From Mitsuaria chitosanitabida ATCC BAA-476 = NBRC 102408 (GTDB lineage Bacteria > Pseudomonadota > Gammaproteobacteria > Burkholderiales > Burkholderiaceae_C): DNA of 64,000 bases. Each line of letters begins with the position of its first letter. Within the stretch, counting starts at the first letter, position 1. The notes under the pieces are model-generated. The model was not told where the DNA came from and ran no database searches. It was given only the letters and a program-made list of their open reading frames with translations. The translations under genes and the position numbers were made by a program. Location of the stretch: contig NZ_BCYP01000004.1 in NCBI RefSeq assembly GCF_001598255.1, forward strand, positions 1 through 64,000. The letters are read 5' to 3'. Positions 1 through 64,000 of the stretch are shown one piece after another.

Positions 1-19
1 CCCCGCCTCAGCGGCGGGG
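1..19 (-). terminator. Possible terminator hairpin at the window edge
   Basis: A 7-bp inverted repeat (CCCCGCC ... GGCGGGG) with a 5-base loop lies 5 bases beyond the stop of the small minus-strand gene. Any T-tract on the minus strand would lie outside the window, so the terminator role is an inference. Confidence 0.4.
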
Positions 20-24
20 CGCGC

Positions 25-300
25 TCAGCAGGGCGCCTTCCACTCGCGCAGTTCGGTGGCGAGGATGGGGTGGCCGTCCTGCTCGGCGCGCCGGGCCAGC
101 GCGTCGACGTTGGCGTCGGTGACGAACTCGTGGCCCACGCCCTTGACCAGCTGGCCGTAGACGCTGTCCAGGTCCTCGGCATCGACCCCGGTGTCGGAGG
201 CGGGGACCGGCGGCGTGCCGGGCGGGAACTCCGGCATCAGATGCGAGATCTGCGGCTTCGGGCTCTTGCGGGCACGGGACGGGGTGGTGTGAGCGGCCAT
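25..300 (-). CDS. Small hypothetical protein (91 aa)
   Basis: Unrecognised 91-residue protein. The start is supported by an AGGAGA ribosome-binding site 7 bases upstream on the minus strand. The first 35 residues are basic and proline-rich (SRARKSPKP, PPGTPPVP) and probably disordered. The rest is an acidic, likely helical segment containing DAEDLDSVYGQL and ALARRAEQDGHP. There is no signal peptide or membrane segment, and the only cysteine is the C-terminal residue. It is probably cytosolic; no function can be assigned. Confidence 0.6.
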   Translation of the reverse strand: MAAHTTPSRARKSPKPQISHLMPEFPPGTPPVPASDTGVDAEDLDSVYGQLVKGVGHEFVTDANVDALARRAEQDGHPILATELREWKAPC

Positions 301-483
301 CGGTGAATCTCCTGGCGGGGGGAAGGTCGGAGGGCAGCGCGTCCGCGCGGGACGCGCCCGAGGGACCTTCGGCGAGCAAGCGCCGTTCCCTGCAAGTTCT
401 CTTTGCGGGCGCGATGCGCGGACCTGGGGGCGGATGCGTCGGCGGTCCCGCGGATCGGCACGGTCGTGCTGCCGCTCGGGCGG

Positions 484-1548
484 CTACTTCGGCCGCACTG
501 GCCGGCGCTCGGGTGTCGGCAGCCTGCCCTCGCGCAGCAGTCGGACGGCGTCCCCCACAGCCTCCGCCACCCGCCGCACTTCCTGCTGCAGCGCCGTGTC
601 GCGGTCGAGCGCCTCGTGGCTGTCGAAGTAGGGCTGGTAGTAGCCGAGGTAGCGATCCAGCGCCGACGAGGGGCCCGCGTCGATCAGCCCCATCCAGTCC
701 AGCCAGTCGGCGAGGTCGCGCCGCTGGCCCTCGACGCCGGCGACGTCGCCATGCACGACCAGTCCGTAGACGCGCCCGGCCAGATGTTTGGGATAGGACC
801 AGCCGCTGGCCTCCATGGCCTTGGCCTCGGCGACGGTCTTGCCGTGCGTGGTGGTCGGATCGGGATTGCCGCCGTCGGCGCAGACCAGCCGGTCGATCAT
901 CAGCTTGAGCGCGCTGGGCGACTGGTACCAGTAGGTCGGCGTGAACAGGATGACGCCGTGCGCGGAGACCCAGCGCTCGTAGATCTCGTTCATCCAGTCC
1001 GAGGACTGGCCCAGCGCGTGATTCGGATAGCAACTGCAGGGCCAGTGGCACAGCGGCATCGCCGTCGACACGCAGCCCTTGCAGGGATGGATCTCGCGGC
1101 CGTACTCGGAGGTCATGAGGCTCAGATCCAGCACGTCGACGATCAGGTCGCGGCGGCTGAGCTGCTCGCGCGCGAGCTGGGTCAGACGCCAGGTCTTGGA
1201 CATCTCGCCCGCGCAGCTGCCGTCGTTGCGGTCGCTCGCGCAAACCAGCAGCACGCGCGAGCGCGTCGCCGGATCGGCCCAGCGCTGCTGCGCGGTCTCG
1301 AGACGCTGCCGGGCCTCCAGCCATTCGACGGAGAGCGCGTAGGACGCATCCTTGAAGCCGGGCCCGGCCAAGCGGGTGCGCGGCGCCTTGCGGCCGTCCT
1401 TCATCGCCTGCCAGGCAATGTCCTCCAGCCGGGCGATGGCCTCGTCCTCGTCGCGGAAGGCGGGGTCGAAGAAGCGGCGCATGAAGCGTTCGTGGAACTG
1501 TTCGCGGGTCAGCTCCGCGGGCTGCTGGCCCTTGCGGATCTCGGTCAT
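484..1548 (-). CDS. Flavodoxin-fold NAD(P)H-dependent oxidoreductase
   Basis: 354-residue protein with an N-terminal helical extension of about 95 residues followed by a flavodoxin-like FMN-reductase fold. The fold opens with the strand RVLLVCASDRNDGSCAGEMSK, a phosphate-binding-loop-like segment near residues 98-117, and contains the FMN-site-like segment TPTYWYQSPSALKLMIDRL. A cysteine cluster, CKGC then C-x3-C-x-C (Cys156, 159, 167, 171, 173), sits where iron-sulfur flavoproteins of this superfamily carry extra cysteines. A redox role with NAD(P)H and FMN is inferred. The reading frame stays open upstream to 1701, but that part is arginine-rich and unlike a protein. The ATG at 1548 opens MTEIRKGQQP and is preferred. 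Confidence 0.75.
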   Translation of the reverse strand: MTEIRKGQQPAELTREQFHERFMRRFFDPAFRDEDEAIARLEDIAWQAMKDGRKAPRTRLAGPGFKDASYALSVEWLEARQRLETAQQRWADPATRSRVLLVCASDRNDGSCAGEMSKTWRLTQLAREQLSRRDLIVDVLDLSLMTSEYGREIHPCKGCVSTAMPLCHWPCSCYPNHALGQSSDWMNEIYERWVSAHGVILFTPTYWYQSPSALKLMIDRLVCADGGNPDPTTTHGKTVAEAKAMEASGWSYPKHLAGRVYGLVVHGDVAGVEGQRRDLADWLDWMGLIDAGPSSALDRYLGYYQPYFDSHEALDRDTALQQEVRRVAEAVGDAVRLLREGRLPTPERRPVRPK

Positions 1549-1932
1549 GGCGGCCTTCAGGGTTGGCGGTGGGGCCAGTATTCGCGGCCGTCGCGGCATG
1601 CCGCGTCGGACGGCGGCGGGTTCCGCCGACGGGCTTGTCCTACGGCACGTCCGACGTGGTGCGCGCAGCCCCGGCGCGATGCGCCGACCCCGGTCGCGCA
1701 CCGCTCGCGTGCGTCAGGACTGTGGCGCTCCCCCGCGAACGCGGGGGCAGGTGATCCCGCCCCCGGGCTTCCCCGCAACCTGTTTGTCATGAAGCGAACC
1801 TACGCTTCGCCGTCCTTGATCCGCGCGAAGTCAAGCGCACAAGTTCACGCAATTTCTGACAAATTTTTGCCGTAAACGTTTGCGCAAACATTCGGTCGTC
1901 CGATTCCCTTCATCGACAGCGAGAGCCTCCCC
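1549..1932. other. Intergenic region upstream of the PEP-CTERM gene
   Basis: 384 bases between divergent genes with no convincing coding sequence. It holds a GC-rich hairpin near 1730-1748 (CCCCCGC GAAC GCGGGGG) and, from about 1840, a switch to AT-richer sequence that looks like a promoter region for the PEP-CTERM gene. Confidence 0.6.
1873..1888 (+). promoter_or_regulatory. Overlapping palindromes, possible operator
   Basis: AAACGTTT (1874-1881) overlaps TTTGCGCAAA (1879-1888) in the AT-rich stretch 45-60 bases before the PEP-CTERM start. AAACGTTT has the central CG and flanking A/T typical of LacI/GalR-family half-sites. No LacI-type regulator lies nearby, so the binding protein is unknown. 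Confidence 0.35.
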
Positions 1933-2643
1933 ATGAAATTCCAACCCGCCCTGCTCGCCGCCGGCGCCTTCCTGGCGCTGAGCTCCGCCGCCCATGCCGA
2001 CGCGGTCAACCTGGCCACCTGGGGCTTCGACTCCAGCACCAAGCCGACCTACACCGACCATGGCGGCGCCAAGATGACCACCCTCGGCGTCAGCACGACC
2101 TTCGTCAGCCAGTCCGGTTCCTCCGACACCAACGGCAGCAGCCAGGCGCTGAACACGGCCGGCTACGCCGCGCAAGGCACCGGCAACCTGACGACCGGCC
2201 TGCAGTTCGCGATGGACACGACGGGCTACGAGAACATCGTCTTCAGCTTCGATCAGCGCAACAGCGCCACGGCCTCGTCCTGGACCGCGCTGCTGTACAC
2301 GATCGACGGCGGCGAGAGCTGGATCCAGGCCGCGACCTATCACATGCTCAAGGACAGCACCTTCGTGAAGGGCCTGAGCTACGACTTCTCCAAGGTGCTG
2401 GGCGTCGCCGACAACGACTCCTTCGCGGTGCAGCTGGTCAGCATGTTCGCCCCTGGCACCAGCGCCTACGCGGCCACCGGCAGCGGCAACTACGGCACGG
2501 GCGGCACGATCCGCTACGACATGGTCCGCTTCACCGGCACCGAGATCATCGCGGCCGCCGTGCCCGAGCCCGAGTCCCTCGCGCTGATGCTGGCCGGCCT
2601 GGGCGCCATGGGCGTCGTGCTGCGCCGTCGCCAGCAGGCCTGA
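1933..2643 (+). CDS. PEP-CTERM sorted exported protein
   Basis: 236-residue surface or matrix protein. It has a signal peptide (MKFQPALLAAG ... AHA, cut near residue 23), a beta-rich body, and a classical PEP-CTERM tail: the VPEP motif, a hydrophobic helix (LALMLAGLGAMGVVL) and the basic end RRRQQA. Such tails are recognised by the exosortase EpsH/XrtA and are typical of exopolysaccharide-producing Gram-negative bacteria; no exosortase is in this window. The body (N-terminal LATWGFDSS, a run of Ser/Thr/Gly) matches no catalytic family I recognise. A GC hairpin separates it from the lipoprotein gene 103 bases downstream, so the two may be co-transcribed. Confidence 0.85.
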   Translation: MKFQPALLAAGAFLALSSAAHADAVNLATWGFDSSTKPTYTDHGGAKMTTLGVSTTFVSQSGSSDTNGSSQALNTAGYAAQGTGNLTTGLQFAMDTTGYENIVFSFDQRNSATASSWTALLYTIDGGESWIQAATYHMLKDSTFVKGLSYDFSKVLGVADNDSFAVQLVSMFAPGTSAYAATGSGNYGTGGTIRYDMVRFTGTEIIAAAVPEPESLALMLAGLGAMGVVLRRRQQA

Positions 2644-2656
2644 TCGCCCGACACGC

Positions 2657-2675
2657 GCCCGCCGACGCGGCGGGC
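2657..2675 (+). terminator. Hairpin after the PEP-CTERM gene
   Basis: 8-bp perfect stem GCCCGCCG/CGGCGGGC with a 3-base loop, 14 bases after the stop. No T-tract follows, so it may attenuate rather than stop transcription into the next gene, or protect the mRNA 3' end. Confidence 0.35.
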
Positions 2676-2746
2676 CGCCCCTGGAGCGCCCGGCGCGCTC
2701 CGCCTCGAACCCCACCGGCGCGCCCCGCGCGCCAAGCGAGCCCAAC

Positions 2747-5212
2747 ATGAATCCGTTCCGCTCCCTGTTCCCGGTCTCCGGCGGCGCCGCGCTGCGCGTC
2801 ACCACGCTGAGCGCCATGGTCGTGGTCCTGTCCGCCTGCGGCGGCGGCCTGTCCGGCGACAGCAAGTCGCAATCGGCCGCGGCGTCCACCGACGACCGCG
2901 CCACCGCGCTGTCCGCCGACCCGGCCGCCAAGTACCCCGACCACCACGAGTTCGACGCCGCGCTGGACGTGCCGTTCACCGGCGCCGAGTCCACCGGCGC
3001 GCGCAACTTCGCCGTGCACCTGGACTACACCGGTGCGCCCAAGGGCACGTTGCTGGCCTACCGCGTCGAGCTGCGCAGCCCCACCGGCGCGCTGGTGCAA
3101 CGCTGGAGCGGCGTCGAGCAGTACGCCGGTGACGTCAAGACCGTGCCGCTGGCCTGGGCCGGCCGTCAGGCCGGTCAGCCGGACGGTCTCTACACCGCCA
3201 CGCTGACGGCTGTCACCGCCAAGGCGGGCACCGAGCTCAAGAGCTCCGGCGCCGACGCGCAGTTCGACGAGCTGCTGGCGCTGCAGCAGGCCGAGGGCAC
3301 GGGCCACCAGATCGAGCAGAGCTGGAACTTCGGCGTCGGCAAGCTGGCCAAGATCTCGATGGGCGCGCTGCGTCCGCTGGCCATGGGCGCGTCGGGCGAA
3401 GCCGACCAGCGCGTGCGCGCGCAGTCGGCGGCGGTGGGCGCGGGCTCGTGGCCCTACACCATCTACTACGGCAGCTTCCACGGCCAGACCAACGACTCCG
3501 ACGGCGGCGGCGCCATCGGCAGCTGCAACTCCTCGCAGCCGGCGCAAAGCGGCGCCTACGGTCCCGACGCGGCCTTCCCGTACGCGAAGAACGTGGGCCT
3601 GGACATCTTCGCCAACACCGACCACAACCACTACTTCGACGGCTCGTCGAGCACCAACACCAGCGGCTCGGCCACCGCGGCCAGGGCGCGCTACCAGCGC
3701 GGCCTGCAGATCGCGGCCGACTACACCGCGGCCAACCCCGGCTTCCTGGCCGTGTACGGCATGGAGTGGGGCGTCATCAGCAACGGCGGCCACCTGAACA
3801 TCTTCAACAGCAACGAGCTGTTCTCGTGGGAGTACAACGCGCAGAACGAGCTCTTCGGTGATCGCTACATCGCCAAGAGCGACTACGCGACGCTGTACTC
3901 GGTGATGCGCGCGCAGGGCCTGATCGGCCAGTTCAACCATCCGGACGCGACCGGCCAGTTCATCATCAACGGCACCGACATGGCCTACAGCGCCGATGGC
4001 GACGAGGTGATGGTGATGTCCGAGGTGATGAACACCTCGGCGTTCTCCTCCAACACGACGGAGAGCGAGACCTCGCGCAGCTCCTACGAGGGCTCGTGGA
4101 AGAAGCTGCTGGAGCGCGGCTTCCACGTCGCGCCCGCGACCAACCAGGACAACCACTGCGCCAACTGGGGCGCGTCCTACACCAACCGCACCGCGGTGCT
4201 GATCCCGACCGGCACGCCGCTGAGCAAGAACGCGCTGATCGACGCGCTGAAGGCGCGCCGCGTCTTCGCGACGCTGGACAAGAACTCGCAGCTGATCTTC
4301 AGCGCCAACGGCAAGATCATGGGCGAGCGCTTCGACAACAGCGGCTCGCTGTCCATGAACGTGGGCTTCTACAACCCGAACGGCCGCACCGTGGTCGCGA
4401 CGGAGATCTGGGAGGGCGTGCCCGGCCGCAACGGCACGGTCACGCTGCTGAGCAGCAGCCCGACGGCCACCATCACCCCGGCCAACGGCAAGCACTTCTA
4501 CTACGCCAAGGTCACGCAGGACGACGGCAAGGTGCTGTGGTCCGCGCCGATCTGGGTCAACCAGGGCGTGTCGGGCGGCGACACCGTGGCGCCGACGGTC
4601 ACCGCCTCGGTCTCGGGGACCAGCGGCACGATCACCTTCTCGGCCAACGCCAGCGACAACGTCGGCGTGACCAAGGTGGAGTTCTGGCTGGACGGCGTGC
4701 TGCGCGACATCGTCACCAGCGCCCCGTACACCCTGGCCGTCCCGTCGACGCAGCTGACCAACGGCAGCCACAGCCTGGTGGCCAAGGCCTATGACGCCGC
4801 GGGCAACACCGCGACCTCGCAGCCGGCGGCCTTCACGGTGAGCAATCCGGTCAACGCCGCCGACGAGGTGGAGCCCAACGACACCGTCGCCGCCGCCAAC
4901 GACGTGGGCAACCGCACGTCGATCACCGGCTTCATCAGCAGCGACAACGACAAGGACTTCTACAAGGTCAACCTGGCCGCCAACCAGCGCCTGCGCGTGG
5001 ACATGGTCGGCCCGTCCTCGTCGAGCATCGACTACGACCTGTACGTGGTGAAGGCCAACGGCTCCGGTCTGGCGCGCTCGGAAGGCGTGGGCAGCAACGA
5101 GTCGCTGACCTACCAGAATGGCGCGACCGCGCAGACGGTCTACATCAAGGTGATCCCGTACGCGGGCTACAGCACGACCGCCAGCTACACGCTGACGATC
5201 AGCTACCCGTAA
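2747..5212 (+). CDS. Lipoprotein PHP-type metallohydrolase with Ig-like and PPC domains
   Basis: 821 residues. A lipoprotein signal ends at LSAC (Cys31), so the protein is probably anchored in the outer membrane or exported. The core (about 235-600) shows spaced metal-ligand motifs of PHP/CehA-McbA-like hydrolases: FHGQT (about 244), TDHNH (about 291), MEWG and GGHLN (about 339-347), NHPD (about 400) and QDNH (about 468). An Ig-like module (about 610-698, APTVTASVSG ... NVGVTKVEFW) follows, and a PPC domain ends the protein (EVEPNDT ... DFYKVNL ... YTLTIS, about 705-821). PPC domains are typical of secreted hydrolases. The substrate is unknown; the PHP fold suggests phosphoester or ester hydrolysis. 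Confidence 0.75.
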   Translation: MNPFRSLFPVSGGAALRVTTLSAMVVVLSACGGGLSGDSKSQSAAASTDDRATALSADPAAKYPDHHEFDAALDVPFTGAESTGARNFAVHLDYTGAPKGTLLAYRVELRSPTGALVQRWSGVEQYAGDVKTVPLAWAGRQAGQPDGLYTATLTAVTAKAGTELKSSGADAQFDELLALQQAEGTGHQIEQSWNFGVGKLAKISMGALRPLAMGASGEADQRVRAQSAAVGAGSWPYTIYYGSFHGQTNDSDGGGAIGSCNSSQPAQSGAYGPDAAFPYAKNVGLDIFANTDHNHYFDGSSSTNTSGSATAARARYQRGLQIAADYTAANPGFLAVYGMEWGVISNGGHLNIFNSNELFSWEYNAQNELFGDRYIAKSDYATLYSVMRAQGLIGQFNHPDATGQFIINGTDMAYSADGDEVMVMSEVMNTSAFSSNTTESETSRSSYEGSWKKLLERGFHVAPATNQDNHCANWGASYTNRTAVLIPTGTPLSKNALIDALKARRVFATLDKNSQLIFSANGKIMGERFDNSGSLSMNVGFYNPNGRTVVATEIWEGVPGRNGTVTLLSSSPTATITPANGKHFYYAKVTQDDGKVLWSAPIWVNQGVSGGDTVAPTVTASVSGTSGTITFSANASDNVGVTKVEFWLDGVLRDIVTSAPYTLAVPSTQLTNGSHSLVAKAYDAAGNTATSQPAAFTVSNPVNAADEVEPNDTVAAANDVGNRTSITGFISSDNDKDFYKVNLAANQRLRVDMVGPSSSSIDYDLYVVKANGSGLARSEGVGSNESLTYQNGATAQTVYIKVIPYAGYSTTASYTLTISYP

Positions 5213-5262
5213 AGCGAGCGGGGTGCCGCGCTGGCGCGACTCCCCGTCTCACTGATCCACGA

Positions 5263-5285
5263 ACACGCCGCGTCATGCGGCGTGT
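5263..5285. terminator. Bidirectional hairpin between convergent genes
   Basis: Perfect 9-bp stem ACACGCCGC/GCGGCGTGT with a 5-base loop, between the converging lipoprotein gene and nodT-like gene. CTCATTT follows on the plus strand. The position suits a shared terminator. Confidence 0.6.
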
Positions 5286-5286
5286 C

Positions 5287-6825
5287 TCATTTCCGGCCGG
5301 CCGTCTGGGTGTCGGCTTCCCAGCCGCCGCCCAGCGCCATGAAGAGCTGGACCTGCTCGTCGATCAGCGTGGCCTCGGACGCGGCCAGGGCCGCGTCGCT
5401 GGCGGCCAGCGCGCGCTCGGCATCGAGCGCGTCCAGGTAGCCGACCTTGCCGCCTTGGTAGAGCCGGCGCGCCTGGCCCGCCACGAGGGCGGCCTCTTCG
5501 CGCGAGGCCTGCAGCGCGGCCTTGCGGTCGAGCTCGCGGGCGTACTGGTTGAGCGCGGTCTCGGTCTCGCGCAGCGCGTTCAGCACCGTGCCGTCGAAGC
5601 GCGCGGCGGCCTGCCGGGTGCCGGCCTCGGCCTGCGCGATGCGGGCATCGGCGACGCCGGTGTTGGGCAGCGTCCAGGAGATCAGCGGGCCCAGGCTCCA
5701 GCTCAGCGCGTCGCTCTTGCCGAAGCCTGCCAGCGTGCCGGCCGACGCGGCCGACAGGCCCAGCGAGATCTTCGGATAGCGGTCCGCGATGGCCACGCCG
5801 ATGCGCGCCGTGGCGGCATGCAGTTCGCGTTCGGCCTGGCGGATGTCGGGCCGGCGGCGCAGCAGCGCGGCGCCGTCGCCCACCGGGAGGGTGCCGGCGA
5901 CCTGCGGGGCGATGTGGCACTCGGCCAGGTCGCGCGGGAAATCCTCGGGCAGATCGCCGGTCAGCGTCGCGAGCCGGTACAGCGCCGACTGGCGTTGCGC
6001 CAGCAAGGGCGGCAGCGCGGCCTTGAGCTGCTGCAGCTGGCTGCGGGCGCGGGCCGCGTCGATCTCGCCGACGCGGCCGGCGTGCTGCAGCTTCTCCGTG
6101 AGCTCGAGCGCCTGACGCTGGAGCTCGACCGACTGCGTCGCGGCGTCCAGCCGCTGACCCGTGGCGCAAGCCTCGGCATAGGCGCGCGCGGTGCTGGCGG
6201 CGACGTTGACCTTCACCAGATCCAGCGCGGCCTGCGCGGCCTCGGTGCTGGCGTGGGAGGACTCGATCGCGCGACGGATCTGGCCGAACAGGTCCAGCTG
6301 GTAGGACAGGCCGACGCCCGCGCTGTAGCGGTAGGTGTCGGGCGGCACGTAGTCCTTCTTCAGCATCGACAGCCCGGACGGATGGCCGTAGCTGGGACCG
6401 CCGTTGACGCTGATCGTCGGCTTCTCGCCGCCGGCGACCTCGGTCTCCATGGCCTGCACGCGCTCGAGGTTGGCGGCGGCCTGGCGCAGGTCGGTGTTGT
6501 GGGCGAAGGCCTTCTCCACCAGCGCGTCCAGGCGCGCGTCCTGGAACAGGCGCCACCAGTGCGCGGGCAGCGGCTGCGCATCGAAGGGCGCGGGCGCCGC
6601 GGCCGTCGTCGCCTCGGCGGCGGCGCGTTGCTGCTCGGCGAAGGATCCGGAGGCGCGCGGCTTGAGCAGGGCGGCGTCGGCCGGCACCTGGTAGTCGGGG
6701 CCCTTCGGCGCGGTGGAGCAGGCCGCCAGCGCGGCGGCCGCGATCAGCGCCAGGAGGGGCGCGAAGCGTCGGGCGGGCCGCGGGGCGGCGGCGTGCCTCG
6801 GCCCGGGCAGGTGTGGGGTGCTCAT
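5287..6825 (-). CDS. NodT-family efflux outer-membrane lipoprotein
   Basis: 512-residue TolC-like outer-membrane factor of tripartite efflux pumps. The ATG at 6825 gives a lipoprotein signal ending LAAC (Cys36), then PDYQVPADA, which is typical of the NodT/OprM start. Two repeated outer-membrane efflux domains follow, with alternating long helices (LVEKAFAHNTDLRQAAANLERVQ; LRETETALNQYARELDRK) and the conserved RRPDIRQAERELHAATARIG segment. It is the last gene of the efflux operon, 4 bases after the HlyD adaptor. The in-frame upstream stretch to 6954 lies within the adaptor gene and was rejected. Confidence 0.9.
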   Translation of the reverse strand: MSTPHLPGPRHAAAPRPARRFAPLLALIAAAALAACSTAPKGPDYQVPADAALLKPRASGSFAEQQRAAAEATTAAAPAPFDAQPLPAHWWRLFQDARLDALVEKAFAHNTDLRQAAANLERVQAMETEVAGGEKPTISVNGGPSYGHPSGLSMLKKDYVPPDTYRYSAGVGLSYQLDLFGQIRRAIESSHASTEAAQAALDLVKVNVAASTARAYAEACATGQRLDAATQSVELQRQALELTEKLQHAGRVGEIDAARARSQLQQLKAALPPLLAQRQSALYRLATLTGDLPEDFPRDLAECHIAPQVAGTLPVGDGAALLRRRPDIRQAERELHAATARIGVAIADRYPKISLGLSAASAGTLAGFGKSDALSWSLGPLISWTLPNTGVADARIAQAEAGTRQAAARFDGTVLNALRETETALNQYARELDRKAALQASREEAALVAGQARRLYQGGKVGYLDALDAERALAASDAALAASEATLIDEQVQLFMALGGGWEADTQTAGRK

Positions 6826-6829
6826 GGTC

Positions 6830-7795
6830 TCAACCTCGCTGGGTGGTCCGCGGCTGCGACGCGGTCGGCGCCACGGCCTGTGCCTTGGCGGGCGCGGCGG
6901 GCGGCGCGGACGCGGTGCCGGACAGCACCTGCACGGTGACGGTCTGGCCGGCAACCAGGCGCTCGCCGGCCGGCAGCGGATCCAGCTTCACCCGCACCGG
7001 CACGCGCTGTGGCAGGCGGACCCAGTTGAAGCTCGGGTTCACGCTGGGCAGCAGGTTGGCGCTGGTGCTGCGATCACGGTCCGCGATGCCGGCCGAGAAG
7101 CTCTCCACATGGCCCTTGAGCGGGTGGCTCGCGCCCATCGGCAGGATCTCGACGGCATCGCCGACATGGATGCGCGCCAGCTTGGTCTCCTCGAAGTAGC
7201 CCTCGACGTAGAGCGACTGCGCGTCCACCAGGGCCAGCACCGGATGGCCGGCGCTGGCGTAGGCGCCCTGGCGCAGGTCGAAGTTGGTGATGGTGCCGGC
7301 CGACGGCGCGCGGATCTCGGCGCGCGCCAGGTTGAGCTTGGCGCTGTCGACGGCGACCTCGGCCTGCGCGACCGCGGCGCGCGACTGCTCGGCGCGGCTT
7401 CGGGTCTGCTCGCGCGCTTCCTGCGAGACCAGGCTGCCCAGGCCGCTGTTGCGGTCGGCCTCGCGCAGGGCCTGTGCCAGCGCGACCTTCTGCGCCGAGA
7501 GCTGCGCCTGCGCCTGGCGCAGCGCGAGCTCGTAGCGGGCGCGGTCGACCTCGAACAGCAGCGCGCCGGCCGCGACTTCCTGGTTGTCCTGCACCGGCAC
7601 GGCGGTGACCAGGCCCGACACGTCCGGCGCGATCTGCACGACGTTGGCGCGCACGCGGCCGTCGCGGGTCCAGGGCTGGAGCTCGTAGCGGTCCCACAGG
7701 CGCGAGGCGGCCCACAGCGCGGCGGCCACCACGAGCAGGGTCACCAGGATGGAGACCGCGCGGCGCCAGGTGAAGGAGGATGCGGAGGAAGTCAT
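6830..7795 (-). CDS. HlyD/AaeA-family periplasmic adaptor of efflux pump
   Basis: 321-residue membrane-fusion protein. One N-terminal membrane helix (about residues 13-30, VSILVTLLVVAAALWAASRL) precedes the biotinyl-lipoyl half-motif IAPDVSGLVTAVPVQDNQEV. Next come a coiled-coil hairpin (YELALRQAQAQLSAQK ... SAKLNLARAEI), the second lipoyl half (RAPSAGTITNFDLRQGAYA) and a beta-barrel. This order matches AaeA/EmrA-type adaptors, which link an inner-membrane pump to an outer-membrane channel. It lies between the DUF1656/FUSC genes and the nodT-like gene, completing the tripartite pump. Confidence 0.88.
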   Translation of the reverse strand: MTSSASSFTWRRAVSILVTLLVVAAALWAASRLWDRYELQPWTRDGRVRANVVQIAPDVSGLVTAVPVQDNQEVAAGALLFEVDRARYELALRQAQAQLSAQKVALAQALREADRNSGLGSLVSQEAREQTRSRAEQSRAAVAQAEVAVDSAKLNLARAEIRAPSAGTITNFDLRQGAYASAGHPVLALVDAQSLYVEGYFEETKLARIHVGDAVEILPMGASHPLKGHVESFSAGIADRDRSTSANLLPSVNPSFNWVRLPQRVPVRVKLDPLPAGERLVAGQTVTVQVLSGTASAPPAAPAKAQAVAPTASQPRTTQRG

Positions 7796-7874
7796 GTCGT
7801 CGGGGCCGGCGGACCGGCATCAATCAGGTGTTCGGGCAGCGCGAGGGCGCTGGCTGGTGGAGTGGGACGCGTCG

Positions 7875-8090
7875 TCAGCCGGGGTGCAGCACGCGCAGCG
7901 AGGCGGCGCTCAGGCCCCAGAGCAGCACGACGTACAGGGCCATGTCGAAGAGCGCCGGATGCCAGATCCAGCGATAGGCGCCGGTCCAGGCGAGCACGCG
8001 CCGCACGAGCGCGAGCGCCAGCAGCGCGACGGCCGCCAGCGGCATCAGCCAGGGCAGGTAGAGCCCGAAGAAATCGACGGCGCCGGTCAT
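7875..8090 (-). CDS. DUF1656 (AaeX-like) small membrane protein
   Basis: 71-residue protein with two predicted membrane helices (LPWLMPLAAVALLALALV and FDMALYVVLLWGLSAASL) and the family-typical VDFFGLYLPWL start and the WHPALFD turn. AaeX-like proteins are found beside HlyD and FUSC pump genes; their exact role is unsettled. Its ATG overlaps the FUSC stop codon by 4 bases (ATGA), implying translational coupling. Confidence 0.85.
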   Translation of the reverse strand: MTGAVDFFGLYLPWLMPLAAVALLALALVRRVLAWTGAYRWIWHPALFDMALYVVLLWGLSAASLRVLHPG

Positions 8091-10363
8091 GCCCGGTTCT
8101 CCTCGTGGGTGGGGGTAGCGGCCGGCGCTTGCGCGGCGTCGGTCGTGGGGAAGGTGTCCGCGTCGGGCGCGGAGGCGTCGACGTCATCCATCTCGTCGAC
8201 CTCGTCGGCGGCGTCGAAGGCGGGCTCAGGCCCCCGTTCGTCGACGGGCTCCGCGATGAACAGCGGCGCCGGCGGCGCCTCGGGGAACAGGTTGCGGCGC
8301 AGGCCCAGCAGCGCGGAGGCGGCGGGGCGGACCTCGTCAGGCAGCGGGGCCAGCGGCGGGTAGGCGCGCACGATGCGGGCGAGCGTGTCGTCCAGGCGCT
8401 CGCGCAGCGTGTCCGGCGCGGCGCCCAGATCGCCGCCGATGCGGTTCCGCAGCCAGGCGGACAGCGCGTCCATCAGCGGACGCAGCGGCACGGCGGGCAG
8501 GCGCTCGCGCACGCTCTGCAGCGCGACCAGGTTGGCGCCGATGCGCAGGTCGCGCAGGGCGTCGTCGGTCGGCACGCCGGGCACCGAGCCGCCCGACTGC
8601 GCCACGCGCGGCGCCAGCAGCGAGATGCGGTCCAGCATGCGCAGCAGATAGGCCTGGCCGCGCGCGGCCGAGCGCGGCAGGCGGACCAGGTCGTCCAGTT
8701 CGCGCCAGGTGGTGCGCTGGATACGGCGGGCGCTCCAGTCGGCGCCGACCGAGCGCATCAGCCGCGTCACCCGGGCCGCCACGAAGACGCCGGCCAACTG
8801 GCCCAGCATCGAGTTCAGGAAGCTGGTCAGGTCCACCTGCGAGGTGTCGTGCATCACCAGCGTGCCGATCACGCCGAACAGGAAGGGCAGGGCGGCGCCC
8901 ACCGTGGTCGGGCGGCCGACGTAGCAGCCGATGATCAGGAAGATCGGCGCGCAGACGGCCATCAGCGTCCACATGTCCTGCACCAGCGGCAGCAGCACCA
9001 GCACGTAGAGCGCGCCGACGGGCATGGACAGCACGGTCCAGTGCAGGAAGCCGTTGATCGCGGGGACGGGGTCGTCCATCGCCGCGAAGAAGCAGCAGAA
9101 GATCGCGGCCATCATCGCGGCCGCCGACCCCATGGACCAGCCGGTCAGGATCCAGAACGCGCAGCAGACCAGGATCGCGATCAGCGCGGCCGCGCCGGAC
9201 CACAGGGCCATGCCCATGTCGCGGTGCAGCGTGTGGCCGCTGGGCGCCGACACGGCGCGCGAGGGCATGGGCGCGCCGCTCAACCCCAGGTCGATGTCCG
9301 AGCGCAGCTGCACGCAGTGCAGCCAGCCGTCGAGCAGCCGATCCAGCCGCTCCGCCAGCGCCACGCGCAGCAGGCGCGCCCACGGGTCGTCGGCGAGCTG
9401 CGTGCGGCGGGTCTCGTCGGTGAGCGCCGCGACGCGCTGGCGCAGCGCCGGCAGCTCGGCCTCGGCACGCGCGGCCGGGAGCGCCAGCCAGGGGCCGAGC
9501 CGGTCCAGCAGCGCCCGCACGTCGTCGGGGATGCCGCCGTGCGCCTCCAGCGCCTCGAGCCGATCCTCCACGCCCGCCAGCAGCGGCGTCAGCGCGGCGA
9601 CGTGGTCCTGCATCGCATGGACGGCGTCGGCGGTCCAGCGCAGGTGGCTGGTGTCGAAGGGAATGTGGATGGACAGCAGCCGCAGCTGGGTGATGTCGCC
9701 CGCGACGCGGCGGCGGTCGGCGCCGCCGTCCTGGCGGGAGGCGATGTCGCCCAGCCAGGCGCGGGTGTCGCCCAGCGTGCGGTCCAGCAGCCCCAGCACC
9801 GAGGACGCCAGGCTGTTGGGCAGCACCAGACTGTGGATCAGCGAGGCGGACAGGATGCCCAGGCCGATCTCCTCGACCCGCGCCACGGCGGTGTCGAAGA
9901 TGGTCAGCGGCGTGTCGACGGCCGGGAAGCCGATCAGCGCGGCCGTGTAGCCGGCCAGCATGAAGGCGTAGGCGCGCGGCGTGCGGTCGCGCAGCGAGAG
10001 GGTCAGGCAGCCCGCGACCCACAGCGCCAGCGCCAGGCTGAGCAGCTCCGGCGCGTTCACGAAGCGCGGCACCATCAGCACCGCCGCGGTGCTGCCCACC
10101 AGCGTGCCCAGGAAACGGAACAGGCCCTTGGAGCGCACCGCGCCGGCCATCGGGTGCGCGACGACGTAGGCCGTCATCAGCGCCCAGAACGGCCGCGGCT
10201 GGCCGGCCCAGCTGGCGAGGAACACCGCCAGCATCGCCGCCGCGAAGGCCTTGAACGAGAAGATCCATTCCGCGCGGGTGAAGCCGGGCGTGAAGACGGC
10301 CGGCAGCCTGGGCAGGGCCGGCAGGCGCGGCATGCGGAAGGCGGGGAGGGTGGGGAACTTCAT
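8087..10363 (-). CDS. FUSC-family (AaeB-like) inner-membrane efflux transporter
   Basis: 758 residues. Two halves of membrane helices (about 30-190, including SFKAFAAAMLAVFLASWAGQPRPFWALMTAYVVAHPM, and about 395-545) flank a cytoplasmic region, the layout of fusaric acid resistance/AaeB proteins. The C-terminal tail is acidic (DAADEVDEMDDVDASAPDAD). AaeB exports hydroxylated aromatic acids and FUSC relatives export fusaric acid; the substrate here is unknown. It is the second gene after marR, 25 bases downstream of it. Confidence 0.88.
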   Translation of the reverse strand: MKFPTLPAFRMPRLPALPRLPAVFTPGFTRAEWIFSFKAFAAAMLAVFLASWAGQPRPFWALMTAYVVAHPMAGAVRSKGLFRFLGTLVGSTAAVLMVPRFVNAPELLSLALALWVAGCLTLSLRDRTPRAYAFMLAGYTAALIGFPAVDTPLTIFDTAVARVEEIGLGILSASLIHSLVLPNSLASSVLGLLDRTLGDTRAWLGDIASRQDGGADRRRVAGDITQLRLLSIHIPFDTSHLRWTADAVHAMQDHVAALTPLLAGVEDRLEALEAHGGIPDDVRALLDRLGPWLALPAARAEAELPALRQRVAALTDETRRTQLADDPWARLLRVALAERLDRLLDGWLHCVQLRSDIDLGLSGAPMPSRAVSAPSGHTLHRDMGMALWSGAAALIAILVCCAFWILTGWSMGSAAAMMAAIFCCFFAAMDDPVPAINGFLHWTVLSMPVGALYVLVLLPLVQDMWTLMAVCAPIFLIIGCYVGRPTTVGAALPFLFGVIGTLVMHDTSQVDLTSFLNSMLGQLAGVFVAARVTRLMRSVGADWSARRIQRTTWRELDDLVRLPRSAARGQAYLLRMLDRISLLAPRVAQSGGSVPGVPTDDALRDLRIGANLVALQSVRERLPAVPLRPLMDALSAWLRNRIGGDLGAAPDTLRERLDDTLARIVRAYPPLAPLPDEVRPAASALLGLRRNLFPEAPPAPLFIAEPVDERGPEPAFDAADEVDEMDDVDASAPDADTFPTTDAAQAPAATPTHEENRA

Positions 10364-10388
10364 GAGCGCGGGACCTCTCGGGGCGGCT

Positions 10389-10895
10389 TCACTTGCGCCG
10401 CGGCGGCACCGTCGGTTGCGGGGCGCCGACGCGTTCGGCCAGGGTGGAGAAGACCCGCAGCGCGGCTTCGATGTCCGCGTCGGGGATGCCTTGGTAGAGC
10501 TCGTTGCGCAGGTCGCGCAGCGTGACCTCGATCTGCTCGCAGGCGTCGGCGCCCAGCGCGGTCAGGTGCAAGGTCTTGGCGCGACGGTCGTCGGGATCCT
10601 CGTGGCGCTCGATGAAGCCGCCCGCGATCAGCTGGTCCAGCGAGCGCGTCAGCGAGGGGCCCTCGATGCCCAGCAGCGTGGCCAGCTCGCCCTGGCGCAA
10701 GCCGTCGCCCTGACGGCCGATCATCACCAGCGGCCAGGCCAGTGCCTGTGACAGACCGACATGGGCGATCGCCAGATTGGCGCGGGCGCGATACGCCCGC
10801 TCCAGTACCGGCAGCGTCACGCCCACCTTCATGAGGGCCGTCTCGCGGGCGGTGCGGGTCAGCGTGCGCTCGGGCTTGTCGGTCGAGGAGGTCAT
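10389..10895 (-). CDS. MarR-family transcriptional regulator of the efflux operon
   Basis: 168 residues with a central winged helix-turn-helix: QGELATLLGIEGPSLTRSLD recognition region and the wing ERHEDPDDRRAKTLHLT, diagnostic of MarR. It is the first gene of the pump operon and has an inverted repeat just upstream. A repressor released by phenolic ligands is the usual role of such linked MarR proteins; the ligand is an inference. Confidence 0.88.
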   Translation of the reverse strand: MTSSTDKPERTLTRTARETALMKVGVTLPVLERAYRARANLAIAHVGLSQALAWPLVMIGRQGDGLRQGELATLLGIEGPSLTRSLDQLIAGGFIERHEDPDDRRAKTLHLTALGADACEQIEVTLRDLRNELYQGIPDADIEAALRVFSTLAERVGAPQPTVPPRRK

Positions 10896-10910
10896 GCCCC
10901 GAATTCTAGA

Positions 10911-10928
10911 TAGATAGCTTGCTAACTA
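10911..10928. promoter_or_regulatory. Probable MarR operator
   Basis: Imperfect inverted repeat TAGATAGC-TT-GCTAACTA (7 of 8 arm positions paired) in an AT-rich patch 16 bases upstream of the marR start. Length and symmetry fit a MarR dimer site, implying autoregulation of the operon. Confidence 0.6.
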
Positions 10929-10972
10929 ATTTCATAGGGTTATTGCGGAGGGCGATAGATCGACAGCGCAAT

Positions 10973-11001
10973 GAAAAACGGCCGATCTGTCGATCGGCCG
11001 T
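10973..11001 (-). terminator. Rho-independent terminator of the MFS gene
   Basis: Perfect 10-bp stem (ACGGCCGATC/GATCGGCCGT, loop TGTC). Read on the minus strand it is followed at once by TTTTT. It lies about 84 bases beyond the MFS stop codon. Confidence 0.8.
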
Positions 11002-11084
11002 CGGGCATTTGCTGCTGCCTGCGTTGCTTTTAGGCGTCGCTGGCTGTCAAGCACATGTCACGACTTTGGGCGTCAGGCGCCCCG

Positions 11085-12443
11085 TCAGTCCTTGTCCTTC
11101 ATCTGGAGCATGCGGTTGGTCCGCAGGGCCACCAGCGTGCAGATCGCGCCGGACAGCAGGTAGGCGGTCACCGCCCACAGCCCGTAGTGCGCCGACAGCC
11201 CCAGGGCCACCAGCGGCGCGAAGGCCGCGCCGATCAGCCAGGCCAGATCCGAGGTCAGCGCCGCGCCGGTGTAGCGGAAGCGGGGCAGGAAGTTGGACGT
11301 CACCGCGCCCGCCGCCTGGCCGTAGGACAGCCCCAGCAGGACGAAGCCCACCAGGATGAAGATGTTCTGACCCATGCTGCCGCTGTCCAGCAGGATGGGC
11401 GTGAACAGGCTGAAGATGCCGATGGTCGTGGCCAGGGTGCCCAGGGTGCTGCGCCGCCCGATGCGGTCGGCCACCATGCCCGAGATCGGCATCGCCGCCG
11501 CCGCCAGCAGGGCGCCGATGACCTGGACGATCAGGAACTGCGTGACGTTCTGGTCCCCGTAGAGCATCACCCAGGACAGCGGGAACACCGTGACGATGTG
11601 GAAGAGGGCGTAGCTCGCCAGGGCCGCGAAGGCGCCGATGAAGACGTTGTAGCCCTGCTGAGAGAACAGCTCGCCGGTGTCGGCGGGGTCGAGCTCGTGC
11701 TCCTCGAGGTTCTTCTCGTACTCGTGGGTCACGACCAGGCGCAGGCGGGCGAACAGCGCCACCACGTTGATCGCGAAGGCGGCGAAGAAGGGATAGCGCC
11801 AGCCCCAGCTCAGGAAGTCCACCGTCGCCAGGCTGCTCCACAGGTAGGCGTAGATCGCGGCCGCGATCAGGAAGCCGATGGGGGCGCCCAGCTGGCCCAG
11901 CATGGCGTACCAGCCGCGGCGCCCCGGGGGCGCGTTCAGGGCCAGCAGGGACGGGAGGCCGTCCCAGGAGCCGCCCAGCGCCAGGCCTTGCCCGATGCGG
12001 CAGGCGGCCAGCAGGGCGATGGCCGCACCGCCCCAGGCGTTGAAGCCGGGCAGCACGGCGATCGTGCAGGTGGAGATGCCCAGCAGGAACAGGGCCACCG
12101 TCAGCTTCACGCTGCGGCCGAAGCGGCGCTGGATCTCCATGCCGACCATGGTCCCGATGGGCCGGACCACGAAGGCCAGCGCCAGCAGCGCGAAGGCCCA
12201 CAGGGTGCCCTCCAGCCGCTCCAGGTGGGGGAAGAAGATGGTCGGGAAGACCAGGACCGAGGCGATCCCGTAGACGAAGAAGTCGAAGTACTCCGACGCC
12301 CGTCCGATGACCACGCCGACCGCGATGTCGCCCGGGGCGACCGCGTCCTGCTCCTCCTGCGTCGCGACGCCGTTCCCCCGGGGCAGCGGTTGCCCGACGG
12401 TGGACAGGTGTTGCCCGGCTGTCGAAAGGGTGCTGCTGTTCAT
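11085..12443 (-). CDS. MFS transporter, metabolite:H+ symporter type
   Basis: 452 residues, about 12 membrane helices. N-terminal GRASEYFDFFVYGIASVLVF and the loop RPIGTMVGMEIQRRFGRSVK match the metabolite:H+ symporter (MHS) branch, whose members take up dicarboxylates, sugars or osmolytes. The second-half loop GMVADRIGRRST is the repeated MFS motif A. A strong AGGAGA site precedes the ATG. The gene is divergent from cyoA and has its own terminator, so it is a single-gene unit. The substrate cannot be told. Confidence 0.85.
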   Translation of the reverse strand: MNSSTLSTAGQHLSTVGQPLPRGNGVATQEEQDAVAPGDIAVGVVIGRASEYFDFFVYGIASVLVFPTIFFPHLERLEGTLWAFALLALAFVVRPIGTMVGMEIQRRFGRSVKLTVALFLLGISTCTIAVLPGFNAWGGAAIALLAACRIGQGLALGGSWDGLPSLLALNAPPGRRGWYAMLGQLGAPIGFLIAAAIYAYLWSSLATVDFLSWGWRYPFFAAFAINVVALFARLRLVVTHEYEKNLEEHELDPADTGELFSQQGYNVFIGAFAALASYALFHIVTVFPLSWVMLYGDQNVTQFLIVQVIGALLAAAAMPISGMVADRIGRRSTLGTLATTIGIFSLFTPILLDSGSMGQNIFILVGFVLLGLSYGQAAGAVTSNFLPRFRYTGAALTSDLAWLIGAAFAPLVALGLSAHYGLWAVTAYLLSGAICTLVALRTNRMLQMKDKD

Positions 12444-12460
12444 ACGTCTCCTACCTGGGA

Positions 12461-12489
12461 CAAAATGTCCAATAGTTGGTTTGAGTCAA
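12461..12489 (-). promoter_or_regulatory. Putative promoter of the MFS gene
   Basis: On the minus strand TTGACT (12489-12484) is followed after 17 bases by ATTTTG (12466-12461), 18 bases before the ATG. The -35 is good and the -10 weak. It lies in the 203-base divergent region shared with cyoA. Confidence 0.35.
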
Positions 12490-12646
12490 TCGGGCAAAAT
12501 CTGCGCCCGGCGTGCAACGGTCGACAAGTGTCGTTTTCCCCTTTATCGCTTTCCCTCCGCAGGACAAACCCCCAGGTTTCGACGCGGTCCCGGGAAGCCT
12601 GGAGGGGGTCCCGCGTGAACTACGCCTGCTGGTTTGCTGAAGTCCC

Positions 12647-13723
12647 ATGTACCTCAAAGCATCACTAAACACAAGCCTTGCCCGCAGACTGGCCCGATTC
12701 GGGCTGCTCGCGCTGGCGCTCCCCCTCTCCGCCTGCAACATGGTCGTGATGAAGCCTTCGGGCGACATCGCGAACCAGCAAGCGCAACTCATCGTCGCCT
12801 CGACCTTGCTGATGCTGCTGATCATCGTCCCGGTGATCATCCTGACGCTGGTCTTCGCGTTCCGATACCGCGCTTCCAACAAGGACGCGACCTACTCGCC
12901 GGAGTGGGACCACTCGACGCGGCTGGAACTGATCATCTGGGGCGCGCCCCTGCTGATCATCATCGCGCTGGGCGCGATGACCTGGATCTCGACGCACAAG
13001 CTCGATCCGTTCCGCCCGCTGGAGCGTCTGGACGCGCAGCGCGCGATCCCGACCGGCGTGGAGCCGCTGACCGTCGAGGTCGTGGCGCTGGACTGGAAGT
13101 GGCTGTTCATCTATCCGGAACAGGGCATCGCCACCGTCAACGAACTGGCCGCGCCGGTGGATCGTCCGATCCACTTCAAGATCAGCTCGTCGACCGTGAT
13201 GAACGCGTTCTACGTGCCCGCCATGGCCGGCATGATCTACGCGATGCCCGGCATGCAGAGCCAGCTGCACGCGGTCATCAACAAGCCCGGCGTGTACGAC
13301 GGCTTCTCGTCCAACTTCAGCGGCGACGGCTTCTCGCACATGCGCTTCAAGTTCCACGGCCTGTCGAACGACGAGTTCGCCGCCTGGGTCGAGCGCAACA
13401 AGGCCGACGGCGTGGCGCTGACCAAGGAGATGTACCTCGACCTGGAGAAGCCGTCCGAGCGTCAGCCGGTGCGTCGTTTCGCCAGCGTCGCTCCGGGCCT
13501 GTTCGACGCGGTCGTGAACCGCTGCGTCGACGGCTCGAAGATGTGCATGGGCCAGATGATGGCGATCGACGCCGCCGGCGGCGGCGGCAAGGGCGCCATC
13601 GACGGCCTGGCCAGCAAGCCCTGGAGCAATGAGCAGAAGCGCGTTTTCGTCGCTTCGCTGTGCACCCCCGACAACGCGGGGCAGTACGCCTCCCAGTGGC
13701 AGGCCTCGGCCACCCGTAACTGA
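12647..13723 (+). CDS. cyoA: Cytochrome o ubiquinol oxidase subunit II
   Basis: 358-residue membrane-anchored lipoprotein subunit of the bo3 quinol oxidase. A lipobox LSAC (Cys near residue 30) is followed by two membrane helices (LIVASTLLMLLIIVPVIIL; LIIWGAPLLIIIALGAMTW) and a periplasmic cupredoxin domain (VEVVALDWKWLFIYPEQGIA; FYVPAMAGMIYAMPGMQ). The CuA-binding cysteine pair of cytochrome c oxidases is absent, as expected for a quinol oxidase. First gene of cyoABCD, 61 bases before cyoB. Confidence 0.95.
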   Translation: MYLKASLNTSLARRLARFGLLALALPLSACNMVVMKPSGDIANQQAQLIVASTLLMLLIIVPVIILTLVFAFRYRASNKDATYSPEWDHSTRLELIIWGAPLLIIIALGAMTWISTHKLDPFRPLERLDAQRAIPTGVEPLTVEVVALDWKWLFIYPEQGIATVNELAAPVDRPIHFKISSSTVMNAFYVPAMAGMIYAMPGMQSQLHAVINKPGVYDGFSSNFSGDGFSHMRFKFHGLSNDEFAAWVERNKADGVALTKEMYLDLEKPSERQPVRRFASVAPGLFDAVVNRCVDGSKMCMGQMMAIDAAGGGGKGAIDGLASKPWSNEQKRVFVASLCTPDNAGQYASQWQASATRN

Positions 13724-13784
13724 CCCGTCGGCCCGGCTTCGCTGATCGCAGCGGCGCCGGGCTCGCGCACTACCGAGATCCAAG

Positions 13785-15779
13785 ATGATTGACGCTCAAA
13801 AGCTCATCTTCGGACGCCTCAGTCTCGAGGCGATTCCTTATCACGAGCCGATCCTGATCGGCACTTTCGCGGCCGTGGCGCTGGGCGGACTGTTCGTCCT
13901 CGCGCTGATGACCAAGTTCCGGCTCTGGGGCCCCTTCTGGCGTGACTGGGCGACCAGCATCGACCACAAGAAGATCGGCATCATGTACATCGTGCTGGGT
14001 CTGGTCATGCTGCTGCGCGGCTTCGCCGACGCGGTCATGATGCGCGCCCAGCAGGCCATCGCCTTCGGCGACCAGCTCGGCTTCCTGCCGCCGCACCACT
14101 ACGACCAGGTCTTCACCGCCCACGGCGTGATCATGATCTTCTTCGTGGCGATGCCGCTGATCACGGGCTTCATGAACTTCGTGGTGCCGCTGCAGATCGG
14201 CGCCCGCGACGTGGCCTTCCCCTTCCTGAACAACTTCAGCTTCTGGATGACCACCGGCGGCGCCGTGCTGGTCATGCTGTCGCTGTTCATCGGCGAGTTC
14301 GCGCGCACCGGCTGGCTGGCCTACCCGCCGCTGTCGGGCATCCTGGCGAGTCCGGGGGTGGGGGTCGACTACTACATCTGGGGCCTGCAGGTCGCCGGTG
14401 TCGGCACGACGCTGTCCGGCATCAACCTGATCGCGACCATCATCAAGATGCGCGCGCCGGGCATGACCATGATGAAGATGCCGGTCTTCACCTGGACCTC
14501 GCTGTGCTCGAACATCCTGATCGTGGCCTCGTTCCCGATCCTGACCGCGGCCCTGGCGCTGCTGTCGCTGGACCGTTACGTCGGCACCAACTTCTTCACG
14601 ACGGACCTCGGCGGCAACGCCATGATGTACGTCAACCTGATCTGGATCTGGGGCCACCCCGAGGTCTACATCCTGGTGCTGCCGGCCTTCGGCATCTTCT
14701 CTGAGGTCGTCTCGACCTTCAGCCAGAAGAAGCTGTTCGGCTACGCCTCGATGGTCTACGCGACCGTCGTGATCACCATCCTGTCGTACCTGGTGTGGCT
14801 GCACCACTTCTTCACGATGGGCTCGGGTGCCAGCGTCAACTCGTTCTTCGGCATCACGACGATGATCATCTCGATCCCGACGGGCGCGAAGATCTTCAAC
14901 TGGCTGTTCACGATGTACCGTGGCCGCATCAAGTTCGAGGTCCCGATGTACTGGACCGTCGGCTTCATGGTCACCTTCGTGATCGGCGGCATGACCGGCG
15001 TGCTGCTGGCGGTTCCGCCCGCGGACTTCGTGCTGCACAACTCGCTGTTCCTGATCGCCCACTTCCACAACGTGATCATCGGCGGCGTGCTGTTCGGCCT
15101 GCTGGCGGGCATCTCGTTCTGGTTCCCGAAGGCCTTCGGCTACAAGCTGGATCCGTTCTGGGGCAAGTGCTCGTTCTGGTTCTGGCAGATCGGCTTCTTC
15201 GTCGCCTTCACGCCGCTGTACGTGCTGGGCCTGATGGGCGTGACCCGCCGCATGAGCCACTTCGACGATCCGTCGCTGCAGATCTGGTTCCAGATCGCCG
15301 CCTTCGGCGCGCTGCTGATCGCCGCGGGCATCGGCAGCTTCCTGATCCAGCTGGTGGTCTCCTACATCAAGCGCGACGAGCTGCGCGACGTGACGGGCGA
15401 CCCCTGGAACGGCCGCACGCTGGAGTGGTCGACCTCGTCGCCCCCGCCGCAGTACAACTTCGCGTTCACGCCGGTGGTGCATGACCACGACGCGTGGCAC
15501 GACATGAAGACCCGCGGCCATCAGCGTCCGACCGCCAACTTCCAGGACATCCACATGCCCAAGAACACCGCCGCCGGCGTGATCCTGGCGGGCCTGTCGA
15601 CCCTGGTGGGCTTCGCGCTGATCTGGCACATGTGGCTGGTGGCCGGCGTGGCGTTCGCGGTGACGGTGATCGCGGCGATCGTCCACACCTTCAACTACAA
15701 GCGCGACTACTACATCAAGGCCGATGAAGTGACGCGCACGGAGGACGCCCGCACGAAGGTGCTGGCCGCCCAGGCCTGA
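13785..15779 (+). CDS. cyoB: Cytochrome o ubiquinol oxidase subunit I
   Basis: 664-residue catalytic heme-copper subunit with about 15 membrane helices; it reduces O2 to water and pumps protons. Visible signatures are [15 protein letters not shown] (CuB His and the cross-linked Tyr region), LHHFFTMG (two CuB His) and [11 protein letters not shown] (heme His ligands). N-terminal [12 protein letters not shown] is typical of subunit I. Length agrees with E. coli CyoB. Confidence 0.97.
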
Positions 15780-15802
15780 ATCCGCAGCGAGCGATATCCA
15801 AT

Positions 15803-16423
15803 ATGCAAGCAACGACCATGACGAACAACACCGGCACGCCGGTGTTCTACGACAACGGCGACCATCATCCGCAGCACGGCACGCTCCTCGGGTTCTGGAT
15901 CTACCTGATGAGCGACTGCCTGATCTTCGCGGTGCTGTTCGCGGCGTATGCGGTCCTGGGCCGCAGCTACGCGGCCGGCCCGTCGGGGGCGGACCTCTTC
16001 GACCTGCCGCTGGTGGCGCTCAACACCGGCTTCCTGCTGCTCTCGTCGATCACCTATGGCTTCGCCATGATCAAGATGCTGGGCAACAAGAAGTCCGGCG
16101 TCCTGGGCTGGCTGGCGATCACCGGCATCCTGGGCCTGTGCTTCCTGGGCGTGGAGCTCTACGAGTTCGCGCACCTGATCCACGAGGGCGCGGGCCCGCA
16201 GCGCAGCGCCTTCCTGTCGTCGTTCTTCACGCTGGTGGGCACCCACGGCCTGCACGTGACCTTCGGCTCGATCTGGCTGGTGACGCTGATGTTCCAGGTG
16301 GCCAAGTTCGGCCTGACCAAGGAGAACAAGCGCCGCCTGATCTGCCTGTCGATGTTCTGGCACTTCCTGGACGTGATCTGGATCGGTGTCTTCACCTTCG
16401 TCTACCTGATGGGAGCGCTGTGA
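15803..16423 (+). CDS. cyoC: Cytochrome o ubiquinol oxidase subunit III
   Basis: 206 residues and five membrane helices. GFWIYLMSDCLIFAVLFAAY at the start and HGLHVTFGSIW ... MFWHFLDVIWIGVF at the end are subunit III signatures. It stabilises the oxidase complex. An alternative start is ATG 15818 (MTNNTGTP). Its stop overlaps the cyoD start by one base (TGATG). Confidence 0.95.
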   Translation: MQATTMTNNTGTPVFYDNGDHHPQHGTLLGFWIYLMSDCLIFAVLFAAYAVLGRSYAAGPSGADLFDLPLVALNTGFLLLSSITYGFAMIKMLGNKKSGVLGWLAITGILGLCFLGVELYEFAHLIHEGAGPQRSAFLSSFFTLVGTHGLHVTFGSIWLVTLMFQVAKFGLTKENKRRLICLSMFWHFLDVIWIGVFTFVYLMGAL

Positions 16424-16815
16424 TGAGCGGCAACCACAACGACCACAACCACGATCATGGCCACGGCCATGACGACCACGACGACGTCGGCTATCACGCC
16501 ACGGTCAAGGGCTACCTGATCGGCTTCATCCTGTCGGTGGTCCTGACGGCGATCCCGTTCTGGCTGGTGATGGCCAAGATCATTCCGTCGGCGAGCACCA
16601 CGGGCATCGTCCTGCTGGTCTTCGCGGCGGTGCAGATCGTGGTGCACATGGTGTACTTCCTGCACATGAACTCGAAGGTCGAAGGCGGCTGGTCCATGCT
16701 GTCGCTGATCTTCACGATCGCGGTGGTGGTGATCATGCTGGCGGGCTCGATCTGGGTCATGTTCCACCTGAACAGCAACATGATGCCCATCCACGACATG
16801 CGCAACATGCCCTGA
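16423..16815 (+). CDS. cyoD: Cytochrome o ubiquinol oxidase subunit IV
   Basis: 130 residues. A histidine/aspartate-rich N-terminus (HNDHNHDHGHGHDDHDD) precedes three membrane helices (YLIGFILSVVLTAIPFWLVM; GIVLLVFAAVQIVVHMVYFL; FTIAVVVIMLAGSIWVMF), the usual CyoD layout. It assists assembly of the CuB site. The His/Asp-rich leader looks able to bind metal, which is an inference. The stop overlaps the SURF1 start by one base. Confidence 0.95.
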   Translation: MSGNHNDHNHDHGHGHDDHDDVGYHATVKGYLIGFILSVVLTAIPFWLVMAKIIPSASTTGIVLLVFAAVQIVVHMVYFLHMNSKVEGGWSMLSLIFTIAVVVIMLAGSIWVMFHLNSNMMPIHDMRNMP

Positions 16816-17585
16816 TGGCCGAGACCATCCGGGAACCGCAGCGGCCGCGCCGCGGCGGCGCCTTCTGGGCGCTGCTGCTGGGCGCGGCCCTTTCGTTTGT
16901 GGCCTTCCTCGCGCTGGGCCTCTGGCAGGTGCAGCGTCTGGGCTGGAAGGAAGACCTGATCGCGCGCGTAGACCAGCGCCTGGCCGCCGCGCCGGTGAGG
17001 GCGCCCGACGCGGCGCACTGGACCTCGATCAACAAGGCCGATGACGAGTACCGCAAGGTCCTGCTGATCGGGACCTTCGATCACTCGCGCGAGACCCTGG
17101 TGGGCGCGAGCACCGAGCTCGGCACCGGCTACTGGGTGCTCACGCCGCTGCGCACGACGCAGGGCGACTGGGTGCTGGTGAACCGCGGCTTCGTGACGCC
17201 GGAGTTCAAGACCCGCGCCTCGCGCACCGCGTCCGAGACGCAGGGCGAGGATCGTGTCGTCGGCCTGCTGCGCCTGCCCGAGCCGGGCGGCGACCTGCTG
17301 CGCAAGAACGCGCCGGAGCAGGACCGCTGGTACTCGCGTGACGTCGAGGCCATCGCCAAGGCGCGCAGCGTCGAAGGGCCGGTGGCGCCTTACTTCGTCG
17401 ACGCCGCCGCGGCCGACGACCAGACGCGCTGGCCGCGTGGCGGCCTGACGGTGGTGCGCTTCAACAACCACCACCTGCAGTACGCGCTGACCTGGTTCGC
17501 GATGGCCGCGATGGTGGCGGGCATCGCCTTCTACCTGTGGCGCATCGAGCCGCGCCGGCGCGCTGCCGCGTCCGGCACGGCCTGA
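16815..17585 (+). CDS. SURF1-family oxidase assembly protein
   Basis: 256 residues with the SURF1 layout: an N-terminal membrane helix running into LGLWQVQRLGWKEDLI, a periplasmic domain, and a C-terminal helix after NNHHLQYALTWFAMA. SURF1 proteins help insert heme into terminal oxidases. It occupies the place where cyoE (heme O synthase) sits in E. coli; no cyoE is seen in this window. One-base overlap with cyoD ties it to the operon. Confidence 0.9.
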   Translation: MAETIREPQRPRRGGAFWALLLGAALSFVAFLALGLWQVQRLGWKEDLIARVDQRLAAAPVRAPDAAHWTSINKADDEYRKVLLIGTFDHSRETLVGASTELGTGYWVLTPLRTTQGDWVLVNRGFVTPEFKTRASRTASETQGEDRVVGLLRLPEPGGDLLRKNAPEQDRWYSRDVEAIAKARSVEGPVAPYFVDAAAADDQTRWPRGGLTVVRFNNHHLQYALTWFAMAAMVAGIAFYLWRIEPRRRAAASGTA

Positions 17586-17637
17586 CCCCGCGGGTCCCTG
17601 CTCGCCGACTCCGACGACGACTCCTCCGACGCCCGCG

Positions 17638-19044
17638 ATGCCGCTCGCTCCTCCCGATCCCGACGACGACCATCCCGACGACAGCCGCTATCTGGACGGC
17701 GAGGACGGCGCGGCGCTGAACGCCATCAACGAGGTCCGCGCGCTCGAGGCCGGCCGCAACAACCTGCTGCAGCTGGTGCAGCTGCGCTGGCTGGCGGCGG
17801 CGGGCCAGTTCGCGACGGTGCTGTCGGTGCACTACGCGCTGCACATCCGGCTGCCGATGCCGGAGATGCTGACCCTGCTGGCGGTGCTGGTGCTGTTCAA
17901 CCTGGCCTGCTGGCTGCGCGCGCGCTGGATGCCCAGCGTCCGCAATGCCGAGCTCTTCGCGGGCCTGCTGGTGGACGTCGCGGTGCTGAGCGGCCAGCTG
18001 TACTACAGCGGCGGCGTCACCAATCCCTTCATCTTCCTGTTCCTGCTGCAGATCGCGGTGGGCGCGGTGCTGCTGCCCTCGCGCTACATCTGGTTCATGG
18101 TGGGACTGACGGGCGGCTGCTTCATCGCGCTGACGCAGTGGCATCAGCCGCTGCTGGTGCCGGACATGGCCGGCCTGGCGCTGCCCACGCACTACATCGG
18201 CGGATTGCTGATCTGCTTCGCGATCAACGCGGGGCTGCTGGTGATCTTCATCCAGCGCATCGGGCGCAACCTGCGCACGCGCGACGCGCGCCTGGCCGAC
18301 CTGCGCCAGCGCGCGGCGGAAGAGGAGCACATCGTCCGCATGGGCCTGCTCGCCTCGGGCGCCGCGCACGAGCTGGGCACGCCGCTGGCGACCTTGTCGG
18401 TGATCCTGGGCGACTGGTCGCGCATGGCGCCCTTCGCCGGCGACCCGGAGCTGCGCGAGGAGATCGAGGAGATGCAGGTCCAGCTCAAGCGCTGCAAGGC
18501 GATCGTGAGCGGGATCCTGATGTCGGCGGGCGAGTTGCGCGGCGAGTCGCCGGTGGTGACCACGCTGCAGGCCTTCCTGGGCGAGCTGGTGGAGCACTGG
18601 CGCGCGACGCGCTCGCGCGAGGGCCTGGAGTACCGCCCCGATCCGGACCTGCCGACGCTGCGCATCGTGTCGGACGTCGGGCTCAAGCAGATGATCGACA
18701 ACATCCTGGACAACGCCCTCGAGGCGGCGCCGGGCCATCCGGTGATGCTGCGCGCGCTGATCGAGGATGGCCAGCTGGTGCTGCGCGTGCGCGATCGCGG
18801 GCCGGGTTTCCTGCCGGAGATGCTGGAGCGCTTCGGCAAGCCCTATCAATCGAGCAAGGGCCGCGCGGGTGGGGGGCTGGGTCTGTTCCTGGCGCTGAAC
18901 GTGGTGCGCTCGCTGGGCGGGCGCCTGCAGGCCCGCAACCGCGACGCGGAGGAGGGCGGCGGCGCGGAAGTCGAGATCCGCATGCCGCTTTCCGCGCTCG
19001 CGCCGCAAGGACTGTCCGACAATGGCGGCCATGATGCAGGATGA
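17638..19044 (+). CDS. RegB/PrrB-like redox sensor histidine kinase
   Basis: 468 residues. Six N-terminal membrane helices (about 45-205) contain GGVTNPF (125-131), the quinone-binding signature of RegB/PrrB. The kinase core has the H-box ASGAAHELGTPL (His244), the conserved redox cysteine in QLKRCKAI (Cys286), the N-box DNILDNALEAAP and the G-box GGGLGLFLALN. RegB kinases sense quinone-pool redox state and control respiratory genes. Here the gene directly follows the oxidase operon and overlaps its response regulator, so control of cyo is likely. No clear ribosome-binding site was seen before the ATG. Confidence 0.88.
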   Translation: MPLAPPDPDDDHPDDSRYLDGEDGAALNAINEVRALEAGRNNLLQLVQLRWLAAAGQFATVLSVHYALHIRLPMPEMLTLLAVLVLFNLACWLRARWMPSVRNAELFAGLLVDVAVLSGQLYYSGGVTNPFIFLFLLQIAVGAVLLPSRYIWFMVGLTGGCFIALTQWHQPLLVPDMAGLALPTHYIGGLLICFAINAGLLVIFIQRIGRNLRTRDARLADLRQRAAEEEHIVRMGLLASGAAHELGTPLATLSVILGDWSRMAPFAGDPELREEIEEMQVQLKRCKAIVSGILMSAGELRGESPVVTTLQAFLGELVEHWRATRSREGLEYRPDPDLPTLRIVSDVGLKQMIDNILDNALEAAPGHPVMLRALIEDGQLVLRVRDRGPGFLPEMLERFGKPYQSSKGRAGGGLGLFLALNVVRSLGGRLQARNRDAEEGGGAEVEIRMPLSALAPQGLSDNGGHDAG

Positions 19045-19603
19045 CCTTTCCGCCGATGCCGACCGGCTGCTGCTGATCGTCGAGGACGACGACGCGTTCG
19101 CGCGCACGCTGGCGAGATCGTTCGAGCGTCGCGGCTATCAGGTGCTGCGCGCGACCAGCCTGGAGCAGGTGCAGAAGCTGCTCGACGAGCGCGCGCCGGA
19201 CGAGCGTCCGGAGTACGCGGTGGTCGATCTGAAGCTGGCGGGCGGGGGTTCGGGCCTGGCCTGCGTGCAGGCGCTGCACGAGCGGGATGACGAGATGGTC
19301 ATCGTCGTGCTGACCGGCTACGCGAGCATCGCGACCGCGGTCGAGGCGATCAAGCTGGGCGCTCGTCACTACCTGGCCAAGCCCGCGAACACCGATGACA
19401 TCGAGGCCGCGTTCTCGCGCGCGGACGGCGACGCGGACGTCGAGGTGACCGCGCGCGCGACGACCTCGATCAAGACGCTGGAGTGGGAGCACATCCACGA
19501 GACGCTGGCGGCGACCGACTTCAACATCTCGGAAACCGCCCGCCGCCTGGGCATGCATCGCCGCACGCTGGCACGCAAGCTGGAGAAGCAGCGGGTGAAG
19601 TGA
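19022..19603 (+). CDS. RegA/ActR/PrrA-like response regulator
   Basis: 193 residues. An N-terminal receiver (LLLIVEDDDAF acidic pocket, phospho-acceptor Asp69 in VVDLKLAGGG, VVLTGYAS, and Lys in YLAKPANTDD) is joined to a C-terminal Fis-type helix-turn-helix (FNISETARRLGMHRRTLARKL). This is the compact RegA/ActR layout. The gene overlaps the kinase by 23 bases, so they are translated as a pair. Starts at Met4 or Met5 are also possible. Confidence 0.9.
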   Translation: MAAMMQDDLSADADRLLLIVEDDDAFARTLARSFERRGYQVLRATSLEQVQKLLDERAPDERPEYAVVDLKLAGGGSGLACVQALHERDDEMVIVVLTGYASIATAVEAIKLGARHYLAKPANTDDIEAAFSRADGDADVEVTARATTSIKTLEWEHIHETLAATDFNISETARRLGMHRRTLARKLEKQRVK

Positions 19604-19628
19604 GGGCGCCTCGCGAGACCGATGGACC

Positions 19629-19650
19629 AAGGGACCCGCGAGGGTCCCTT
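19629..19650 (+). terminator. Terminator after the RegA-like gene
   Basis: Perfect 9-bp stem AAGGGACCC/GGGTCCCTT with loop GCGA, followed by GTCGTTTGG. It closes the cyo-SURF1-regBA gene cluster. Confidence 0.7.
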
Positions 19651-19694
19651 GTCGTTTGGCGAGTCATGGCCGGCTCCGCGGCCGGCGTCGGGAC

Positions 19695-20162
19695 TCAGTT
19701 GGTTCGCGTCGGCGCCGGACCGCGCACCACGCGGGCCTTGCCGCCGGTGGTGATGATCATGACGGGCTCGCCCGACTGCCAGTTCTCGTTGCCTTGCGCC
19801 TGGACGATCGCCCGGCGTTCGCCGTTGCGCAGCTGGACGATGATCTCCACCGCCTGTTCCTTGGTCACGCCGCGCTCCACCGCATTGCCCAGCGCCGCGC
19901 CGGCCACCGCGCCGAGCACGCCGACCACCAGGCCCTCGCGATGGCCGCCGACGCTGCCGCCGGCCACGCCACCCACCACCGCGCCGGTCACCGCGCCGGC
20001 ACCGCTCTGGCTCCCGTCCACCGTCACCGGACGCCACGACAGCACGGTCGCATCCTGCACCTGCGACAGGCGCTGCGCGTCACCGCGCTGGATCACATCG
20101 GGACTCGTCGTGGAACACGCGGCCAGGGCCGCCACCATCGTCGCAATCAAGAGCTTCTTCAT
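19695..20162 (-). CDS. Glycine-zipper outer-membrane lipoprotein (SlyB/Pcp-like)
   Basis: 155 residues with a lipoprotein signal MKKLLIATMVAALAAC (Cys16), then a glycine-zipper double-helix region (GAGAVTGAVVGGVAGGSVGG ... LGAVAGAALGNAVE) and a small C-terminal beta domain (AVEIIVQLRNGERRAIVQA). This is the 17-kDa antigen/SlyB layout, associated with outer-membrane integrity. The ATG at 20162 is chosen over the upstream in-frame start because it begins the signal peptide. Confidence 0.85.
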   Translation of the reverse strand: MKKLLIATMVAALAACSTTSPDVIQRGDAQRLSQVQDATVLSWRPVTVDGSQSGAGAVTGAVVGGVAGGSVGGHREGLVVGVLGAVAGAALGNAVERGVTKEQAVEIIVQLRNGERRAIVQAQGNENWQSGEPVMIITTGGKARVVRGPAPTRTN

Positions 20163-20284
20163 GTCGTACTCCAGTCGATTTCCGGCCAACGAACACGCGC
20201 GCGCCACCGTTGACCAGGCAACAAGTCTTTACCTGCTGCTCACGGGCAAGGCGCGCGCCGCGGCGCGTGGCCCAGGCAATCACT

Positions 20285-20941
20285 CTACACAAGTCGCCCG
20301 GCACGCACCGGCGGCGAGGGGATCAGGCCCAGCTCGCGGGCGATGCCCGCGGCCTCGGTGCGCGTGGCGGCGCCGAGCTTTTCCAGGATCGCCTTCATGT
20401 GCGTCTTCACCGTGCCGGCGGAGATCCGCAGCGTCTGCCCGACCGCCTTGTTGCTCTTGCCCAGCGCCACCTCGCCCAGCACCTCGCGTTCGCGCTCGGT
20501 GAGCGCGCTGCGGGTCATGCTCGCGGCCACGCGCTGCGCGGCGCGCTGGCTCAGGTAGCGCGAGCCGCGCGCGACCAGGCGCACGCCGTTGACCAGCTCC
20601 TCGATGTGGCAGCCCAGGTCCGCATAGCCCTCGACGCCGGCCTCCAGCGCCGAGCGCACGTCGTGCTCGCGATCGTTGGCGGTGAGCAGCAGCACCTTGG
20701 CGCCCTCGGGACGCGCGGGCGCCTGCAGGAAGGGCGGTCGCGGCGCGCGGGGCGAGCGACGCTCATGGACCAGGCTCAGCGCGCCCTCGTAATCGGTGAT
20801 CACGACGCGCGGCTCGGCCTGTTCATGCTCGACGAGCTCGATGTCCGCGTGACGGGCCAGCACCGTGGCGAGCCCCACGGCCACGAGCGGATCGGCATGC
20901 GCGACCCGCACCTGGATGCGATGGAAAGACGTGTTCATCAT
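20285..20941 (-). CDS. LuxR/NarL-type response regulator
   Basis: 218 residues. An N-terminal receiver-like domain keeps an Asp in VVITDYEGA and the LLLTAN segment but has a long Pro/Arg-rich insertion (ERRSPRAPRPPFLQAPARP) between them. The C-terminal LuxR helix-turn-helix is intact (LTEREREVLGEVALGKSNKAVGQTL, AGTVKTHMKAIL). No partner kinase is adjacent. An AGGGAG site precedes the start; two consecutive ATGs allow a one-residue shorter form. Confidence 0.8.
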   Translation of the reverse strand: MMNTSFHRIQVRVAHADPLVAVGLATVLARHADIELVEHEQAEPRVVITDYEGALSLVHERRSPRAPRPPFLQAPARPEGAKVLLLTANDREHDVRSALEAGVEGYADLGCHIEELVNGVRLVARGSRYLSQRAAQRVAASMTRSALTEREREVLGEVALGKSNKAVGQTLRISAGTVKTHMKAILEKLGAATRTEAAGIARELGLIPSPPVRAGRLV

Positions 20942-21046
20942 GGGGAGCTCCCTCTGTGCGACCCCGTCAGACTAGGGCCGGGCGGGTGAGCTCGCCATAA
21001 CGTCTTGGTATGAGGGAAGCCCCCGTCGGATGGGGGAGGGCGCGCG

Positions 21047-21607
21047 CTACGACACGTACAGCCGGGACGAGCGCGGCACGCTGGCGAGCAGGAACTCCAT
21101 CTGGTCCGCCAGGATGCGGCGGCCGCGCAGGATCATGTCCTCGTGCAAGCTGGGCACGTAGGGGAGATAGAGCAGCGACATGTGCGCCTCCTCCGGGGTG
21201 CGGTTGCCCTTGCGGCCGTTGCAGCCACGGCAGGCGGTGATGCAGTTCATCCAGGTGTCCTTGCCGGCGCGCGACACCGGCTGGATGTGCTCACGCGTCA
21301 GGTGGTCCGGATGGAAGCTGTGGCCGCAGTACGCGCAGACATGGCGGTCGCGCGCGAACAGCTTGAAGTTGGACAGCGCCGGCGACTGGCGCCAGGCGCG
21401 GCTGGGAATCGCGCCGCGCACGGCCACGATGGGGTGAAGCTCGATGCGCGACTGCAGGCCCGTGATGCGCTGGTAGCCGCCGCGCAGGATGTGGCACGGG
21501 TCCCCCAGCGTCCACGCGATGGCGTCGCTGGCATAGAGCACCGCTGCTTCCTTCGTCGAGATCCAGGCCTGCGGTCGGCCCGAGATGTCCAGTTGCAGAA
21601 CGTCCAC
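21047..21607 (-). CDS. HNH endonuclease-domain protein
   Basis: 186 residues. The C-terminal half carries a zinc-ribbon HNH nuclease core: CAYCG, then LTREHIQPVSRAGKDTW, MNCITACRGCNGRKGNRTPEEA. The two CxxC pairs bind structural zinc and the His/Asn residues form the active site. The N-terminal half is not recognised. Stand-alone genes of this type are common in proteobacteria; no restriction or toxin partner is adjacent. Confidence 0.85.
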   Translation of the reverse strand: MDVLQLDISGRPQAWISTKEAAVLYASDAIAWTLGDPCHILRGGYQRITGLQSRIELHPIVAVRGAIPSRAWRQSPALSNFKLFARDRHVCAYCGHSFHPDHLTREHIQPVSRAGKDTWMNCITACRGCNGRKGNRTPEEAHMSLLYLPYVPSLHEDMILRGRRILADQMEFLLASVPRSSRLYVS

Positions 21608-21843
21608 GGTCGATGACCTCCAGCGACAAAGGGTAATCCAGTAGTGGGGGGCAACTCAAGTGCCAGGTCGCATCCGGTGGCGCCATCGACACGCGTTTCG
21701 CGCTTTTCGGCGAAGTTCGGTGCCGGTTCGGCGATGAATGGCGCGGCATTGGCCGATCGAGGCCGGCGCGAACGAGCCATCCGACCTGTCTTGCGGCGGT
21801 CTTGTGGCGGCCGGCCGTCCCCGGTCGGCCCGCCCGGCCCCCC

Positions 21844-22641
21844 TCAGCCGGGCAGCTGGCCCAGCGCGCGTAGCGTCGCGAGGCCGATCAGGCCGCCGGC
21901 GGACAGCGCGTCCTCCGGCAGGCGCGCGCGGCCCAGCCGCACATCGGGGGCGAGGACGTCCAGCCGTTCCCGCAGCGGCGGCGCGTCGTCGGCGTCGATC
22001 TGGACGACGCACAGCAGCGGCGCGTCCGCGCGACCCGCCCAGCCGATGAGATCGCCGCCCTCCAGACCCGCCATCAGCTGCGCGGCCAGGGGCGGCAGTT
22101 CCGCCGCGTGGCCCGCGATCACGTGCACCACGACCTCCGAGCCATCGCGCAGCGCGAGCCGCACCGTCTGATCGAGACGCCCGTGCAGCGCGTCGGCATC
22201 GAGCGGCGCGGGCATCGGCAGGTCCGCGTGACCGGTGAGCTGGCGCAGCATCACGTCGAGCTCCTCGGCCTTGTCGAAGAAGCCGTTGGCCCCCGCCGCG
22301 AGCACGCCGGCGCGGTAGGCCTCGGTCTGATGGGAGAGCACGTGCACCTGGCCGGCATAGCCCTGCTTGCGCAGCGTCTTGAGCACCGCCAGGCCGGAGC
22401 CGCCCTGCGCCAGCGACAGGTCCAGCAGCACCGCCCTCGGCTGCAGCGCCGTGACCAGCGCGATGGCGGTGGTCTCGTCGGCGGCCTCGCCGATCACGCG
22501 CAGGCCGGGCACCGCGTCCAGCCGCTGCAGCAGCTGGCGGCGGATGGTCAGCGAGTCCTCGACGAGGACCACGGTCAGCAGGCCCGCGTCCGGCGTCGTG
22601 GCCGGCGCGGTGGAGGAGGAGGGCGTCTCGTTCGGCTGCAT
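21844..22641 (-). CDS. Receiver protein with degenerate GGDEF-like C-terminus
   Basis: 265 residues; last gene of the chemosensory operon. The receiver (about 22-140) is complete: VEDS, phospho-acceptor Asp74 in VLLDLSL, Ser103, Lys124 in FFDKAEE. The C-terminal 115 residues are not a DNA-binding domain. By eye they follow the order of a shortened GGDEF domain: AGHAAELPPLAAQLM, GGDLIGWAG, then RADAP where GGDEF would be (203-207), IDADDAPPLRERL, and SAGGLIGLAT. Catalytic residues are absent, so cyclase activity is unlikely. In Wsp operons this position holds WspR (receiver-GGDEF). The GGDEF relationship is an inference. Confidence 0.65.
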   Translation of the reverse strand: MQPNETPSSSTAPATTPDAGLLTVVLVEDSLTIRRQLLQRLDAVPGLRVIGEAADETTAIALVTALQPRAVLLDLSLAQGGSGLAVLKTLRKQGYAGQVHVLSHQTEAYRAGVLAAGANGFFDKAEELDVMLRQLTGHADLPMPAPLDADALHGRLDQTVRLALRDGSEVVVHVIAGHAAELPPLAAQLMAGLEGGDLIGWAGRADAPLLCVVQIDADDAPPLRERLDVLAPDVRLGRARLPEDALSAGGLIGLATLRALGQLPG

Positions 22642-22681
22642 CGGGCTCCCGTGTCGTTCCGCGCGTCAAGGCGTCGGCGTG

Positions 22682-25681
22682 TCAATCGTCCAGCGGATCG
22701 AGGTCGCCCCAGCTGGTACGGCTGATGGCGCGCTTGACCTCGTCCATGAAGTGACCTTGCGGCCCTGGCGAGGACCGCGCGCCGGAGGGTAGCACCGGCG
22801 GGGGCGCGGCACCGGCCGGCGCCGCGGCCGCGTCGACCGCCGGCTGCCGCGCCGTGGCGCGCTGCACATGGCGATTGAGCAGCTCGCGATCGCGCGCGCT
22901 CAGCTGCGAGGCGGCCACCACGATCACCGGGATCGCGGCGGTCAGCGGATCGCGCTGCAGCGCCTCGACGACGCCGATGCCGTCGACCTCCGCCATCAGC
23001 AGGTCCAGCACGATGAGGTCGGGCACGTGGCGGCGCGCGAGCTCGATGCCCTCCTTGCCGCCGGTGGCGCGCAGCACCGAGAAGCCCGGCTGCGACAGAT
23101 GCGCGCTGAGCGACTGCAGGTCGCCCGGCGCGTCGCTGATCGCCAGCACCAGGAACTTGCGCGTGGCCGTGGGCTTGAAGCCCAGCATCTGCAGTTCCTG
23201 CGTCAGCGCCTTGCGGCTGACCGGCTTGTGCAGCACCGCCGAGGCGCCCAGCGACAGCGCGACCTCCTGGCCCGCGTCCACCGACACCACAACCACCGGG
23301 ATGTGCGCCCAGCCCGGCAGGTTCTTGAGCCGCGACAGCAGCTCCCAGCCATCGAGACCCGGCAGGTTGACCTCCAGCGTGATCAGGTCGGGGCGCAGCT
23401 GATGCGCGAGCTCCAGCGCCTCCTCGGCCGAGCGCACGTGGCGTACGCGGAAGCCCGCGCCCTTGAGCTGGGTCTGGATCAGCGTCGCCGCCTGCTCGTT
23501 GTGCTCGATGACCAGCGCCAGCGGACGGCCGTTCGGCTCGTCGGGCAGGATCACGTCGGGCACCACCGGCTCGCGCCAGGGCAGCCAGCAGGTGAAGCAG
23601 CTCCCCTTCTCGGGCTCGCTGCTGACGGCCACCGCGCCGTCGTGCAGCTGCACCAGCCGGGCCACCGTCGCCAGACCCAGCCCCGTGCCCTCGACCTTGT
23701 GCGTCAGCGCGTTGCGGATCTGGTTGAAGGGCTGGAACAGGCGGTCCAGCCCGTCGGCCGGAATGCCGATGCCGCTGTCGGTCACGCTGATCTGGACGAA
23801 CTCGGCGTACTCGCTCGGCGGCAGGTCGGATCGCCGGCCCTGCGGGAAGCCGGGCAACGCCTCGCGGGCGCGGGCCCGCGACACGCGGCGCGCCTCGAGC
23901 CGGATCTGCCCGCCCTTGGGCGTGAACTTGGCGGCGTTGGAGAGCAGGTTGTAGATGATCTGCCGCAGCCGGCGGCGGTCGACGCACAGGCGCTGATGGC
24001 CGCCCACGCCGAAGAAGTTCATCTGGATGTTGCCTAGCCGCGCGCGCTCCTGGACGATGGCCAGCGCGTCGCCCAGCAGCTCGTCCAGGTCCACCGGCTC
24101 GATGTCCAGGTCCACGCGGCCGGCCTCGATCTTGGCCATGTCCAGCAGGTCGTTGACCAGGGACAGCAGGTGCTGGCCGGCGTTGTGGATGTGGTTGCAG
24201 AACTCGGACTGGCGCTCGCTGACCGGGCCCGCGGCGCCGTCGCGCATCAGCTGCGCGAAGCCGATCACCGCGTTCAGCGGCGTGCGCAGCTCATGCGACA
24301 TGGTCGACAGGAAGGCGGTCTTGGCGCTGCTGGCGCGGCTGAGCTCGGCGTTGAGCTGCTCCAGCGCGTCGTTGCGCTGCTGCAGCACGGCCAGCAGTTC
24401 GGCGCGGCTGTCGGCCAGCTCGCGCGCGGCGCGGGCCTCGGCGGCTTCCATCGCGCTGTTGTGCAGCTCGGCATGGGTGCGGCGGGCTTCGTCCTCGAAC
24501 TGCTTGCGGCGCAGCTGGGCGCGCAGCCGCGCCTTGAGCAGCTCCACCTCGCCGCCCGCCTTGACGACGTAGTCGTCCGCGCCGATCTCCAGCCCGGCCA
24601 GCATGGTCTCCCGGCCGTCGAAGGCGGTGAGCAGCAGCACCGGGATGTCGCGCAGCGCCGGCGCGGCCTTGATGCGGCGGCAGGTCTCCAGGCCGCCGAT
24701 GCCCGGCATCTGCACGTCCAGCAGGATGGCGTCCACGCTCTGCACCGACAGCAGCTCCAGCGCCTGCTCGCCGCTGGCGGCCGCGATCACGTCGAAGCCG
24801 TCGTCGCGCAGCGTGGCGCCGAGTTCGGCCAGCACGTTGGCGCTGTCGTCCACCAGCAGCAGCCGCTTGGGGCCGAGCAGGCTGGCGCCGTGCTCGGGCA
24901 GGCTGGCCTTGGCGCTGCGCAGCATGGCGGCCACGCGCGCCAGGATCAGGTCGACGTCGTCCTGCTTGCGGGCGAAGGCGTCGGCGCCGGCTTCCAGCGC
25001 GCGCAGCTCGGCCTCGTAGCCCTCGTCGGCGGTGAGCAGCAGGCAGGGCGTGTGGCGCAGCGCCGGGTCCAGGCGCAGCGAGCGGATCACGGTCGCGCCG
25101 TCCATGCCGGGCATGTGCTGGTCGACGATCACCGCGTTGGGCCGCAGCGCGGCGGCCTGGCGCAGGCCTTCGTCACCGCTGGGCGCCAGCAGGATGCGAT
25201 AGCCGGCGGGTTCCAGGGCCTCGCGCAGCGCCTCGCGGAAGGTCTCGCTGTCGTCGATCAGCAGCACGCTGGGCGGCTGGTTCAGCGCGTCGCCGGCACT
25301 GCGCAGCGCATGGCGCTGGCGCACCAGCTCGCGCGCGCGATCGACGACGTAGAGCCGGTCGTAGGGCTTGCCGACGTACTCGTCCGCGCCGTGGGCCAGG
25401 CCGCGCAGCCGGTCGCCGGCCTGCGAGGCGCTGGACAGGATCAGCACCACGCAGTCCTGGCCGCCGGGCGCGGCGCGCAGCTCGCTCAACCAGGCCGCGC
25501 CGTCGCCGTCGGGCAGCTGCTTGTCCAGCAGCACCAGCGCGGGCGTGCCCTGCGCCAGCGCGGCGCGCGCCGTCGCCAGCGTCGGGCATTCGACGCAGTC
25601 GAAGCCGGCGTCCTCCAGGGCCTCGCGCAGATCCATCCGGACCGTGAGGCTGTCCTCGACGATCAAGGTCTTTTCATTCAT
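22682..25681 (-). CDS. Hybrid histidine kinase with five receiver domains
   Basis: 999 residues, no membrane segment. Order: REC1 (3-125, Asp53), REC2 (137-257, Asp187), REC3 (270-392, Asp322), coiled coil (about 395-450), HisKA (FLSTMSHELRTPLNA, His463), HATPase (N-box NLLSNAAKF, TDSGIGIP, GTGLGL), REC4 (720-835), REC5 (842-945, Asp893), and an acidic tail. In REC4 the phospho-acceptor is Glu770 (LITLEVNLPG) and the acidic pair is degraded (VIEHNE), a phospho-mimic pattern. The ATG at 25681 overlaps the cheB stop by 4 bases and opens a receiver, so the long upstream extension is rejected. It probably takes phosphate from the CheA-like kinase through its N-terminal receivers. Confidence 0.88.
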   Translation of the reverse strand: MNEKTLIVEDSLTVRMDLREALEDAGFDCVECPTLATARAALAQGTPALVLLDKQLPDGDGAAWLSELRAAPGGQDCVVLILSSASQAGDRLRGLAHGADEYVGKPYDRLYVVDRARELVRQRHALRSAGDALNQPPSVLLIDDSETFREALREALEPAGYRILLAPSGDEGLRQAAALRPNAVIVDQHMPGMDGATVIRSLRLDPALRHTPCLLLTADEGYEAELRALEAGADAFARKQDDVDLILARVAAMLRSAKASLPEHGASLLGPKRLLLVDDSANVLAELGATLRDDGFDVIAAASGEQALELLSVQSVDAILLDVQMPGIGGLETCRRIKAAPALRDIPVLLLTAFDGRETMLAGLEIGADDYVVKAGGEVELLKARLRAQLRRKQFEDEARRTHAELHNSAMEAAEARAARELADSRAELLAVLQQRNDALEQLNAELSRASSAKTAFLSTMSHELRTPLNAVIGFAQLMRDGAAGPVSERQSEFCNHIHNAGQHLLSLVNDLLDMAKIEAGRVDLDIEPVDLDELLGDALAIVQERARLGNIQMNFFGVGGHQRLCVDRRRLRQIIYNLLSNAAKFTPKGGQIRLEARRVSRARAREALPGFPQGRRSDLPPSEYAEFVQISVTDSGIGIPADGLDRLFQPFNQIRNALTHKVEGTGLGLATVARLVQLHDGAVAVSSEPEKGSCFTCWLPWREPVVPDVILPDEPNGRPLALVIEHNEQAATLIQTQLKGAGFRVRHVRSAEEALELAHQLRPDLITLEVNLPGLDGWELLSRLKNLPGWAHIPVVVVSVDAGQEVALSLGASAVLHKPVSRKALTQELQMLGFKPTATRKFLVLAISDAPGDLQSLSAHLSQPGFSVLRATGGKEGIELARRHVPDLIVLDLLMAEVDGIGVVEALQRDPLTAAIPVIVVAASQLSARDRELLNRHVQRATARQPAVDAAAAPAGAAPPPVLPSGARSSPGPQGHFMDEVKRAISRTSWGDLDPLDD

Positions 25682-26748
25682 GAGTGGGCTCCTCCCCAGG
25701 CCATACCGCTCAAGCCCAACAAGGCGGGACCGATCTCGTTCAGCGGCAGGATGCGCTCGGCGGCGCCCAGCTGGGCGGCCTCGCGCGGCATGCCGTACAC
25801 CATGGAACTGGCCTCGTCCTGGGCCAGCGTCGCGCCGCCGGCGCGGCGGATCGCCAGCAGCCCGGCCGCGCCGTCCCGGCCCATGCCGGTCAGCAGCGCG
25901 GCGGCGACGCCCGCGCCGATCTCGGCGGCCAGTGATTCGAAGAGCACGTCCACCGACGGGCGGCAGGAATGCCGCGGCGGCGCGTGGCTCAGATGCAGCT
26001 GTCCGCCGCGCGCGATCAGGTGGCTGTCGGGCGGGGCGAGCAAGACCTGACCCGCGAGCTCGCGCAGCAGCTCGCCGCCCTGGGCGTAGCGCACGCGGTG
26101 CGGGGTCTGCGCGTCCAGCCACTCGGCGAAGCCGCGGCTGAAGACGGCGTTGATGTGCATCACGATGAGCACCGGCAGGGGCGCCGGCGCGGGCAGCGAC
26201 TGCAGCACCTTCATCAGCGCGCCGGGCCCGCCGGTGGACGCCCCCAGCGCCAGCAGCGCGCGCCGTCCGGGCGGCGGCATGCCGGCGGCGGCGACGGACG
26301 GCGCGGGCCGACCCGCGATGCGGGCGCGGACATGCGTGATCACGCGGATGCGCGACACCAGGCGCAGCAGCGTCACGTAGCGCCGCTCCCACTCGCCCTC
26401 GGGTTGCGTGCCGCTGGGCTTCTCCAGCACCTCGACGGCGCCGGCGGCCAGCGCCTCGTAGGTGCGCAGCAGCTCGCCGCGGTTGGTCGACGAGGACACG
26501 ATCAGGATCGGTGTCGGGCAGTGGGCCATGATGGCCTCGGTCGCGGCCTGGCCGTCCATGCCGGGCAGCATCATGTCCATGGAGATGACGTCGGGCCGCA
26601 GCTGCTGGCACAGGGCCACGGCCTGCATGCCGTCGTGCGCCTCGCCGACGATCTCGATGTCGCTCTGCGCCGAGAGCACCTCGCGGATGTGGGCCAGCAC
26701 GGTGATCGAGTCCTCGACCACCAGCACGCGCAGCTTGGACCCGCTCAT
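25678..26748 (-). CDS. CheB-type methylesterase of the chemosensory operon (WspF-like)
   Basis: 356 residues. A receiver (VVEDSITVLAHI, Asp in VISMDMMLPGMDG, IVSSSTN) is joined by a linker to the methylesterase domain, with catalytic serine in LGASTGGPGALMKVL, His in VIVMHINAVFSRGF and Asp in LTGMGRDGAAG. It removes methyl groups from the receptor and resets adaptation. Four-base overlaps with both neighbours (cheA-like upstream, hybrid kinase downstream) show tight coupling. Confidence 0.93.
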   Translation of the reverse strand: MSGSKLRVLVVEDSITVLAHIREVLSAQSDIEIVGEAHDGMQAVALCQQLRPDVISMDMMLPGMDGQAATEAIMAHCPTPILIVSSSTNRGELLRTYEALAAGAVEVLEKPSGTQPEGEWERRYVTLLRLVSRIRVITHVRARIAGRPAPSVAAAGMPPPGRRALLALGASTGGPGALMKVLQSLPAPAPLPVLIVMHINAVFSRGFAEWLDAQTPHRVRYAQGGELLRELAGQVLLAPPDSHLIARGGQLHLSHAPPRHSCRPSVDVLFESLAAEIGAGVAAALLTGMGRDGAAGLLAIRRAGGATLAQDEASSMVYGMPREAAQLGAAERILPLNEIGPALLGLSGMAWGGAHS

Positions 26749-28952
26749 GGGGCGGCCCCGTCGTCGTCGGCCGTGGCGGGGGCGGTCGACGCCGTCGCGA
26801 CCGTGGAGGCCGACGCGATCGCGGCCGACCGGGTCACCAGGCGCGCGACCTGCGCGAGGAAGTCGTTCTGCGCGAACTCGCCCTTGACGATGTAGCCGTC
26901 GGCGCCGACGGCCTTGCCGCGCGCCAGGTCCTCGGGCGCGTTGCGCGAGGTCACCAGCACCGCCGGCACGTCGCGCAGCGCGGCGTCCTGGCGGATGCGG
27001 CTCACGAACTCGAAGCCGTCCATGCCGGGCATCTCGACGTCGACCAGGATCAGCGCATAGCGCTCGCGGCGCGCGGCCTCCAGGCCGTCCTCGGCGGAGG
27101 CGGCCATGTGGACGCGGTAGCCGGCCGCCTCCAGGATGCTCTGCTCGAGCATGCGGGTGGTGAGCGAGTCGTCGATGACCAGGATGGTCCCGGTGCGCGG
27201 GGCCGGCGCGGCGGCGCGCGGGCGGGCGCGCCGCGCGGCGGCGGTGAGGCCTTCGGGCGCGAGCACCGGCACCGGCTGCTGGGCCGCGTCCAGCGCCAGA
27301 CCCGCGATCAGCGGGGAGGCCGGCAGCAACGCGGGCGGTGGCCGCAGCACGACGATGGCGATGCCGTCCAGCGCCTCGACGCCCAGCGCGGCGCGCTGGC
27401 CGCCACCGCGCAGCACCAGCGCCGAGCGCGGCGCGACCGCCTCCGGCGCCGCGCCGCCGGGGCGCAGCACCTCGGTCAGCGGGAGGAGCGGCAGCAGCTC
27501 GTCCTCGAGCGCGATGTGCTGGCCGTTCAGCGTTGGGCGCTGCAGCACGCACTCCACCGCGTCCAGGGGAATCCAGGCCGAGAGCCCGTCCGAGATGACC
27601 TGGATCGCGCGCAGCGCGGCGATCTGCACCGGCACCAGCAGCTCCAGGGTCGTGCCCAGGCCGCGCGTGCTGCGCAGCGTGAGGCGGCCACCGAGGCGAT
27701 CGGCGGTGTCGCGCACCAGGTCCATGCCGACGCCGCGTCCCGCGAGCGCGTCCACGCGGCGCGCGGTGCTCAGGCCGCCGCGCAGCAGGCGCTCGATCAG
27801 CGCCTCGTCGTCCAGCAGCGCGGCGTCGGCCTGGCCCTTGGCGGCGGCGGTGCGGCGCACGGCATCCAGGTCCAGGCCGGCGCCGTCGTCCTCGCAGCGG
27901 AAGAGCACATCGCGGCCGCGCCGCTCGACGGTCAACGTGATGCGGCCCTGGGCCGGCTTGCCGGCGGCGATGCGCTCTGCCGGCAGTTCGATGCCGTGGG
28001 CGAGGGCATTGCGCACCATCTGGACCAGCGCGCCCAGCAGCGCGTTGAGCACCTCGCCGTCGAGCTTGACGTCGCCGCCGTGGCCCTCGAAGCGGGCCTG
28101 CTTGTCCTGCGAGCGCGCCGCGTCGCGCGTGGCGCGCTGCAGCGGCGCGAAGAGGCTGGAGGTCGGCACCAGGCGCAACTGCTCGGCGCTGTCGCGCAGC
28201 GCGACCAGCTCGCGCCCGAGCTGCCGCGTGCCGCGCTCGAGCTGATCCTCGATGCGGGCCAGCGGACCCGCCAGCACCTCCTGCGGGCCCTCCAGCGCCA
28301 GGCGCAGCTCGCGCACCAGCGCGGCGGCGCGCTCGATCGGCGCCAGCTGGCCCTGCGTCTGCGCGATGTGGGCGATGACGGCATCCAGCTCCTCGGGCGA
28401 CTGCCGGGCGATGTCCGGCAGGGCAGGAATGGGGGCGTCGTCGACGGCGGACTTGTCGGGGCGGGGCGGAGGCGCCGCGAGCGCGGCCCCGGTCGCCGAC
28501 GGATCCGCGGGGAGCTCCGCCGGTCCCGGCGAGCCCGCGGCCCCCGGAGGTCCCGGTGGCCCGGCGACGCCCGGCGCGCCGATGGCCCCGGCCAGGCCCG
28601 GCTGGCCCGGCGCGCCCGTGGCACCCCGGGCACCCGCCTCGCCCGGGTCGAGCGCGGTGATCGCGTCGCCGGCCGCGTCGATCAGCATCAGCAGTCCGTC
28701 CAGCGCGGCCCGGTCCGGCGCCGCGCCGCTGTCGCGCAGGGGCGTGAGCAGGTCCTCGATGCCATGCGCGTGGCCGGCGATCTCGGGCAGGCGCACCACG
28801 CTGGCCGCGCCCTTGAGCGTATGGGCCAGCCGCAGCAGCTTGACGGGCAGGTCCGGCACCGGGCCCTGCTCGGCGGCCAGCACGGCCTCGCTCATCTGCC
28901 GGAGCAGATCGCGCGCCTCGACGCGGAAGAAGCGGTAGGGATCCTTGGCCAC
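26745..28952 (-). CDS. CheA-type kinase fused to a receiver, with collagen-like linker (WspE-like)
   Basis: 735 residues. Hpt/P1 domain (about 5-100, phospho-His44 in AHTLKGAA); linker with 14 uninterrupted Gly-X-Y triplets (104-145); dimerisation region; HATPase (MVRNALAHGIELP, EDDGAGLD, GVGMDLV); CheW-like domain; C-terminal receiver (VIDDSLTTR, Asp in ILVDVEMPGMDG, Lys in YIVKGE). This is the WspE/FrzE layout. It is the central kinase of the operon, taking signals from the CHASE3 receptor through the two CheW proteins. The collagen-like stretch is unusual for a cytosolic kinase. Confidence 0.92.
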   Translation of the reverse strand: MAKDPYRFFRVEARDLLRQMSEAVLAAEQGPVPDLPVKLLRLAHTLKGAASVVRLPEIAGHAHGIEDLLTPLRDSGAAPDRAALDGLLMLIDAAGDAITALDPGEAGARGATGAPGQPGLAGAIGAPGVAGPPGPPGAAGSPGPAELPADPSATGAALAAPPPRPDKSAVDDAPIPALPDIARQSPEELDAVIAHIAQTQGQLAPIERAAALVRELRLALEGPQEVLAGPLARIEDQLERGTRQLGRELVALRDSAEQLRLVPTSSLFAPLQRATRDAARSQDKQARFEGHGGDVKLDGEVLNALLGALVQMVRNALAHGIELPAERIAAGKPAQGRITLTVERRGRDVLFRCEDDGAGLDLDAVRRTAAAKGQADAALLDDEALIERLLRGGLSTARRVDALAGRGVGMDLVRDTADRLGGRLTLRSTRGLGTTLELLVPVQIAALRAIQVISDGLSAWIPLDAVECVLQRPTLNGQHIALEDELLPLLPLTEVLRPGGAAPEAVAPRSALVLRGGGQRAALGVEALDGIAIVVLRPPPALLPASPLIAGLALDAAQQPVPVLAPEGLTAAARRARPRAAAPAPRTGTILVIDDSLTTRMLEQSILEAAGYRVHMAASAEDGLEAARRERYALILVDVEMPGMDGFEFVSRIRQDAALRDVPAVLVTSRNAPEDLARGKAVGADGYIVKGEFAQNDFLAQVARLVTRSAAIASASTVATASTAPATADDDGAAP

Positions 28953-28992
28953 GATGCCGGTTGTCCTGTACGGGGGATCGACGGATCGCGGC

Positions 28993-30453
28993 TCAGGCCG
29001 GCTGGGCCTGGACCAGGCGCAGCAGGTCGCGCGACATCTCGGCCAGCTCGGTGGCCGTCTGCGAGGTCTGGCCGGAGCTGGCCTCGGTCTCGCGCGAGGC
29101 CTGCGCCGTGTTGGACAGCGCCACGTTGAGCTGCTCCACCGCGGTGGCCTGCTGCTTGGTCGACAGCTCGATCTCGCGCGCCGCCTCGGTCGTGGTCACG
29201 ACCAGCGAGGCGATGCGGCCGAAGGTCGAGGCCACGTCGTCGAACTGGCGCGCGCCCGCGTCGACCGCCTTGGAGCCGGTCTCCGTCGCCATCACCGTGG
29301 TGTTGACCGCGCCCCGCACGTCGTCGATCTGCACGCGGATCTCCTTGGTCGAGGCGGTCATGCGGTCGGCGAGCTTGCGGATCTCGTCCGCCACCACGCT
29401 GAAGCGCCGACCCGCGTCGCCCGCGACCGTGGCCTCGATGGTGGCGTTGATGGCCAGGATGTTGGTCTGCTCGGCGAGCTCGCCCACCAGGTCCAGCACG
29501 ACGCCGATCTGCTGCGACTTGCGGCCCAGGTCCAGCATGTGGTCCACCACGAGGTCGATCTGCCGCCGCATCGCGGCGATGGTCTCGCGCGCGGCCTGCA
29601 GCGTGCCGTCGCCGCCGCGCGCGAAGCTCGCGGTCTGCTCGGCGATGCCGACCACGCGCTGCGCGCTCTCGGCGATCTGGCGCGAGGTGGCCAGCAGCTC
29701 GGAGATGGTGGTCGAGATCTCGGTCATCGAGGTCGCCGTCTCGCGCGCGCCGGCGGCCTGCTGGTTGGCGGCGGCCTGCAGCTCGGCGGAGGAGCGCTGG
29801 ACATGCCGCACGGCGGAGCCGACCTGGCCGCTCAGCGCGCGGCTCAGCGTGATCGCCGCGATCAGCACCAGCACCGCGCCGGCCAACGTGCCCCAGACGA
29901 TGGCCTGGCGCACGTTGGCCGCCGCATGCTCGACCTCGGTGGCCCGCTGCTTGAGCAGGTCCTCCTCCTCATCCTCCATCTGGCCGACGACCACGCGCAG
30001 CTCGTCCATGCGGCGCTTGCCCTCGCCCATGCGCACTAGGCGCATCGCGGCGTCCTCGCCGCTGCCGCGCCGCATGTCGATCCGGTCCTTGTGCAACGTC
30101 AGCAGGCCGTCGATCATCTGCGACGCCTGGTTGAGCCGCGACTGTTGCGCGGGGTTGTCCCGGATCAGGCTCTTGAGCTCCGTCAGCAGCTTGGGCAGGT
30201 CCGTGGTGGCCTGTCGGTAAGGCTCCAGGTAGGTCTCGTCCCCCGTCAACAGGTAGCCGCGCTGGGCGGTCTCGGCGTCCTTCATCGCGCTGAGCAGCGC
30301 GGTGACGTGGTTCAACGCCGCATGGGTGTGCGCCACCTGGTAGCTGGTCTGCGTGAGCACGTCCACCCCGCGGTAGGACAGCGTCCCGATCACCAACAGC
30401 AAGGCGAAGGACAGGGCGAAGCCCACCGTCAACTTTCTGCCGAAGGTCCACAT
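28993..30453 (-). CDS. Methyl-accepting chemoreceptor with CHASE3 sensor (WspA-like)
   Basis: 486 residues. Membrane helix 1 (about 8-26), periplasmic CHASE3-type helical sensor (DAETAQRGYLLTGDETYLEP, 59-78), membrane helix 2 (about 184-206), no clear HAMP, then the signalling hairpin with EQTNILAINATIEATVAGD and FSVVADEIRKLADR. The start at 30453 has AGGGAG 9 bases upstream; an ATG at 30471 overlapping the cheW stop is the alternative and adds six residues. CHASE3 ligands are mostly unknown; WspA relatives respond to surface contact or envelope stress. Only the receptor of this operon is membrane-bound. Confidence 0.9.
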   Translation of the reverse strand: MWTFGRKLTVGFALSFALLLVIGTLSYRGVDVLTQTSYQVAHTHAALNHVTALLSAMKDAETAQRGYLLTGDETYLEPYRQATTDLPKLLTELKSLIRDNPAQQSRLNQASQMIDGLLTLHKDRIDMRRGSGEDAAMRLVRMGEGKRRMDELRVVVGQMEDEEEDLLKQRATEVEHAAANVRQAIVWGTLAGAVLVLIAAITLSRALSGQVGSAVRHVQRSSAELQAAANQQAAGARETATSMTEISTTISELLATSRQIAESAQRVVGIAEQTASFARGGDGTLQAARETIAAMRRQIDLVVDHMLDLGRKSQQIGVVLDLVGELAEQTNILAINATIEATVAGDAGRRFSVVADEIRKLADRMTASTKEIRVQIDDVRGAVNTTVMATETGSKAVDAGARQFDDVASTFGRIASLVVTTTEAAREIELSTKQQATAVEQLNVALSNTAQASRETEASSGQTSQTATELAEMSRDLLRLVQAQPA

Positions 30454-30467
30454 GTGCGTTCTCCCTG

Positions 30468-31013
30468 TCATGAGCCGATCGGATCGGCGGTCGTTGTCTC
30501 GTCGAGGCCGGACGTTGTCGCCAGCCGGCCGGTGACCGTGGCGATCACGTCGTCCAGCGCGATCAGCGGGCGCAGCGCGCCGCCGCAGCGCACCGCCCAG
30601 CCGGTGCCGGCGGCGTCGCTCTGCTGCAGGCGCTCGCTGGCGGCGATGCGCCACTGGCCCTCGAAGCCCTCGAAGGCCAGCGCCAGCGGCGCCGCGCGGG
30701 CGACGGCCCACCAGTGGACGGCGGGGGCGGCGCCGTGGCCGATCAGGGTCTGCAGGTCATACAGCGGCAACACCTGACCCTGATGGCCGATCAGTCCGAG
30801 CAGGCCGGGCGCGGTGGCGGGGTAGGGCACGGGAGGCATCGCGGGCAGCAGTCCGGCCAGATCGGCCAAGTCCAGGGCGAACGCGGCCCCGGCAATCCGT
30901 ATGCCCAGCACGTCGAAGGTGGCGTCGTCGGCGCGATGACGCCGCGGCTCGGCGAAGCCGCGATCGAAGGTCTCGCGCCAATCGCGCAGTTGGCGGCGGA
31001 TCTCTTCCGTCAT
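30468..31013 (-). CDS. CheW-like coupling protein (WspD-like)
   Basis: 181 residues with one CheW domain (FDVLGIRIAGAAFALDLADL; GLLGLIGHQGQVLPLYDLQTLIG; VIATVTGRL). It links receptor and CheA-like kinase. ATG 31013 overlaps the cheR stop by 4 bases. An N-terminal arginine-rich helical segment of about 40 residues precedes the domain. Confidence 0.85.
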   Translation of the reverse strand: MTEEIRRQLRDWRETFDRGFAEPRRHRADDATFDVLGIRIAGAAFALDLADLAGLLPAMPPVPYPATAPGLLGLIGHQGQVLPLYDLQTLIGHGAAPAVHWWAVARAAPLALAFEGFEGQWRIAASERLQQSDAAGTGWAVRCGGALRPLIALDDVIATVTGRLATTSGLDETTTADPIGS

Positions 31014-32557
31014 GCGTGGGCCTCTCCGATCTCGTCGCGGCACAGGCGCCGCAGGTCATCCCGCTCGAAGCCGCCGCCGAAGCGGCGCAGCCGGGCGGCG
31101 CTCTCGTCGTCGAGCAAGGCCAGCGCCCGGCGCAACTCGCGGTGCGCGGCGACGATCTCGCCGCGGCGGCGCGCCATCAGCCCCAGGCGCAGATGCGGCA
31201 TCGCGAAGCCCGCGTCCTTGGCCGCGGCGCGCTGGTGGTGCCATTCCGCCGACGGCAGCTGGCCGCGCTCCTCCATCGCCAAGGCCTGGAGGTAGAGCAC
31301 CTCGGCCTGCAGGGCGGACGGGAGCTCGGGCGAGCTCAGCCGCGCGCAGGCGCGCAGGCCGTCGTCAATCAGGCCGGCCTCGACCAGGCGCAGCGCTTCG
31401 TCCAGCAGGGCCTGATCGCCATCGCGGCCGGAGGCGTCCGCGCGTTGCAAGTCGGGGGCGGCCGGCGCGCCGCGGGTCTCGCTCGCGGAGCGGGCCACGC
31501 CGGGCGCGGCCGAGGCACTGGTCCAGGGAAAGGGCCAGGACGGCGGCAGGCAGCGGTCCAGGCCGAGCGCGGTCTCCTCGCCGGCCTCGGGCGAGGCGCC
31601 CGGGGCGCCGACGATCGGGCGCTGCTGGCCGTCCGGCCGCTCGGTGCGCCGCGCCACGCCGGCGGCTTCGCGCTCGTAGAAGAAGCAGCCTTGCGCCTGG
31701 CGCAGGCTCAGCGCGTCGGTGTGCCCGCGCAGGGTCTCGGCGTGGCCGACGAACAGCACCCCGCCGGGAGCCAGGGCACCGGTCAGGTTGCGGATCGCCT
31801 GTCGCAGCGCGGCGGGCTCCAGGTACATCAGCACGTTGCGGCAGAAGATGACGTCGAAGCGCGCCGGCGTCCAGAACCCGGCGTCGGGCAGCCCAAGGTG
31901 GCGTTGCTCGAAGCGCACCCGCTCGCGGATGCCCGGGATCGGCGTCCAGCCGCGGCCGCCCCGGCTGTCCCCGTCCGCCTCGTTCACATCGGCCTTGTCG
32001 ACGCGGCGGAACCACAGGTCGCGCAACTCGGCCGGCGTCGCGCGCAGGCTCCATTCGCCGTAGCGGGCGGCGAGGCCCCGCGCGAGCGCGGCCGGGTTCA
32101 GGTCGATGGCCAGCACCTCCCAGTCCAGCCCCTGCACCTGCAGGCCCGCGCGCTGAAGCGTGATCGCCAGCGTGTAGGCCTCCTCGCCCGACGCGCAGCC
32201 TGCCGAGAGCACCCGCAGGCGCTGCGGCGCCGCACCGGTCAGCGCGGCGTCTGACAGCGCGCGCCGCGTCATGCGCGGCAGCAGGTCGAAGCGCAGCGCG
32301 TCCAGCTGCTCGGGGTGACGGAAGAAGAAGGTCTCGCCGACGGTCAGCTCCGCCGCCAGGGCGTCGAGGCGCTCGCGCGTGGGGGCGACTTCCATCTGGG
32401 CGAGGAAGCGCTCCGGCCCGGTCGTGCCCGCCACGCGGGTCAGCGCGGCCGTCAGCCAATCGTCCTGGCGGTCGTCGAACTGCAGTCCCAGCCGCGACGC
32501 CAGCACGGCGCGCAGGCGCGGCAGCAGCGCGGGATCGGCCGGCGCCGCGCGGCTCAC
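31010..32557 (-). CDS. CheR-type methyltransferase with C-terminal TPR-like region (WspC-like)
   Basis: 515 residues. N-terminal CheR helical domain (TVGETFFFRHPEQLDALR), then the SAM-binding fold (VLSAGCASGEEAYTLAI, FDVIFCRNVLMYL, GGVLFVGHAETL). A Pro/Ala-rich linker leads to a helical TPR-like C-terminus (LLDEALRLVEAGLIDDGLRAC ... HLRLGLMARRRGEIVAAHRE). It methylates receptor glutamates. The start is taken as GTG 32557, which overlaps the preceding cheW stop (GTGA) and begins VSRAAPADPALLPRL; the frame stays open upstream, but that part overlaps cheW. Confidence 0.9.
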   Translation of the reverse strand: MSRAAPADPALLPRLRAVLASRLGLQFDDRQDDWLTAALTRVAGTTGPERFLAQMEVAPTRERLDALAAELTVGETFFFRHPEQLDALRFDLLPRMTRRALSDAALTGAAPQRLRVLSAGCASGEEAYTLAITLQRAGLQVQGLDWEVLAIDLNPAALARGLAARYGEWSLRATPAELRDLWFRRVDKADVNEADGDSRGGRGWTPIPGIRERVRFEQRHLGLPDAGFWTPARFDVIFCRNVLMYLEPAALRQAIRNLTGALAPGGVLFVGHAETLRGHTDALSLRQAQGCFFYEREAAGVARRTERPDGQQRPIVGAPGASPEAGEETALGLDRCLPPSWPFPWTSASAAPGVARSASETRGAPAAPDLQRADASGRDGDQALLDEALRLVEAGLIDDGLRACARLSSPELPSALQAEVLYLQALAMEERGQLPSAEWHHQRAAAKDAGFAMPHLRLGLMARRRGEIVAAHRELRRALALLDDESAARLRRFGGGFERDDLRRLCRDEIGEAHA

Positions 32558-33072
32558 GAGGCGGCTCCGGCGGTGGCGGAAGGTTCGGGGGTGTCGGTCG
32601 CCCCGGTCGTCGCGGTCGCGTCGGCGGGCAGCGCGGCGAGCCAGTCGTCGGGGAGCAGGCGGGCGTGGTCGAGCACCGCGACCAGCTCGTCGTCGCGTTC
32701 GGCCAGCGCCGCGACGGCCGCGTGCGCGCGGTCCTGGAGCAGCGGGGGCAGGGTGGAGACGATGTCGTCGGTCAGCGTGTGCAGGCCCATTACCTCGGCG
32801 ACGGCCAGCGCGACGCGGCGGCCACCGGCGCGCACGACGACATAGCGGCGCACCGGCGCGGCGGTCATGCCGAGCAACCCGGCCAGGTCGACCACCGGCA
32901 CCCAGTCGCCGCGGATGCGCGCCAGGCCCTGGACGTGGACCACCGCCGCCTTCAACGGACGCAGCGGTTGCGGACGCAGCGTCTCCTCCACGGCGTCCAG
33001 CGGCAGGCCGCACAGCCGGGACTGCACCCGGCACACCAGAACCCGAACGACGCCATTCGATGGCTTGTGCAT
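32554..33072 (-). CDS. CheW-like coupling protein (WspB-like), first gene of operon
   Basis: 172 residues, one CheW domain (VLVCRVQSRLCGLPLDAVEE; VVHVQGLARIRGDWVPVVDL; VVVRAGGRRVALAVAEVMG) and a low-complexity Thr/Ala tail. The ATG at 33072 has AGGGAG about 10 bases upstream. Two distinct CheW proteins in one operon match the WspB/WspD pair. Confidence 0.88.
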   Translation of the reverse strand: MHKPSNGVVRVLVCRVQSRLCGLPLDAVEETLRPQPLRPLKAAVVHVQGLARIRGDWVPVVDLAGLLGMTAAPVRRYVVVRAGGRRVALAVAEVMGLHTLTDDIVSTLPPLLQDRAHAAVAALAERDDELVAVLDHARLLPDDWLAALPADATATTGATDTPEPSATAGAAS

Positions 33073-33386
33073 TCTTCTGGCTCCCTGTTTGCACCAGTCT
33101 ATGCCGGCGCCCTCCGGCCCCCTGGCGCCGAAGGTCACTGGACCGGCTCGACGCGAACGGGGCACACGGCCTGCCAGGGTCGCCGAGAAGGGGCGATCCG
33201 CATGTTCGGGTTAACCCTTGAAATCCGCGCAGGCCGCCGTGTTCCCGGTCGGATGCCGCGCCGGACAACCGGCGCGGGTCCACCGGATTTAGGTCTTCAC
33301 CACTAAAAAAGGGTGGTCAAGGATTGCGTTTCCGGTCCGGACTTCTGCAAAATAGAACGACCGTTCGTTTTATTATTCCGGGCATC
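33073..33386. other. Divergent regulatory region between che operon and tetR
   Basis: 314 bases without a gene. It contains the leader of the chemosensory operon (minus), a 10-base palindrome GGGTTAACCC at 33208-33217, and the tetR promoter/operator near its right end. Confidence 0.6.
33324..33369 (+). promoter_or_regulatory. tetR promoter and operator
   Basis: TTGCGT (33324-33329) and CAAAAT (33348-33353), 18 bases apart, form a plausible promoter. Just after it is the inverted repeat AACGA-CCGT-TCGTT (33356-33369), a typical TetR-dimer site. Its location between promoter and GTG start predicts autorepression. Confidence 0.6.
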
Positions 33387-34133
33387 GTGTCCAGCACCGC
33401 CATCACCGCCAACAAGCCAGCCCCCGCGTCCGCGTCCGCCCGTCGGGGCACGCGTTCGTTGCAGAAGGGCCAGCAGACCCGCGCCGCCATCCTCGACGCC
33501 GCGCTGGGCCTGGCCTCGCACATGGGGCTGGAAGGCCTGTCCATCGGCGCGCTCGCCGACGTGACCAAGATGAGCAAGTCCGGAGTGTTCGCGCATTTCG
33601 GCTCGCGCGAGGAACTGCAGATCGCCGTGGTGCGCGAGTATCACGCCAAGTTCGAAGAGGAAGTCTTCTTCAGCGCGATCCGCCAGCCGCGCGGCCTGCC
33701 GCGCCTGCGCGCGCTGTTCGAGCGCTGGGTGCACCGCACCTCGGTCGAAGTGGACTCGGGCTGCATCTACATCAGCGGCGCGGTCGAATTCGACGACCGG
33801 CCCGGCCCGGTGCGCGACGCGCTGGTCGCCATGGTGCGCGACTGGCATGCCGCGATCCGCAAGGCCATCCTGCTGGCGCAGGAAGTCGGCCACCTCGTGC
33901 CGGAAGCCGATCCGGACCAGGTCCTGTTCGAGATGCACGGGCTGATCCTGTCGCTGCATCACGACGCGCGCTTCCTGCGCAGTCCCGGCGCGCTGGCCCG
34001 GGCCCGCACGGGCCTGGAGCGCATCCTCGACAGTTTCGCCACGCCGGCCGGCCGCAAGGCCGACGCCGAGACGCGGCAACCCAAAACCTCCGCCGCCGCC
34101 GCGGCGACCCCCGCCGGACGCAAGCGCGCCTGA
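33387..34133 (+). CDS. TetR-family regulator of the beta-oxidation locus
   Basis: 248 residues from GTG 33387. N-terminal helix-turn-helix (RAAILDAALGLASHMG, LSIGALADVTKMSKSGVFAHFGSREEL) and a ligand-binding domain; the tail is Ala/Arg/Lys-rich. A TTG further upstream (33324) would place the operator inside the gene and is rejected. It lies 52 bases before an acyl-CoA dehydrogenase gene, as do many TetR repressors that respond to acyl-CoA. The ligand is an inference. Confidence 0.85.
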   Translation: MSSTAITANKPAPASASARRGTRSLQKGQQTRAAILDAALGLASHMGLEGLSIGALADVTKMSKSGVFAHFGSREELQIAVVREYHAKFEEEVFFSAIRQPRGLPRLRALFERWVHRTSVEVDSGCIYISGAVEFDDRPGPVRDALVAMVRDWHAAIRKAILLAQEVGHLVPEADPDQVLFEMHGLILSLHHDARFLRSPGALARARTGLERILDSFATPAGRKADAETRQPKTSAAAAATPAGRKRA

Positions 34134-34185
34134 GCGGGGTCAGGTCTTTCCCCTTCACCCATAGAACCACCATCAGGAGTTCCTC

Positions 34186-35976
34186 ATGCCTCAGTACAAC
34201 CCGCCCCTGCGCGACATGAAGTTCGTGCTCCACGAGCTGCTGCACGCGGTCGACGAGCTGAAGCTGCTGCCGGCGCACGCCGAGGTCGATGAGGACACCA
34301 TCAACGCGGTCCTGGAAGAGGGCGGCAAGTTCGCCTCCGAGGTGCTGGCCCCGATCAACCTGTCGGGCGACCTCGAGGGTTGCACGCTGGACAAGACCAC
34401 GCACGAGGTCAAGGCGCCCAAGGGCTTCAAGGAGGCCTACGCCCAGTACGTCGAGGGCGGCTGGCCCGCGCTGTCCTGCGATCCGGAGTACGGTGGTCAG
34501 GGCCTGCCGGTGCTGGTCAACCAGTTCATGTACGAGATGATGAACTCGGCCAACCAGGCCTGGACCATGTACCCCGGCCTGAGCCACGGCGCCTACGAGG
34601 CGCTGCACGCCCACGGCACGCCCGAGCAGAAGGCCACCTACCTGCCCAAGCTGACCTCCGGCGTGTGGACCGGCACCATGTGCCTGACCGAGCCGCACTG
34701 CGGCACCGACCTGGGCCTGCTGCGCTCCAAGGCCGAGCCGCAAGGCGACGGCACCTACAAGATCACCGGCCAGAAGATCTTCATCTCCGCCGGCGAGCAC
34801 GACCTGGCCGAGAACATCGTCCACCTGGTGCTGGCGCGCCTGCCGGACGCCCCGGCCGGCTCCAAGGGCATCTCGCTGTTCATCGTGCCCAAGTTCAACG
34901 TCAAGGCCGACGGCTCGCTGGGCGAGCGCAACCCGGTCTACTGCGGCGGCCTGGAACACAAGATGGGCATCCATGGGAACGCCACCGCGCAGATCGTGCT
35001 CGACGGTGCCGTCGGCACGCTGGTCGGCCAGCCCAACAAGGGCCTGCAGGCCATGTTCGTGATGATGAACGCCGCCCGCCTGGGCGTCGGCAACCAGTCG
35101 CTGGGCCTGACCGAAGTGGCGTACCAGAACGCCGTCGTCTACGCCAAGGACCGCATCCAGATGCGCGCGCTGTCGGGCCCGAAGGCGCCGGACAAGCCGG
35201 CCGACCCGATCATCGTCCACCCGGACGTGCGCAAGATGCTGCTGACCGCCCGCGCCTACGCCGAGGGCGGCCGCGCGCTGTCGGCCTACGTGGCGCTGCA
35301 GCTGGACAAGGCGCTGGCCAGCGACGACGCCGACGAGGCCAAGGCCTGCGAGGACGAGGTCGCCCTGCTGACCCCCATCATCAAGGCCTTCATCTCGGAC
35401 AACGCCTGGATCGCGACCTCGCACTGCATGCAGGTCTACGGCGGCCACGGCTACATCCACGAGTGGGGCATGGAGCAGTTCGTCCGCGACTCACGCATCA
35501 ACATGACCTACGAAGGCACGAACACCGTGCAGTCGCTGGACCTGCTGGGCCGCAAGATCCTGGGCAACAACGGCGCGACGCTGAAGAAGTTCGGCAAGAA
35601 GATCGCCGAGTTCGTCGAGGAAGAGGGCACCAGCGAGGCGATGCAGGAGTTCATCAATCCGCTGGCCGACATCGGCGACAAGGTCACCAAGCTGACCACC
35701 GAGATCGGCATGAAGGCCTTCCAGAACCCCGATGAAGTGGGCGCCGCCGCGGTGGACTACCTGCGCGTCGTGGGTCACCTGTGCTTCGCCTACATGTGGG
35801 CGCGCATGGCCAAGCTGGCGCTGGAGAAGAAGGATTCGGGCGATCCGTTCTACACCGCCAAGCTGGCGACCGCGCGCTTCTACTTCGCCAAGCTGCTGCC
35901 CGAGACGGCCAGCCTGATCCGCACCGCGCGCACCGGCCTGAGCCCGCTGATGGAAATGGACGAGGCGCTGTTCTAA
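34186..35976 (+). CDS. Acyl-CoA dehydrogenase with C-terminal extension
   Basis: 596 residues. FAD-dependent first step of fatty acid beta-oxidation. Seen: an N-terminal lid (PPLRDMKFVLHELL), the flavin/substrate motif CLTEPHCGTDLGLLRSKA, MGIHGNATAQIVLDGA, the C-terminal helical domain with YGGHGYIHEWGMEQFVRDSR, and the likely catalytic Glu in TYEGTNTVQ (about 443). An additional C-terminal domain of about 120 residues is typical of this long DmdC-like subgroup. CAGGAG precedes the start. Probably co-transcribed with tetR. Confidence 0.93.
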   Translation: MPQYNPPLRDMKFVLHELLHAVDELKLLPAHAEVDEDTINAVLEEGGKFASEVLAPINLSGDLEGCTLDKTTHEVKAPKGFKEAYAQYVEGGWPALSCDPEYGGQGLPVLVNQFMYEMMNSANQAWTMYPGLSHGAYEALHAHGTPEQKATYLPKLTSGVWTGTMCLTEPHCGTDLGLLRSKAEPQGDGTYKITGQKIFISAGEHDLAENIVHLVLARLPDAPAGSKGISLFIVPKFNVKADGSLGERNPVYCGGLEHKMGIHGNATAQIVLDGAVGTLVGQPNKGLQAMFVMMNAARLGVGNQSLGLTEVAYQNAVVYAKDRIQMRALSGPKAPDKPADPIIVHPDVRKMLLTARAYAEGGRALSAYVALQLDKALASDDADEAKACEDEVALLTPIIKAFISDNAWIATSHCMQVYGGHGYIHEWGMEQFVRDSRINMTYEGTNTVQSLDLLGRKILGNNGATLKKFGKKIAEFVEEEGTSEAMQEFINPLADIGDKVTKLTTEIGMKAFQNPDEVGAAAVDYLRVVGHLCFAYMWARMAKLALEKKDSGDPFYTAKLATARFYFAKLLPETASLIRTARTGLSPLMEMDEALF

Positions 35977-36077
35977 AAAGACAGCGTCGCGGGCGCCTCC
36001 TCGAGCGAGGCGTCCGCGTCCCACCCGCGCGGTCCCGCGCCGCCGCAGCAGTCCACAAGAAATCGGAGAGAGACACG

Positions 36078-36533
36078 ATGAAACCGCTGTTCGCCACCGC
36101 CGTCGCCCTGGGGCTCGGCCTGTCCGCCAACCTGGCACTGGCCCAGTCCGCCACCTCGCCGGTGGGCGTCTGGAAGACCATCGACGACGACACCAAGCAG
36201 GAGCGCTCGACGGTGCGCATCAGCGAGGTCGGCGGCGTGCTGATGGGCAAGATCGAGAAGATCACCGATCCGACCAAGCAGGCCGCCAAGTGCGACGACT
36301 GCGAGGACGATCGCAAGGGTCAACCCATCATCGGCATGACCATCATCCGCAACGTCAAGAAGAACACCGGCGACGCCGAGCTGTGGGACGGTGGCGACAT
36401 CCTGGACCCGAGCAACGGCAAGGTCTACCGGGTGCGTCTGAAGCCCGTCGACGGCGGCAAGAAGCTGGAAGTGCGCGGTTTCATCGGCATGCCATTGCTG
36501 GGTCGTACACAGACCTGGATCCGCGTCGAGTGA
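36078..36533 (+). CDS. DUF2147-family exported protein
   Basis: 151 residues with a signal peptide ending ALA-QS (about residue 22) and a DUF2147 body: SPVGVWKTIDDDTKQERS, VRISEVGGVLMGKIEKI, a CDDCEDDRKGQPIIGM loop, YRVRLKPVDGGKKLEVRG and the end LGRTQTWIRV. These small periplasmic beta-barrel proteins have no settled function. GGAGAG precedes the ATG. It sits between the acyl-CoA dehydrogenase and fadB-like genes, suggesting a link to lipid metabolism that is not proven. Confidence 0.85.
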   Translation: MKPLFATAVALGLGLSANLALAQSATSPVGVWKTIDDDTKQERSTVRISEVGGVLMGKIEKITDPTKQAAKCDDCEDDRKGQPIIGMTIIRNVKKNTGDAELWDGGDILDPSNGKVYRVRLKPVDGGKKLEVRGFIGMPLLGRTQTWIRVE

Positions 36534-36639
36534 TCACCGATCCGGCGGCCCCCGAGGCCGCCCCCCCCGGCCCGCCGCCACGGCGACGGGCGGGCCACCG
36601 AAGAGTTCTTACATCCGCGTGATGTTGATTGGAGAAACC

Positions 36640-39036
36640 ATGAGTCGATTCCAAGTTCGCAAGGTCGCCGTGCTCGGCGCCGGCGTGATGGGCGCGCAGA
36701 TCGCCGCCCATCTGGTCAACGTGAAGGTGCCGGTCGTGCTGTTCGACCTGCCCGCCAAGGAAGGCCCGAAGAACGGCATCGTCACCAAGGCCGTCGACGG
36801 TCTGAAGAAGCTCAAGCCGGCGCCGCTGGGCGTGGCCGAGAACGCCGCGCTGATCCAGCAGGCCAACTACGAGGAGCACCTGGAGCTGCTCAAGGACTGC
36901 GACCTGATCATCGAGGCCATCGCAGAGCGCATGGACTGGAAGCTGGATCTGTACACCAAGATCGCTCCGTTCGTCGCGCCGCACGCCATCGTCGCGTCCA
37001 ACACCTCCGGCCTGTCGATCACCAAGCTGTCGGAAGTGCTGCCGGAGTCGATCAAGCCGCGCTTCTGCGGCATCCACTTCTTCAACCCGCCCCGGTACAT
37101 GTACCTGGTCGAGCTGATCAACACCCCGACCACCAATCCTGAAGTCATCGATCAGCTCGAGAGCTTCGTGACCACGGCCGTGGGCAAGGGCGTCGTGCGC
37201 GCCAACGACACGCCCAACTTCGTCGCCAACCGCGTCGGCATCGCCGGCATGATGGCCACGATGATCGAGGCCGAGAAGTTCGGCCTGTCCGTGGACGTCG
37301 TCGACGACCTGACCGGCAAGAAGCTGGGTCGCGCCTCGTCGGGCACCTTCCGCACCGCGGACGTGGTGGGCCTGGACACGATGGCCCACGTCGTCAAGAC
37401 CATGCAGGACAACCTGAAGGACGACCCCTTCTACTCGACCTATGCCACGCCCAAGGTGCTGGCCGGTCTGATCGAGAAGGGCGCGCTGGGCCAGAAGGCC
37501 GGCGCGGGCTTCTACAAGAAGGTCGGCAAGGACATCCAGCGCCTGGACTTCGCCACCGGTGAATACGTCGCCGGCGGCGGCAAGGCCGAGGAGATCGTCG
37601 CGCGCATGCTGAAGAAGCAGCCCGCCGACCGCATCAAGCTGCTGCGCGAATCGACCAACCCGCAGGCCCAGTTCCTGTGGTCCATCCTGCGCGACTCCTT
37701 CCACTACGTCGCCGTCCATCTGGACACCGTCGCCGACACCGCGCGCGAGATCGACTTCGCGATGCGCTGGGGCTTCGGCTCGCAGCAAGGTCCGTTCGAG
37801 CTGTGGCAAGCCGCCGGCTGGAAGCAGGTCGCCGAGTGGGTCAAGGCCGACATCGACGCAGGCAAGACGCTGTCGTCGGCGCCGCTGCCCGCCTGGGTCT
37901 TCGAAGGTCCGGTGGCCGAGAACGGCGGCGTGCACTCGAAGGACGGTTCCTGGAGCGCCAAGGAAGGCAGGTTCAAGCCGCGCGCCAAGCTGCCGGTCTA
38001 TGAGCGCCAGGCCTTCCCCGAGTCGCTGGTCGGCGACGGCGCGGTCGAGCCGCTGAAGTCGGGCACCGAGGAGTTCAAGAACGAGGAAGTGCGCGTCTGG
38101 TCGAACGACGGCGAGGTGCTGATCGCCTCGATCAACTGCAAGCTGCACCTGATCAGCCCGACGGTGACCGAAGGCATCCTCAAGGCCGTCGAGATCGCGG
38201 AAGCGAAGTACAAGGGCCTGGTGATCTGGTCGCCGGACGACGTGTTCTCCGCCGGCGCCAACCTGGAAGCGCTGATGCCGGTCTTCATGACCAAGGGCGC
38301 CAAGGGCATCGCCCCGGAAGAGAAGAAGCTGCAGGACATGATGCTGCGCGTGCGCTACGCCAACGTCCCGGTCGTGGCCGCGATGCGCGGTCTGGCGCTG
38401 GGCGGCGGCTGCGAGCTGGCGGTGCATTGCGCCCGCCGTGTCGCGCACATGGAGTCCTATGTCGGTCTCGTCGAAGTCGGCGTGGGCCTGATCCCGGGCG
38501 GCGGCGGTCTGACCTACATCGCGCGTCGCGCGGCGGAAATGGCCGCGGCCGGCAACGCCAACGCGGACATCTTCGCCTTCCTGAAGGACGGCTTCACCAA
38601 CGCCGCGATGGCCAAGGTGGCGACCTCCGCGCTGGAAGCGCAGAAGCTGGGCTACCTGCTGGACAGCGACATCATCGTCCCCAACAAGGACGAGCTGCTG
38701 TTCGTCGCCACGGCGCAGGCCAAGGCGATGGCGGACTCGGGCTACCGCGCGCCGCTGCGCGCCAAGTTCCCGGTGGCGGGCCGTTCGGGCATCGCCACGG
38801 TGAAGTCCTCGCTGGCCAACATGCGCGACGGCGGCTTCATCAGCGCGCACGACTTCCATCTGGCCTCGCTGATCGCGGACGTGGTCTGCGGCGGTGAAGT
38901 CGAAGCCGGCTCGCTGGTGACCGAGGAATACCTGATGTCGCTGGAGCGCAAGCACTTCTGCTCGCTGCTGGAGCACCCCAAGACTCAAGAGCGAATCATG
39001 GGAATGCTGCAGACCGGCAAGCCGGTGCGTAATTGA
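36640..39036 (+). CDS. 3-hydroxyacyl-CoA dehydrogenase/enoyl-CoA hydratase fusion
   Basis: 798 residues. The N-terminal NAD-binding domain (VAVLGAGVMGAQIAAH, residues 9-24; CGIHFFNPPRYMYLVELI; TPNFVANRVG) and the dehydrogenase C-terminal domain are followed by an enoyl-CoA hydratase domain (VFSAGANLEALM; AAMRGLALGGGCELAVHC; GLVEVGVGLIPGGGG). Domain order is the reverse of E. coli FadB, as usual for this betaproteobacterial type. It catalyses hydration and oxidation steps of beta-oxidation. The ATG at 36640 follows GGAGA; an upstream ATG at 36619 is less likely. Confidence 0.93.
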   Translation: MSRFQVRKVAVLGAGVMGAQIAAHLVNVKVPVVLFDLPAKEGPKNGIVTKAVDGLKKLKPAPLGVAENAALIQQANYEEHLELLKDCDLIIEAIAERMDWKLDLYTKIAPFVAPHAIVASNTSGLSITKLSEVLPESIKPRFCGIHFFNPPRYMYLVELINTPTTNPEVIDQLESFVTTAVGKGVVRANDTPNFVANRVGIAGMMATMIEAEKFGLSVDVVDDLTGKKLGRASSGTFRTADVVGLDTMAHVVKTMQDNLKDDPFYSTYATPKVLAGLIEKGALGQKAGAGFYKKVGKDIQRLDFATGEYVAGGGKAEEIVARMLKKQPADRIKLLRESTNPQAQFLWSILRDSFHYVAVHLDTVADTAREIDFAMRWGFGSQQGPFELWQAAGWKQVAEWVKADIDAGKTLSSAPLPAWVFEGPVAENGGVHSKDGSWSAKEGRFKPRAKLPVYERQAFPESLVGDGAVEPLKSGTEEFKNEEVRVWSNDGEVLIASINCKLHLISPTVTEGILKAVEIAEAKYKGLVIWSPDDVFSAGANLEALMPVFMTKGAKGIAPEEKKLQDMMLRVRYANVPVVAAMRGLALGGGCELAVHCARRVAHMESYVGLVEVGVGLIPGGGGLTYIARRAAEMAAAGNANADIFAFLKDGFTNAAMAKVATSALEAQKLGYLLDSDIIVPNKDELLFVATAQAKAMADSGYRAPLRAKFPVAGRSGIATVKSSLANMRDGGFISAHDFHLASLIADVVCGGEVEAGSLVTEEYLMSLERKHFCSLLEHPKTQERIMGMLQTGKPVRN

Positions 39037-39062
39037 GCCGAGCGGCACACAAGGAACACATC

Positions 39063-40277
39063 ATGAGCAAGCAAGTTCAAGACGCCTACATCTGCGCCGC
39101 CACCCGTCTGCCGATCGGCAAGTCGGGCCGGGGCTACTTCAAGAACACCCGTCCGGACGAGATGCTGTCCCGCGTGATCCAGGCCGCGATGGCCCAGGTC
39201 CCGGGTCTGGACCCGTCGGTCATCGAGGACGCGATCATCGGCTGCTCCTTCCCGGAAGGGGAGCAGGGCATGAACATCGCCCGCGTGGCGGCGGTCCTGT
39301 CGGGCCTGCCGAACACGGTCGGCGGCGTGACGGTGAACCGCTACTGCGCCTCGGGCATCACCGCCCTGGCGATGGCGGCGGACCGCATCCGCGTCGGTGA
39401 ATCCGAAGTGATGATCGCCGGCGGCGTGGAGTCGATGTCGATGGTGCCGATGGGCGGCAACAAGCCTTCGTTCCCGCCCGCGATCTTCGAGCGCGACGAG
39501 AACATCGGCCTGGCCTACGGCATGGGTCTGACGGCCGAGAAGGTCGCCGACAAGTGGAAGGTCTCGCGTCAGGCGCAGGACGAGTTCGCGCTCGAATCGC
39601 ACCGCCGCGCGCTGGCCGCGATCGAAGGCGGCTTCTTCAAGGACGAGATCACCCCGTTCGAGCTGAAGGACCGTCAGCCGGATCTGAACGGTGACGGCGT
39701 GATCGTGAAGTCGCGCATCGTCGACATCGACGAAGGTCCGCGCAAGGACACGTCGATGGAAGGCCTGGCGAAGCTGAAGCCGGTGTTCGCCGCCAAGGGC
39801 AGCGTCACGGCGGGCAACAGCTCGCAGACCTCGGACGGCGCGGGCGCGCTGATCGTCGCGTCGGAAGCCGCGGTGAAGCGCTTCGGCCTGACGCCGCTGG
39901 CGCGTTTCGTGTCCTTCGCCGTGCGTGGCGTGCCGCCGGAGATCATGGGCATCGGCCCGATCGAGGCGATTCCGGCCGCGCTGAAGCTGGCCGGCATCAA
40001 GGCCGAGGACCTGGGCTGGATCGAGCTGAACGAGGCCTTCGCGGCGCAGTCGCTGGCCGTGCTGAACGACCTGGACAGCAAGGGCATCGTGCTGGACCGC
40101 TCGAAGGTGAACCCGAATGGCGGCGCGATCGCCTTGGGCCACCCGCTGGGCGCGACGGGCGCGATCCGCGCGGCGTCGGTGATTCATGGGCTGCGTCGCA
40201 CGGGCGCGAAGTACGGCATGGTCACCATGTGCGTCGGCGCCGGCCAGGGTGCCGCCGGCATCATCGAGCGGCTGTAA
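39063..40277 (+). CDS. Acetyl-CoA C-acyltransferase (thiolase)
   Basis: 404 residues. Catalytic cysteine in NRYCASGITAL (about Cys96), GHPLGATGAIR with the active-site His, and CVGAGQGAAGI with the second Cys. It catalyses the final thiolytic step of beta-oxidation and is paired with the dehydrogenase/hydratase gene 26 bases upstream. Start at 39063 (MSKQVQDAYIC) is preferred over an in-frame TTG (39033) at the upstream stop. Confidence 0.93.
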   Translation: MSKQVQDAYICAATRLPIGKSGRGYFKNTRPDEMLSRVIQAAMAQVPGLDPSVIEDAIIGCSFPEGEQGMNIARVAAVLSGLPNTVGGVTVNRYCASGITALAMAADRIRVGESEVMIAGGVESMSMVPMGGNKPSFPPAIFERDENIGLAYGMGLTAEKVADKWKVSRQAQDEFALESHRRALAAIEGGFFKDEITPFELKDRQPDLNGDGVIVKSRIVDIDEGPRKDTSMEGLAKLKPVFAAKGSVTAGNSSQTSDGAGALIVASEAAVKRFGLTPLARFVSFAVRGVPPEIMGIGPIEAIPAALKLAGIKAEDLGWIELNEAFAAQSLAVLNDLDSKGIVLDRSKVNPNGGAIALGHPLGATGAIRAASVIHGLRRTGAKYGMVTMCVGAGQGAAGIIERL

Positions 40278-40290
40278 GCACACCGACCGC

Positions 40291-40450
40291 GAAGACCCTC
40301 ACCCCAACCCTCTCCCGCAAGCGGGAGAGGGGGCAGGACCGGGGTTCTCCCGCAAGCGGGAGAGGTGGCAGGACGGGATGCTCGCGACAAGGCCAAGCGC
40401 GCTCTTGCTCCCTCTCCCGCTTGCGGGAGAGGGCAGGGGTGAGGGTCTTC
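40291..40450. repeat. REP/MITE-like element with perfect terminal inverted repeats
   Basis: 160-bp non-coding element. Its ends are a perfect 15-bp inverted repeat (GAAGACCCTCACCCC at 40291-40305; its complement at 40436-40450). Inside are three hairpins: 11-base arms CCCTCTCCCGC/GCGGGAGAGGG at 40308-40331 and, in reverse orientation, at 40410-40433, plus a shorter copy at 40346-40363. No open reading frame of its own. It lies between the thiolase and hydrolase genes and may act as a transcription attenuator or mRNA 3' shield. Confidence 0.75.
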
Positions 40451-40467
40451 GGGCTCTGGAGATCACG

Positions 40468-41319
40468 ATGATCAGTTTCCAAACGGATGACGGCTTCGAG
40501 CTCCAGGGTCACCTCTACGGTGACCCCGCCACTGCCAAGGCGGGCCTGCTGATCGCTCCCGCGATGGGCGTCGAGCAGCGCTACTACGCCGCCTTCGCGC
40601 GCTGGATGGCGCAACAGGGCTGGCTGGTGCTCAGCTTCGACTACCGCGGCATGGGCGCCTCCCGGCCCGAGGCCATGAAGCGCTCGCTGCGCGGTCTCGA
40701 CGCCGACATCCACACCTGGGCCGAGCACGACGCCGCCGCAGCCCTGTCCCACCTGGACAAGCTGCTGGGCGACGACCGCGAGATCCACTGGCTCGGCCAC
40801 AGCCTGGGCGGACAGATCCTGGGCATGCTGCCCAACCGGTCCCGCGTCTCCCGCGCCGTGACCGTGGGCTGCGGCAGCGGCTACTGGCGCGAGAACTCGC
40901 TGGCCCTGCGCCGCTACGTCTGGTGGCTCTGGTACGTGATCGTCCCCCTGGCGCTGCCGCTCTTCGGCTACTTCCCGGGCCGCAAGCTGCGCAAGGTCGG
41001 CGACCTGCCGCGCGGCGTGATGGCGCAATGGCGACGCTGGTGCCTCGATCGCGAGTACATGATGGGCGAGGGCGGCGAAGCCCTCAAGCGCCAGTACGCG
41101 GCGCTGCGGGTGCCGATGCTGTCCCTGGCCTTCACCGACGACGAGTTCATGTCGCGTCGCAACACCGAGTCGCTGCACGGCTTCTACGCCGGCGCGCGGC
41201 CCGAGCTGCGCCGCATCGCGCCCAAGGACGTCGGCGAGCGCCGCATCGGCCATTTCGGATTCTTCCGCGACCGTTTCGAGCGCAGCCTGTGGCCGCAGGT
41301 GAGCGCGTGGCTGGCATGA
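40468..41319 (+). CDS. Alpha/beta hydrolase
   Basis: 283 residues. Core motifs: SFDYRGMGASRP, nucleophile elbow WLGHSLGGQI (catalytic Ser), Asp in LAFTDDEFMS and His in RRIGHFGFF. A short hydrophobic segment (YVIVPLALPLFGYFP) near residue 160 could form a lid or membrane contact. Being inside the beta-oxidation cluster it may be a lipase/esterase or thioesterase; substrate unknown. The ATG at 40468 lies 17 bases after the repeat element. Confidence 0.82.
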   Translation: MISFQTDDGFELQGHLYGDPATAKAGLLIAPAMGVEQRYYAAFARWMAQQGWLVLSFDYRGMGASRPEAMKRSLRGLDADIHTWAEHDAAAALSHLDKLLGDDREIHWLGHSLGGQILGMLPNRSRVSRAVTVGCGSGYWRENSLALRRYVWWLWYVIVPLALPLFGYFPGRKLRKVGDLPRGVMAQWRRWCLDREYMMGEGGEALKRQYAALRVPMLSLAFTDDEFMSRRNTESLHGFYAGARPELRRIAPKDVGERRIGHFGFFRDRFERSLWPQVSAWLA

Positions 41320-41373
41320 TCGCGGCCATTCGACCGTGAGACCCACGGTCATCCATAACGAGGAGATCGCTCC

Positions 41374-42135
41374 ATGAGCATCAAGACCGCCACCGTGAAC
41401 GGCGTGCAGACCATCGAGATCGCACGCCCCGAGAAGAAGAACGCGCTGACCCGCGCGATGTACCAGGAGATGGCCGACGCGCTGGTCGCCGCCAACGCGG
41501 ACAACGCGGTGCGCGCGGTGCTGATCCAGGGCCAGCCGGGGATCTTCACCTCCGGCAACGACATCGAGGACTTCATGGGCAGCCCGCCGCGGGACGAGAA
41601 CGCGCCGGTGTTCCAGTTCATGCGCGCGATGATCAATTGCGACAAGCCCGTCGTGGCGGCGGTGAACGGCGCGGCGATCGGCATCGGCACGACGCTGCTG
41701 CTGCACTGCGACTTCGTCTACGTGGCCGACGACGCGCGCCTGGCGATGCCCTTCGTGAGCCTGGGCCTGGTGCCCGAGTTCGGCTCCAGCCTGCTGGTGC
41801 CGCGCCTGATGGGCCCGCGCCGTGCGGCCGAGAAGATCCTGCTGGGCGACCCCTTCACCGGCGAGCAGGCCGTGGAATGCGGCATCGCCAACGCGGTGCT
41901 GCCGGCGGGCGAAGTGGTGGCGCAGGCGCGCCGCACGGCCGAGCGCTTCAACAAGCTGGCACCGAGCGCCGTGCGCGAGAGCAAGCAGCTGATGCGCCGC
42001 GCGACCAAGGACCAGCTGCTGGAACAGATCCAGGCCGAGGCCGAGATCTTCAGCGCCCGTCTGCGCAGCCCGGAAGCGATGGAAGCCTTCCAGGCCTTCT
42101 TCCAGAAGCGCCAGCCGGACTTCTCGAAGTTCTGA
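41374..42135 (+). CDS. Enoyl-CoA hydratase/isomerase family protein
   Basis: 253 residues with crotonase-fold motifs: EIARPEKKNALTRAM, FTSGNDIEDFM (oxyanion region), VAAVNGAAIGIGTTLLLHCD, VSLGLVPEFGSSLL. Glu in the VPEFGS segment can act as catalytic base. Likely a hydratase or isomerase accessory to the beta-oxidation genes. A GAGGAGA ribosome-binding site precedes the ATG. Confidence 0.9.
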   Translation: MSIKTATVNGVQTIEIARPEKKNALTRAMYQEMADALVAANADNAVRAVLIQGQPGIFTSGNDIEDFMGSPPRDENAPVFQFMRAMINCDKPVVAAVNGAAIGIGTTLLLHCDFVYVADDARLAMPFVSLGLVPEFGSSLLVPRLMGPRRAAEKILLGDPFTGEQAVECGIANAVLPAGEVVAQARRTAERFNKLAPSAVRESKQLMRRATKDQLLEQIQAEAEIFSARLRSPEAMEAFQAFFQKRQPDFSKF

Positions 42136-42179
42136 GGGGCGCGGCCGACAGGCCGCGCGCGCGACGAGATCGCGGAGAC

Positions 42180-42205
42180 GAAGGGCGCCGAGGGGCGCCC
42201 TTCTT
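42180..42205 (+). terminator. Terminator of the beta-oxidation cluster
   Basis: Perfect 10-bp stem GAAGGGCGCC/GGCGCCCTTC with loop GAGG, then TT, 44 bases after the enoyl-CoA hydratase stop. Confidence 0.7.
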
Positions 42206-42228
42206 GCATGGGGATCTGCGCAAACGCC

Positions 42229-42250
42229 GACGGGCCCCGCGGGGCCCGTC
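42229..42250 (-). terminator. Palindrome downstream of dctA
   Basis: Perfect 22-base palindrome with 10-base arms GACGGGCCCC/GGGGCCCGTC around GC. It lies 43 bases beyond the dctA stop on the minus strand; the following GGCGTTTG is only weakly T-rich. Confidence 0.5.
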
Positions 42251-42292
42251 TCAGTCGATCAGCGCGCGGGGCGCTGGTGGACGCTCGGCGAC

Positions 42293-43633
42293 TCAGGCCG
42301 TTTCGGCCGGACTGGCGCTGCGCACCGGCAGGTCGTCCGAATCGATGGTCTGGCCCGACAGCGCGCGGTCCAGTGCGTCGTGGTCCAGCGCGTTCTCCCA
42401 CTTCGACACCACGATCGTCGCGACCGCGTTGCCGATGAAGTTGGTCAGCGAGCGGCACTCCGACATGAAGCGGTCCACGCCCAGGATCAGCGCCATGCCG
42501 GCCACCGGCACCTCCGGCACCACCGACAGCGTCGCCGCCAGCGTGATGAAGCCCGCGCCTGTCACGCCCGCCGCGCCCTTGGAGCTCAGCATCGCCACCA
42601 GCAGCAGCGTGATCTGGTGACCCAGCGTCAGGTCGGTGTTCGTGGCCTGCGCGATGAACAGCGCCGCCAGCGTCATGTAGATGTTGGTTCCGTCCAGATT
42701 GAACGAGTAGCCCGTCGGCACGACCAGGCCCACCACCGTCTTCTCGCAGCCGGCCTTCTCCATCTTCTCCATCAGCGACGGCAGCGCCGACTCCGACGAG
42801 GAAGTGCCCAGCACCAGCAGCAGCTCGGCCTTCAGGTAGCGGATCAGCTTGATCACCGAGAAGCCGCACAGCTTGCCCACCACGCCCAGCACGATCAGCA
42901 CGAAGGCCAGCGCGGTCAGGTAGAAGCTGCCCACCAGCATGCCCAGGTTGAGCAGCGCGGCCACGCCGTACTTGCCGATGGTGAAGGCCATCGCGCCGAG
43001 CGCGCCGATCGGGGCCGCCTTCATCAGGATGTGCACCATGCGGAACACGGGCGCGGTCAGCGATTCGAAGAAGGTCAGCACCGGCTTGCCGCGCTCGCCC
43101 ACCAGCGCCAGCGACACGCCGAACAGCACCGCCACGAACAGCGTCTGCAGGATGTTGCCGTCCGCCAGCGCGCCGATCAGCGACTTCGGGATCACGTCCA
43201 TCAGGAAGCCGACCAGGGTCAGGTCATGCGTCTTCTCGACGTAGCGGTGGACTTCCTTCTGGTCCAGGTCCGCGACGTTCACGTTCATGCCGGCGCCCGG
43301 CTGCACCACGTTCGCCACGATCAGGCCGACGATCAGCGCCAGCGTCGAGAAGAACAGGAAGTACACCATCGCCTTGCCGAACACCCGGCCCACGCGGCTC
43401 AGCTGCGTCATGCTCGCGATGCCGGTCACGATGGTCAGGAAGATCACCGGGGCGATGATCATCTTCACGAGCTTGATGAAGGCGTCGCCCAACGGCTGCA
43501 GCGTGACGGCGAACTTCGGCTCGAAGTAGCCGAGCAGGATGCCGATCACGATCGCCACGATCACCTGCAGGTAAAGGTGGCGGTACCACGGCACGGGCAC
43601 GACCGGCGTGGCGGAGGAAGAGGGGGTCAGCAT
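42293..43633 (-). CDS. dctA: C4-dicarboxylate/H+ (Na+) symporter DctA
   Basis: 446 residues, DAACS family. About eight membrane helices; start [20 protein letters not shown], the serine-rich re-entrant loop [18 protein letters not shown] and the [20 protein letters not shown] motif are diagnostic. It imports succinate, fumarate and malate. No dctBD-like two-component system is adjacent. The gene stands alone with a hairpin downstream. Confidence 0.93.
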
Positions 43634-43847
43634 GGCGTAACAGCTCCGGGACGATGCGGGTTGCCCTCACGGCCTGCTGGCACGAGAGCGCAGCAAATCA
43701 GTATCCCACCCACAAAAATGCGGTGTCTGCGGGATCTACGTACAAACCCTGGTGGGCTTGACCCTGGTCGCACACCCTGTCCACGGACCGCCGTCCGGCA
43801 CGCTCCTGGGGCGCCGGACCGTCACGGCCAGCGCCCGCCAGGACCGG

Positions 43848-44324
43848 TCAGGCCTGCTGCGCGAACGCGCGCGGCTTGCCCTCGCGGTCGATGGCCACGT
43901 AGGTCAAGTTGGCCTCGGTCACCTTCACCACATGCGGGTTGGCCGGGTTGCGCTCGGCGAAGACCTCCACATGCACGCTGATCGACGTGCGGCCGATGCG
44001 GGTGACCTGGGCATAGAAGCTCAGCAGGTCGCCGATGGACACCGGCTGCTTGAAGATGAACTCGTTCACCGCCACGGTGGCGACGCGGCCGCGCGAGATG
44101 CGCAGCGGCAGCACCGACCCGGCCAGGTCGACCTGCGCCATGATCCAGCCGCCGAAGATGTCGCCGTTGCCGTTGGCATCGGCCGGCATCGGCATCACGC
44201 GCATCACCAGCTCGCGCGGACCGATGGTCTCGGGCGAGAGCGTGGAGGAGGTGGTCGTGGGCAGCGTGGTGGCGGCCGAGGCGGCGGCGGCCGAAGCGGG
44301 ATTGGAGGCGGTGGAGTCGCTCAT
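43848..44324 (-). CDS. Hotdog-fold acyl-CoA thioesterase (YciA-like)
   Basis: 158 residues. An Ala/Ser/Thr-rich leader of about 35 residues precedes one hotdog domain: MPADANGNGDIFGGWIMAQVDLAGSV (Asp active site), RVATVAVNEFIFKQPVSIGD, VEVFAERNP, EANLTYVAID. It hydrolyses acyl-CoA thioesters; the locus nearby handles fatty acyl-CoA. The ATG at 44324 is chosen over a start inside the divergent ABC gene. Confidence 0.88.
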   Translation of the reverse strand: MSDSTASNPASAAAASAATTLPTTTSSTLSPETIGPRELVMRVMPMPADANGNGDIFGGWIMAQVDLAGSVLPLRISRGRVATVAVNEFIFKQPVSIGDLLSFYAQVTRIGRTSISVHVEVFAERNPANPHVVKVTEANLTYVAIDREGKPRAFAQQA

Positions 44325-44397
44325 GATCGGCAAACGGTGACAATGCCGGCCATTGTCGTCCAGCACGCGCCAGAGCACACGACCCCGCTTCGAATCC

Positions 44398-46275
44398 ATG
44401 CGCCGTTCCACCCTTGCCGGGTCCGCCTCGCCGGGCCATCCCTCCACCGCGCCGGGCGAGAAACGCGGCGACTGGCAGACCGTCGCCCGCCTGCTCCCCT
44501 ATTTCTGGACCTATCGCTGGCGCGTCGCCATCGCGCTCGCCTTCATGATCGGCGCCAAGCTGGCCAACGTCGGCGTGCCGCTGCTGCTCAAGCGCCTGGT
44601 CGACAGCCTGGGCATCCCGGCCGGCAGCGCGCAGGCACTGCTCGTGGTGCCGGTGGGCCTGCTGATCGCCTACGGCGCGCTGCGCCTGTGCACCTCGCTC
44701 TTCACCGAGCTGCGCGAGCTGATCTTCGCCAAGGCCACCGAGGGCGCCTCGCGCAGCATCTCGCTGGAGGTCTTCCGCCACCTGCACGACCTGAGCCTGC
44801 GCTTCCACCTGGAGCGCCAGACCGGCGGCATGACCCGTGACATCGAGCGCGGCACACGCGCGGTGCAGGCGCTGATCTCGTACTCGCTCTACAGCATCTT
44901 CCCGACGCTGGTCGAGGTGGTGCTGGTGCTGAGCCTGCTGGCGGTGAAGTTCGACGCGCTGTTCGCGTGGATCACCGGCGCGGCGCTGGTCTTCTACATC
45001 GGCTTCACGGTGATGGTCACCGAGTGGCGCACGAAGTACCGCCGCCAGCTCAACGAGCTCGACTCCAAGGCCCACAGCAAGGCCATCGACTCGCTGCTGA
45101 ACTACGAGACGGTGAAGTACTTCAACAACGAGGACTTCGAGGCCGCCCGCTACGACCAGAGCCTGGAGCAGCTGCGCCGCGCGCAGCTCAAGGCGCAGCG
45201 CACGCTGTCGCTGCTCAACAGCGGTCAGCAGCTGATCATCGCCAGCGCGCTGGTGGCCATGCTGTGGCGCGCCACGCAGGGCGTGGTCGACGGCCGCATG
45301 AGCCTGGGCGACCTGGTCATGATCAACGCCTTCATGATCCAGCTCTACATCCCGCTCAACTTCCTGGGCGTGATCTACCGCGAGATCAAGCAGAGCCTGA
45401 CCGACCTGGACAAGATGTTCGGGCTGCTCGCCCGCGAGCGCGAGGTCGCCGACGCGCCCGGCGCGCGCGAGCTGCGGGTCGCCGGTGCCGCGGTGCGCTT
45501 CCACGACGTGCATTTCGCCTACGAGCCGCAGCGCCCCATCCTCAAGGGCGTCAGCCTGGAGATCCCGGCGGGGAAGAAGGTGGCGGTCGTGGGGCCGAGC
45601 GGCTCGGGCAAGAGCACGCTGGCGCGCCTGCTGTACCGCTTCTACGACGTGGGCACCGGCCGCATCGAGATCGACGGCCAGCCGCTGTCCGAGGTCACGC
45701 AGCACAGCCTGCGCCGGGCGATCGGCATCGTCCCGCAGGACACGGTGCTGTTCAACGACACCATCGCCTACAACATCGCCTACGGCCGGCCCGAGGCGAC
45801 GACCGACGAGATCGAGGCCGCCGCGAAGTCCGCCCACATCCACGACTTCATCCTCAGCCTGCCGCAGGGCTACCAGACCATGGTGGGCGAGCGCGGGCTC
45901 AAGCTCTCCGGCGGCGAGAAGCAGCGCGTGGCGATCGCCCGCACACTGCTCAAGGACCCGCCGCTGCTCATCTTCGACGAGGCGACTTCCGCGCTGGACT
46001 CGCGCAACGAGCGCGCCATCCAGGCCGAGCTCGAGGCCGCCGCGCGCGACAAGACGGTGCTGGTGATCGCGCACCGGCTCTCCACCGTGGTCGACGCCCA
46101 CGAGATCCTGGTGATGGAACAGGGCCAGATCATCGAGCGCGGCACGCATGGCGCGCTGCTCGCGCGCCGCGGGCGCTATGCGCAGATGTGGGCGCTGCAG
46201 CAGGATGGGCGGGATTCCGCACTCGACGCCAAGCCCGACGTCGCGGTCGCGGACGCGCGCGGCGGGCAGGGCTGA
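44398..46275 (+). CDS. Atm1-type ABC exporter (half-transporter)
   Basis: 625 residues. N-terminal six-helix membrane domain (FWTYRWRVAIALAFMIGAK ...) and C-terminal ATPase: Walker [10 protein letters not shown], signature LSGGEKQR, Walker B LLIFDEATSALD, H-loop AHRLSTV. LNYETVKYFNNEDFEAARYD is the hallmark of the Atm1/ABCB7/HMT branch, linked to glutathione-metal or iron-sulfur precursor export. The ATG at 44398 is preferred to TTG 44353. Divergent from the thioesterase gene. Confidence 0.9.
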   Translation: MRRSTLAGSASPGHPSTAPGEKRGDWQTVARLLPYFWTYRWRVAIALAFMIGAKLANVGVPLLLKRLVDSLGIPAGSAQALLVVPVGLLIAYGALRLCTSLFTELRELIFAKATEGASRSISLEVFRHLHDLSLRFHLERQTGGMTRDIERGTRAVQALISYSLYSIFPTLVEVVLVLSLLAVKFDALFAWITGAALVFYIGFTVMVTEWRTKYRRQLNELDSKAHSKAIDSLLNYETVKYFNNEDFEAARYDQSLEQLRRAQLKAQRTLSLLNSGQQLIIASALVAMLWRATQGVVDGRMSLGDLVMINAFMIQLYIPLNFLGVIYREIKQSLTDLDKMFGLLAREREVADAPGARELRVAGAAVRFHDVHFAYEPQRPILKGVSLEIPAGKKVAVVGPSGSGKSTLARLLYRFYDVGTGRIEIDGQPLSEVTQHSLRRAIGIVPQDTVLFNDTIAYNIAYGRPEATTDEIEAAAKSAHIHDFILSLPQGYQTMVGERGLKLSGGEKQRVAIARTLLKDPPLLIFDEATSALDSRNERAIQAELEAAARDKTVLVIAHRLSTVVDAHEILVMEQGQIIERGTHGALLARRGRYAQMWALQQDGRDSALDAKPDVAVADARGGQG

Positions 46276-46314
46276 TGTGCCCCGGCCGCGGCGCGAGGGC
46301 TAAACTCCCGGCCC

Positions 46315-47244
46315 GTGGAAACCAAATGGCTTGAAGATTTCGTGAGCCTGGCGGAGACGCGCAGCTTCTCCCGCTCGGCTCAATTGCGGCACGTCACGCA
46401 GCCGGCGTTCTCGCGGCGCATCCAGGCGCTGGAGGCCTGGGCCGGTGTGGACCTGGTGGATCGCTCGTCCTATCCGACGCGGCTGACCGCCGCCGGCGAG
46501 ACGCTGCTGGGCCAGGCCGTGGACCTGCTCGGCAACCTGCAGGCCACGCGCAACATGCTGCGCAGCCACCAGTCGGCGGGTCAGGACATGATCGAGTTCG
46601 CCGTTCCGCACTCGCTCTCGTTCAGCTTCTTCCCGCACTGGCTGATGGAGCTGCGCCAGCGCTTCGGCGAGGTGAAGTGCCGGCTCAACGCGCTGAACGT
46701 GCACGACGCGACGCTGCAACTCAGCGAAGGCAACTGCGACCTGCTGGTCGTCTACCACCACCCCAGCCAGCCACTGCAGCTCGACCCCGAGCGCTATGAA
46801 TCGGTCTCGCTCGGCCACGAGACGCTGGCCGCCTATGCGAAAGCTGACACAACCGGCGCGCCGATGTTCCGGATTTCCGGACACCCCGGTCACAAGATCC
46901 CCTTCTTGAGCTATGCCTCGGGGGCCTATCTCGGGCGATTGGTGGAACTCATCGTCAAGGACTCGGCCCAGCCGCTGAACCTGGAATCGGTCTTCGAGAC
47001 CGACATGGCCGAGAGCCTCAAGGCCATGGCCATGGAGGGTCATGGCCTGGCCTTCCTCCCCGCCTCCTCGGTGAAGAAGGAAGTCAAGGCGCGGCGCCTG
47101 GTACGCGCGGCCGAACCCGGGCAGTACGAGCTCAACATGGAGCTGCGCATGTACCGCGAGCGCCAGGGCGCGACACGACGGGTGAAACCGGTGGCGCAGG
47201 CGCTCTGGAGCTTCCTCACTCAGGCTGACTCCGATCGGGCATGA
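46315..47244 (+). CDS. LysR-family transcriptional regulator
   Basis: 309 residues from a GTG start. N-terminal winged helix (WLEDFVSLAETRSFSRSAQL, VTQPAFSRRIQALEAW) and a substrate-binding effector domain. It precedes, in the same orientation, a glutamate/aspartate ABC transporter, so control of that transporter is plausible. LysR regulators more often face their target gene, so this is uncertain. Confidence 0.88.
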   Translation: METKWLEDFVSLAETRSFSRSAQLRHVTQPAFSRRIQALEAWAGVDLVDRSSYPTRLTAAGETLLGQAVDLLGNLQATRNMLRSHQSAGQDMIEFAVPHSLSFSFFPHWLMELRQRFGEVKCRLNALNVHDATLQLSEGNCDLLVVYHHPSQPLQLDPERYESVSLGHETLAAYAKADTTGAPMFRISGHPGHKIPFLSYASGAYLGRLVELIVKDSAQPLNLESVFETDMAESLKAMAMEGHGLAFLPASSVKKEVKARRLVRAAEPGQYELNMELRMYRERQGATRRVKPVAQALWSFLTQADSDRA

Positions 47245-47358
47245 AACCTGCATATGTAAGCCGCGCAACAGACGGAGATGCGTGATACTCCCTACCCAGC
47301 AAAGCAGTCGCTCATGGTCTGCTTCGCCGGTTGAACGGCTACCCGTTCGCACCTCTCT

Positions 47359-47397
47359 CGAATCGCTTTGGATTCGCTTCGAATCCCCTTTTGAATC
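47359..47397 (+). promoter_or_regulatory. Cluster of GAATC repeats before gltI
   Basis: Four GAATC units in alternating orientation at 47360, 47371 (complement), 47381 and 47393, about one helical turn apart; the first two form CGAATC-N6-GATTCG. They lie 20-57 bases before the gltI start. They could be regulator half-sites or a leader hairpin. Confidence 0.35.
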
Positions 47398-47416
47398 CGA
47401 ACACGCAGGAGCAACT

Positions 47417-48310
47417 ATGAAGAAGGCATTGCTAGTCCTGGCCCTTGGCGCGGCGTTGGTTGGCGTGGCGCAAGCCGACACGCTCAAGAAGATCAAGGAC
47501 ACAGGCAGCGTGACCATGGGCGTGCGCGAGTCCTCGGGCGCGCTGTCGTACACGCTGGGCGATGGCAAGTACGTGGGTTACCACGTCGAGATCTGCCAAC
47601 GCGTGCTGGCCGATGTGCAGAAGCAGCTGGGCCTGGCCAAGCTGGACATCAAGTACCTGCCGGTGACCTCGCAGAACCGCGTGCCGCTGGTGCAGAACGG
47701 CACCGTGGACATCGAGTGCGGCTCCACCACCAACAACGCCACCCGCGGCAAGGACGTGGCCTTCGCCGTCACGACCTACGTCGAGGAAGTGCGCATCGCG
47801 GTGAAGGCCAACTCCGGCATCACCTCGATCGGTCAGCTCAACGGCAAGACCGTCGCGACGACCACCGGCACGACCTCGGTCCAGCTGCTGCGCAAGCACG
47901 AGCGCGCCAACGGCGTCGACTTCAAGGAAGTCCTGGGCAAGGACCACGCCGACAGCTTCCTGCTGCTCGAGTCGGGCCGCGCCGACGCCTTCGTGATGGA
48001 CGGCCAGATCCTGGCCGGCAACATCGCCAAGTCGCGCAACCCGGCGGACTTCAAGATCGTCGGCGAAGTGCTGTCGGTCGAGCCGATCGCCATCATGATC
48101 CGCAAGGACGACCCGACCTTCAAGAAGGCCGTGGACGACAGCATCAAGGCGATGATGAAGTCCGGCGAGATCGCCAAGCTGTATGACAAGTGGTTCATCC
48201 AGCCGATCCCCCCGACCAACACCAAGGTCGGCCTGCCGGCGACGGAAGCGACCAAGAACGCTTGGGCGAACCCGAACGACAAGCCGGTCGAGGAATACGC
48301 GAAGAAGTGA
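47417..48310 (+). CDS. gltI: Glutamate/aspartate ABC transporter substrate-binding protein
   Basis: 297 residues. Signal peptide MKKALLVLALG ... AQA-DT (about 20 residues) and a periplasmic-binding fold (KIKDTGSVTMGVRESSGALS; ECGSTTNNATRGKDVAFAVT; TGTTSVQLLRKHER), closest to GltI/DEBP. It captures acidic amino acids in the periplasm. CAGGAG lies 6 bases before the ATG. It is followed by a strong palindrome and then the permease genes. Confidence 0.9.
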   Translation: MKKALLVLALGAALVGVAQADTLKKIKDTGSVTMGVRESSGALSYTLGDGKYVGYHVEICQRVLADVQKQLGLAKLDIKYLPVTSQNRVPLVQNGTVDIECGSTTNNATRGKDVAFAVTTYVEEVRIAVKANSGITSIGQLNGKTVATTTGTTSVQLLRKHERANGVDFKEVLGKDHADSFLLLESGRADAFVMDGQILAGNIAKSRNPADFKIVGEVLSVEPIAIMIRKDDPTFKKAVDDSIKAMMKSGEIAKLYDKWFIQPIPPTNTKVGLPATEATKNAWANPNDKPVEEYAKK

Positions 48311-48327
48311 TCGCGATGACCTGAGCG

Positions 48328-48351
48328 CAAGGCGCCCCGCGGGGCGCCTTG
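48328..48351 (+). terminator. Perfect palindrome between gltI and gltJ
   Basis: 12-base arms CAAGGCGCCCCG/CGGGGCGCCTTG with no loop bases and no T-tract. Such stem-loops after binding-protein genes often stabilise the upstream mRNA and reduce expression of the permease genes. Confidence 0.65.
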
Positions 48352-48456
48352 TCGCAAAGGCCGCATGATCGCGCGAAGCCTCCCTTCGTGGAGGCCTCGC
48401 GCACCGGGGGCCGCGGCGCATGAGGCGGCCCTTTGCATTGATGGATGGAGCCCGCC

Positions 48457-49194
48457 ATGGCAAGTTGGGATTGGCAGCTGTACTGCACAGACATGGTGAC
48501 CGAGGAGGTCGCGCCGAAGTGTTTCGGTGCCCCCGGTTATGAGACTTACCTGGACGCGATGGTCCACGCCTGGGGCTGGACGATGACCGTCTCGGTGCTG
48601 GGCCTGCTGGTGGCGCTGGTCGCCGGCTCGCTGATCGGCGTGCTGCGGACCGTGCCGAACAGGAAGCTCGCGATGTTCGGCGAGGCGTGGACGGAGCTCT
48701 TCCGCAACATCCCGCTGATCGTCCAGCTCTTCATCTGGTACCACGTGATCCCGCGCCTGTTCCCCGCGCTGGCCAGCGTGCCCCCGGCGGTGCTGGTGAT
48801 CACCGCCATCGGCCTGTTCACCTCGGCGCGCATCGCCGAGCAGGTCAAGGCCGGCATCCAGACCCTGCCCAAGGGCCAGCGCTACGCGGGCCAGGCGCTG
48901 GGCCTGACGCTGCCGCAGACCTATCGCCACGTGCTGCTGCCGATGGCCTTCCGCATCGTCATTCCGCCGCTGACCAGCGAGAGCATGAACATCGTCAAGA
49001 ACTCGGCGGTGGCCTTCGCGGTGAGCATTCCCGACCTGGCGCAGTTCGCGCAGCAGGCGTCGGAGCAGTCGAGCTTCGTGCAGATCTTCCTGCCGGTGAC
49101 GCTGCTGTACTTCATCTCGGCGTACGCGATCAACCGCGTGGCCAAGCTGATCGAGATCTGGGTGCGCGTGCCCGGCATCCTGGGGGCCAAGTGA
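48457..49194 (+). CDS. gltJ: Glutamate/aspartate ABC transporter permease
   Basis: 245 residues. His/Glu/Gln/Arg/opine-type permease: TWGWTMTVSVLGLL-like first helix (AWGWTMTVSVLGLLVALVAG), FRNIPLIVQLFIWYHVIPRL, and the EAA loop region LPKGQRYAGQALGLTLPQTY. The ATG at 48457 has GGAG 6 bases upstream; ATG 48445 is a weaker alternative. It is 1 base away from gltK. Confidence 0.92.
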   Translation: MASWDWQLYCTDMVTEEVAPKCFGAPGYETYLDAMVHAWGWTMTVSVLGLLVALVAGSLIGVLRTVPNRKLAMFGEAWTELFRNIPLIVQLFIWYHVIPRLFPALASVPPAVLVITAIGLFTSARIAEQVKAGIQTLPKGQRYAGQALGLTLPQTYRHVLLPMAFRIVIPPLTSESMNIVKNSAVAFAVSIPDLAQFAQQASEQSSFVQIFLPVTLLYFISAYAINRVAKLIEIWVRVPGILGAK

Positions 49195-49195
49195 C

Positions 49196-49861
49196 ATGAT
49201 GCAGCTCGATTTCTCGTTCCTGACCTGGGACGTGCTCTCGGCCTTCGTGGCCAAGGGCCTGTGGTTCTCGATCCAGCTGACGTTCTCGGCCATGCTCGGC
49301 GGCATCCTGCTGGGCACGGTGCTCGCGCTGATGCGCCTGTCGGGCAAGTGGTGGCTGGAGAAGCCGGCGGCGATCTACGTCGACACGCTGCGCTCGATCC
49401 CGCTGGTGATGGTGATCCTGTGGTTCTTCCTGCTGATCCCGTACATCGCGGGCCCGCTGGGCGCGGAGAAGACGGCGCTGATCACCTTCACGCTGTTCGA
49501 GGCGACGTACTACTCGGAGATCATGCGCGCGGGCATCCAGTCGGTGTCCAAGGGCCAGGTCTTCGCGGGCTACGCGCTGGGCATGAGCTACCGCCAGACC
49601 ATGGGCCTGGTGGTGCTGCCGCAGGCCTTCCGCAACATGCTGCCCGTGCTGCTGACGCAGACCATCGTGCTGTTCCAGGACACCTCGCTGGTCTACGCGA
49701 TCGGCGCCTATGACCTGCTCAAGGGCTTCGAGGTCGCGGGCAAGAACTTCAACCGGCCGATGGAGACCTATCTGGTCGCCGCCGCCGTCTACTTCGTCAT
49801 CTGCTTCTCGCTGTCCATGCTGGTCCGCCGGCTGCAGAAGAAGATCGCCATCATTCGCTGA
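49196..49861 (+). CDS. gltK: Glutamate/aspartate ABC transporter permease
   Basis: 221 residues. Partner permease with [40 protein letters not shown] and the EAA loop [19 protein letters not shown]. Two adjacent ATGs (49196 and 49199) start it. Forms a heterodimeric membrane channel with the preceding permease. Confidence 0.92.
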
Positions 49862-49874
49862 GGGGTTGCAAGCC

Positions 49875-50609
49875 ATGATCGACATCAAGAACGTTTCCAA
49901 GTGGTACGGCCCCTTCCAGGTCCTGACCGACTGCACCACGACCATCAAGAAGGGCGAAGTGGTGGTGGTGTGCGGCCCGTCGGGTTCGGGCAAGTCCACG
50001 CTGATCAAGACGGTCAACGCGCTGGAACCCATCCAGGCCGGCGACATCGTGGTGGACGGCACCTCGCTGACCGACCCCAAGACCAACCTGCCCAAGCTGC
50101 GCTCGCGCGTGGGCATGGTGTTCCAGCATTTCGAGCTCTTCCCCCACCTGTCGGTGACGGAGAACCTGACGCTGGCGCAGGTCAAGGTGCTGGGCCGCAA
50201 GCAGGACGACGCCAAGGCGCGCGGCCTGAAGATGCTGGACCGCGTCGGTCTGATGGCCCACAAGGACAAGTTCCCGGGCCAGCTGTCGGGCGGTCAGCAG
50301 CAGCGCGTGGCGATCGCGCGCGCGCTGTCGATGGACCCCATCGTGATGCTGTTCGACGAGCCGACCTCCGCGCTGGACCCCGAGATGGTCGGCGAGGTGC
50401 TGGACGTGATGGTGCAGCTGGCCAACGAAGGCATGACCATGATGTGCGTGACGCACGAGATGGGCTTCGCCAAGAAGGTCAGCAACCGCGTGATCTTCAT
50501 GGACGCCGGCAAGATCGTCGAGGACTGCACCAAGGACGAGTTCTTCGGCAAGCCGGAAGAGCGCTCGCCGCGCGCCAAGGACTTCCTGGCGAAGATCCTG
50601 CAGCACTGA
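49875..50609 (+). CDS. gltL: Glutamate/aspartate ABC transporter ATPase
   Basis: 244 residues. Walker [14 protein letters not shown]-loop [11 protein letters not shown], signature [15 protein letters not shown], Walker [16 protein letters not shown] and H-loop [10 protein letters not shown]. Powers acidic amino-acid import. Last gene of gltIJKL, 13 bases after gltK. Confidence 0.94.
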
Positions 50610-50921
50610 TCCGCTGAATCGACGATCCGCCGACGCTGCGCGCGTCGCGATGAAAGGCCCGCTCCGCAAGGTGCGGGCCTTTTTGCTTTCGCCGTCAATC
50701 CCCCGCGGGGACAGGTGTTGCCTCACCACACGAATCGACGATCAGAACGCCCTCTCCAAGTCAGTGACGTCGCGAACCGGGCGGCGAAGAATGACTGTTC
50801 CCGCGATGGGAACCGCACGGGAAGTGTGTGGCGAGTCGCACGATCGGCGAGGGTGAAAGTGCGGAATTCCGCCGGCTGACCTTCGCGACACGAGGGTCGA
50901 GTGGTCCGGAGGTGGATGGAG
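50610..50921. other. Intergenic region after gltL
   Basis: 312 bases holding the gltL terminator and then a stretch with no convincing gene before the coiled-coil membrane protein. GGAGG at 50907-50911 is the likely ribosome-binding site of that gene. Confidence 0.6.
50653..50684 (+). terminator. Rho-independent terminator of gltIJKL
   Basis: 10-bp stem AAAGGCCCGC/GCGGGCCTTT with a 10-base loop; the right arm runs into TTTTT. Confidence 0.85.
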
Positions 50922-51398
50922 ATGAGCAACACCCAGCGTTGGCATGGCCGCAACAAGCGTCGCGCGGCGCGCGTCGTGAAGGTCGCGGCGAGGCCCCGAC
51001 CCGATCACGTGACCCGCATTGAGCACGATGCGAAGAACGATGCGCTACTGCACCTGCTGCGAGCCGATCTGGCGACCCTTGGCGGGCGCATGGAGGTCCT
51101 TCGCGGGGACATGCTCGCGGCCATCGGTCGCCTGCAAGGACAGATCGACGGCCTGCGCGGAGAGCTCAACGGCCTGAAGCTTGTCGTCGCGATCATGCTG
51201 ACGACGGGGGTGTTGAAGCTCTTCCTTCCGGTCGAGGAGATCGGTCAGTCCTATGCGCAGAGGGCGCTCAACGCGCTGCGGGCGTCGGCGGAGACGCCGG
51301 CCAAACCTTCGGCACCAGTGGCACCAGTGGCACCGGCGAGCGCCCCTGCTCTCGTCGGCCCCGGTGCGACAATCCCGCCCCATGAGCGACATCCTTGA
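50922..51398 (+). CDS. Small coiled-coil membrane protein overlapping pyrC
   Basis: About 158 residues, function unknown. A basic N-terminus ([20 protein letters not shown]) is followed by a coiled coil ([39 protein letters not shown]), one hydrophobic segment ([18 protein letters not shown]) and an Ala/Pro-rich tail with repeated APVAPVAPA. The layout recalls DUF1640-like membrane-anchored coiled coils. The 3' end overlaps pyrC by 17 bases, so the two may be translationally coupled. ATG 50922 lies 10 bases after GGAGG; ATG 50916 and GTG 50901 are alternatives. Confidence 0.6.
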
Positions 51399-52416
51399 CC
51401 TGATCCGTCCCGACGACTGGCACGTGCACCTGCGCGACGGCGCCGCGCTGCAGAGCGTCGTCCCCTACACCGCGCGCCAATTCGCCCGTGCGATCGCGAT
51501 GCCCAACCTGAAGCCGCCGATCACGACGGCCGAGCAGGCCCAGGCCTATCGCCAGCGCATCCTCGCCGCCGTCCCGGCCGGCGTCGATTTCGAGCCGCTG
51601 ATGACGCTCTACCTGACCGACCGCACCACGCCCGACGAGATCGCCGCCGCGAAGGCCGCGGGCGTCGTCGCGCTGAAGCTGTATCCGGCCGGCGCCACGA
51701 CCAACAGCGATGCCGGCGTGACCGACATCCGCAAGACCTACCGGACCCTGGAGGCCATGCAGAAGGCCGGCCTGCTGCTGCTGGTGCACGGCGAGGTGAC
51801 CGATGGCGACGTCGACGTCTTCGACCGCGAGGCCTTCTTCATCGACCGCGTGATGACGCCGCTGCGCAAGGACTTCCCCGAGCTGAAGGTCGTCTTCGAA
51901 CACATCACCACCAGGGAAGCCGCCCAGTACGTCACCGACGCCGACCGCTTCACCGGCGCGACGGTCACGCCGCAGCATCTGCTCTACAACCGCAACGCCA
52001 TCTTCATGGGCGGGCTGCGTCCGCACTACTACTGCCTGCCGGTGCTCAAGCGCGAGGAGCACCGCCTGGCGCTGATCCAGGCCGCCACCTCCGGCAGCCC
52101 CAAGTTCTTCCTGGGCACCGACAGCGCGCCGCACGCCTCGGTGATGAAGGAGAACTCGGTCTGCGGCGCCGGCTGCTTCACCGCGCTGTCCGCGATCGAG
52201 CTCTACGCCGAGGCCTTCGAGGCCGCCGGCGCGCTGGACAAGCTCGAGGCCTTCGCCAGCTTCCATGGCGCGGACTTCTACGGACTGCCGCGCAACACCA
52301 CGCGCATCACCCTGCGCAAGACCGACTGGACGCTGCCCGAGTCCGTCCCCTTCGGCGAGGCCGCCCAGCTCAAGCCGCTGCGCGGCGGCGAAGTGATGCA
52401 CTGGAAGATGGACTGA
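51382..52416 (+). CDS. pyrC: Dihydroorotase
   Basis: 344 residues, third step of pyrimidine synthesis. Metal-binding WHVHLRDGA near the start, the lysine that becomes carboxylated in [29 protein letters not shown], and Asp in [10 protein letters not shown]. Length and motifs match the short E. coli PyrC type. The ATG follows directly after CCCGCCCC without a clear ribosome-binding site, consistent with coupling to the overlapping upstream gene. Confidence 0.95.
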
Positions 52417-52430
52417 TCACCATCGCCACG

Positions 52431-52463
52431 GCAGAAGGCCCGCGCAAGCGGGCCTTCTGCTTT
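52431..52463 (+). terminator. Terminator of pyrC
   Basis: Perfect 13-bp stem GCAGAAGGCCCGC/GCGGGCCTTCTGC with a GCAA tetraloop, then TTT. It also lies 12 bases beyond the stop of the converging TonB receptor gene. Confidence 0.85.
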
Positions 52464-52471
52464 GAGCGCGC

Positions 52472-55330
52472 TCACTTGAACCGGTATTGCGCCGACAGGT
52501 AGAAGAACCGTCCCCGCGGATCCGTGTAGCTCGGGTCATAGCCGGAGATGAAGAAGTAGGCCTGGTTCGAGAACGGCGGGGCCGTGTTGAACAGGTTCTT
52601 CAACCCGGCGCGGAGCGAGAGCGCCGAGGTCGCGTCCCACCCCCCCGACAGGTCCCACAGCGAGTAGGCCTTCACCCGGTTCCTGGACACCACCGAGCCG
52701 GTGTTCGTGTCGATGGCCGAGTTCTGATCGTCGTAGCCGCTGTAGAAGGTGTTGGCGAGGTTGACGCTCCAATCCCCGCGTGCCCAGTCCAGGTTCAGGC
52801 GATGGCGCCAGCGCTGCACCACGCCGTCGGTGACGAAGCGCCCGAGGTTGCTGATGTAGGGATCCCCGTCCCCGGTCTGCTTCTTCGAGCTCAGCGTCAG
52901 CGTGCCCACCAGCTTGGCGCTGAATCGGCCCCAGCTCGACGACGGCGAGCGCAGCTGCACGGTGAGGTCCAGTCCCGAGGCCTTCTGCTTGCCCCGGTTC
53001 TCCTTGTGCAGCTCGATGTAGCAGATGTCCGAATCCTCCGGGTCGTAGTCGCAGCCCGGCAGGCCCTGGTCCTGGTTGTAGCGATGGACCAGCGCGCCGT
53101 ACTTGTCGAGATTGCCCAGGATCACGTCGTCGCCGAGCGTGCTGATGAGGTTGCGCTTCTCGATGTACCAGTAGTCGAGCCCGACGCTGAGCTCCGGCGT
53201 CGGATCCGACAGCACGCCGATCGAGAACTGCCGCGACCTCTCCGGCTTCAGGTTCGGATTCGAGTAGGTCCGCGTCTCGAAGTTGTTGGCGCACAGGCCC
53301 AGGTCGTGGTTCTCGTTCATGCAGACCGGATCGGGCAGGGTGGCGGTCTCGCCGACCTTGATCGCGCGGTAGAGGTCGTCCAGCGAGGGCGCCCGGAAGC
53401 CCGTGCCCGCCGACGCGCGGAAGGTCAGGTTCCGCAGCGGCGCGTAGCGCAGGCCCAGCTTGGGATTCGTCGTCGAGCCGATCTTCTGATAGTGGTCATG
53501 GCGCAGCGCGAGCTGCAGCTCCCACGCCTGGGTGAGCGGCGCCAGCAGCTCCCCGTAGGCCGCCCAGATCTTGCGCGAGTGGTCGCGGAACTGCGCGTCG
53601 CCCGGGTTGCGATCGCCCAGGATGTTGTCCGAGATCAGCAGGTCGCTCGCGCCGGAGGAGGCCTGCTCGCGCCGCAGCTCGGCGCCGACGGCGACGGCCA
53701 GGTCGCCGCCCGCCAGCTTCATCAACGGGCGTGAGGCCTTCAGGTCCAGGCTGTCCATGGTGCCTCGCGCGTGCCGCACCTCCTGGTCGATGTTGTTGTC
53801 CCGCAGGAACTGCAGCCCCGCCGCGCTCGACGGCCCGAAGGGATTGAGAACCCCGTCGGCATAGGCCCGCAGTGTCTCGTCGTAGGGCAGATAGCCGCGC
53901 ACGTCCCGGTCCGACACGCGGTTCAGGCTGTGATTGAAGCCCCAGTCGTAATCCCAGGCGCCGATCGTGCCGTTCATCCCGACCACCACGCGGCTGCCGG
54001 TGCTGATCAGCTCGCTGGCGCGCGGGCCGGCCTCGAGCATGCGGGTGCGCACGGTGATGAGGCGATCGTCGGGCAGCGCGTCGCCCAGGCCCGTCGCGGC
54101 CAGCGCCGGGATCAGCGAGACGTCCAGGTCCGCGTCGATGCGGTTGCTGGTGCCCACGTACCAGCTCTTGCTGCGCGAGTACGAGGCCTCGACGAAGGCC
54201 TGGTGCTGGTCGTTGAGCTTGAACACGCCGCGGCCCAGGAAGCTGCCCTTGTCCGTCTTCGGATAGAGCTCCAGATCGCGCATGTAGTCGTAGGTGCAGC
54301 CGTCCACGCCGCCGATGCCCGCGGGCAGGTAGAGCGTGTGCGGCGGCTGGCACTGAGGGACGCTGAGGTTGATCTGGCGCGAGCTGATGGTCTTCCCGTT
54401 GAGCGTGAAGCCGTTGGCCGGGTCGGACAGATAGTCGAACTGGTCGCTGCTCAAGCGGATGTTGCCGGGGAAGCCGGCCGAGGACAGCAGATGCGGCAGC
54501 CGCTCGGGAATGCGCAGGTCGTCGATGAATCTGCGCTGCGAGGTGCGCAGCGAGCCGGTGCGCTGGAAGTCCAGCACGCCCATCAGGTTGAAGCCGTCGC
54601 GCTCCAGGTCGCCGTGGCCGGCGGCGATGGAGGCGGTGCGCTTGCTCGCGCCGCCCTCGTCGGCGACGCCGCCGTAGACGTCGAGCTGCAGGCCCTGATA
54701 GTCCTTGCGGGTGATGAAGTTGACGACGCCGCCGATCGCGTCCGTCCCGTAGATCGCGGAGGCGCCATCCAGCAGCACCTCGACGCGCTCGATCGCGGCG
54801 GCGGGGATGTTGTTGAGGTCGACGCCGTTGTCGTCGCCGGGAGAGGCGAAGTTGGCCATGCGCCGGCCGTTGAGCAGCACCAGCGTGGACGAGGTCCCCA
54901 GCCCGCGCAGGTTGGCCGAGTTGAAGCCCATCTGGTCCTTGAAGCCGCCGGTGCCGATGCTCACGCCGTCGGTGAGCGCGTTGCTCATCGCGGAGACGGT
55001 GGCCATCAGCTCGGCGGCCGTGGTCACGCCGGCCTTGACGATGTCGTTGCGGGTCAGCGTCTGCACGGGCAGGGCGCCTTCGCCCGCCAGCCGCTTGATC
55101 GCCGAGCCGGTCACCTGCACGCGCTGCAGCTGCTGCGGTCGCGCGGTGTCGGGCGAGGAGGCCGCGCCCTCGGGCGGGGGCGCCTGCTGCGCGCGGGCCG
55201 GCATCGACAGGCCGGCGAGGGCGATCAGGCAGGCGAGCGCGATGGCTGGCCGCGGCGCGGTCGCGGCGGGCCTCGATCGGGGACCGGGAACGACACGGGA
55301 CGCGCGCGCGGCGCGATGGCGGACGGTCAT
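52472..55330 (-). CDS. TonB-dependent outer-membrane receptor
   Basis: 952 residues. Signal peptide ending ARA-QQ (about residue 47), plug domain (RVQVTGSAIKRLAGEGALPVQ; LRGLGTSSTLVLLNGRRMAN; ERVEVLLDGASAIYGTDAIGGVVNFITRKD) and a 22-strand-type barrel ending in FFYLSAQYRFK with terminal aromatic/Lys pattern. It imports a bulky ligand with TonB energy. The divergent neighbour is an exported cyanophycinase, so a peptide or polymer breakdown product is a possible ligand (inference). No FecI/FecR-type signalling extension is present. Confidence 0.92.
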   Translation of the reverse strand: MTVRHRAARASRVVPGPRSRPAATAPRPAIALACLIALAGLSMPARAQQAPPPEGAASSPDTARPQQLQRVQVTGSAIKRLAGEGALPVQTLTRNDIVKAGVTTAAELMATVSAMSNALTDGVSIGTGGFKDQMGFNSANLRGLGTSSTLVLLNGRRMANFASPGDDNGVDLNNIPAAAIERVEVLLDGASAIYGTDAIGGVVNFITRKDYQGLQLDVYGGVADEGGASKRTASIAAGHGDLERDGFNLMGVLDFQRTGSLRTSQRRFIDDLRIPERLPHLLSSAGFPGNIRLSSDQFDYLSDPANGFTLNGKTISSRQINLSVPQCQPPHTLYLPAGIGGVDGCTYDYMRDLELYPKTDKGSFLGRGVFKLNDQHQAFVEASYSRSKSWYVGTSNRIDADLDVSLIPALAATGLGDALPDDRLITVRTRMLEAGPRASELISTGSRVVVGMNGTIGAWDYDWGFNHSLNRVSDRDVRGYLPYDETLRAYADGVLNPFGPSSAAGLQFLRDNNIDQEVRHARGTMDSLDLKASRPLMKLAGGDLAVAVGAELRREQASSGASDLLISDNILGDRNPGDAQFRDHSRKIWAAYGELLAPLTQAWELQLALRHDHYQKIGSTTNPKLGLRYAPLRNLTFRASAGTGFRAPSLDDLYRAIKVGETATLPDPVCMNENHDLGLCANNFETRTYSNPNLKPERSRQFSIGVLSDPTPELSVGLDYWYIEKRNLISTLGDDVILGNLDKYGALVHRYNQDQGLPGCDYDPEDSDICYIELHKENRGKQKASGLDLTVQLRSPSSSWGRFSAKLVGTLTLSSKKQTGDGDPYISNLGRFVTDGVVQRWRHRLNLDWARGDWSVNLANTFYSGYDDQNSAIDTNTGSVVSRNRVKAYSLWDLSGGWDATSALSLRAGLKNLFNTAPPFSNQAYFFISGYDPSYTDPRGRFFYLSAQYRFK

Positions 55331-55513
55331 GACGGGACTCCCTGTGGCCGATGGCGATGGCTCTGTCGGGCCAGTCTAGGGAGAGTGGCGTCACACGCGT
55401 TACAGGGTGCGCCCCGAGCGCGGTGGCGACGATGCAACCGGCTGTGACTTACGGTCAAGCACCGGCGGGAGGGGGAGGCTATCGTCGAGCGCTGCCTGCC
55501 AGGAGCCCACACG

Positions 55514-56884
55514 ATGATCGACCGCTGTCTTCCGCGCCTGATCGGCGCTGTCCTGCTGTGCTGCGCGGGTCTGGCCGTCGCGGCCCCGCCCGCGTCCCCA
55601 CCCGCGCCTGCGCCGAAGGCAACGCCTGTCCCCCCGGTCGATGTCCCCATAAAAGGCCACGCGATGGCCATCGGCGGCGCGCTCAAGTCCGACAACGACG
55701 AGGTCTGGAACCGCCTGGTCGCGCTGGCGGGCGGCAAGGGCGCGCGCTTCGTCGTCTTCGGGACCGCCGCCGAGGACCCCGAGATCAGCGCCAGGCAGAT
55801 CGTCGACCAGCTGCAGCGCCGCGGCGCGGTGGCCGAGGCGCTGCCGGTGGCGCCGCGCTTCTCCTGGGTCGACCTGAACAAGGTGGTGCGCGATCCCGCG
55901 CTGATCGCCAAGGTGCGCGCGGCCAAGGGCGTGTTCTTCACCGGCGGCTCGCAGGAGCGCATCGTCGACGTGCTCTATCCAGGCGGGCACAGCACGCCCA
56001 TGCTGGACGCGATCTGGGAGGTCTACCGCAAGGGCGGCGTCGTCGCGGGAACCTCGGCCGGCGCGGCCATCATGAGCACGGTGATGTTCCGCGACGCGCC
56101 CAGCGTCATCAGCATCCTCAAGGGCCAGTGGGAGGAGGGCAAGCAGATCGACCGGGGGCTGGGCTTCGTCGGCCCGTCGCTGTTCGTCGACCAGCACTTC
56201 CTCAAGCGAGGCCGCTTCGGCCGCATGGTGCCGCTGATGCTGGCCAAGGGTTACCGGCTGGGCCTGGGCGTGGACGAGAACTCCGCCGCCGTGGTCCGCG
56301 GCGACGAGGTCGAGATCCTGGGCCACAAGGGCGCGCTGCTGGTGGACCTGGGCGAGGCCGTCAGCGACCGCTCGCTGGGCGTGTTCAACCTCAAGGGCGC
56401 CAAGCTGACCTACCTCGACCACGGCGACAAGCTGAACCTGGCCACGCGCGCGGTGACGCCCTCGGCGCTGAAGCTGCGCGGGCAACGCCTGGAGCCTGGC
56501 GCGGCCGACTACAAGCCCTACTACACGCTGCCGCAGTTCTACACGGACATGCTGGGCGACTCGACCATCTCGACGGCGATGTCCATCCTGATCGACAGCG
56601 TGCAGCCCGAGGTCCGCGGCCTGAGCTTCGAGGCCGAGCCCAAGCCCGGCGACACGCTGTCCGACCTGGGCTTCCTGTTCCGTCTCTACAAGGGGCCGGG
56701 CAGCATCGGCTGGAGCACCGACGAGCTCGGTCCCGAGGACTACACCGTGGTCAATCTCTACCTCGACGTCACGCCGGTGCGCATGCCGCTGCCGCTGTAC
56801 GGCCCCTGGCCCGGCGACCGCCGCCCCAAGCGCGACGCGCCGCCCGAGGAACCGCCCGCGGGCGAACGTCCGCAGCAGCCATGA
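55514..56884 (+). CDS. Exported cyanophycinase-like S51 peptidase
   Basis: 456 residues. Signal peptide (MIDRCLPRLIGAVLLCCAGLAVA, about 23), a Pro/Ala linker, then the S51 fold: AIGGALKSDNDEVWNRL, FFTGGSQERIVDVLY (142-155) and nucleophile elbow GTSAGAAIMS (Ser181), with DQHFLKRGRFGRM. Cyanophycinases hydrolyse cyanophycin (poly-Asp-Arg) to beta-Asp-Arg dipeptides; secreted CphE forms allow scavenging. The protein has a C-terminal part of roughly 150 residues beyond the core. AGGAG lies 8 bases before the ATG. Substrate assignment rests on family only. Confidence 0.85.
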   Translation: MIDRCLPRLIGAVLLCCAGLAVAAPPASPPAPAPKATPVPPVDVPIKGHAMAIGGALKSDNDEVWNRLVALAGGKGARFVVFGTAAEDPEISARQIVDQLQRRGAVAEALPVAPRFSWVDLNKVVRDPALIAKVRAAKGVFFTGGSQERIVDVLYPGGHSTPMLDAIWEVYRKGGVVAGTSAGAAIMSTVMFRDAPSVISILKGQWEEGKQIDRGLGFVGPSLFVDQHFLKRGRFGRMVPLMLAKGYRLGLGVDENSAAVVRGDEVEILGHKGALLVDLGEAVSDRSLGVFNLKGAKLTYLDHGDKLNLATRAVTPSALKLRGQRLEPGAADYKPYYTLPQFYTDMLGDSTISTAMSILIDSVQPEVRGLSFEAEPKPGDTLSDLGFLFRLYKGPGSIGWSTDELGPEDYTVVNLYLDVTPVRMPLPLYGPWPGDRRPKRDAPPEEPPAGERPQQP

Positions 56885-56969
56885 GGGCGGCGGCCTCAAA
56901 GCCGCTAGCATGCGACCTCGGGCCGCGGGCCTGGACGGGCACCGGTTCTGCCAGGGCTCGCTGACACAC

Positions 56970-58526
56970 ATGTCGTTTCGGGAGTCTGCTTCCTTGTCGC
57001 CATCCCTTCTTCCTCTCGCGCGCGGTGCCGGGGCGGGGCTGCTGCTGATCGCGGCGCTCGGCCAGCCGGTCGCGGCGCAGCCGCGGCCCGCCGCCGCCAG
57101 CTCGGCGCCCGCGGCGCCGGTCGTGCCCGGCAAGCCGGCCCCGGCGGTCCCCACGCCGAACGTGCCGCGCCTGCCGGTCGCCCCGCCGGCGCAGTCCGGC
57201 CCTCAAGGGCCGCAGGGCGCGCCCGCGCCGATGCCGGGCCTGCCGCAGCAGGTGCCGGATCAGCCCGGCACGGCGGCCAGCCAGGCCCAGGCGAACGCGC
57301 CGGTCTCGGCCAGCGCGCGCCGGCTCTACGACCGCAGCCGCGCGCAACTGCTGCAGGTGCGCACGCTGTTCAACGGCAGCCAGGCCTCGGTGGGCTCGGG
57401 CTTCGTCGTCAGCGCCGAGGGCCACGTCATCACCAACTACCACGTGGTCAGCCAGCATGCGCTGGAGCCCGAGCGCTATCGCCTGCAGTATCAGACGCCC
57501 GAGGGTGACGGCGGCGACCTGGAGCTGCTGGATTTCGACGCCCGCCGTGACCTGGCGCTGCTGCGCATCGTCGGCAAGTCGCCGGCCGCGGCGCGCATGA
57601 CCGCCACGCCGCTGGTGTTCCGCAAGGCCGAGCAGCCGCTGTCCAAGGGCGAGCGCATCTACTCGATGGGCAACCCGCACGACGTGGCCTTCGCCGTCGT
57701 CGAGGGCACCTACAACGGCCTGGTCGAGCGCAGCTTCGATCCGCTGATCTACTACTCCGGCTCGATCAATCCCGGCATGAGCGGCGGCCCGGTGATCGAC
57801 GAGGACGGCGAGATCGTCGGCATCAACGTGTCCACGATGATCTTCGCGCAGCAGATGAGCTTCCTGGTGCCCGCGCAGTACGCCAACGCGCTGCTGCAGC
57901 GCAGCCGCCAGGCCGCGCCGATGAAGGGCGCCGCCTGGCCCCGCCTGCGCGAGCAGCTGATGGCCTACCAGGAGGAGCTGTCGCGCAACTTCCTGGCCCA
58001 GCCCTGGCGCACGCTGACGCATCCGCGCTACCGCTTCCCGATCCCGCAGGAGCAGTACATGCGCTGCTGGGGCAGCGGCACGCCGACCGATGCGCAGGGG
58101 CTGCAGATGCAGCGCACGCAATGCCGCATGGAGCACGCGCTGTTCATCAACGAGACGCTGCAGACCGGCTACCTCGGCGTGACCGAGGAGGTCTACGACG
58201 GCAGCAAGCTGGGCGCGCTGCGCTTCTCGACCGTGTACTCGGCCAGCTTCCGCAACGAGCGCCTCGGCGCCGCCGACAAGGACCGCACCGCGCCCTACTG
58301 CAAGGAGAACTTCGTCCAGCAGTCCGACGGCCCGCCGCTGCGCGCCGTGGCCTGCCTGCGCGCGTACCGCAAGCTCGACGGCCTCGTCGACCTGACGGTG
58401 CTGGTGACCAACGTGGACTCGGCCACCGAGGGCGCGCTGGGCCGCTTCGAGGCCCGCGGCGTCAGCTTCGCCAACGCGACCCAGCTGACCCGCCACTACC
58501 TGCAAGGATTCGCATGGACGCGGTGA
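56970..58526 (+). CDS. Exported trypsin-like (S1C) serine protease
   Basis: 518 residues. Signal peptide (about 1-37), Pro/Ala-rich linker (38-110), then a trypsin-like domain: GSGFVVSAEGHVITNYHVV (His158), FDARRDLALLRI (Asp194), NPGMSGGPVIDEDGEIVGIN (Ser271). No PDZ domain is seen; the last 240 residues are unassigned and contain five cysteines in spaced pairs (RCWGSG, TQCRME, YCKENF, ACLRAY). ATG 56970 begins the signal peptide; an earlier in-frame ATG is within an arginine-rich leader. The 3' end overlaps the FHA gene by 13 bases. Confidence 0.85.
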   Translation: MSFRESASLSPSLLPLARGAGAGLLLIAALGQPVAAQPRPAAASSAPAAPVVPGKPAPAVPTPNVPRLPVAPPAQSGPQGPQGAPAPMPGLPQQVPDQPGTAASQAQANAPVSASARRLYDRSRAQLLQVRTLFNGSQASVGSGFVVSAEGHVITNYHVVSQHALEPERYRLQYQTPEGDGGDLELLDFDARRDLALLRIVGKSPAAARMTATPLVFRKAEQPLSKGERIYSMGNPHDVAFAVVEGTYNGLVERSFDPLIYYSGSINPGMSGGPVIDEDGEIVGINVSTMIFAQQMSFLVPAQYANALLQRSRQAAPMKGAAWPRLREQLMAYQEELSRNFLAQPWRTLTHPRYRFPIPQEQYMRCWGSGTPTDAQGLQMQRTQCRMEHALFINETLQTGYLGVTEEVYDGSKLGALRFSTVYSASFRNERLGAADKDRTAPYCKENFVQQSDGPPLRAVACLRAYRKLDGLVDLTVLVTNVDSATEGALGRFEARGVSFANATQLTRHYLQGFAWTR

Positions 58527-59512
58527 TCGAGATCCTCGACCGGGACGGCCACTGCCGCGAGACCCACAAGATCCACGCCTGGCCGCTGCGCATCGGCCGC
58601 GCGCCGGCATGCGACCTGGTGCTGTCCGATGCGCACGTCGCCGGCACGCACGCGTTGCTGCACTGGGACGAGGCCGACGGTGGCGCGCCCCGCCTGCAGC
58701 TGCTGCCCAGCCGCAACGGCGGCTGGCTCGACGGGCGGCGGCTGGACGCGGAAGCGAGCGTCGCCTGGCCGTCGGACGCGGCGCTGCAGCTGGGCACGAC
58801 GCGGCTGCGGCTGCGGACCTCGCTGGACCCGCTGCCCGACGAGCAGCCCATGACCCGCGCCGACGAGCCGGTACGCCGCGAGGCGCGCCCGCACTGGGCC
58901 TTGCCGGCGCTGCTGGCGGTGTGGCTGCTGACGCTGTGGGCGACCAACTGGGCGACCGGCGACGGCACGGGGTCCTGGGTCGACAGCGTCAGCGCGATCC
59001 TGGCGCCGCTGGGCATCGTGCTGGTGTGGGCGGCGCTGTGGGCGCTGGTGACGCAGCTGTTCCGGCACTGGTTCGCCTTCGGCGCGCACCTGTGGCGGGC
59101 GCTGGTCGCGACGGTCGCGCTGCAGGTGCTGGAGGTCGCCGTCCCGGTGCTGGCCTACATGGTCAACCTGCCGCGCCTGCAGGCGCTGGAGACGCTGGCC
59201 ATGTCGGCCGGCGCCGCGCTGCTGCTGTGGTGGCACGCGTCGGTGGTGTGGCCGCGCGCGTCGCGGCGGCTGGGCGTGGGCATCGCCACGATGGCCATCG
59301 TCGGCCTGGTGCTGACCGTCGGCCGGCGCACCGAGCAGCAGTACTGGATCGGCCCGAGCTACATGGCGACGCTGCCGCCGCCGGCGCTGCGGATCGCCTC
59401 GCCCGAGCCGGTCGACGCCTTCGTCGACGGCCTGCAGTCGCTGGAGGCGCCGCTGCTGCGCCAGGCGAAGAAGCGCAACGACCAGGAAGGCGGCACCGGC
59501 GACGACGAGTGA
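58514..59512 (+). CDS. FHA-domain membrane protein
   Basis: 332 residues. An N-terminal FHA phosphothreonine-binding domain (LRIGRAPACDLVLSDAHVAGTHALLHWD; SRNGGWLDGRRL; about 10-100) is followed by about five membrane helices (WALPALLAVWLLTLWATNWA; LGIVLVWAALWALVTQLF; ALVATVALQVLEVAVPVLAY; TLAMSAGAALLLWWHASVVW; IATMAIVGLVLTV) and a charged tail. The canonical SxxH segment reads AHVAGTHALL, so one usual serine is replaced. It overlaps the protease gene, suggesting a protease-membrane partner pair. No Ser/Thr kinase is in the window. Confidence 0.82.
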   Translation: MDAVIEILDRDGHCRETHKIHAWPLRIGRAPACDLVLSDAHVAGTHALLHWDEADGGAPRLQLLPSRNGGWLDGRRLDAEASVAWPSDAALQLGTTRLRLRTSLDPLPDEQPMTRADEPVRREARPHWALPALLAVWLLTLWATNWATGDGTGSWVDSVSAILAPLGIVLVWAALWALVTQLFRHWFAFGAHLWRALVATVALQVLEVAVPVLAYMVNLPRLQALETLAMSAGAALLLWWHASVVWPRASRRLGVGIATMAIVGLVLTVGRRTEQQYWIGPSYMATLPPPALRIASPEPVDAFVDGLQSLEAPLLRQAKKRNDQEGGTGDDE

Positions 59513-59564
59513 CGCGGCCGCGGCGGGCGACCGCCCCCGCGATCCCGTTTCGCCCGAGGCCCGC

Positions 59565-60674
59565 TCAGGCGGGCGTCGCGCCTCGCGGCGCGATGCGTGC
59601 GGGCACCAGCGCGGCGTAGCGTCGACGCAGCCAGGCGACCACCGGCAACTCCACCCAGCGGCCGAGCGCCCAGCCGCCCAGGACGGCCACGGCCATCGCG
59701 ACGAGGAACAGCACCGCCTCGGGCAGCACGCGGTACAGGCCGACCTTCACCAGCGCGGCCAGCGCGATGTTGATCAGCAGGCAGTGGCTGAGGTACAGCG
59801 AGTACGAGGTCGCCCCCAAGGCCGCCAGCGGGCGCGGCACGCGCACGGGCCGGCGGCGCTCCCAGGCCACCAGGGTGAGGATGAGCGCCGCGGCGGCCAG
59901 GCCCAGCGCGACGCGGCCGCCGAAGGCATGCGCGCCCTGCGGGCCCAGGCGTTCGTAGAGGATGGCCGCGACCAGCGCCGCCGCCACCATCAGGCCCTGG
60001 CCGCGCAGCAGCGGCAGGGAGACCCGGCGCGCCAGCAGGCCGGCGAGGACGCCCATCAGGAACTCCAGGCAGACCGGATCGCTCAGGCTCAGCGGCATGG
60101 GGCCGGGCAGTCCGCCGAAGGCCTGCGAGACGGACAGCGCCGCCCACGCCGCGTACAGCGCCAGGCCGAAGCCCACGTGCAGCAGCATCGCGCAGAAGCT
60201 CAGGTAGAACAGGACCTCGAACTGCAGCGACCAGGCCACGCCGACGTACTCCGGCAGCCCGCCGCCGATCCACAGCAGCACCGTGCCGGGGACGGCGTCC
60301 AGGCCGATGTCCAGCAGCGGCCGGCGACCGCCCGCCAGACGCGCGAGCAGCGAGGGCAGCACGCTCAGCGCCAGCACCAGCCAGTAGATCGGGAAGACGC
60401 GCACGAAGCGTTTCCACAGGAAGTCGCGCCAGTGGCCCGCCCCGGCGCCCAGCTCGGCGTGGTGGACGTAGGTGATGATGAAGCCGCTCAGGACGAAGAA
60501 GACATCCACCCCGACGTAGCCGAAGTCGAAGATCCCGCCCAGGCCCACATGGCCGGAGAACTGCGGCACTCGCATCAGGTGCGTCGCGTGCATCAGCACG
60601 ACCAGCAGCGCGGCGACGGCGCGCACGGCTTCCAGGGACGAGAGCTTCGAGGACGGGGAGGGCGACGAGGGCAT
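59565..60674 (-). CDS. OafA/YrhL-type membrane acyltransferase
   Basis: 369 residues. Acyltransferase-3 family with about ten membrane helices; SSLEAVRAVAALLVVLMHATHLM carries the conserved catalytic His, and GYVGVDVFFVLSGFIITYVHH the second motif. Such enzymes acetylate or succinylate surface polysaccharides or lipids. No SGNH domain is attached. ATG 60674 is preferred; ATG 60707 would add eleven residues. Neither has a strong ribosome-binding site. Confidence 0.88.
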   Translation of the reverse strand: MPSSPSPSSKLSSLEAVRAVAALLVVLMHATHLMRVPQFSGHVGLGGIFDFGYVGVDVFFVLSGFIITYVHHAELGAGAGHWRDFLWKRFVRVFPIYWLVLALSVLPSLLARLAGGRRPLLDIGLDAVPGTVLLWIGGGLPEYVGVAWSLQFEVLFYLSFCAMLLHVGFGLALYAAWAALSVSQAFGGLPGPMPLSLSDPVCLEFLMGVLAGLLARRVSLPLLRGQGLMVAAALVAAILYERLGPQGAHAFGGRVALGLAAAALILTLVAWERRRPVRVPRPLAALGATSYSLYLSHCLLINIALAALVKVGLYRVLPEAVLFLVAMAVAVLGGWALGRWVELPVVAWLRRRYAALVPARIAPRGATPA

Positions 60675-60890
60675 CGAGCGGATTCCAGGCGGACCCGCTG
60701 ATCGCATCGCGAACAGGCCGAGCCGACGAAAGCCGCGAAGTTACATTCGTTCACATCCTGGCAACAGGTCCGCGACCCCTGGGTCAAGGGGGCGATCGTT
60801 GGGCGCGCGCCGCAGGCAAGCGTCGCGCGGGCCCAAAGCGTGCGCTTGTGCGCGGTGCGTCCGCCGCGCGCGGGCCGTGCGGGGGACCCG

Positions 60891-61361
60891 TCAGGCGGCG
60901 GAGAGCCGCTTTTCCATGAACACGGACAAGGGGTCTTCCGTGTAGGCGCCGAAGGGCGCGCGGCGGTCGTAGCCCAGGGTCTCGTAGAGCTTGAGGGCTT
61001 CGGGCTGGTGCACGCCGGTCTCCAGTCGCACCAGCGCGATGCCCTGTGCCTTGAGGTGGGACTCCAGGTCCTCCATCACCGCCTTGGACAGCCCACGGCC
61101 GCGGAACTGCGGCTGGACGAAGATGCGCTTGATCTCGCCATAGGGCTCGTCATGGCCGTCGACGACCTGGACCGCGCCGCAGGCGGCCAGCCATTCCGCC
61201 AGCCAGATGCCGACGAAGCGCACCTGGGGCTCGGCCAGCGCCTGGGGACCCAGCAGATGGTTGCTCTCGCCCGGATAGAGCGCGGCCATGTAGGCGTCGG
61301 ATTGCGCCAGCAGCGACATCGCGGCGGGGCTGTGGGGATCGAGCGGTTGAATCTGCATCAT
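60891..61361 (-). CDS. GNAT N-acetyltransferase
   Basis: 156 residues, GNAT fold. EIKRIFVQPQFRGRGLSKAVMEDLE holds the acetyl-CoA-binding V-x-x-x-x-R-G-x-G loop; LETGVHQPEALKLYETLGYDR is motif B. Acceptor substrate unknown. Two adjacent ATGs start it. Confidence 0.88.
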   Translation of the reverse strand: MMQIQPLDPHSPAAMSLLAQSDAYMAALYPGESNHLLGPQALAEPQVRFVGIWLAEWLAACGAVQVVDGHDEPYGEIKRIFVQPQFRGRGLSKAVMEDLESHLKAQGIALVRLETGVHQPEALKLYETLGYDRRAPFGAYTEDPLSVFMEKRLSAA

Positions 61362-61391
61362 CCCGGCAGCGTGGCAACCGATGTGCCCAGG

Positions 61392-61409
61392 ACGGCCCGA
61401 TCGGGCCGT
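61392..61409. terminator. Perfect palindrome between rnpB and GNAT gene
   Basis: 18-base palindrome ACGGCCCGATCGGGCCGT. On the plus strand TTTCAA follows. It lies 46 bases past the rnpB 3' end and 30 bases before the GNAT start. It could end rnpB transcription or be an operator for the acetyltransferase. Confidence 0.4.
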
Positions 61410-61453
61410 TTCAAGGGCGTCGGCTTGCAAGGCTTTGCAAGCGGACGTTGAAA

Positions 61454-61793
61454 GAGTGAAGCGAGCCGATAGGCCGGATTCTGTGCGCGGATCCTCTTTC
61501 GAGTTCCCACGTGACCGCCATTCATCTGGGCCGGGCATCACTGCCCGGCTCGGTGCCACCTACCCGCCAGCTCTGCGAGCCGCATCGACGCTGGCCTACT
61601 TGGTGTTGCTGCGCGTAGAGATTGCCCGTTTCACCCGAAGCCGGCTTGCGCCGACCTCGACTCGTCTCTGTTGCTCTGATCCTCGGCTTTCGCCGGGCAG
61701 CCGTTAGCTGCTACGCCGCTCTATGCAGTCCGGACCTTCCTCCAGTGCCGTGTTTCCACGATCGCACCAGCGGCGGTCTGGCTCGCTTCACGG
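61454..61793 (-). ncRNA. rnpB: RNase P RNA, bacterial type A
   Basis: Catalytic RNA of RNase P, which trims tRNA 5' ends. Read on the minus strand the core is unmistakable: GAGGAAGGTCCGGACTGC near the 5' side, GGGTGAAACGGGCAATCTC centrally, and ACAGAATCCGGCCTATCGG near the 3' end. The 5' and 3' ends pair as stem P1 (12 bases, GTGAAGCGAGCC with its complement at 61780-61791). Exact ends are estimated to a few bases. The promoter must overlap the end of the upstream oxidoreductase gene. Confidence 0.95.
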
Positions 61794-61833
61794 GCGGGAG
61801 TTTACCCGCTCGATTCCGGGTCTCCCGGGAGGG

Positions 61834-62817
61834 TCAGGTCTTGCCCGCGAGGATGGCCTCGATGGTCTTCTGCACGGCGAGGGCTTCGGCGAAGCCGGGC
61901 AGGCTGTGCGAGCGGCCTTCCAGCATCGCGGCCCAGTGGCTGAGCTGGTCGGTCATGCCGTTCATGCGCAGGGTCTCGGCGTCGCCCAGGCTCTGGACGC
62001 GCTCGCCCTGGCGCTGCTGCGTGACGCCGAACCAGTCGCGCAGCTCGATCTCGCCCTCGGTGGCGCGCCACAGCATGCGGTTGTCGTCGGCGCGCTCGCC
62101 GCCCAGGCCGGCGCTGATGCGCACCGGCACGCCGGCGGCGACCAGTTCAGCCTCCACCGACAGCTCCGAGCCGACGCCGTCATCGGGATACACGACGCGG
62201 CTGCTGACCACGTCGGCGGTGCCCAGCACGCGCTGCAGCACGAAGATGAAATGGGACAGCACCTCGCGGGTGAAACCGCCCTCGGCGCGCTGCGACAGCC
62301 AGGCGCCGGCGTTGGCCTGCCAGGGGCGCGGCCAGGTGGCGAAGCGCAGGTCGATGCGCACGTCCCGCAGCGCGCCCAGCGGGCGGCGCGAGGCCGCGCC
62401 GAAGGCCAGCTGCAGCGAGGCCAGCCCCATCGACGAGGCCAGCGAGTAGTTGACCGCCGCCCGGCGGCGCTCGCGCTCGATGCGGGCGATGCAGTCGTGG
62501 GCGGCGTCGAAGTCGGTGGTCAGCGGCTTCTCGCACAGCACGGCCAGGCCGGCGTCGAAGGCGCGCTCCGTCAGCGTGATGTGGGGGCCGGGGGGCGTGG
62601 CGATGTAGACGCCGTGCAGGCCGGGCTCGCGCAGCAGCGCCTCGGCCCCGGTGGCCGCGCGCAGCAGCGGGTAATGCGACAGCGCCTGGGCCAGCACCTC
62701 GGGGTTCTCGTCCCACACGCGGGTCACGCGCAGCCGCGCATGGCCAGCCAGGCGCGCCAGCATGCGCTGCCCCATCACGCCCAGACCGATCACTCCAATG
62801 CTCAACACGCCCGGCAC
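61834..62817 (-). CDS. Gfo/Idh/MocA-family NAD(P)-dependent oxidoreductase
   Basis: 327 residues. N-terminal Rossmann fold (IGVIGLGVMGQRMLARL), the EKPLT signature (VLCEKPLTTDFDAA) and a C-terminal alpha/beta substrate domain (RVYDLR-like RDVRIDLRFATWPRPW). Family members oxidise sugars or reduce imines; substrate unknown. The start is taken as GTG 62817, with GAGGAG 7 bases upstream. An upstream frame to 63060 runs through the divergent transporter gene and is rejected. Confidence 0.88.
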   Translation of the reverse strand: MPGVLSIGVIGLGVMGQRMLARLAGHARLRVTRVWDENPEVLAQALSHYPLLRAATGAEALLREPGLHGVYIATPPGPHITLTERAFDAGLAVLCEKPLTTDFDAAHDCIARIERERRRAAVNYSLASSMGLASLQLAFGAASRRPLGALRDVRIDLRFATWPRPWQANAGAWLSQRAEGGFTREVLSHFIFVLQRVLGTADVVSSRVVYPDDGVGSELSVEAELVAAGVPVRISAGLGGERADDNRMLWRATEGEIELRDWFGVTQQRQGERVQSLGDAETLRMNGMTDQLSHWAAMLEGRSHSLPGFAEALAVQKTIEAILAGKT

Positions 62818-62841
62818 GCCGTTGCTCCTCGCCCGCAAAAA

Positions 62842-62877
62842 GGTCGCAGTGTAGGGGCCCCCGCTACACTGCCGACC
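62842..62877. promoter_or_regulatory. Inverted repeat in divergent promoter region
   Basis: Arms of 13 bases (GGTCGCAGTGTAG and CTACACTG-C-CGACC, one bulge) around GGGCCCCCG. Each arm carries TACACT, a plausible -10, one per strand, so a regulator bound here could control both divergent genes. Confidence 0.45.
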
Positions 62878-62962
62878 TCCGACTCCCGGCAATGCCGGTG
62901 CCGGGGCGACCCTCGCACGCAATCCCGCGCATGCCTTCCCCACGCACCGGACTTCCGCCCGC

Positions 62963-64000
62963 ATGAATCCCGAAGCCAGCCAACTCTGGCGCGCGCCGCG
63001 CTGGGCCCTCGCCATCCTGCTGGCCGCCCTGGCCACGGTGGGGCCGTTCTCCATCGACACCTACATCCCGGCCTTCGCCGGCATCGCCAAGGCGCTGGAC
63101 GCCACGCCGGTGCAGATGCAGCAGACGCTGTCGGGCTACCTGTTCGGCTTCGCGGTGATGAACCTCTTCCACGGCGCGCTCTCGGACAGCTTCGGCCGGC
63201 GTCCGGTGGTGCTGTGGGGCATGGCCGTGTTCGCGCTCTCGTCGATGGGCTGCGCGCTGGCGGGCAGCATTGGTCAGCTGGTGTTCTGGCGCACGGTGCA
63301 GGGCCTGTCGGCCGGCGCCGGGGTGGTGGTCTCGCGCGCCATCATCCGCGACATGTTCCCGCCCTCCGAGGCGCAGCGGGTGATGTCGCAGGTCACGATC
63401 TTCTTCGGCCTGGCCCCGGCCATCGCGCCGATGATCGGCGGCTTCCTCTACGTGCACGCGGACTGGCACGCGATCTTCTGGTTCCTGGTGCTGGTGGGCG
63501 CGCTGCTGTTCCTCATGACCTGGCGGCTGATGCCGGAGACCCTGCACAAGGACCACAAGCAGCCCTTCCAGGTGGGCTCGCTGATGCGCGGCTACGGCAG
63601 CCTGGTGGGCAGCCGGCGCTTCCTGCTGCTGGCGCTGGCCAGCGGCATCCCGTTCAACGGCATGTTCCTGTACGTGCTCTCGGCCCCGGTCTTCCTGGGC
63701 GAGCACCTGGGCCTGGCCCCCACGCAGTTCTTCTGGTTCTTCCTGTTCAGCATCGGCGGGATCATGGGCGGCGCCTTCCTGAGCGGTCGCCTGGCCGGGA
63801 AGATCACGCCGCGCAAGCAGATCCGTCGCGGCTTCCTGATCATGGGCTTCACGTCCATCGCCAACATCGTCTGCAACCTGACCCTGCCGCACAGCCCGGT
63901 CTGGGCCTTCCCGCTGATCAGCAGCTTCGCCTTCGGGTGGGCGCTGATGGTGCCGGTGGTGACGCTGCTGGTGCTGGACCAGGCGCCGGACCGCCGCGGC
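62963..64000 (+). CDS. Bcr/CflA-type MFS drug transporter (partial)
   Basis: The first 346 residues are present; the gene continues beyond the window. Membrane helices begin with WALAILLAALATVGPFSIDTYIPAF, a Bcr/CflA signature, and loop motif ALSDSFGRRPVVLWGM between helices 2 and 3; VFWRTVQGLSAGAGVVVSRAIIRD is typical of the family. It is a 12-helix proton antiporter that exports drugs such as bicyclomycin or chloramphenicol, or cysteine and peptides. Divergent from the oxidoreductase gene with a shared inverted repeat. Confidence 0.9.
   Translation, partial: MNPEASQLWRAPRWALAILLAALATVGPFSIDTYIPAFAGIAKALDATPVQMQQTLSGYLFGFAVMNLFHGALSDSFGRRPVVLWGMAVFALSSMGCALAGSIGQLVFWRTVQGLSAGAGVVVSRAIIRDMFPPSEAQRVMSQVTIFFGLAPAIAPMIGGFLYVHADWHAIFWFLVLVGALLFLMTWRLMPETLHKDHKQPFQVGSLMRGYGSLVGSRRFLLLALASGIPFNGMFLYVLSAPVFLGEHLGLAPTQFFWFFLFSIGGIMGGAFLSGRLAGKITPRKQIRRGFLIMGFTSIANIVCNLTLPHSPVWAFPLISSFAFGWALMVPVVTLLVLDQAPDRRG

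Follow-up and report, generated by a model that had tools for sequence, protein, structure and literature searches.

Within the 64,000-nucleotide stretch of Mitsuaria chitosanitabida DNA analysed here (the window), eight minus-strand genes running from position 33072 to 21844 probably form a complete chemosensory operon that serves something other than motility. It would belong to the hybrid-kinase-output kind known from Myxococcus xanthus Che6 and Rhodospirillum centenum Che3, with the signal passing from CheA to a hybrid kinase and from there to a receiver protein bearing a dead GGDEF domain, and it would not be a derivative of the Wsp system. The unusual part of the operon is its last gene.

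Gene content and organization of the operon

Pfam searches confirmed the kinds of protein that an earlier note on this DNA had assigned to the eight genes, all of which lie on the minus strand. The set opens with a first CheW coupling protein (32554–33072; 172 aa; Pfam CheW, E = 4.7e-23), followed by a CheR methyltransferase with a GTG start and a TPR-like C-terminus (31010–32557; 515 aa; CheR, E = 4.6e-35), a second CheW (30468–31013; 181 aa; CheW, E = 2.6e-7), a CHASE3 chemoreceptor (28993–30471; 492 aa; CHASE3, E = 2.2e-42, and MCPsignal, E = 4.8e-32), a CheA-REC hybrid (26745–28952; 735 aa; by Pfam Hpt, linker, ATPase, CheW-like and REC) and a CheB methylesterase with a receiver (25678–26748; 356 aa; CheB_methylest, E = 7.4e-57). 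Behind these come a CheS-like hybrid kinase, to which Pfam gave the arrangement REC1-REC2-REC3-HisKA-HATPase-REC4-REC5 (22682–25681; 999 aa), and the last gene (21844–22641; 265 aa), whose product, presumed to be the output of the pathway, combines a Pfam REC domain (aa 24–132) with a degenerate GGDEF domain delimited by hhalign (about aa 147–261). Since the main Pfam E-value per protein extends from that of the second CheW to 3.8e-100 for the receivers of the kinase, the eight-gene set is not a product of chance. Gene content, gene order and the catalytic and phosphorylation residues can be read from the sequence itself, as can the class of the operon and, for the GGDEF domain described below, its homology and its decay.

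Five junctions in the set are overlaps of exactly 4 bases, which sharpens the "near-4-base" overlaps noted before, and two, receptor/cheA and kinase/last gene, are gaps of 40 bases. The proposal that the eight genes are one operon is supported; also supported is co-transcription of the last gene with the kinase gene, as predicted from its placement: in all 13 other genomes of the genus (Roseateles) that were checked it comes next after the kinase gene, its first possible start lying −4 to 91 bases away. Neither promoter-like nor terminator-like sites were found between 20900 and 33500, although this says little, because shuffled sequences lead one to expect only 0.3 and 1.9 of them, respectively.

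The CheR protein contains the motifs SAGCASGEE and CRNVLMYL, and the CheR half of its earlier description as CheR-TPR holds, but the TPR half gave only a sub-threshold match to TPR_2 (E = 0.017; 15.6 bits, the cut-off being 27). The His, N-box, G-box and REC Asp motifs of CheA were all found, as were the Ser, His and Asp motifs of CheB, and Pfam listed no HAMP match in the CHASE3 receptor at E-values up to 1. The linker of CheA has 14 collagen-like Gly-X-Y triplets, whereas no other CheA frame examined has more than four in succession. Because this linker was unlike in each of nine close relatives compared, we take the collagen-like stretch to be a low-complexity quirk.

The hybrid kinase and the proposed flow of signal

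The suggestion that the hybrid kinase is the output of the array was supported. All phosphorylation residues checked in REC1 to REC3 are intact, REC4 has Glu in place of Asp, in REC5 the Thr/Ser and Lys positions are occupied by Ala and Arg, and the kinase domain is HisKA (PF00512), with no PAS match. In a residue table spanning 21 five-REC and 36 three-REC homologues, the phospho-Asp of REC1 to REC3 and the HisKA His are conserved in 21 of 21 five-REC kinases. The REC4 Asp is missing in exactly seven of these 21, which, as in the window, are the seven loci that have the last gene, a match that represents one lineage and not independent events.

The nearest worked mechanism is that of R. centenum Che3, where, according to the published account, CheA3 phosphorylates REC1 of the kinase CheS3 and CheS3 phosphorylates CheY3 (PMC3868531). 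Che3 likewise comprises eight genes, encoding two CheW proteins, CheR, CheB, one receptor, a CheA with a C-terminal REC, a second kinase whose receivers are N-terminal, and a receiver protein as the last component. However, CheS3 is a REC-REC-PAS-HWE kinase with one of its two receivers phosphorylatable, whereas the window kinase is REC-REC-REC-HisKA-REC-REC, and CheY3 is a single receiver where the last protein of the window is REC-pseudo-GGDEF. Matching this system by analogy, the flow drawn in the earlier note, from CheA through the N-terminal receivers of the kinase to the last receiver protein, is plausible; its CheA-to-kinase-receiver step has R. centenum as the one studied precedent. 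The CHASE3 receptor, arrayed by the two CheW proteins, would control CheA, with CheR and CheB providing receptor adaptation, and with CheB and the receiver of CheA itself draining phosphate from phosphorylated CheA. Phosphorylated CheA would pass its phosphate to at least one of REC1 to REC3, the intact N-terminal receivers, which would raise or lower kinase autophosphorylation, and the kinase would in turn phosphorylate Asp74, the candidate phospho-site in the NarL-like receiver of the last protein. Every phosphotransfer step in this scheme and the sign of each are our inference, and so are the stimulus and the final target.

It is possible, though we consider it unlikely, that the target of the hybrid kinase is instead a DNA-binding regulator whose gene lies elsewhere, or a LuxR-type regulator about 0.9 kb downstream (20941–20285), with the product of the last gene being either a bystander or a sink for phosphate. 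A suppressor study pointing to a role of the regulator RowR in WspH signalling (PMC8552884) is in keeping with such an output, and so is the distribution of the last gene among the best 80 of at least 501 related loci, where relatives outside the Roseateles group are without it: of 62 loci in which a kinase was recognised, 6 have it after the kinase gene, all of them from the Roseateles group. Given this restricted occurrence and the 40-base gap, the last gene could be a peripheral addition. Against a bystander role, it is kept behind the kinase in the genus, having been found in 14 of the 16 genomes, the present one included, and looks constrained by the dN/dS values given below. One frame identical to another, L214 to L213, was counted once, and a survey of the family scored at most five candidates per genome. 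The LuxR-type gene was rejected as a conserved output, since frames of at least 60 aa in loci L066–L165 gave it no match at E = 1e-15. Beyond the genus, a search of 300 genomes of the order with the whole last protein (up to eight candidates scored in each) gave, outside its own genome, none among the matches listed that extended past residue 190, and 0 of 33 records from a search of a plasmid collection covered 80% of the protein.

The degenerate GGDEF domain of the last protein

The final gene product had been described as a receiver-effector; the receiver stands, but the half that follows it is a degenerate GGDEF domain that, judged by its residues, is catalytically dead. In hhalign comparisons, the C-terminal part scored 61.4 against the GGDEF domain of a REC-GGDEF paralogue from the same genome (maximum of 21.0 in 200 column shuffles) and 35.1 against canonical GGDEF (maximum of 19.4 in 200 shuffles), and the alignment was collinear over the whole domain. 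The paralogue profile was built from 12 of 14 paralogues, L198 and L203 having dropped out at the cutting motif. Pfam GGDEF matched the paralogue (E = 7.9e-14) across the stretch that the last protein's own profile also matched, and within the genome this paralogue is the best-scoring other match to the whole last protein. The GG[DE]EF motif was absent from the C-terminal halves of all 14 last proteins compared, and the domain in the window protein has lost both the GGDEF signature and the metal-site segment.

This kinship is visible only through the paralogue bridge and profile-profile comparison, and not in single-sequence searches. Pfam returned REC for the last protein, and GGDEF neither for it nor for seven aligned homologues, and a direct search of the last protein with a GGDEF profile gave near zero bits. 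Among the best 60 of 70 matches in a profile search of solved structures nearly all fell on the receiver and none on the C-terminal half alone. The Pfam and direct GGDEF-profile results, and the long Gly/Ala-rich inserts seen in one subclade, would also suit an unrelated, new effector domain whose likeness to GGDEF is compositional; however, with profile-profile scores above all 200 shuffles in both comparisons, a collinear alignment and the paralogue as best other match, we regard that reading as very improbable. In 12 comparisons, computed for hand-picked pairs by a simple Nei-Gojobori script without a statistical test, dN/dS of the C-terminal part was 0.09–0.41 and exceeded that of the receiver in 10. 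These higher values, together with the inserts or a shortened C-terminal domain in the one subclade, are signs of weaker constraint on this domain. FimX resembles the last protein in having a degenerate GGDEF motif, but it is described as an EAL protein with GDSIF, whereas the last protein is without the signature, the metal-site segment or a following EAL domain (PMC8846402).

Since the domain is degenerate and dead by its residues, the last protein would be expected to act by binding a partner or by dimerising and not by c-di-GMP synthesis. If it is the true output, the operon would place a pseudo-cyclase under a chemosensory array, which bears on the reuse of dead GGDEF domains. Much more speculatively, the Roseateles array might signal through a phosphorylation-controlled pseudo-cyclase that must be phosphorylated before it can dock onto an active GGDEF protein or another partner, so that sensory input would affect c-di-GMP or surface behaviour although the system itself has no cyclase; the last protein would then probably descend from an already inactive REC-GGDEF regulator, and loss of the REC4 Asp would mark a shift of output from the kinase's own receivers to the last protein.

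Class of the operon and relation to Wsp

By gene order and phylogeny, the operon belongs to a widespread, previously described class of non-motility chemosensory systems separate from both the Wsp and flagellar systems. The order cheW-cheR-cheW-receptor-cheA(REC)-cheB-(REC)n-kinase was found in 42 of 52 evaluable loci; these come from the best-scoring 80 of at least 501 confirmed relatives, many of them metagenome bins, so the sample represents the nearer relatives, and the count excludes 28 of the 80, which offered too little sequence on one side. Among the ten misses, L154, L160, L161, L162 and L165 have other layouts, in L092 and L093 the receptor stands at the end instead, and L106, L140 and L147 have genes missing or shifted, possibly through faults in frame calling. 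M. xanthus Che6 (MXAN_6947–6952), ordered by the locus-tag numbers in published tables, reads CheW-CheR(TPR)-CheW-Mcp6(CHASE3)-CheA(REC)-CheB (PMC3945109), and thus has the first six genes of the window in the same order, CHASE3 receptor included; this likeness is one of locus tags and domains, and Mcp6 has a HAMP domain where none was matched in the window receptor. The experimental work known to us for this layout is on M. xanthus Che6 and, by parts, on R. centenum Che3; in Roseateles all parts stand together in one compact operon. The ACF class is marked by a multidomain response regulator in the cluster (PMC3447774), here the hybrid kinase with its five receivers; the CheA also falls outside the flagellar and pilus classes, as represented by seven flagellar and two pilus-type rows, and for the CheR-TPR fusion there is the sub-threshold TPR_2 match.

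In the CheA tree, 38 class members lie on one side of a branch with 100/100 support, apart from three Wsp, seven flagellar (Fla) and two Chp rows, and the P4-P5 region of the window CheA is inside this clade of 38 of the 55 rows. This careful tree retained 55 of 103 rows, with L177 and one long Herbaspirillum row left out. The CheB tree (54 of 93 rows) concurs, placing the class apart from three Wsp and six flagellar rows. Duplicate loci (L066, L068, L072, L073 and L075) were removed from the trees, as were the own-genome loci L166–L169 from the CheA tree. The class branch had an SH-aLRT of 94 in a quick CheA tree, and the class was defined after that tree had been inspected. L177, from Azospirillum, has the same order up to cheB but sits on a long branch on the opposite side of the quick tree.

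These trees, and a gene order that is usual for another class, are why we do not regard the operon as Wsp, as the earlier note had proposed, with a displaced receptor and with WspR replaced by a hybrid kinase: a receptor in fourth place is the norm of the class, and a hybrid kinase at the end is its usual layout. The Wsp origin was rejected by both CheA and CheB, and an AU test rejected grouping Wsp with the Burkholderiales members (p = 0.0015), a group named after the first tree had been seen. The resemblance is nevertheless considerable, since the Wsp system (WspA–F and WspR; locus L176 of Azoarcus sp. KH32C) has the same six core protein kinds and, in outline, a receiver-GGDEF-type output, and the last protein of the window ends in a GGDEF remnant. 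However, L176 opens with the receptor, its WspR-position protein has an intact GG[DE]EF, the remnant matches a Roseateles paralogue, and the receiver of the last protein is NarL-like. Burkholderia WspH systems do swap the cyclase for a REC-kinase, and so combine a chemosensory core with a hybrid-kinase output without a cyclase domain, as in the window (PMC8552884); in the B. cenocepacia locus L173, taken as WspH by its layout, the REC-HisKA-HATPase frame beside the core is short (380 aa) and the core falls in the Wsp clade, unlike that of the window. A Wsp derivative with a moved receptor gene and a WspH-like swap is thus highly improbable. Such operons resemble Wsp by their parts yet are a separate lineage, which should guard against misreading them.

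A flagellar or type IV pilus chemotaxis operon, for which the presence of all core Che proteins speaks, is likewise highly improbable, since the CheA and CheB trees, set beforehand as the test, rejected a flagellar origin, no flagellar gene, pilus gene or stand-alone CheY was found by Pfam among the eight genes, and elsewhere in the genome there are a separate CheB/CheR pair (L166) and a CheA that was labelled pilus-type (L171). The wide spread of the class, over many phyla, was judged from record titles.

Operon architecture and phylogenetic placement

The eight minus-strand genes span 33072-21844 of the window, which sits on contig C4 of a genome totaling 5.8 Mb, and both the gene set described in an earlier note and its five overlapping junctions were borne out, since five junctions are exact 4-base overlaps; 40-base gaps lie 5' of cheA and 5' of the last gene. 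The Pfam analysis assigned, in gene order, CheW; CheR; CheW; CHASE3 plus MCP signaling; Hpt-ATPase-CheW-REC; a REC domain with CheB methylesterase; HisKA-HATPase with five receivers; and a single receiver. The CheA linker (28518-28646) contains 14 Gly-X-Y triplets in a row (Pfam Collagen, E 4e-7), and the longest run in the other CheA frames examined is at most four consecutive triplets.

The CheA protein was scanned against GTDB species genomes, and reading frames in the best 80 of 501 confirmed relatives were annotated using profiles built from the window proteins. Of these best 80 of 501, 52 loci have sufficient sequence on both flanks, and 42 of those 52 show the order cheW-cheR-cheW-MCP-cheA-cheB-(REC)n-kinase. 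A receiver-kinase gene was recognized after cheB in 62 loci; in 35 of them all three receivers precede the kinase, and 18 have the 3+2 form seen in the window. A receptor in fourth place and a hybrid kinase at the end are therefore what is normally found in a broad class, and not the displacement from first position that had been proposed. Loci of this class among the best 80, many from metagenome bins, are recorded in Pseudomonadota, Acidobacteriota, Myxococcota, Planctomycetota, Verrucomicrobiota, Actinomycetota and others, and the nearest named CheA relatives in the same set are mostly Roseateles species (R. noduli, R. chitinivorans, R. terrae, R. depolymerans and R. aquatilis), for which reason the genus is treated here as Roseateles. 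CheA with at least 45% identity over nearly the whole query was found in 11 of 399 same-family genomes, own included; the next family CheA by E-value has 38% identity. In three loci from Duganella, Chromobacterium and Massilia (L092, L093 and L118), a CHASE3 receptor gene ends the operon, behind a single-receiver protein.

As shown by an Azospirillum brasilense locus (L177), which has the identical order up to cheB and a very divergent CheA that the quick tree placed opposite the class, gene order alone is insufficient to define the clade. A CheA tree of the P4-P5 region, built by the careful method with 55 of 103 rows, grouped 38 class members at 100/100, separate from three Wsp (100/100), seven flagellar (98/84) and two pilus-type rows (100/99). 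The CheB tree (54 rows) split alike (class 100/99, flagellar 100/99, Wsp 100/100). Constraining the Wsp rows with nine Burkholderiales members lowered the log-likelihood by 80.7 (AU p 0.0015), a value of limited weight because the class was named after the quick 103-row tree, in which its branch has an SH-aLRT of 94. Based on the CheA and CheB trees, the operon set is, by sequence phylogeny, neither flagellar nor Wsp; the Wsp-like reading proposed earlier thus does not hold.

The operon belongs to a widespread kind that has been described before. According to PMC3945109, M. xanthus Che6 comprises CheW6a (MXAN_6947), CheR6 (6948, TPR), CheW6b (6949), Mcp6 (6950, CHASE3), CheA6 (6951, REC) and CheB6 (6952), which, judged by locus-tag number, is the identical order of our first six genes. 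R. centenum Che3 has these parts too, together with a second kinase bearing N-terminal receivers; there CheA3 phosphorylates REC1 of CheS3, a step that, the authors conclude, reduces CheS3 activity, and CheY3 is phosphorylated by CheS3 only (PMC3868531). A kinase module is present on around 40% of response regulators in cheR-TPR clusters (PMC3447774), and Burkholderia WspH systems have a kinase output instead of a cyclase (PMC8552884). The rewired output that had been claimed is thus not new in kind.

Hybrid kinase and proposed signal flow

Each of the first three receivers (REC1, REC2 and REC3) has retained its phospho-Asp, the acidic residue that was checked, a Thr or Ser and the Lys in all 21 five-receiver homologues, and all 21 also have the His of HisKA and the Asn of HATPase. 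REC4 carries Glu in place of its phospho-Asp both in the window and in seven of the 21 (Asp in the other 14), and it is precisely these seven loci, among the 21, that carry a REC-pseudo-GGDEF gene; as this concerns one lineage, the match is a correlation only. REC5 of the window has Ala at the Thr/Ser position and Arg at the Lys position. This residue pattern fits a scheme in which CheA would signal into REC1-3 while, in Roseateles, REC4-5 would have ceased to work as an ordinary relay.

By analogy with R. centenum, from which each phosphotransfer is inferred, the pathway probably runs from the receptor to CheA, with CheW, CheR and CheB serving coupling and adaptation, and from CheA to one or more of REC1-3, whose phosphorylation would raise or lower hybrid kinase activity; the kinase would then phosphorylate the receiver of the last protein, allowing its pseudo-GGDEF domain to bind a partner. 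The residues needed for the checked steps are all present, and Asp74 of the last protein is invariant. Since no GGDEF or EAL domain was matched by Pfam in the eight operon proteins, it is unlikely that the operon makes c-di-GMP.

A degenerate GGDEF domain in the last protein

The last protein (22641-21844, minus strand) had been described as a receiver-effector. Pfam detects the receiver alone, in it and in seven homologues (top NCBIfam matches of its receiver, NarL and NarP), but its C-terminal half matches GGDEF by profile-profile comparison. A profile of this half matched residues 184-333 of a 340-aa same-genome paralogue (17.8 bits), in which Pfam finds GGDEF at residues 181-330 (E 7.9e-14). 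The profile-profile score against the paralogue domain (12 rows) was 61.4 (probability 96%, E 1.1e-9; maximum of 200 column shuffles, 21.0), and against eleven canonical GGDEF domains it was 35.1 (70%, E 4e-5; shuffle maximum, 19.4). Relative to the canonical alignment, the last protein is missing a 14-residue stretch that begins DVDHFK in an Azoarcus cyclase, which we take to be the metal-site region, and it has no GGDEF-like signature. The paralogue signature is A[NDT]EQF in 14/14 genus copies, and GG[DE]EF is missing from five orthologous frames in four other-genus genomes (one each in G372, G374 and G405; two in G409). The last protein and an already inactive receiver-GGDEF regulator thus probably share a common ancestor.

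The paralogue, a REC-GGDEF protein with the dead signature ANEQF (L171:4678-5697, about 408678-409697 of own contig C18), is listed in 14 of 16 genus genomes; its gene adjoins genes for a histidine kinase with CHASE3 and for a LuxR-type regulator, and the frames beyond resemble, by eye only, a fimbrial chaperone-usher cluster.

The last protein itself is found in 14 of 16 genus genomes, own included (absent from G420 and G696). In 13/13 congeners tested, its gene comes immediately after the end of the kinase gene, the distance from the kinase end to the first possible start being -4 to 91 bases. Across 12 chosen pairwise comparisons, dN/dS was 0.09-0.41 for the C-terminal half and 0.05-0.33 for the receiver, and higher for the C-terminal half in 10; judging from these values, that half is maintained, but less strongly constrained. 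In four loci (L188-L191, R. terrae among them), several copies have a C-terminal domain that is shortened or contains Gly/Ala-rich inserts. In the literature searched, which fell short of most subscription papers, we found no publication on Roseateles chemosensory systems and no description of a Roseateles-group pseudo-GGDEF output with a matching REC4 change.

Surroundings of the operon

Upstream genes identified by eye as TetR-type and acyl-CoA dehydrogenase, and the HNH gene downstream, recur next to the operon in those Roseateles-group loci that extend to them, and the locus therefore looks inherited within this group. The HNH endonuclease gene (21047-21607, minus strand) lies directly downstream, and it follows the operon in nine loci, of which seven are distinct. 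A LuxR-type regulator (20285-20941, minus strand), whose receiver scores only E 0.12 in Pfam, had no match at E 1e-15 in related loci, and is thus possibly an insertion beside the operon. Elsewhere in the genome, two frames of more than 1200 aa encode CheB-CheR-kinase-REC fusions (L167 on C47, L168 on C18), with no CheA matched in the same stretches. At 17638-19603 (plus strand) is a two-component redox pair of the RegB/RegA (PrrB/PrrA, ActS/ActR) type, assigned by NCBIfam matches that score below the cut-offs, and the same pair is also downstream in two other loci (L150 and L087).
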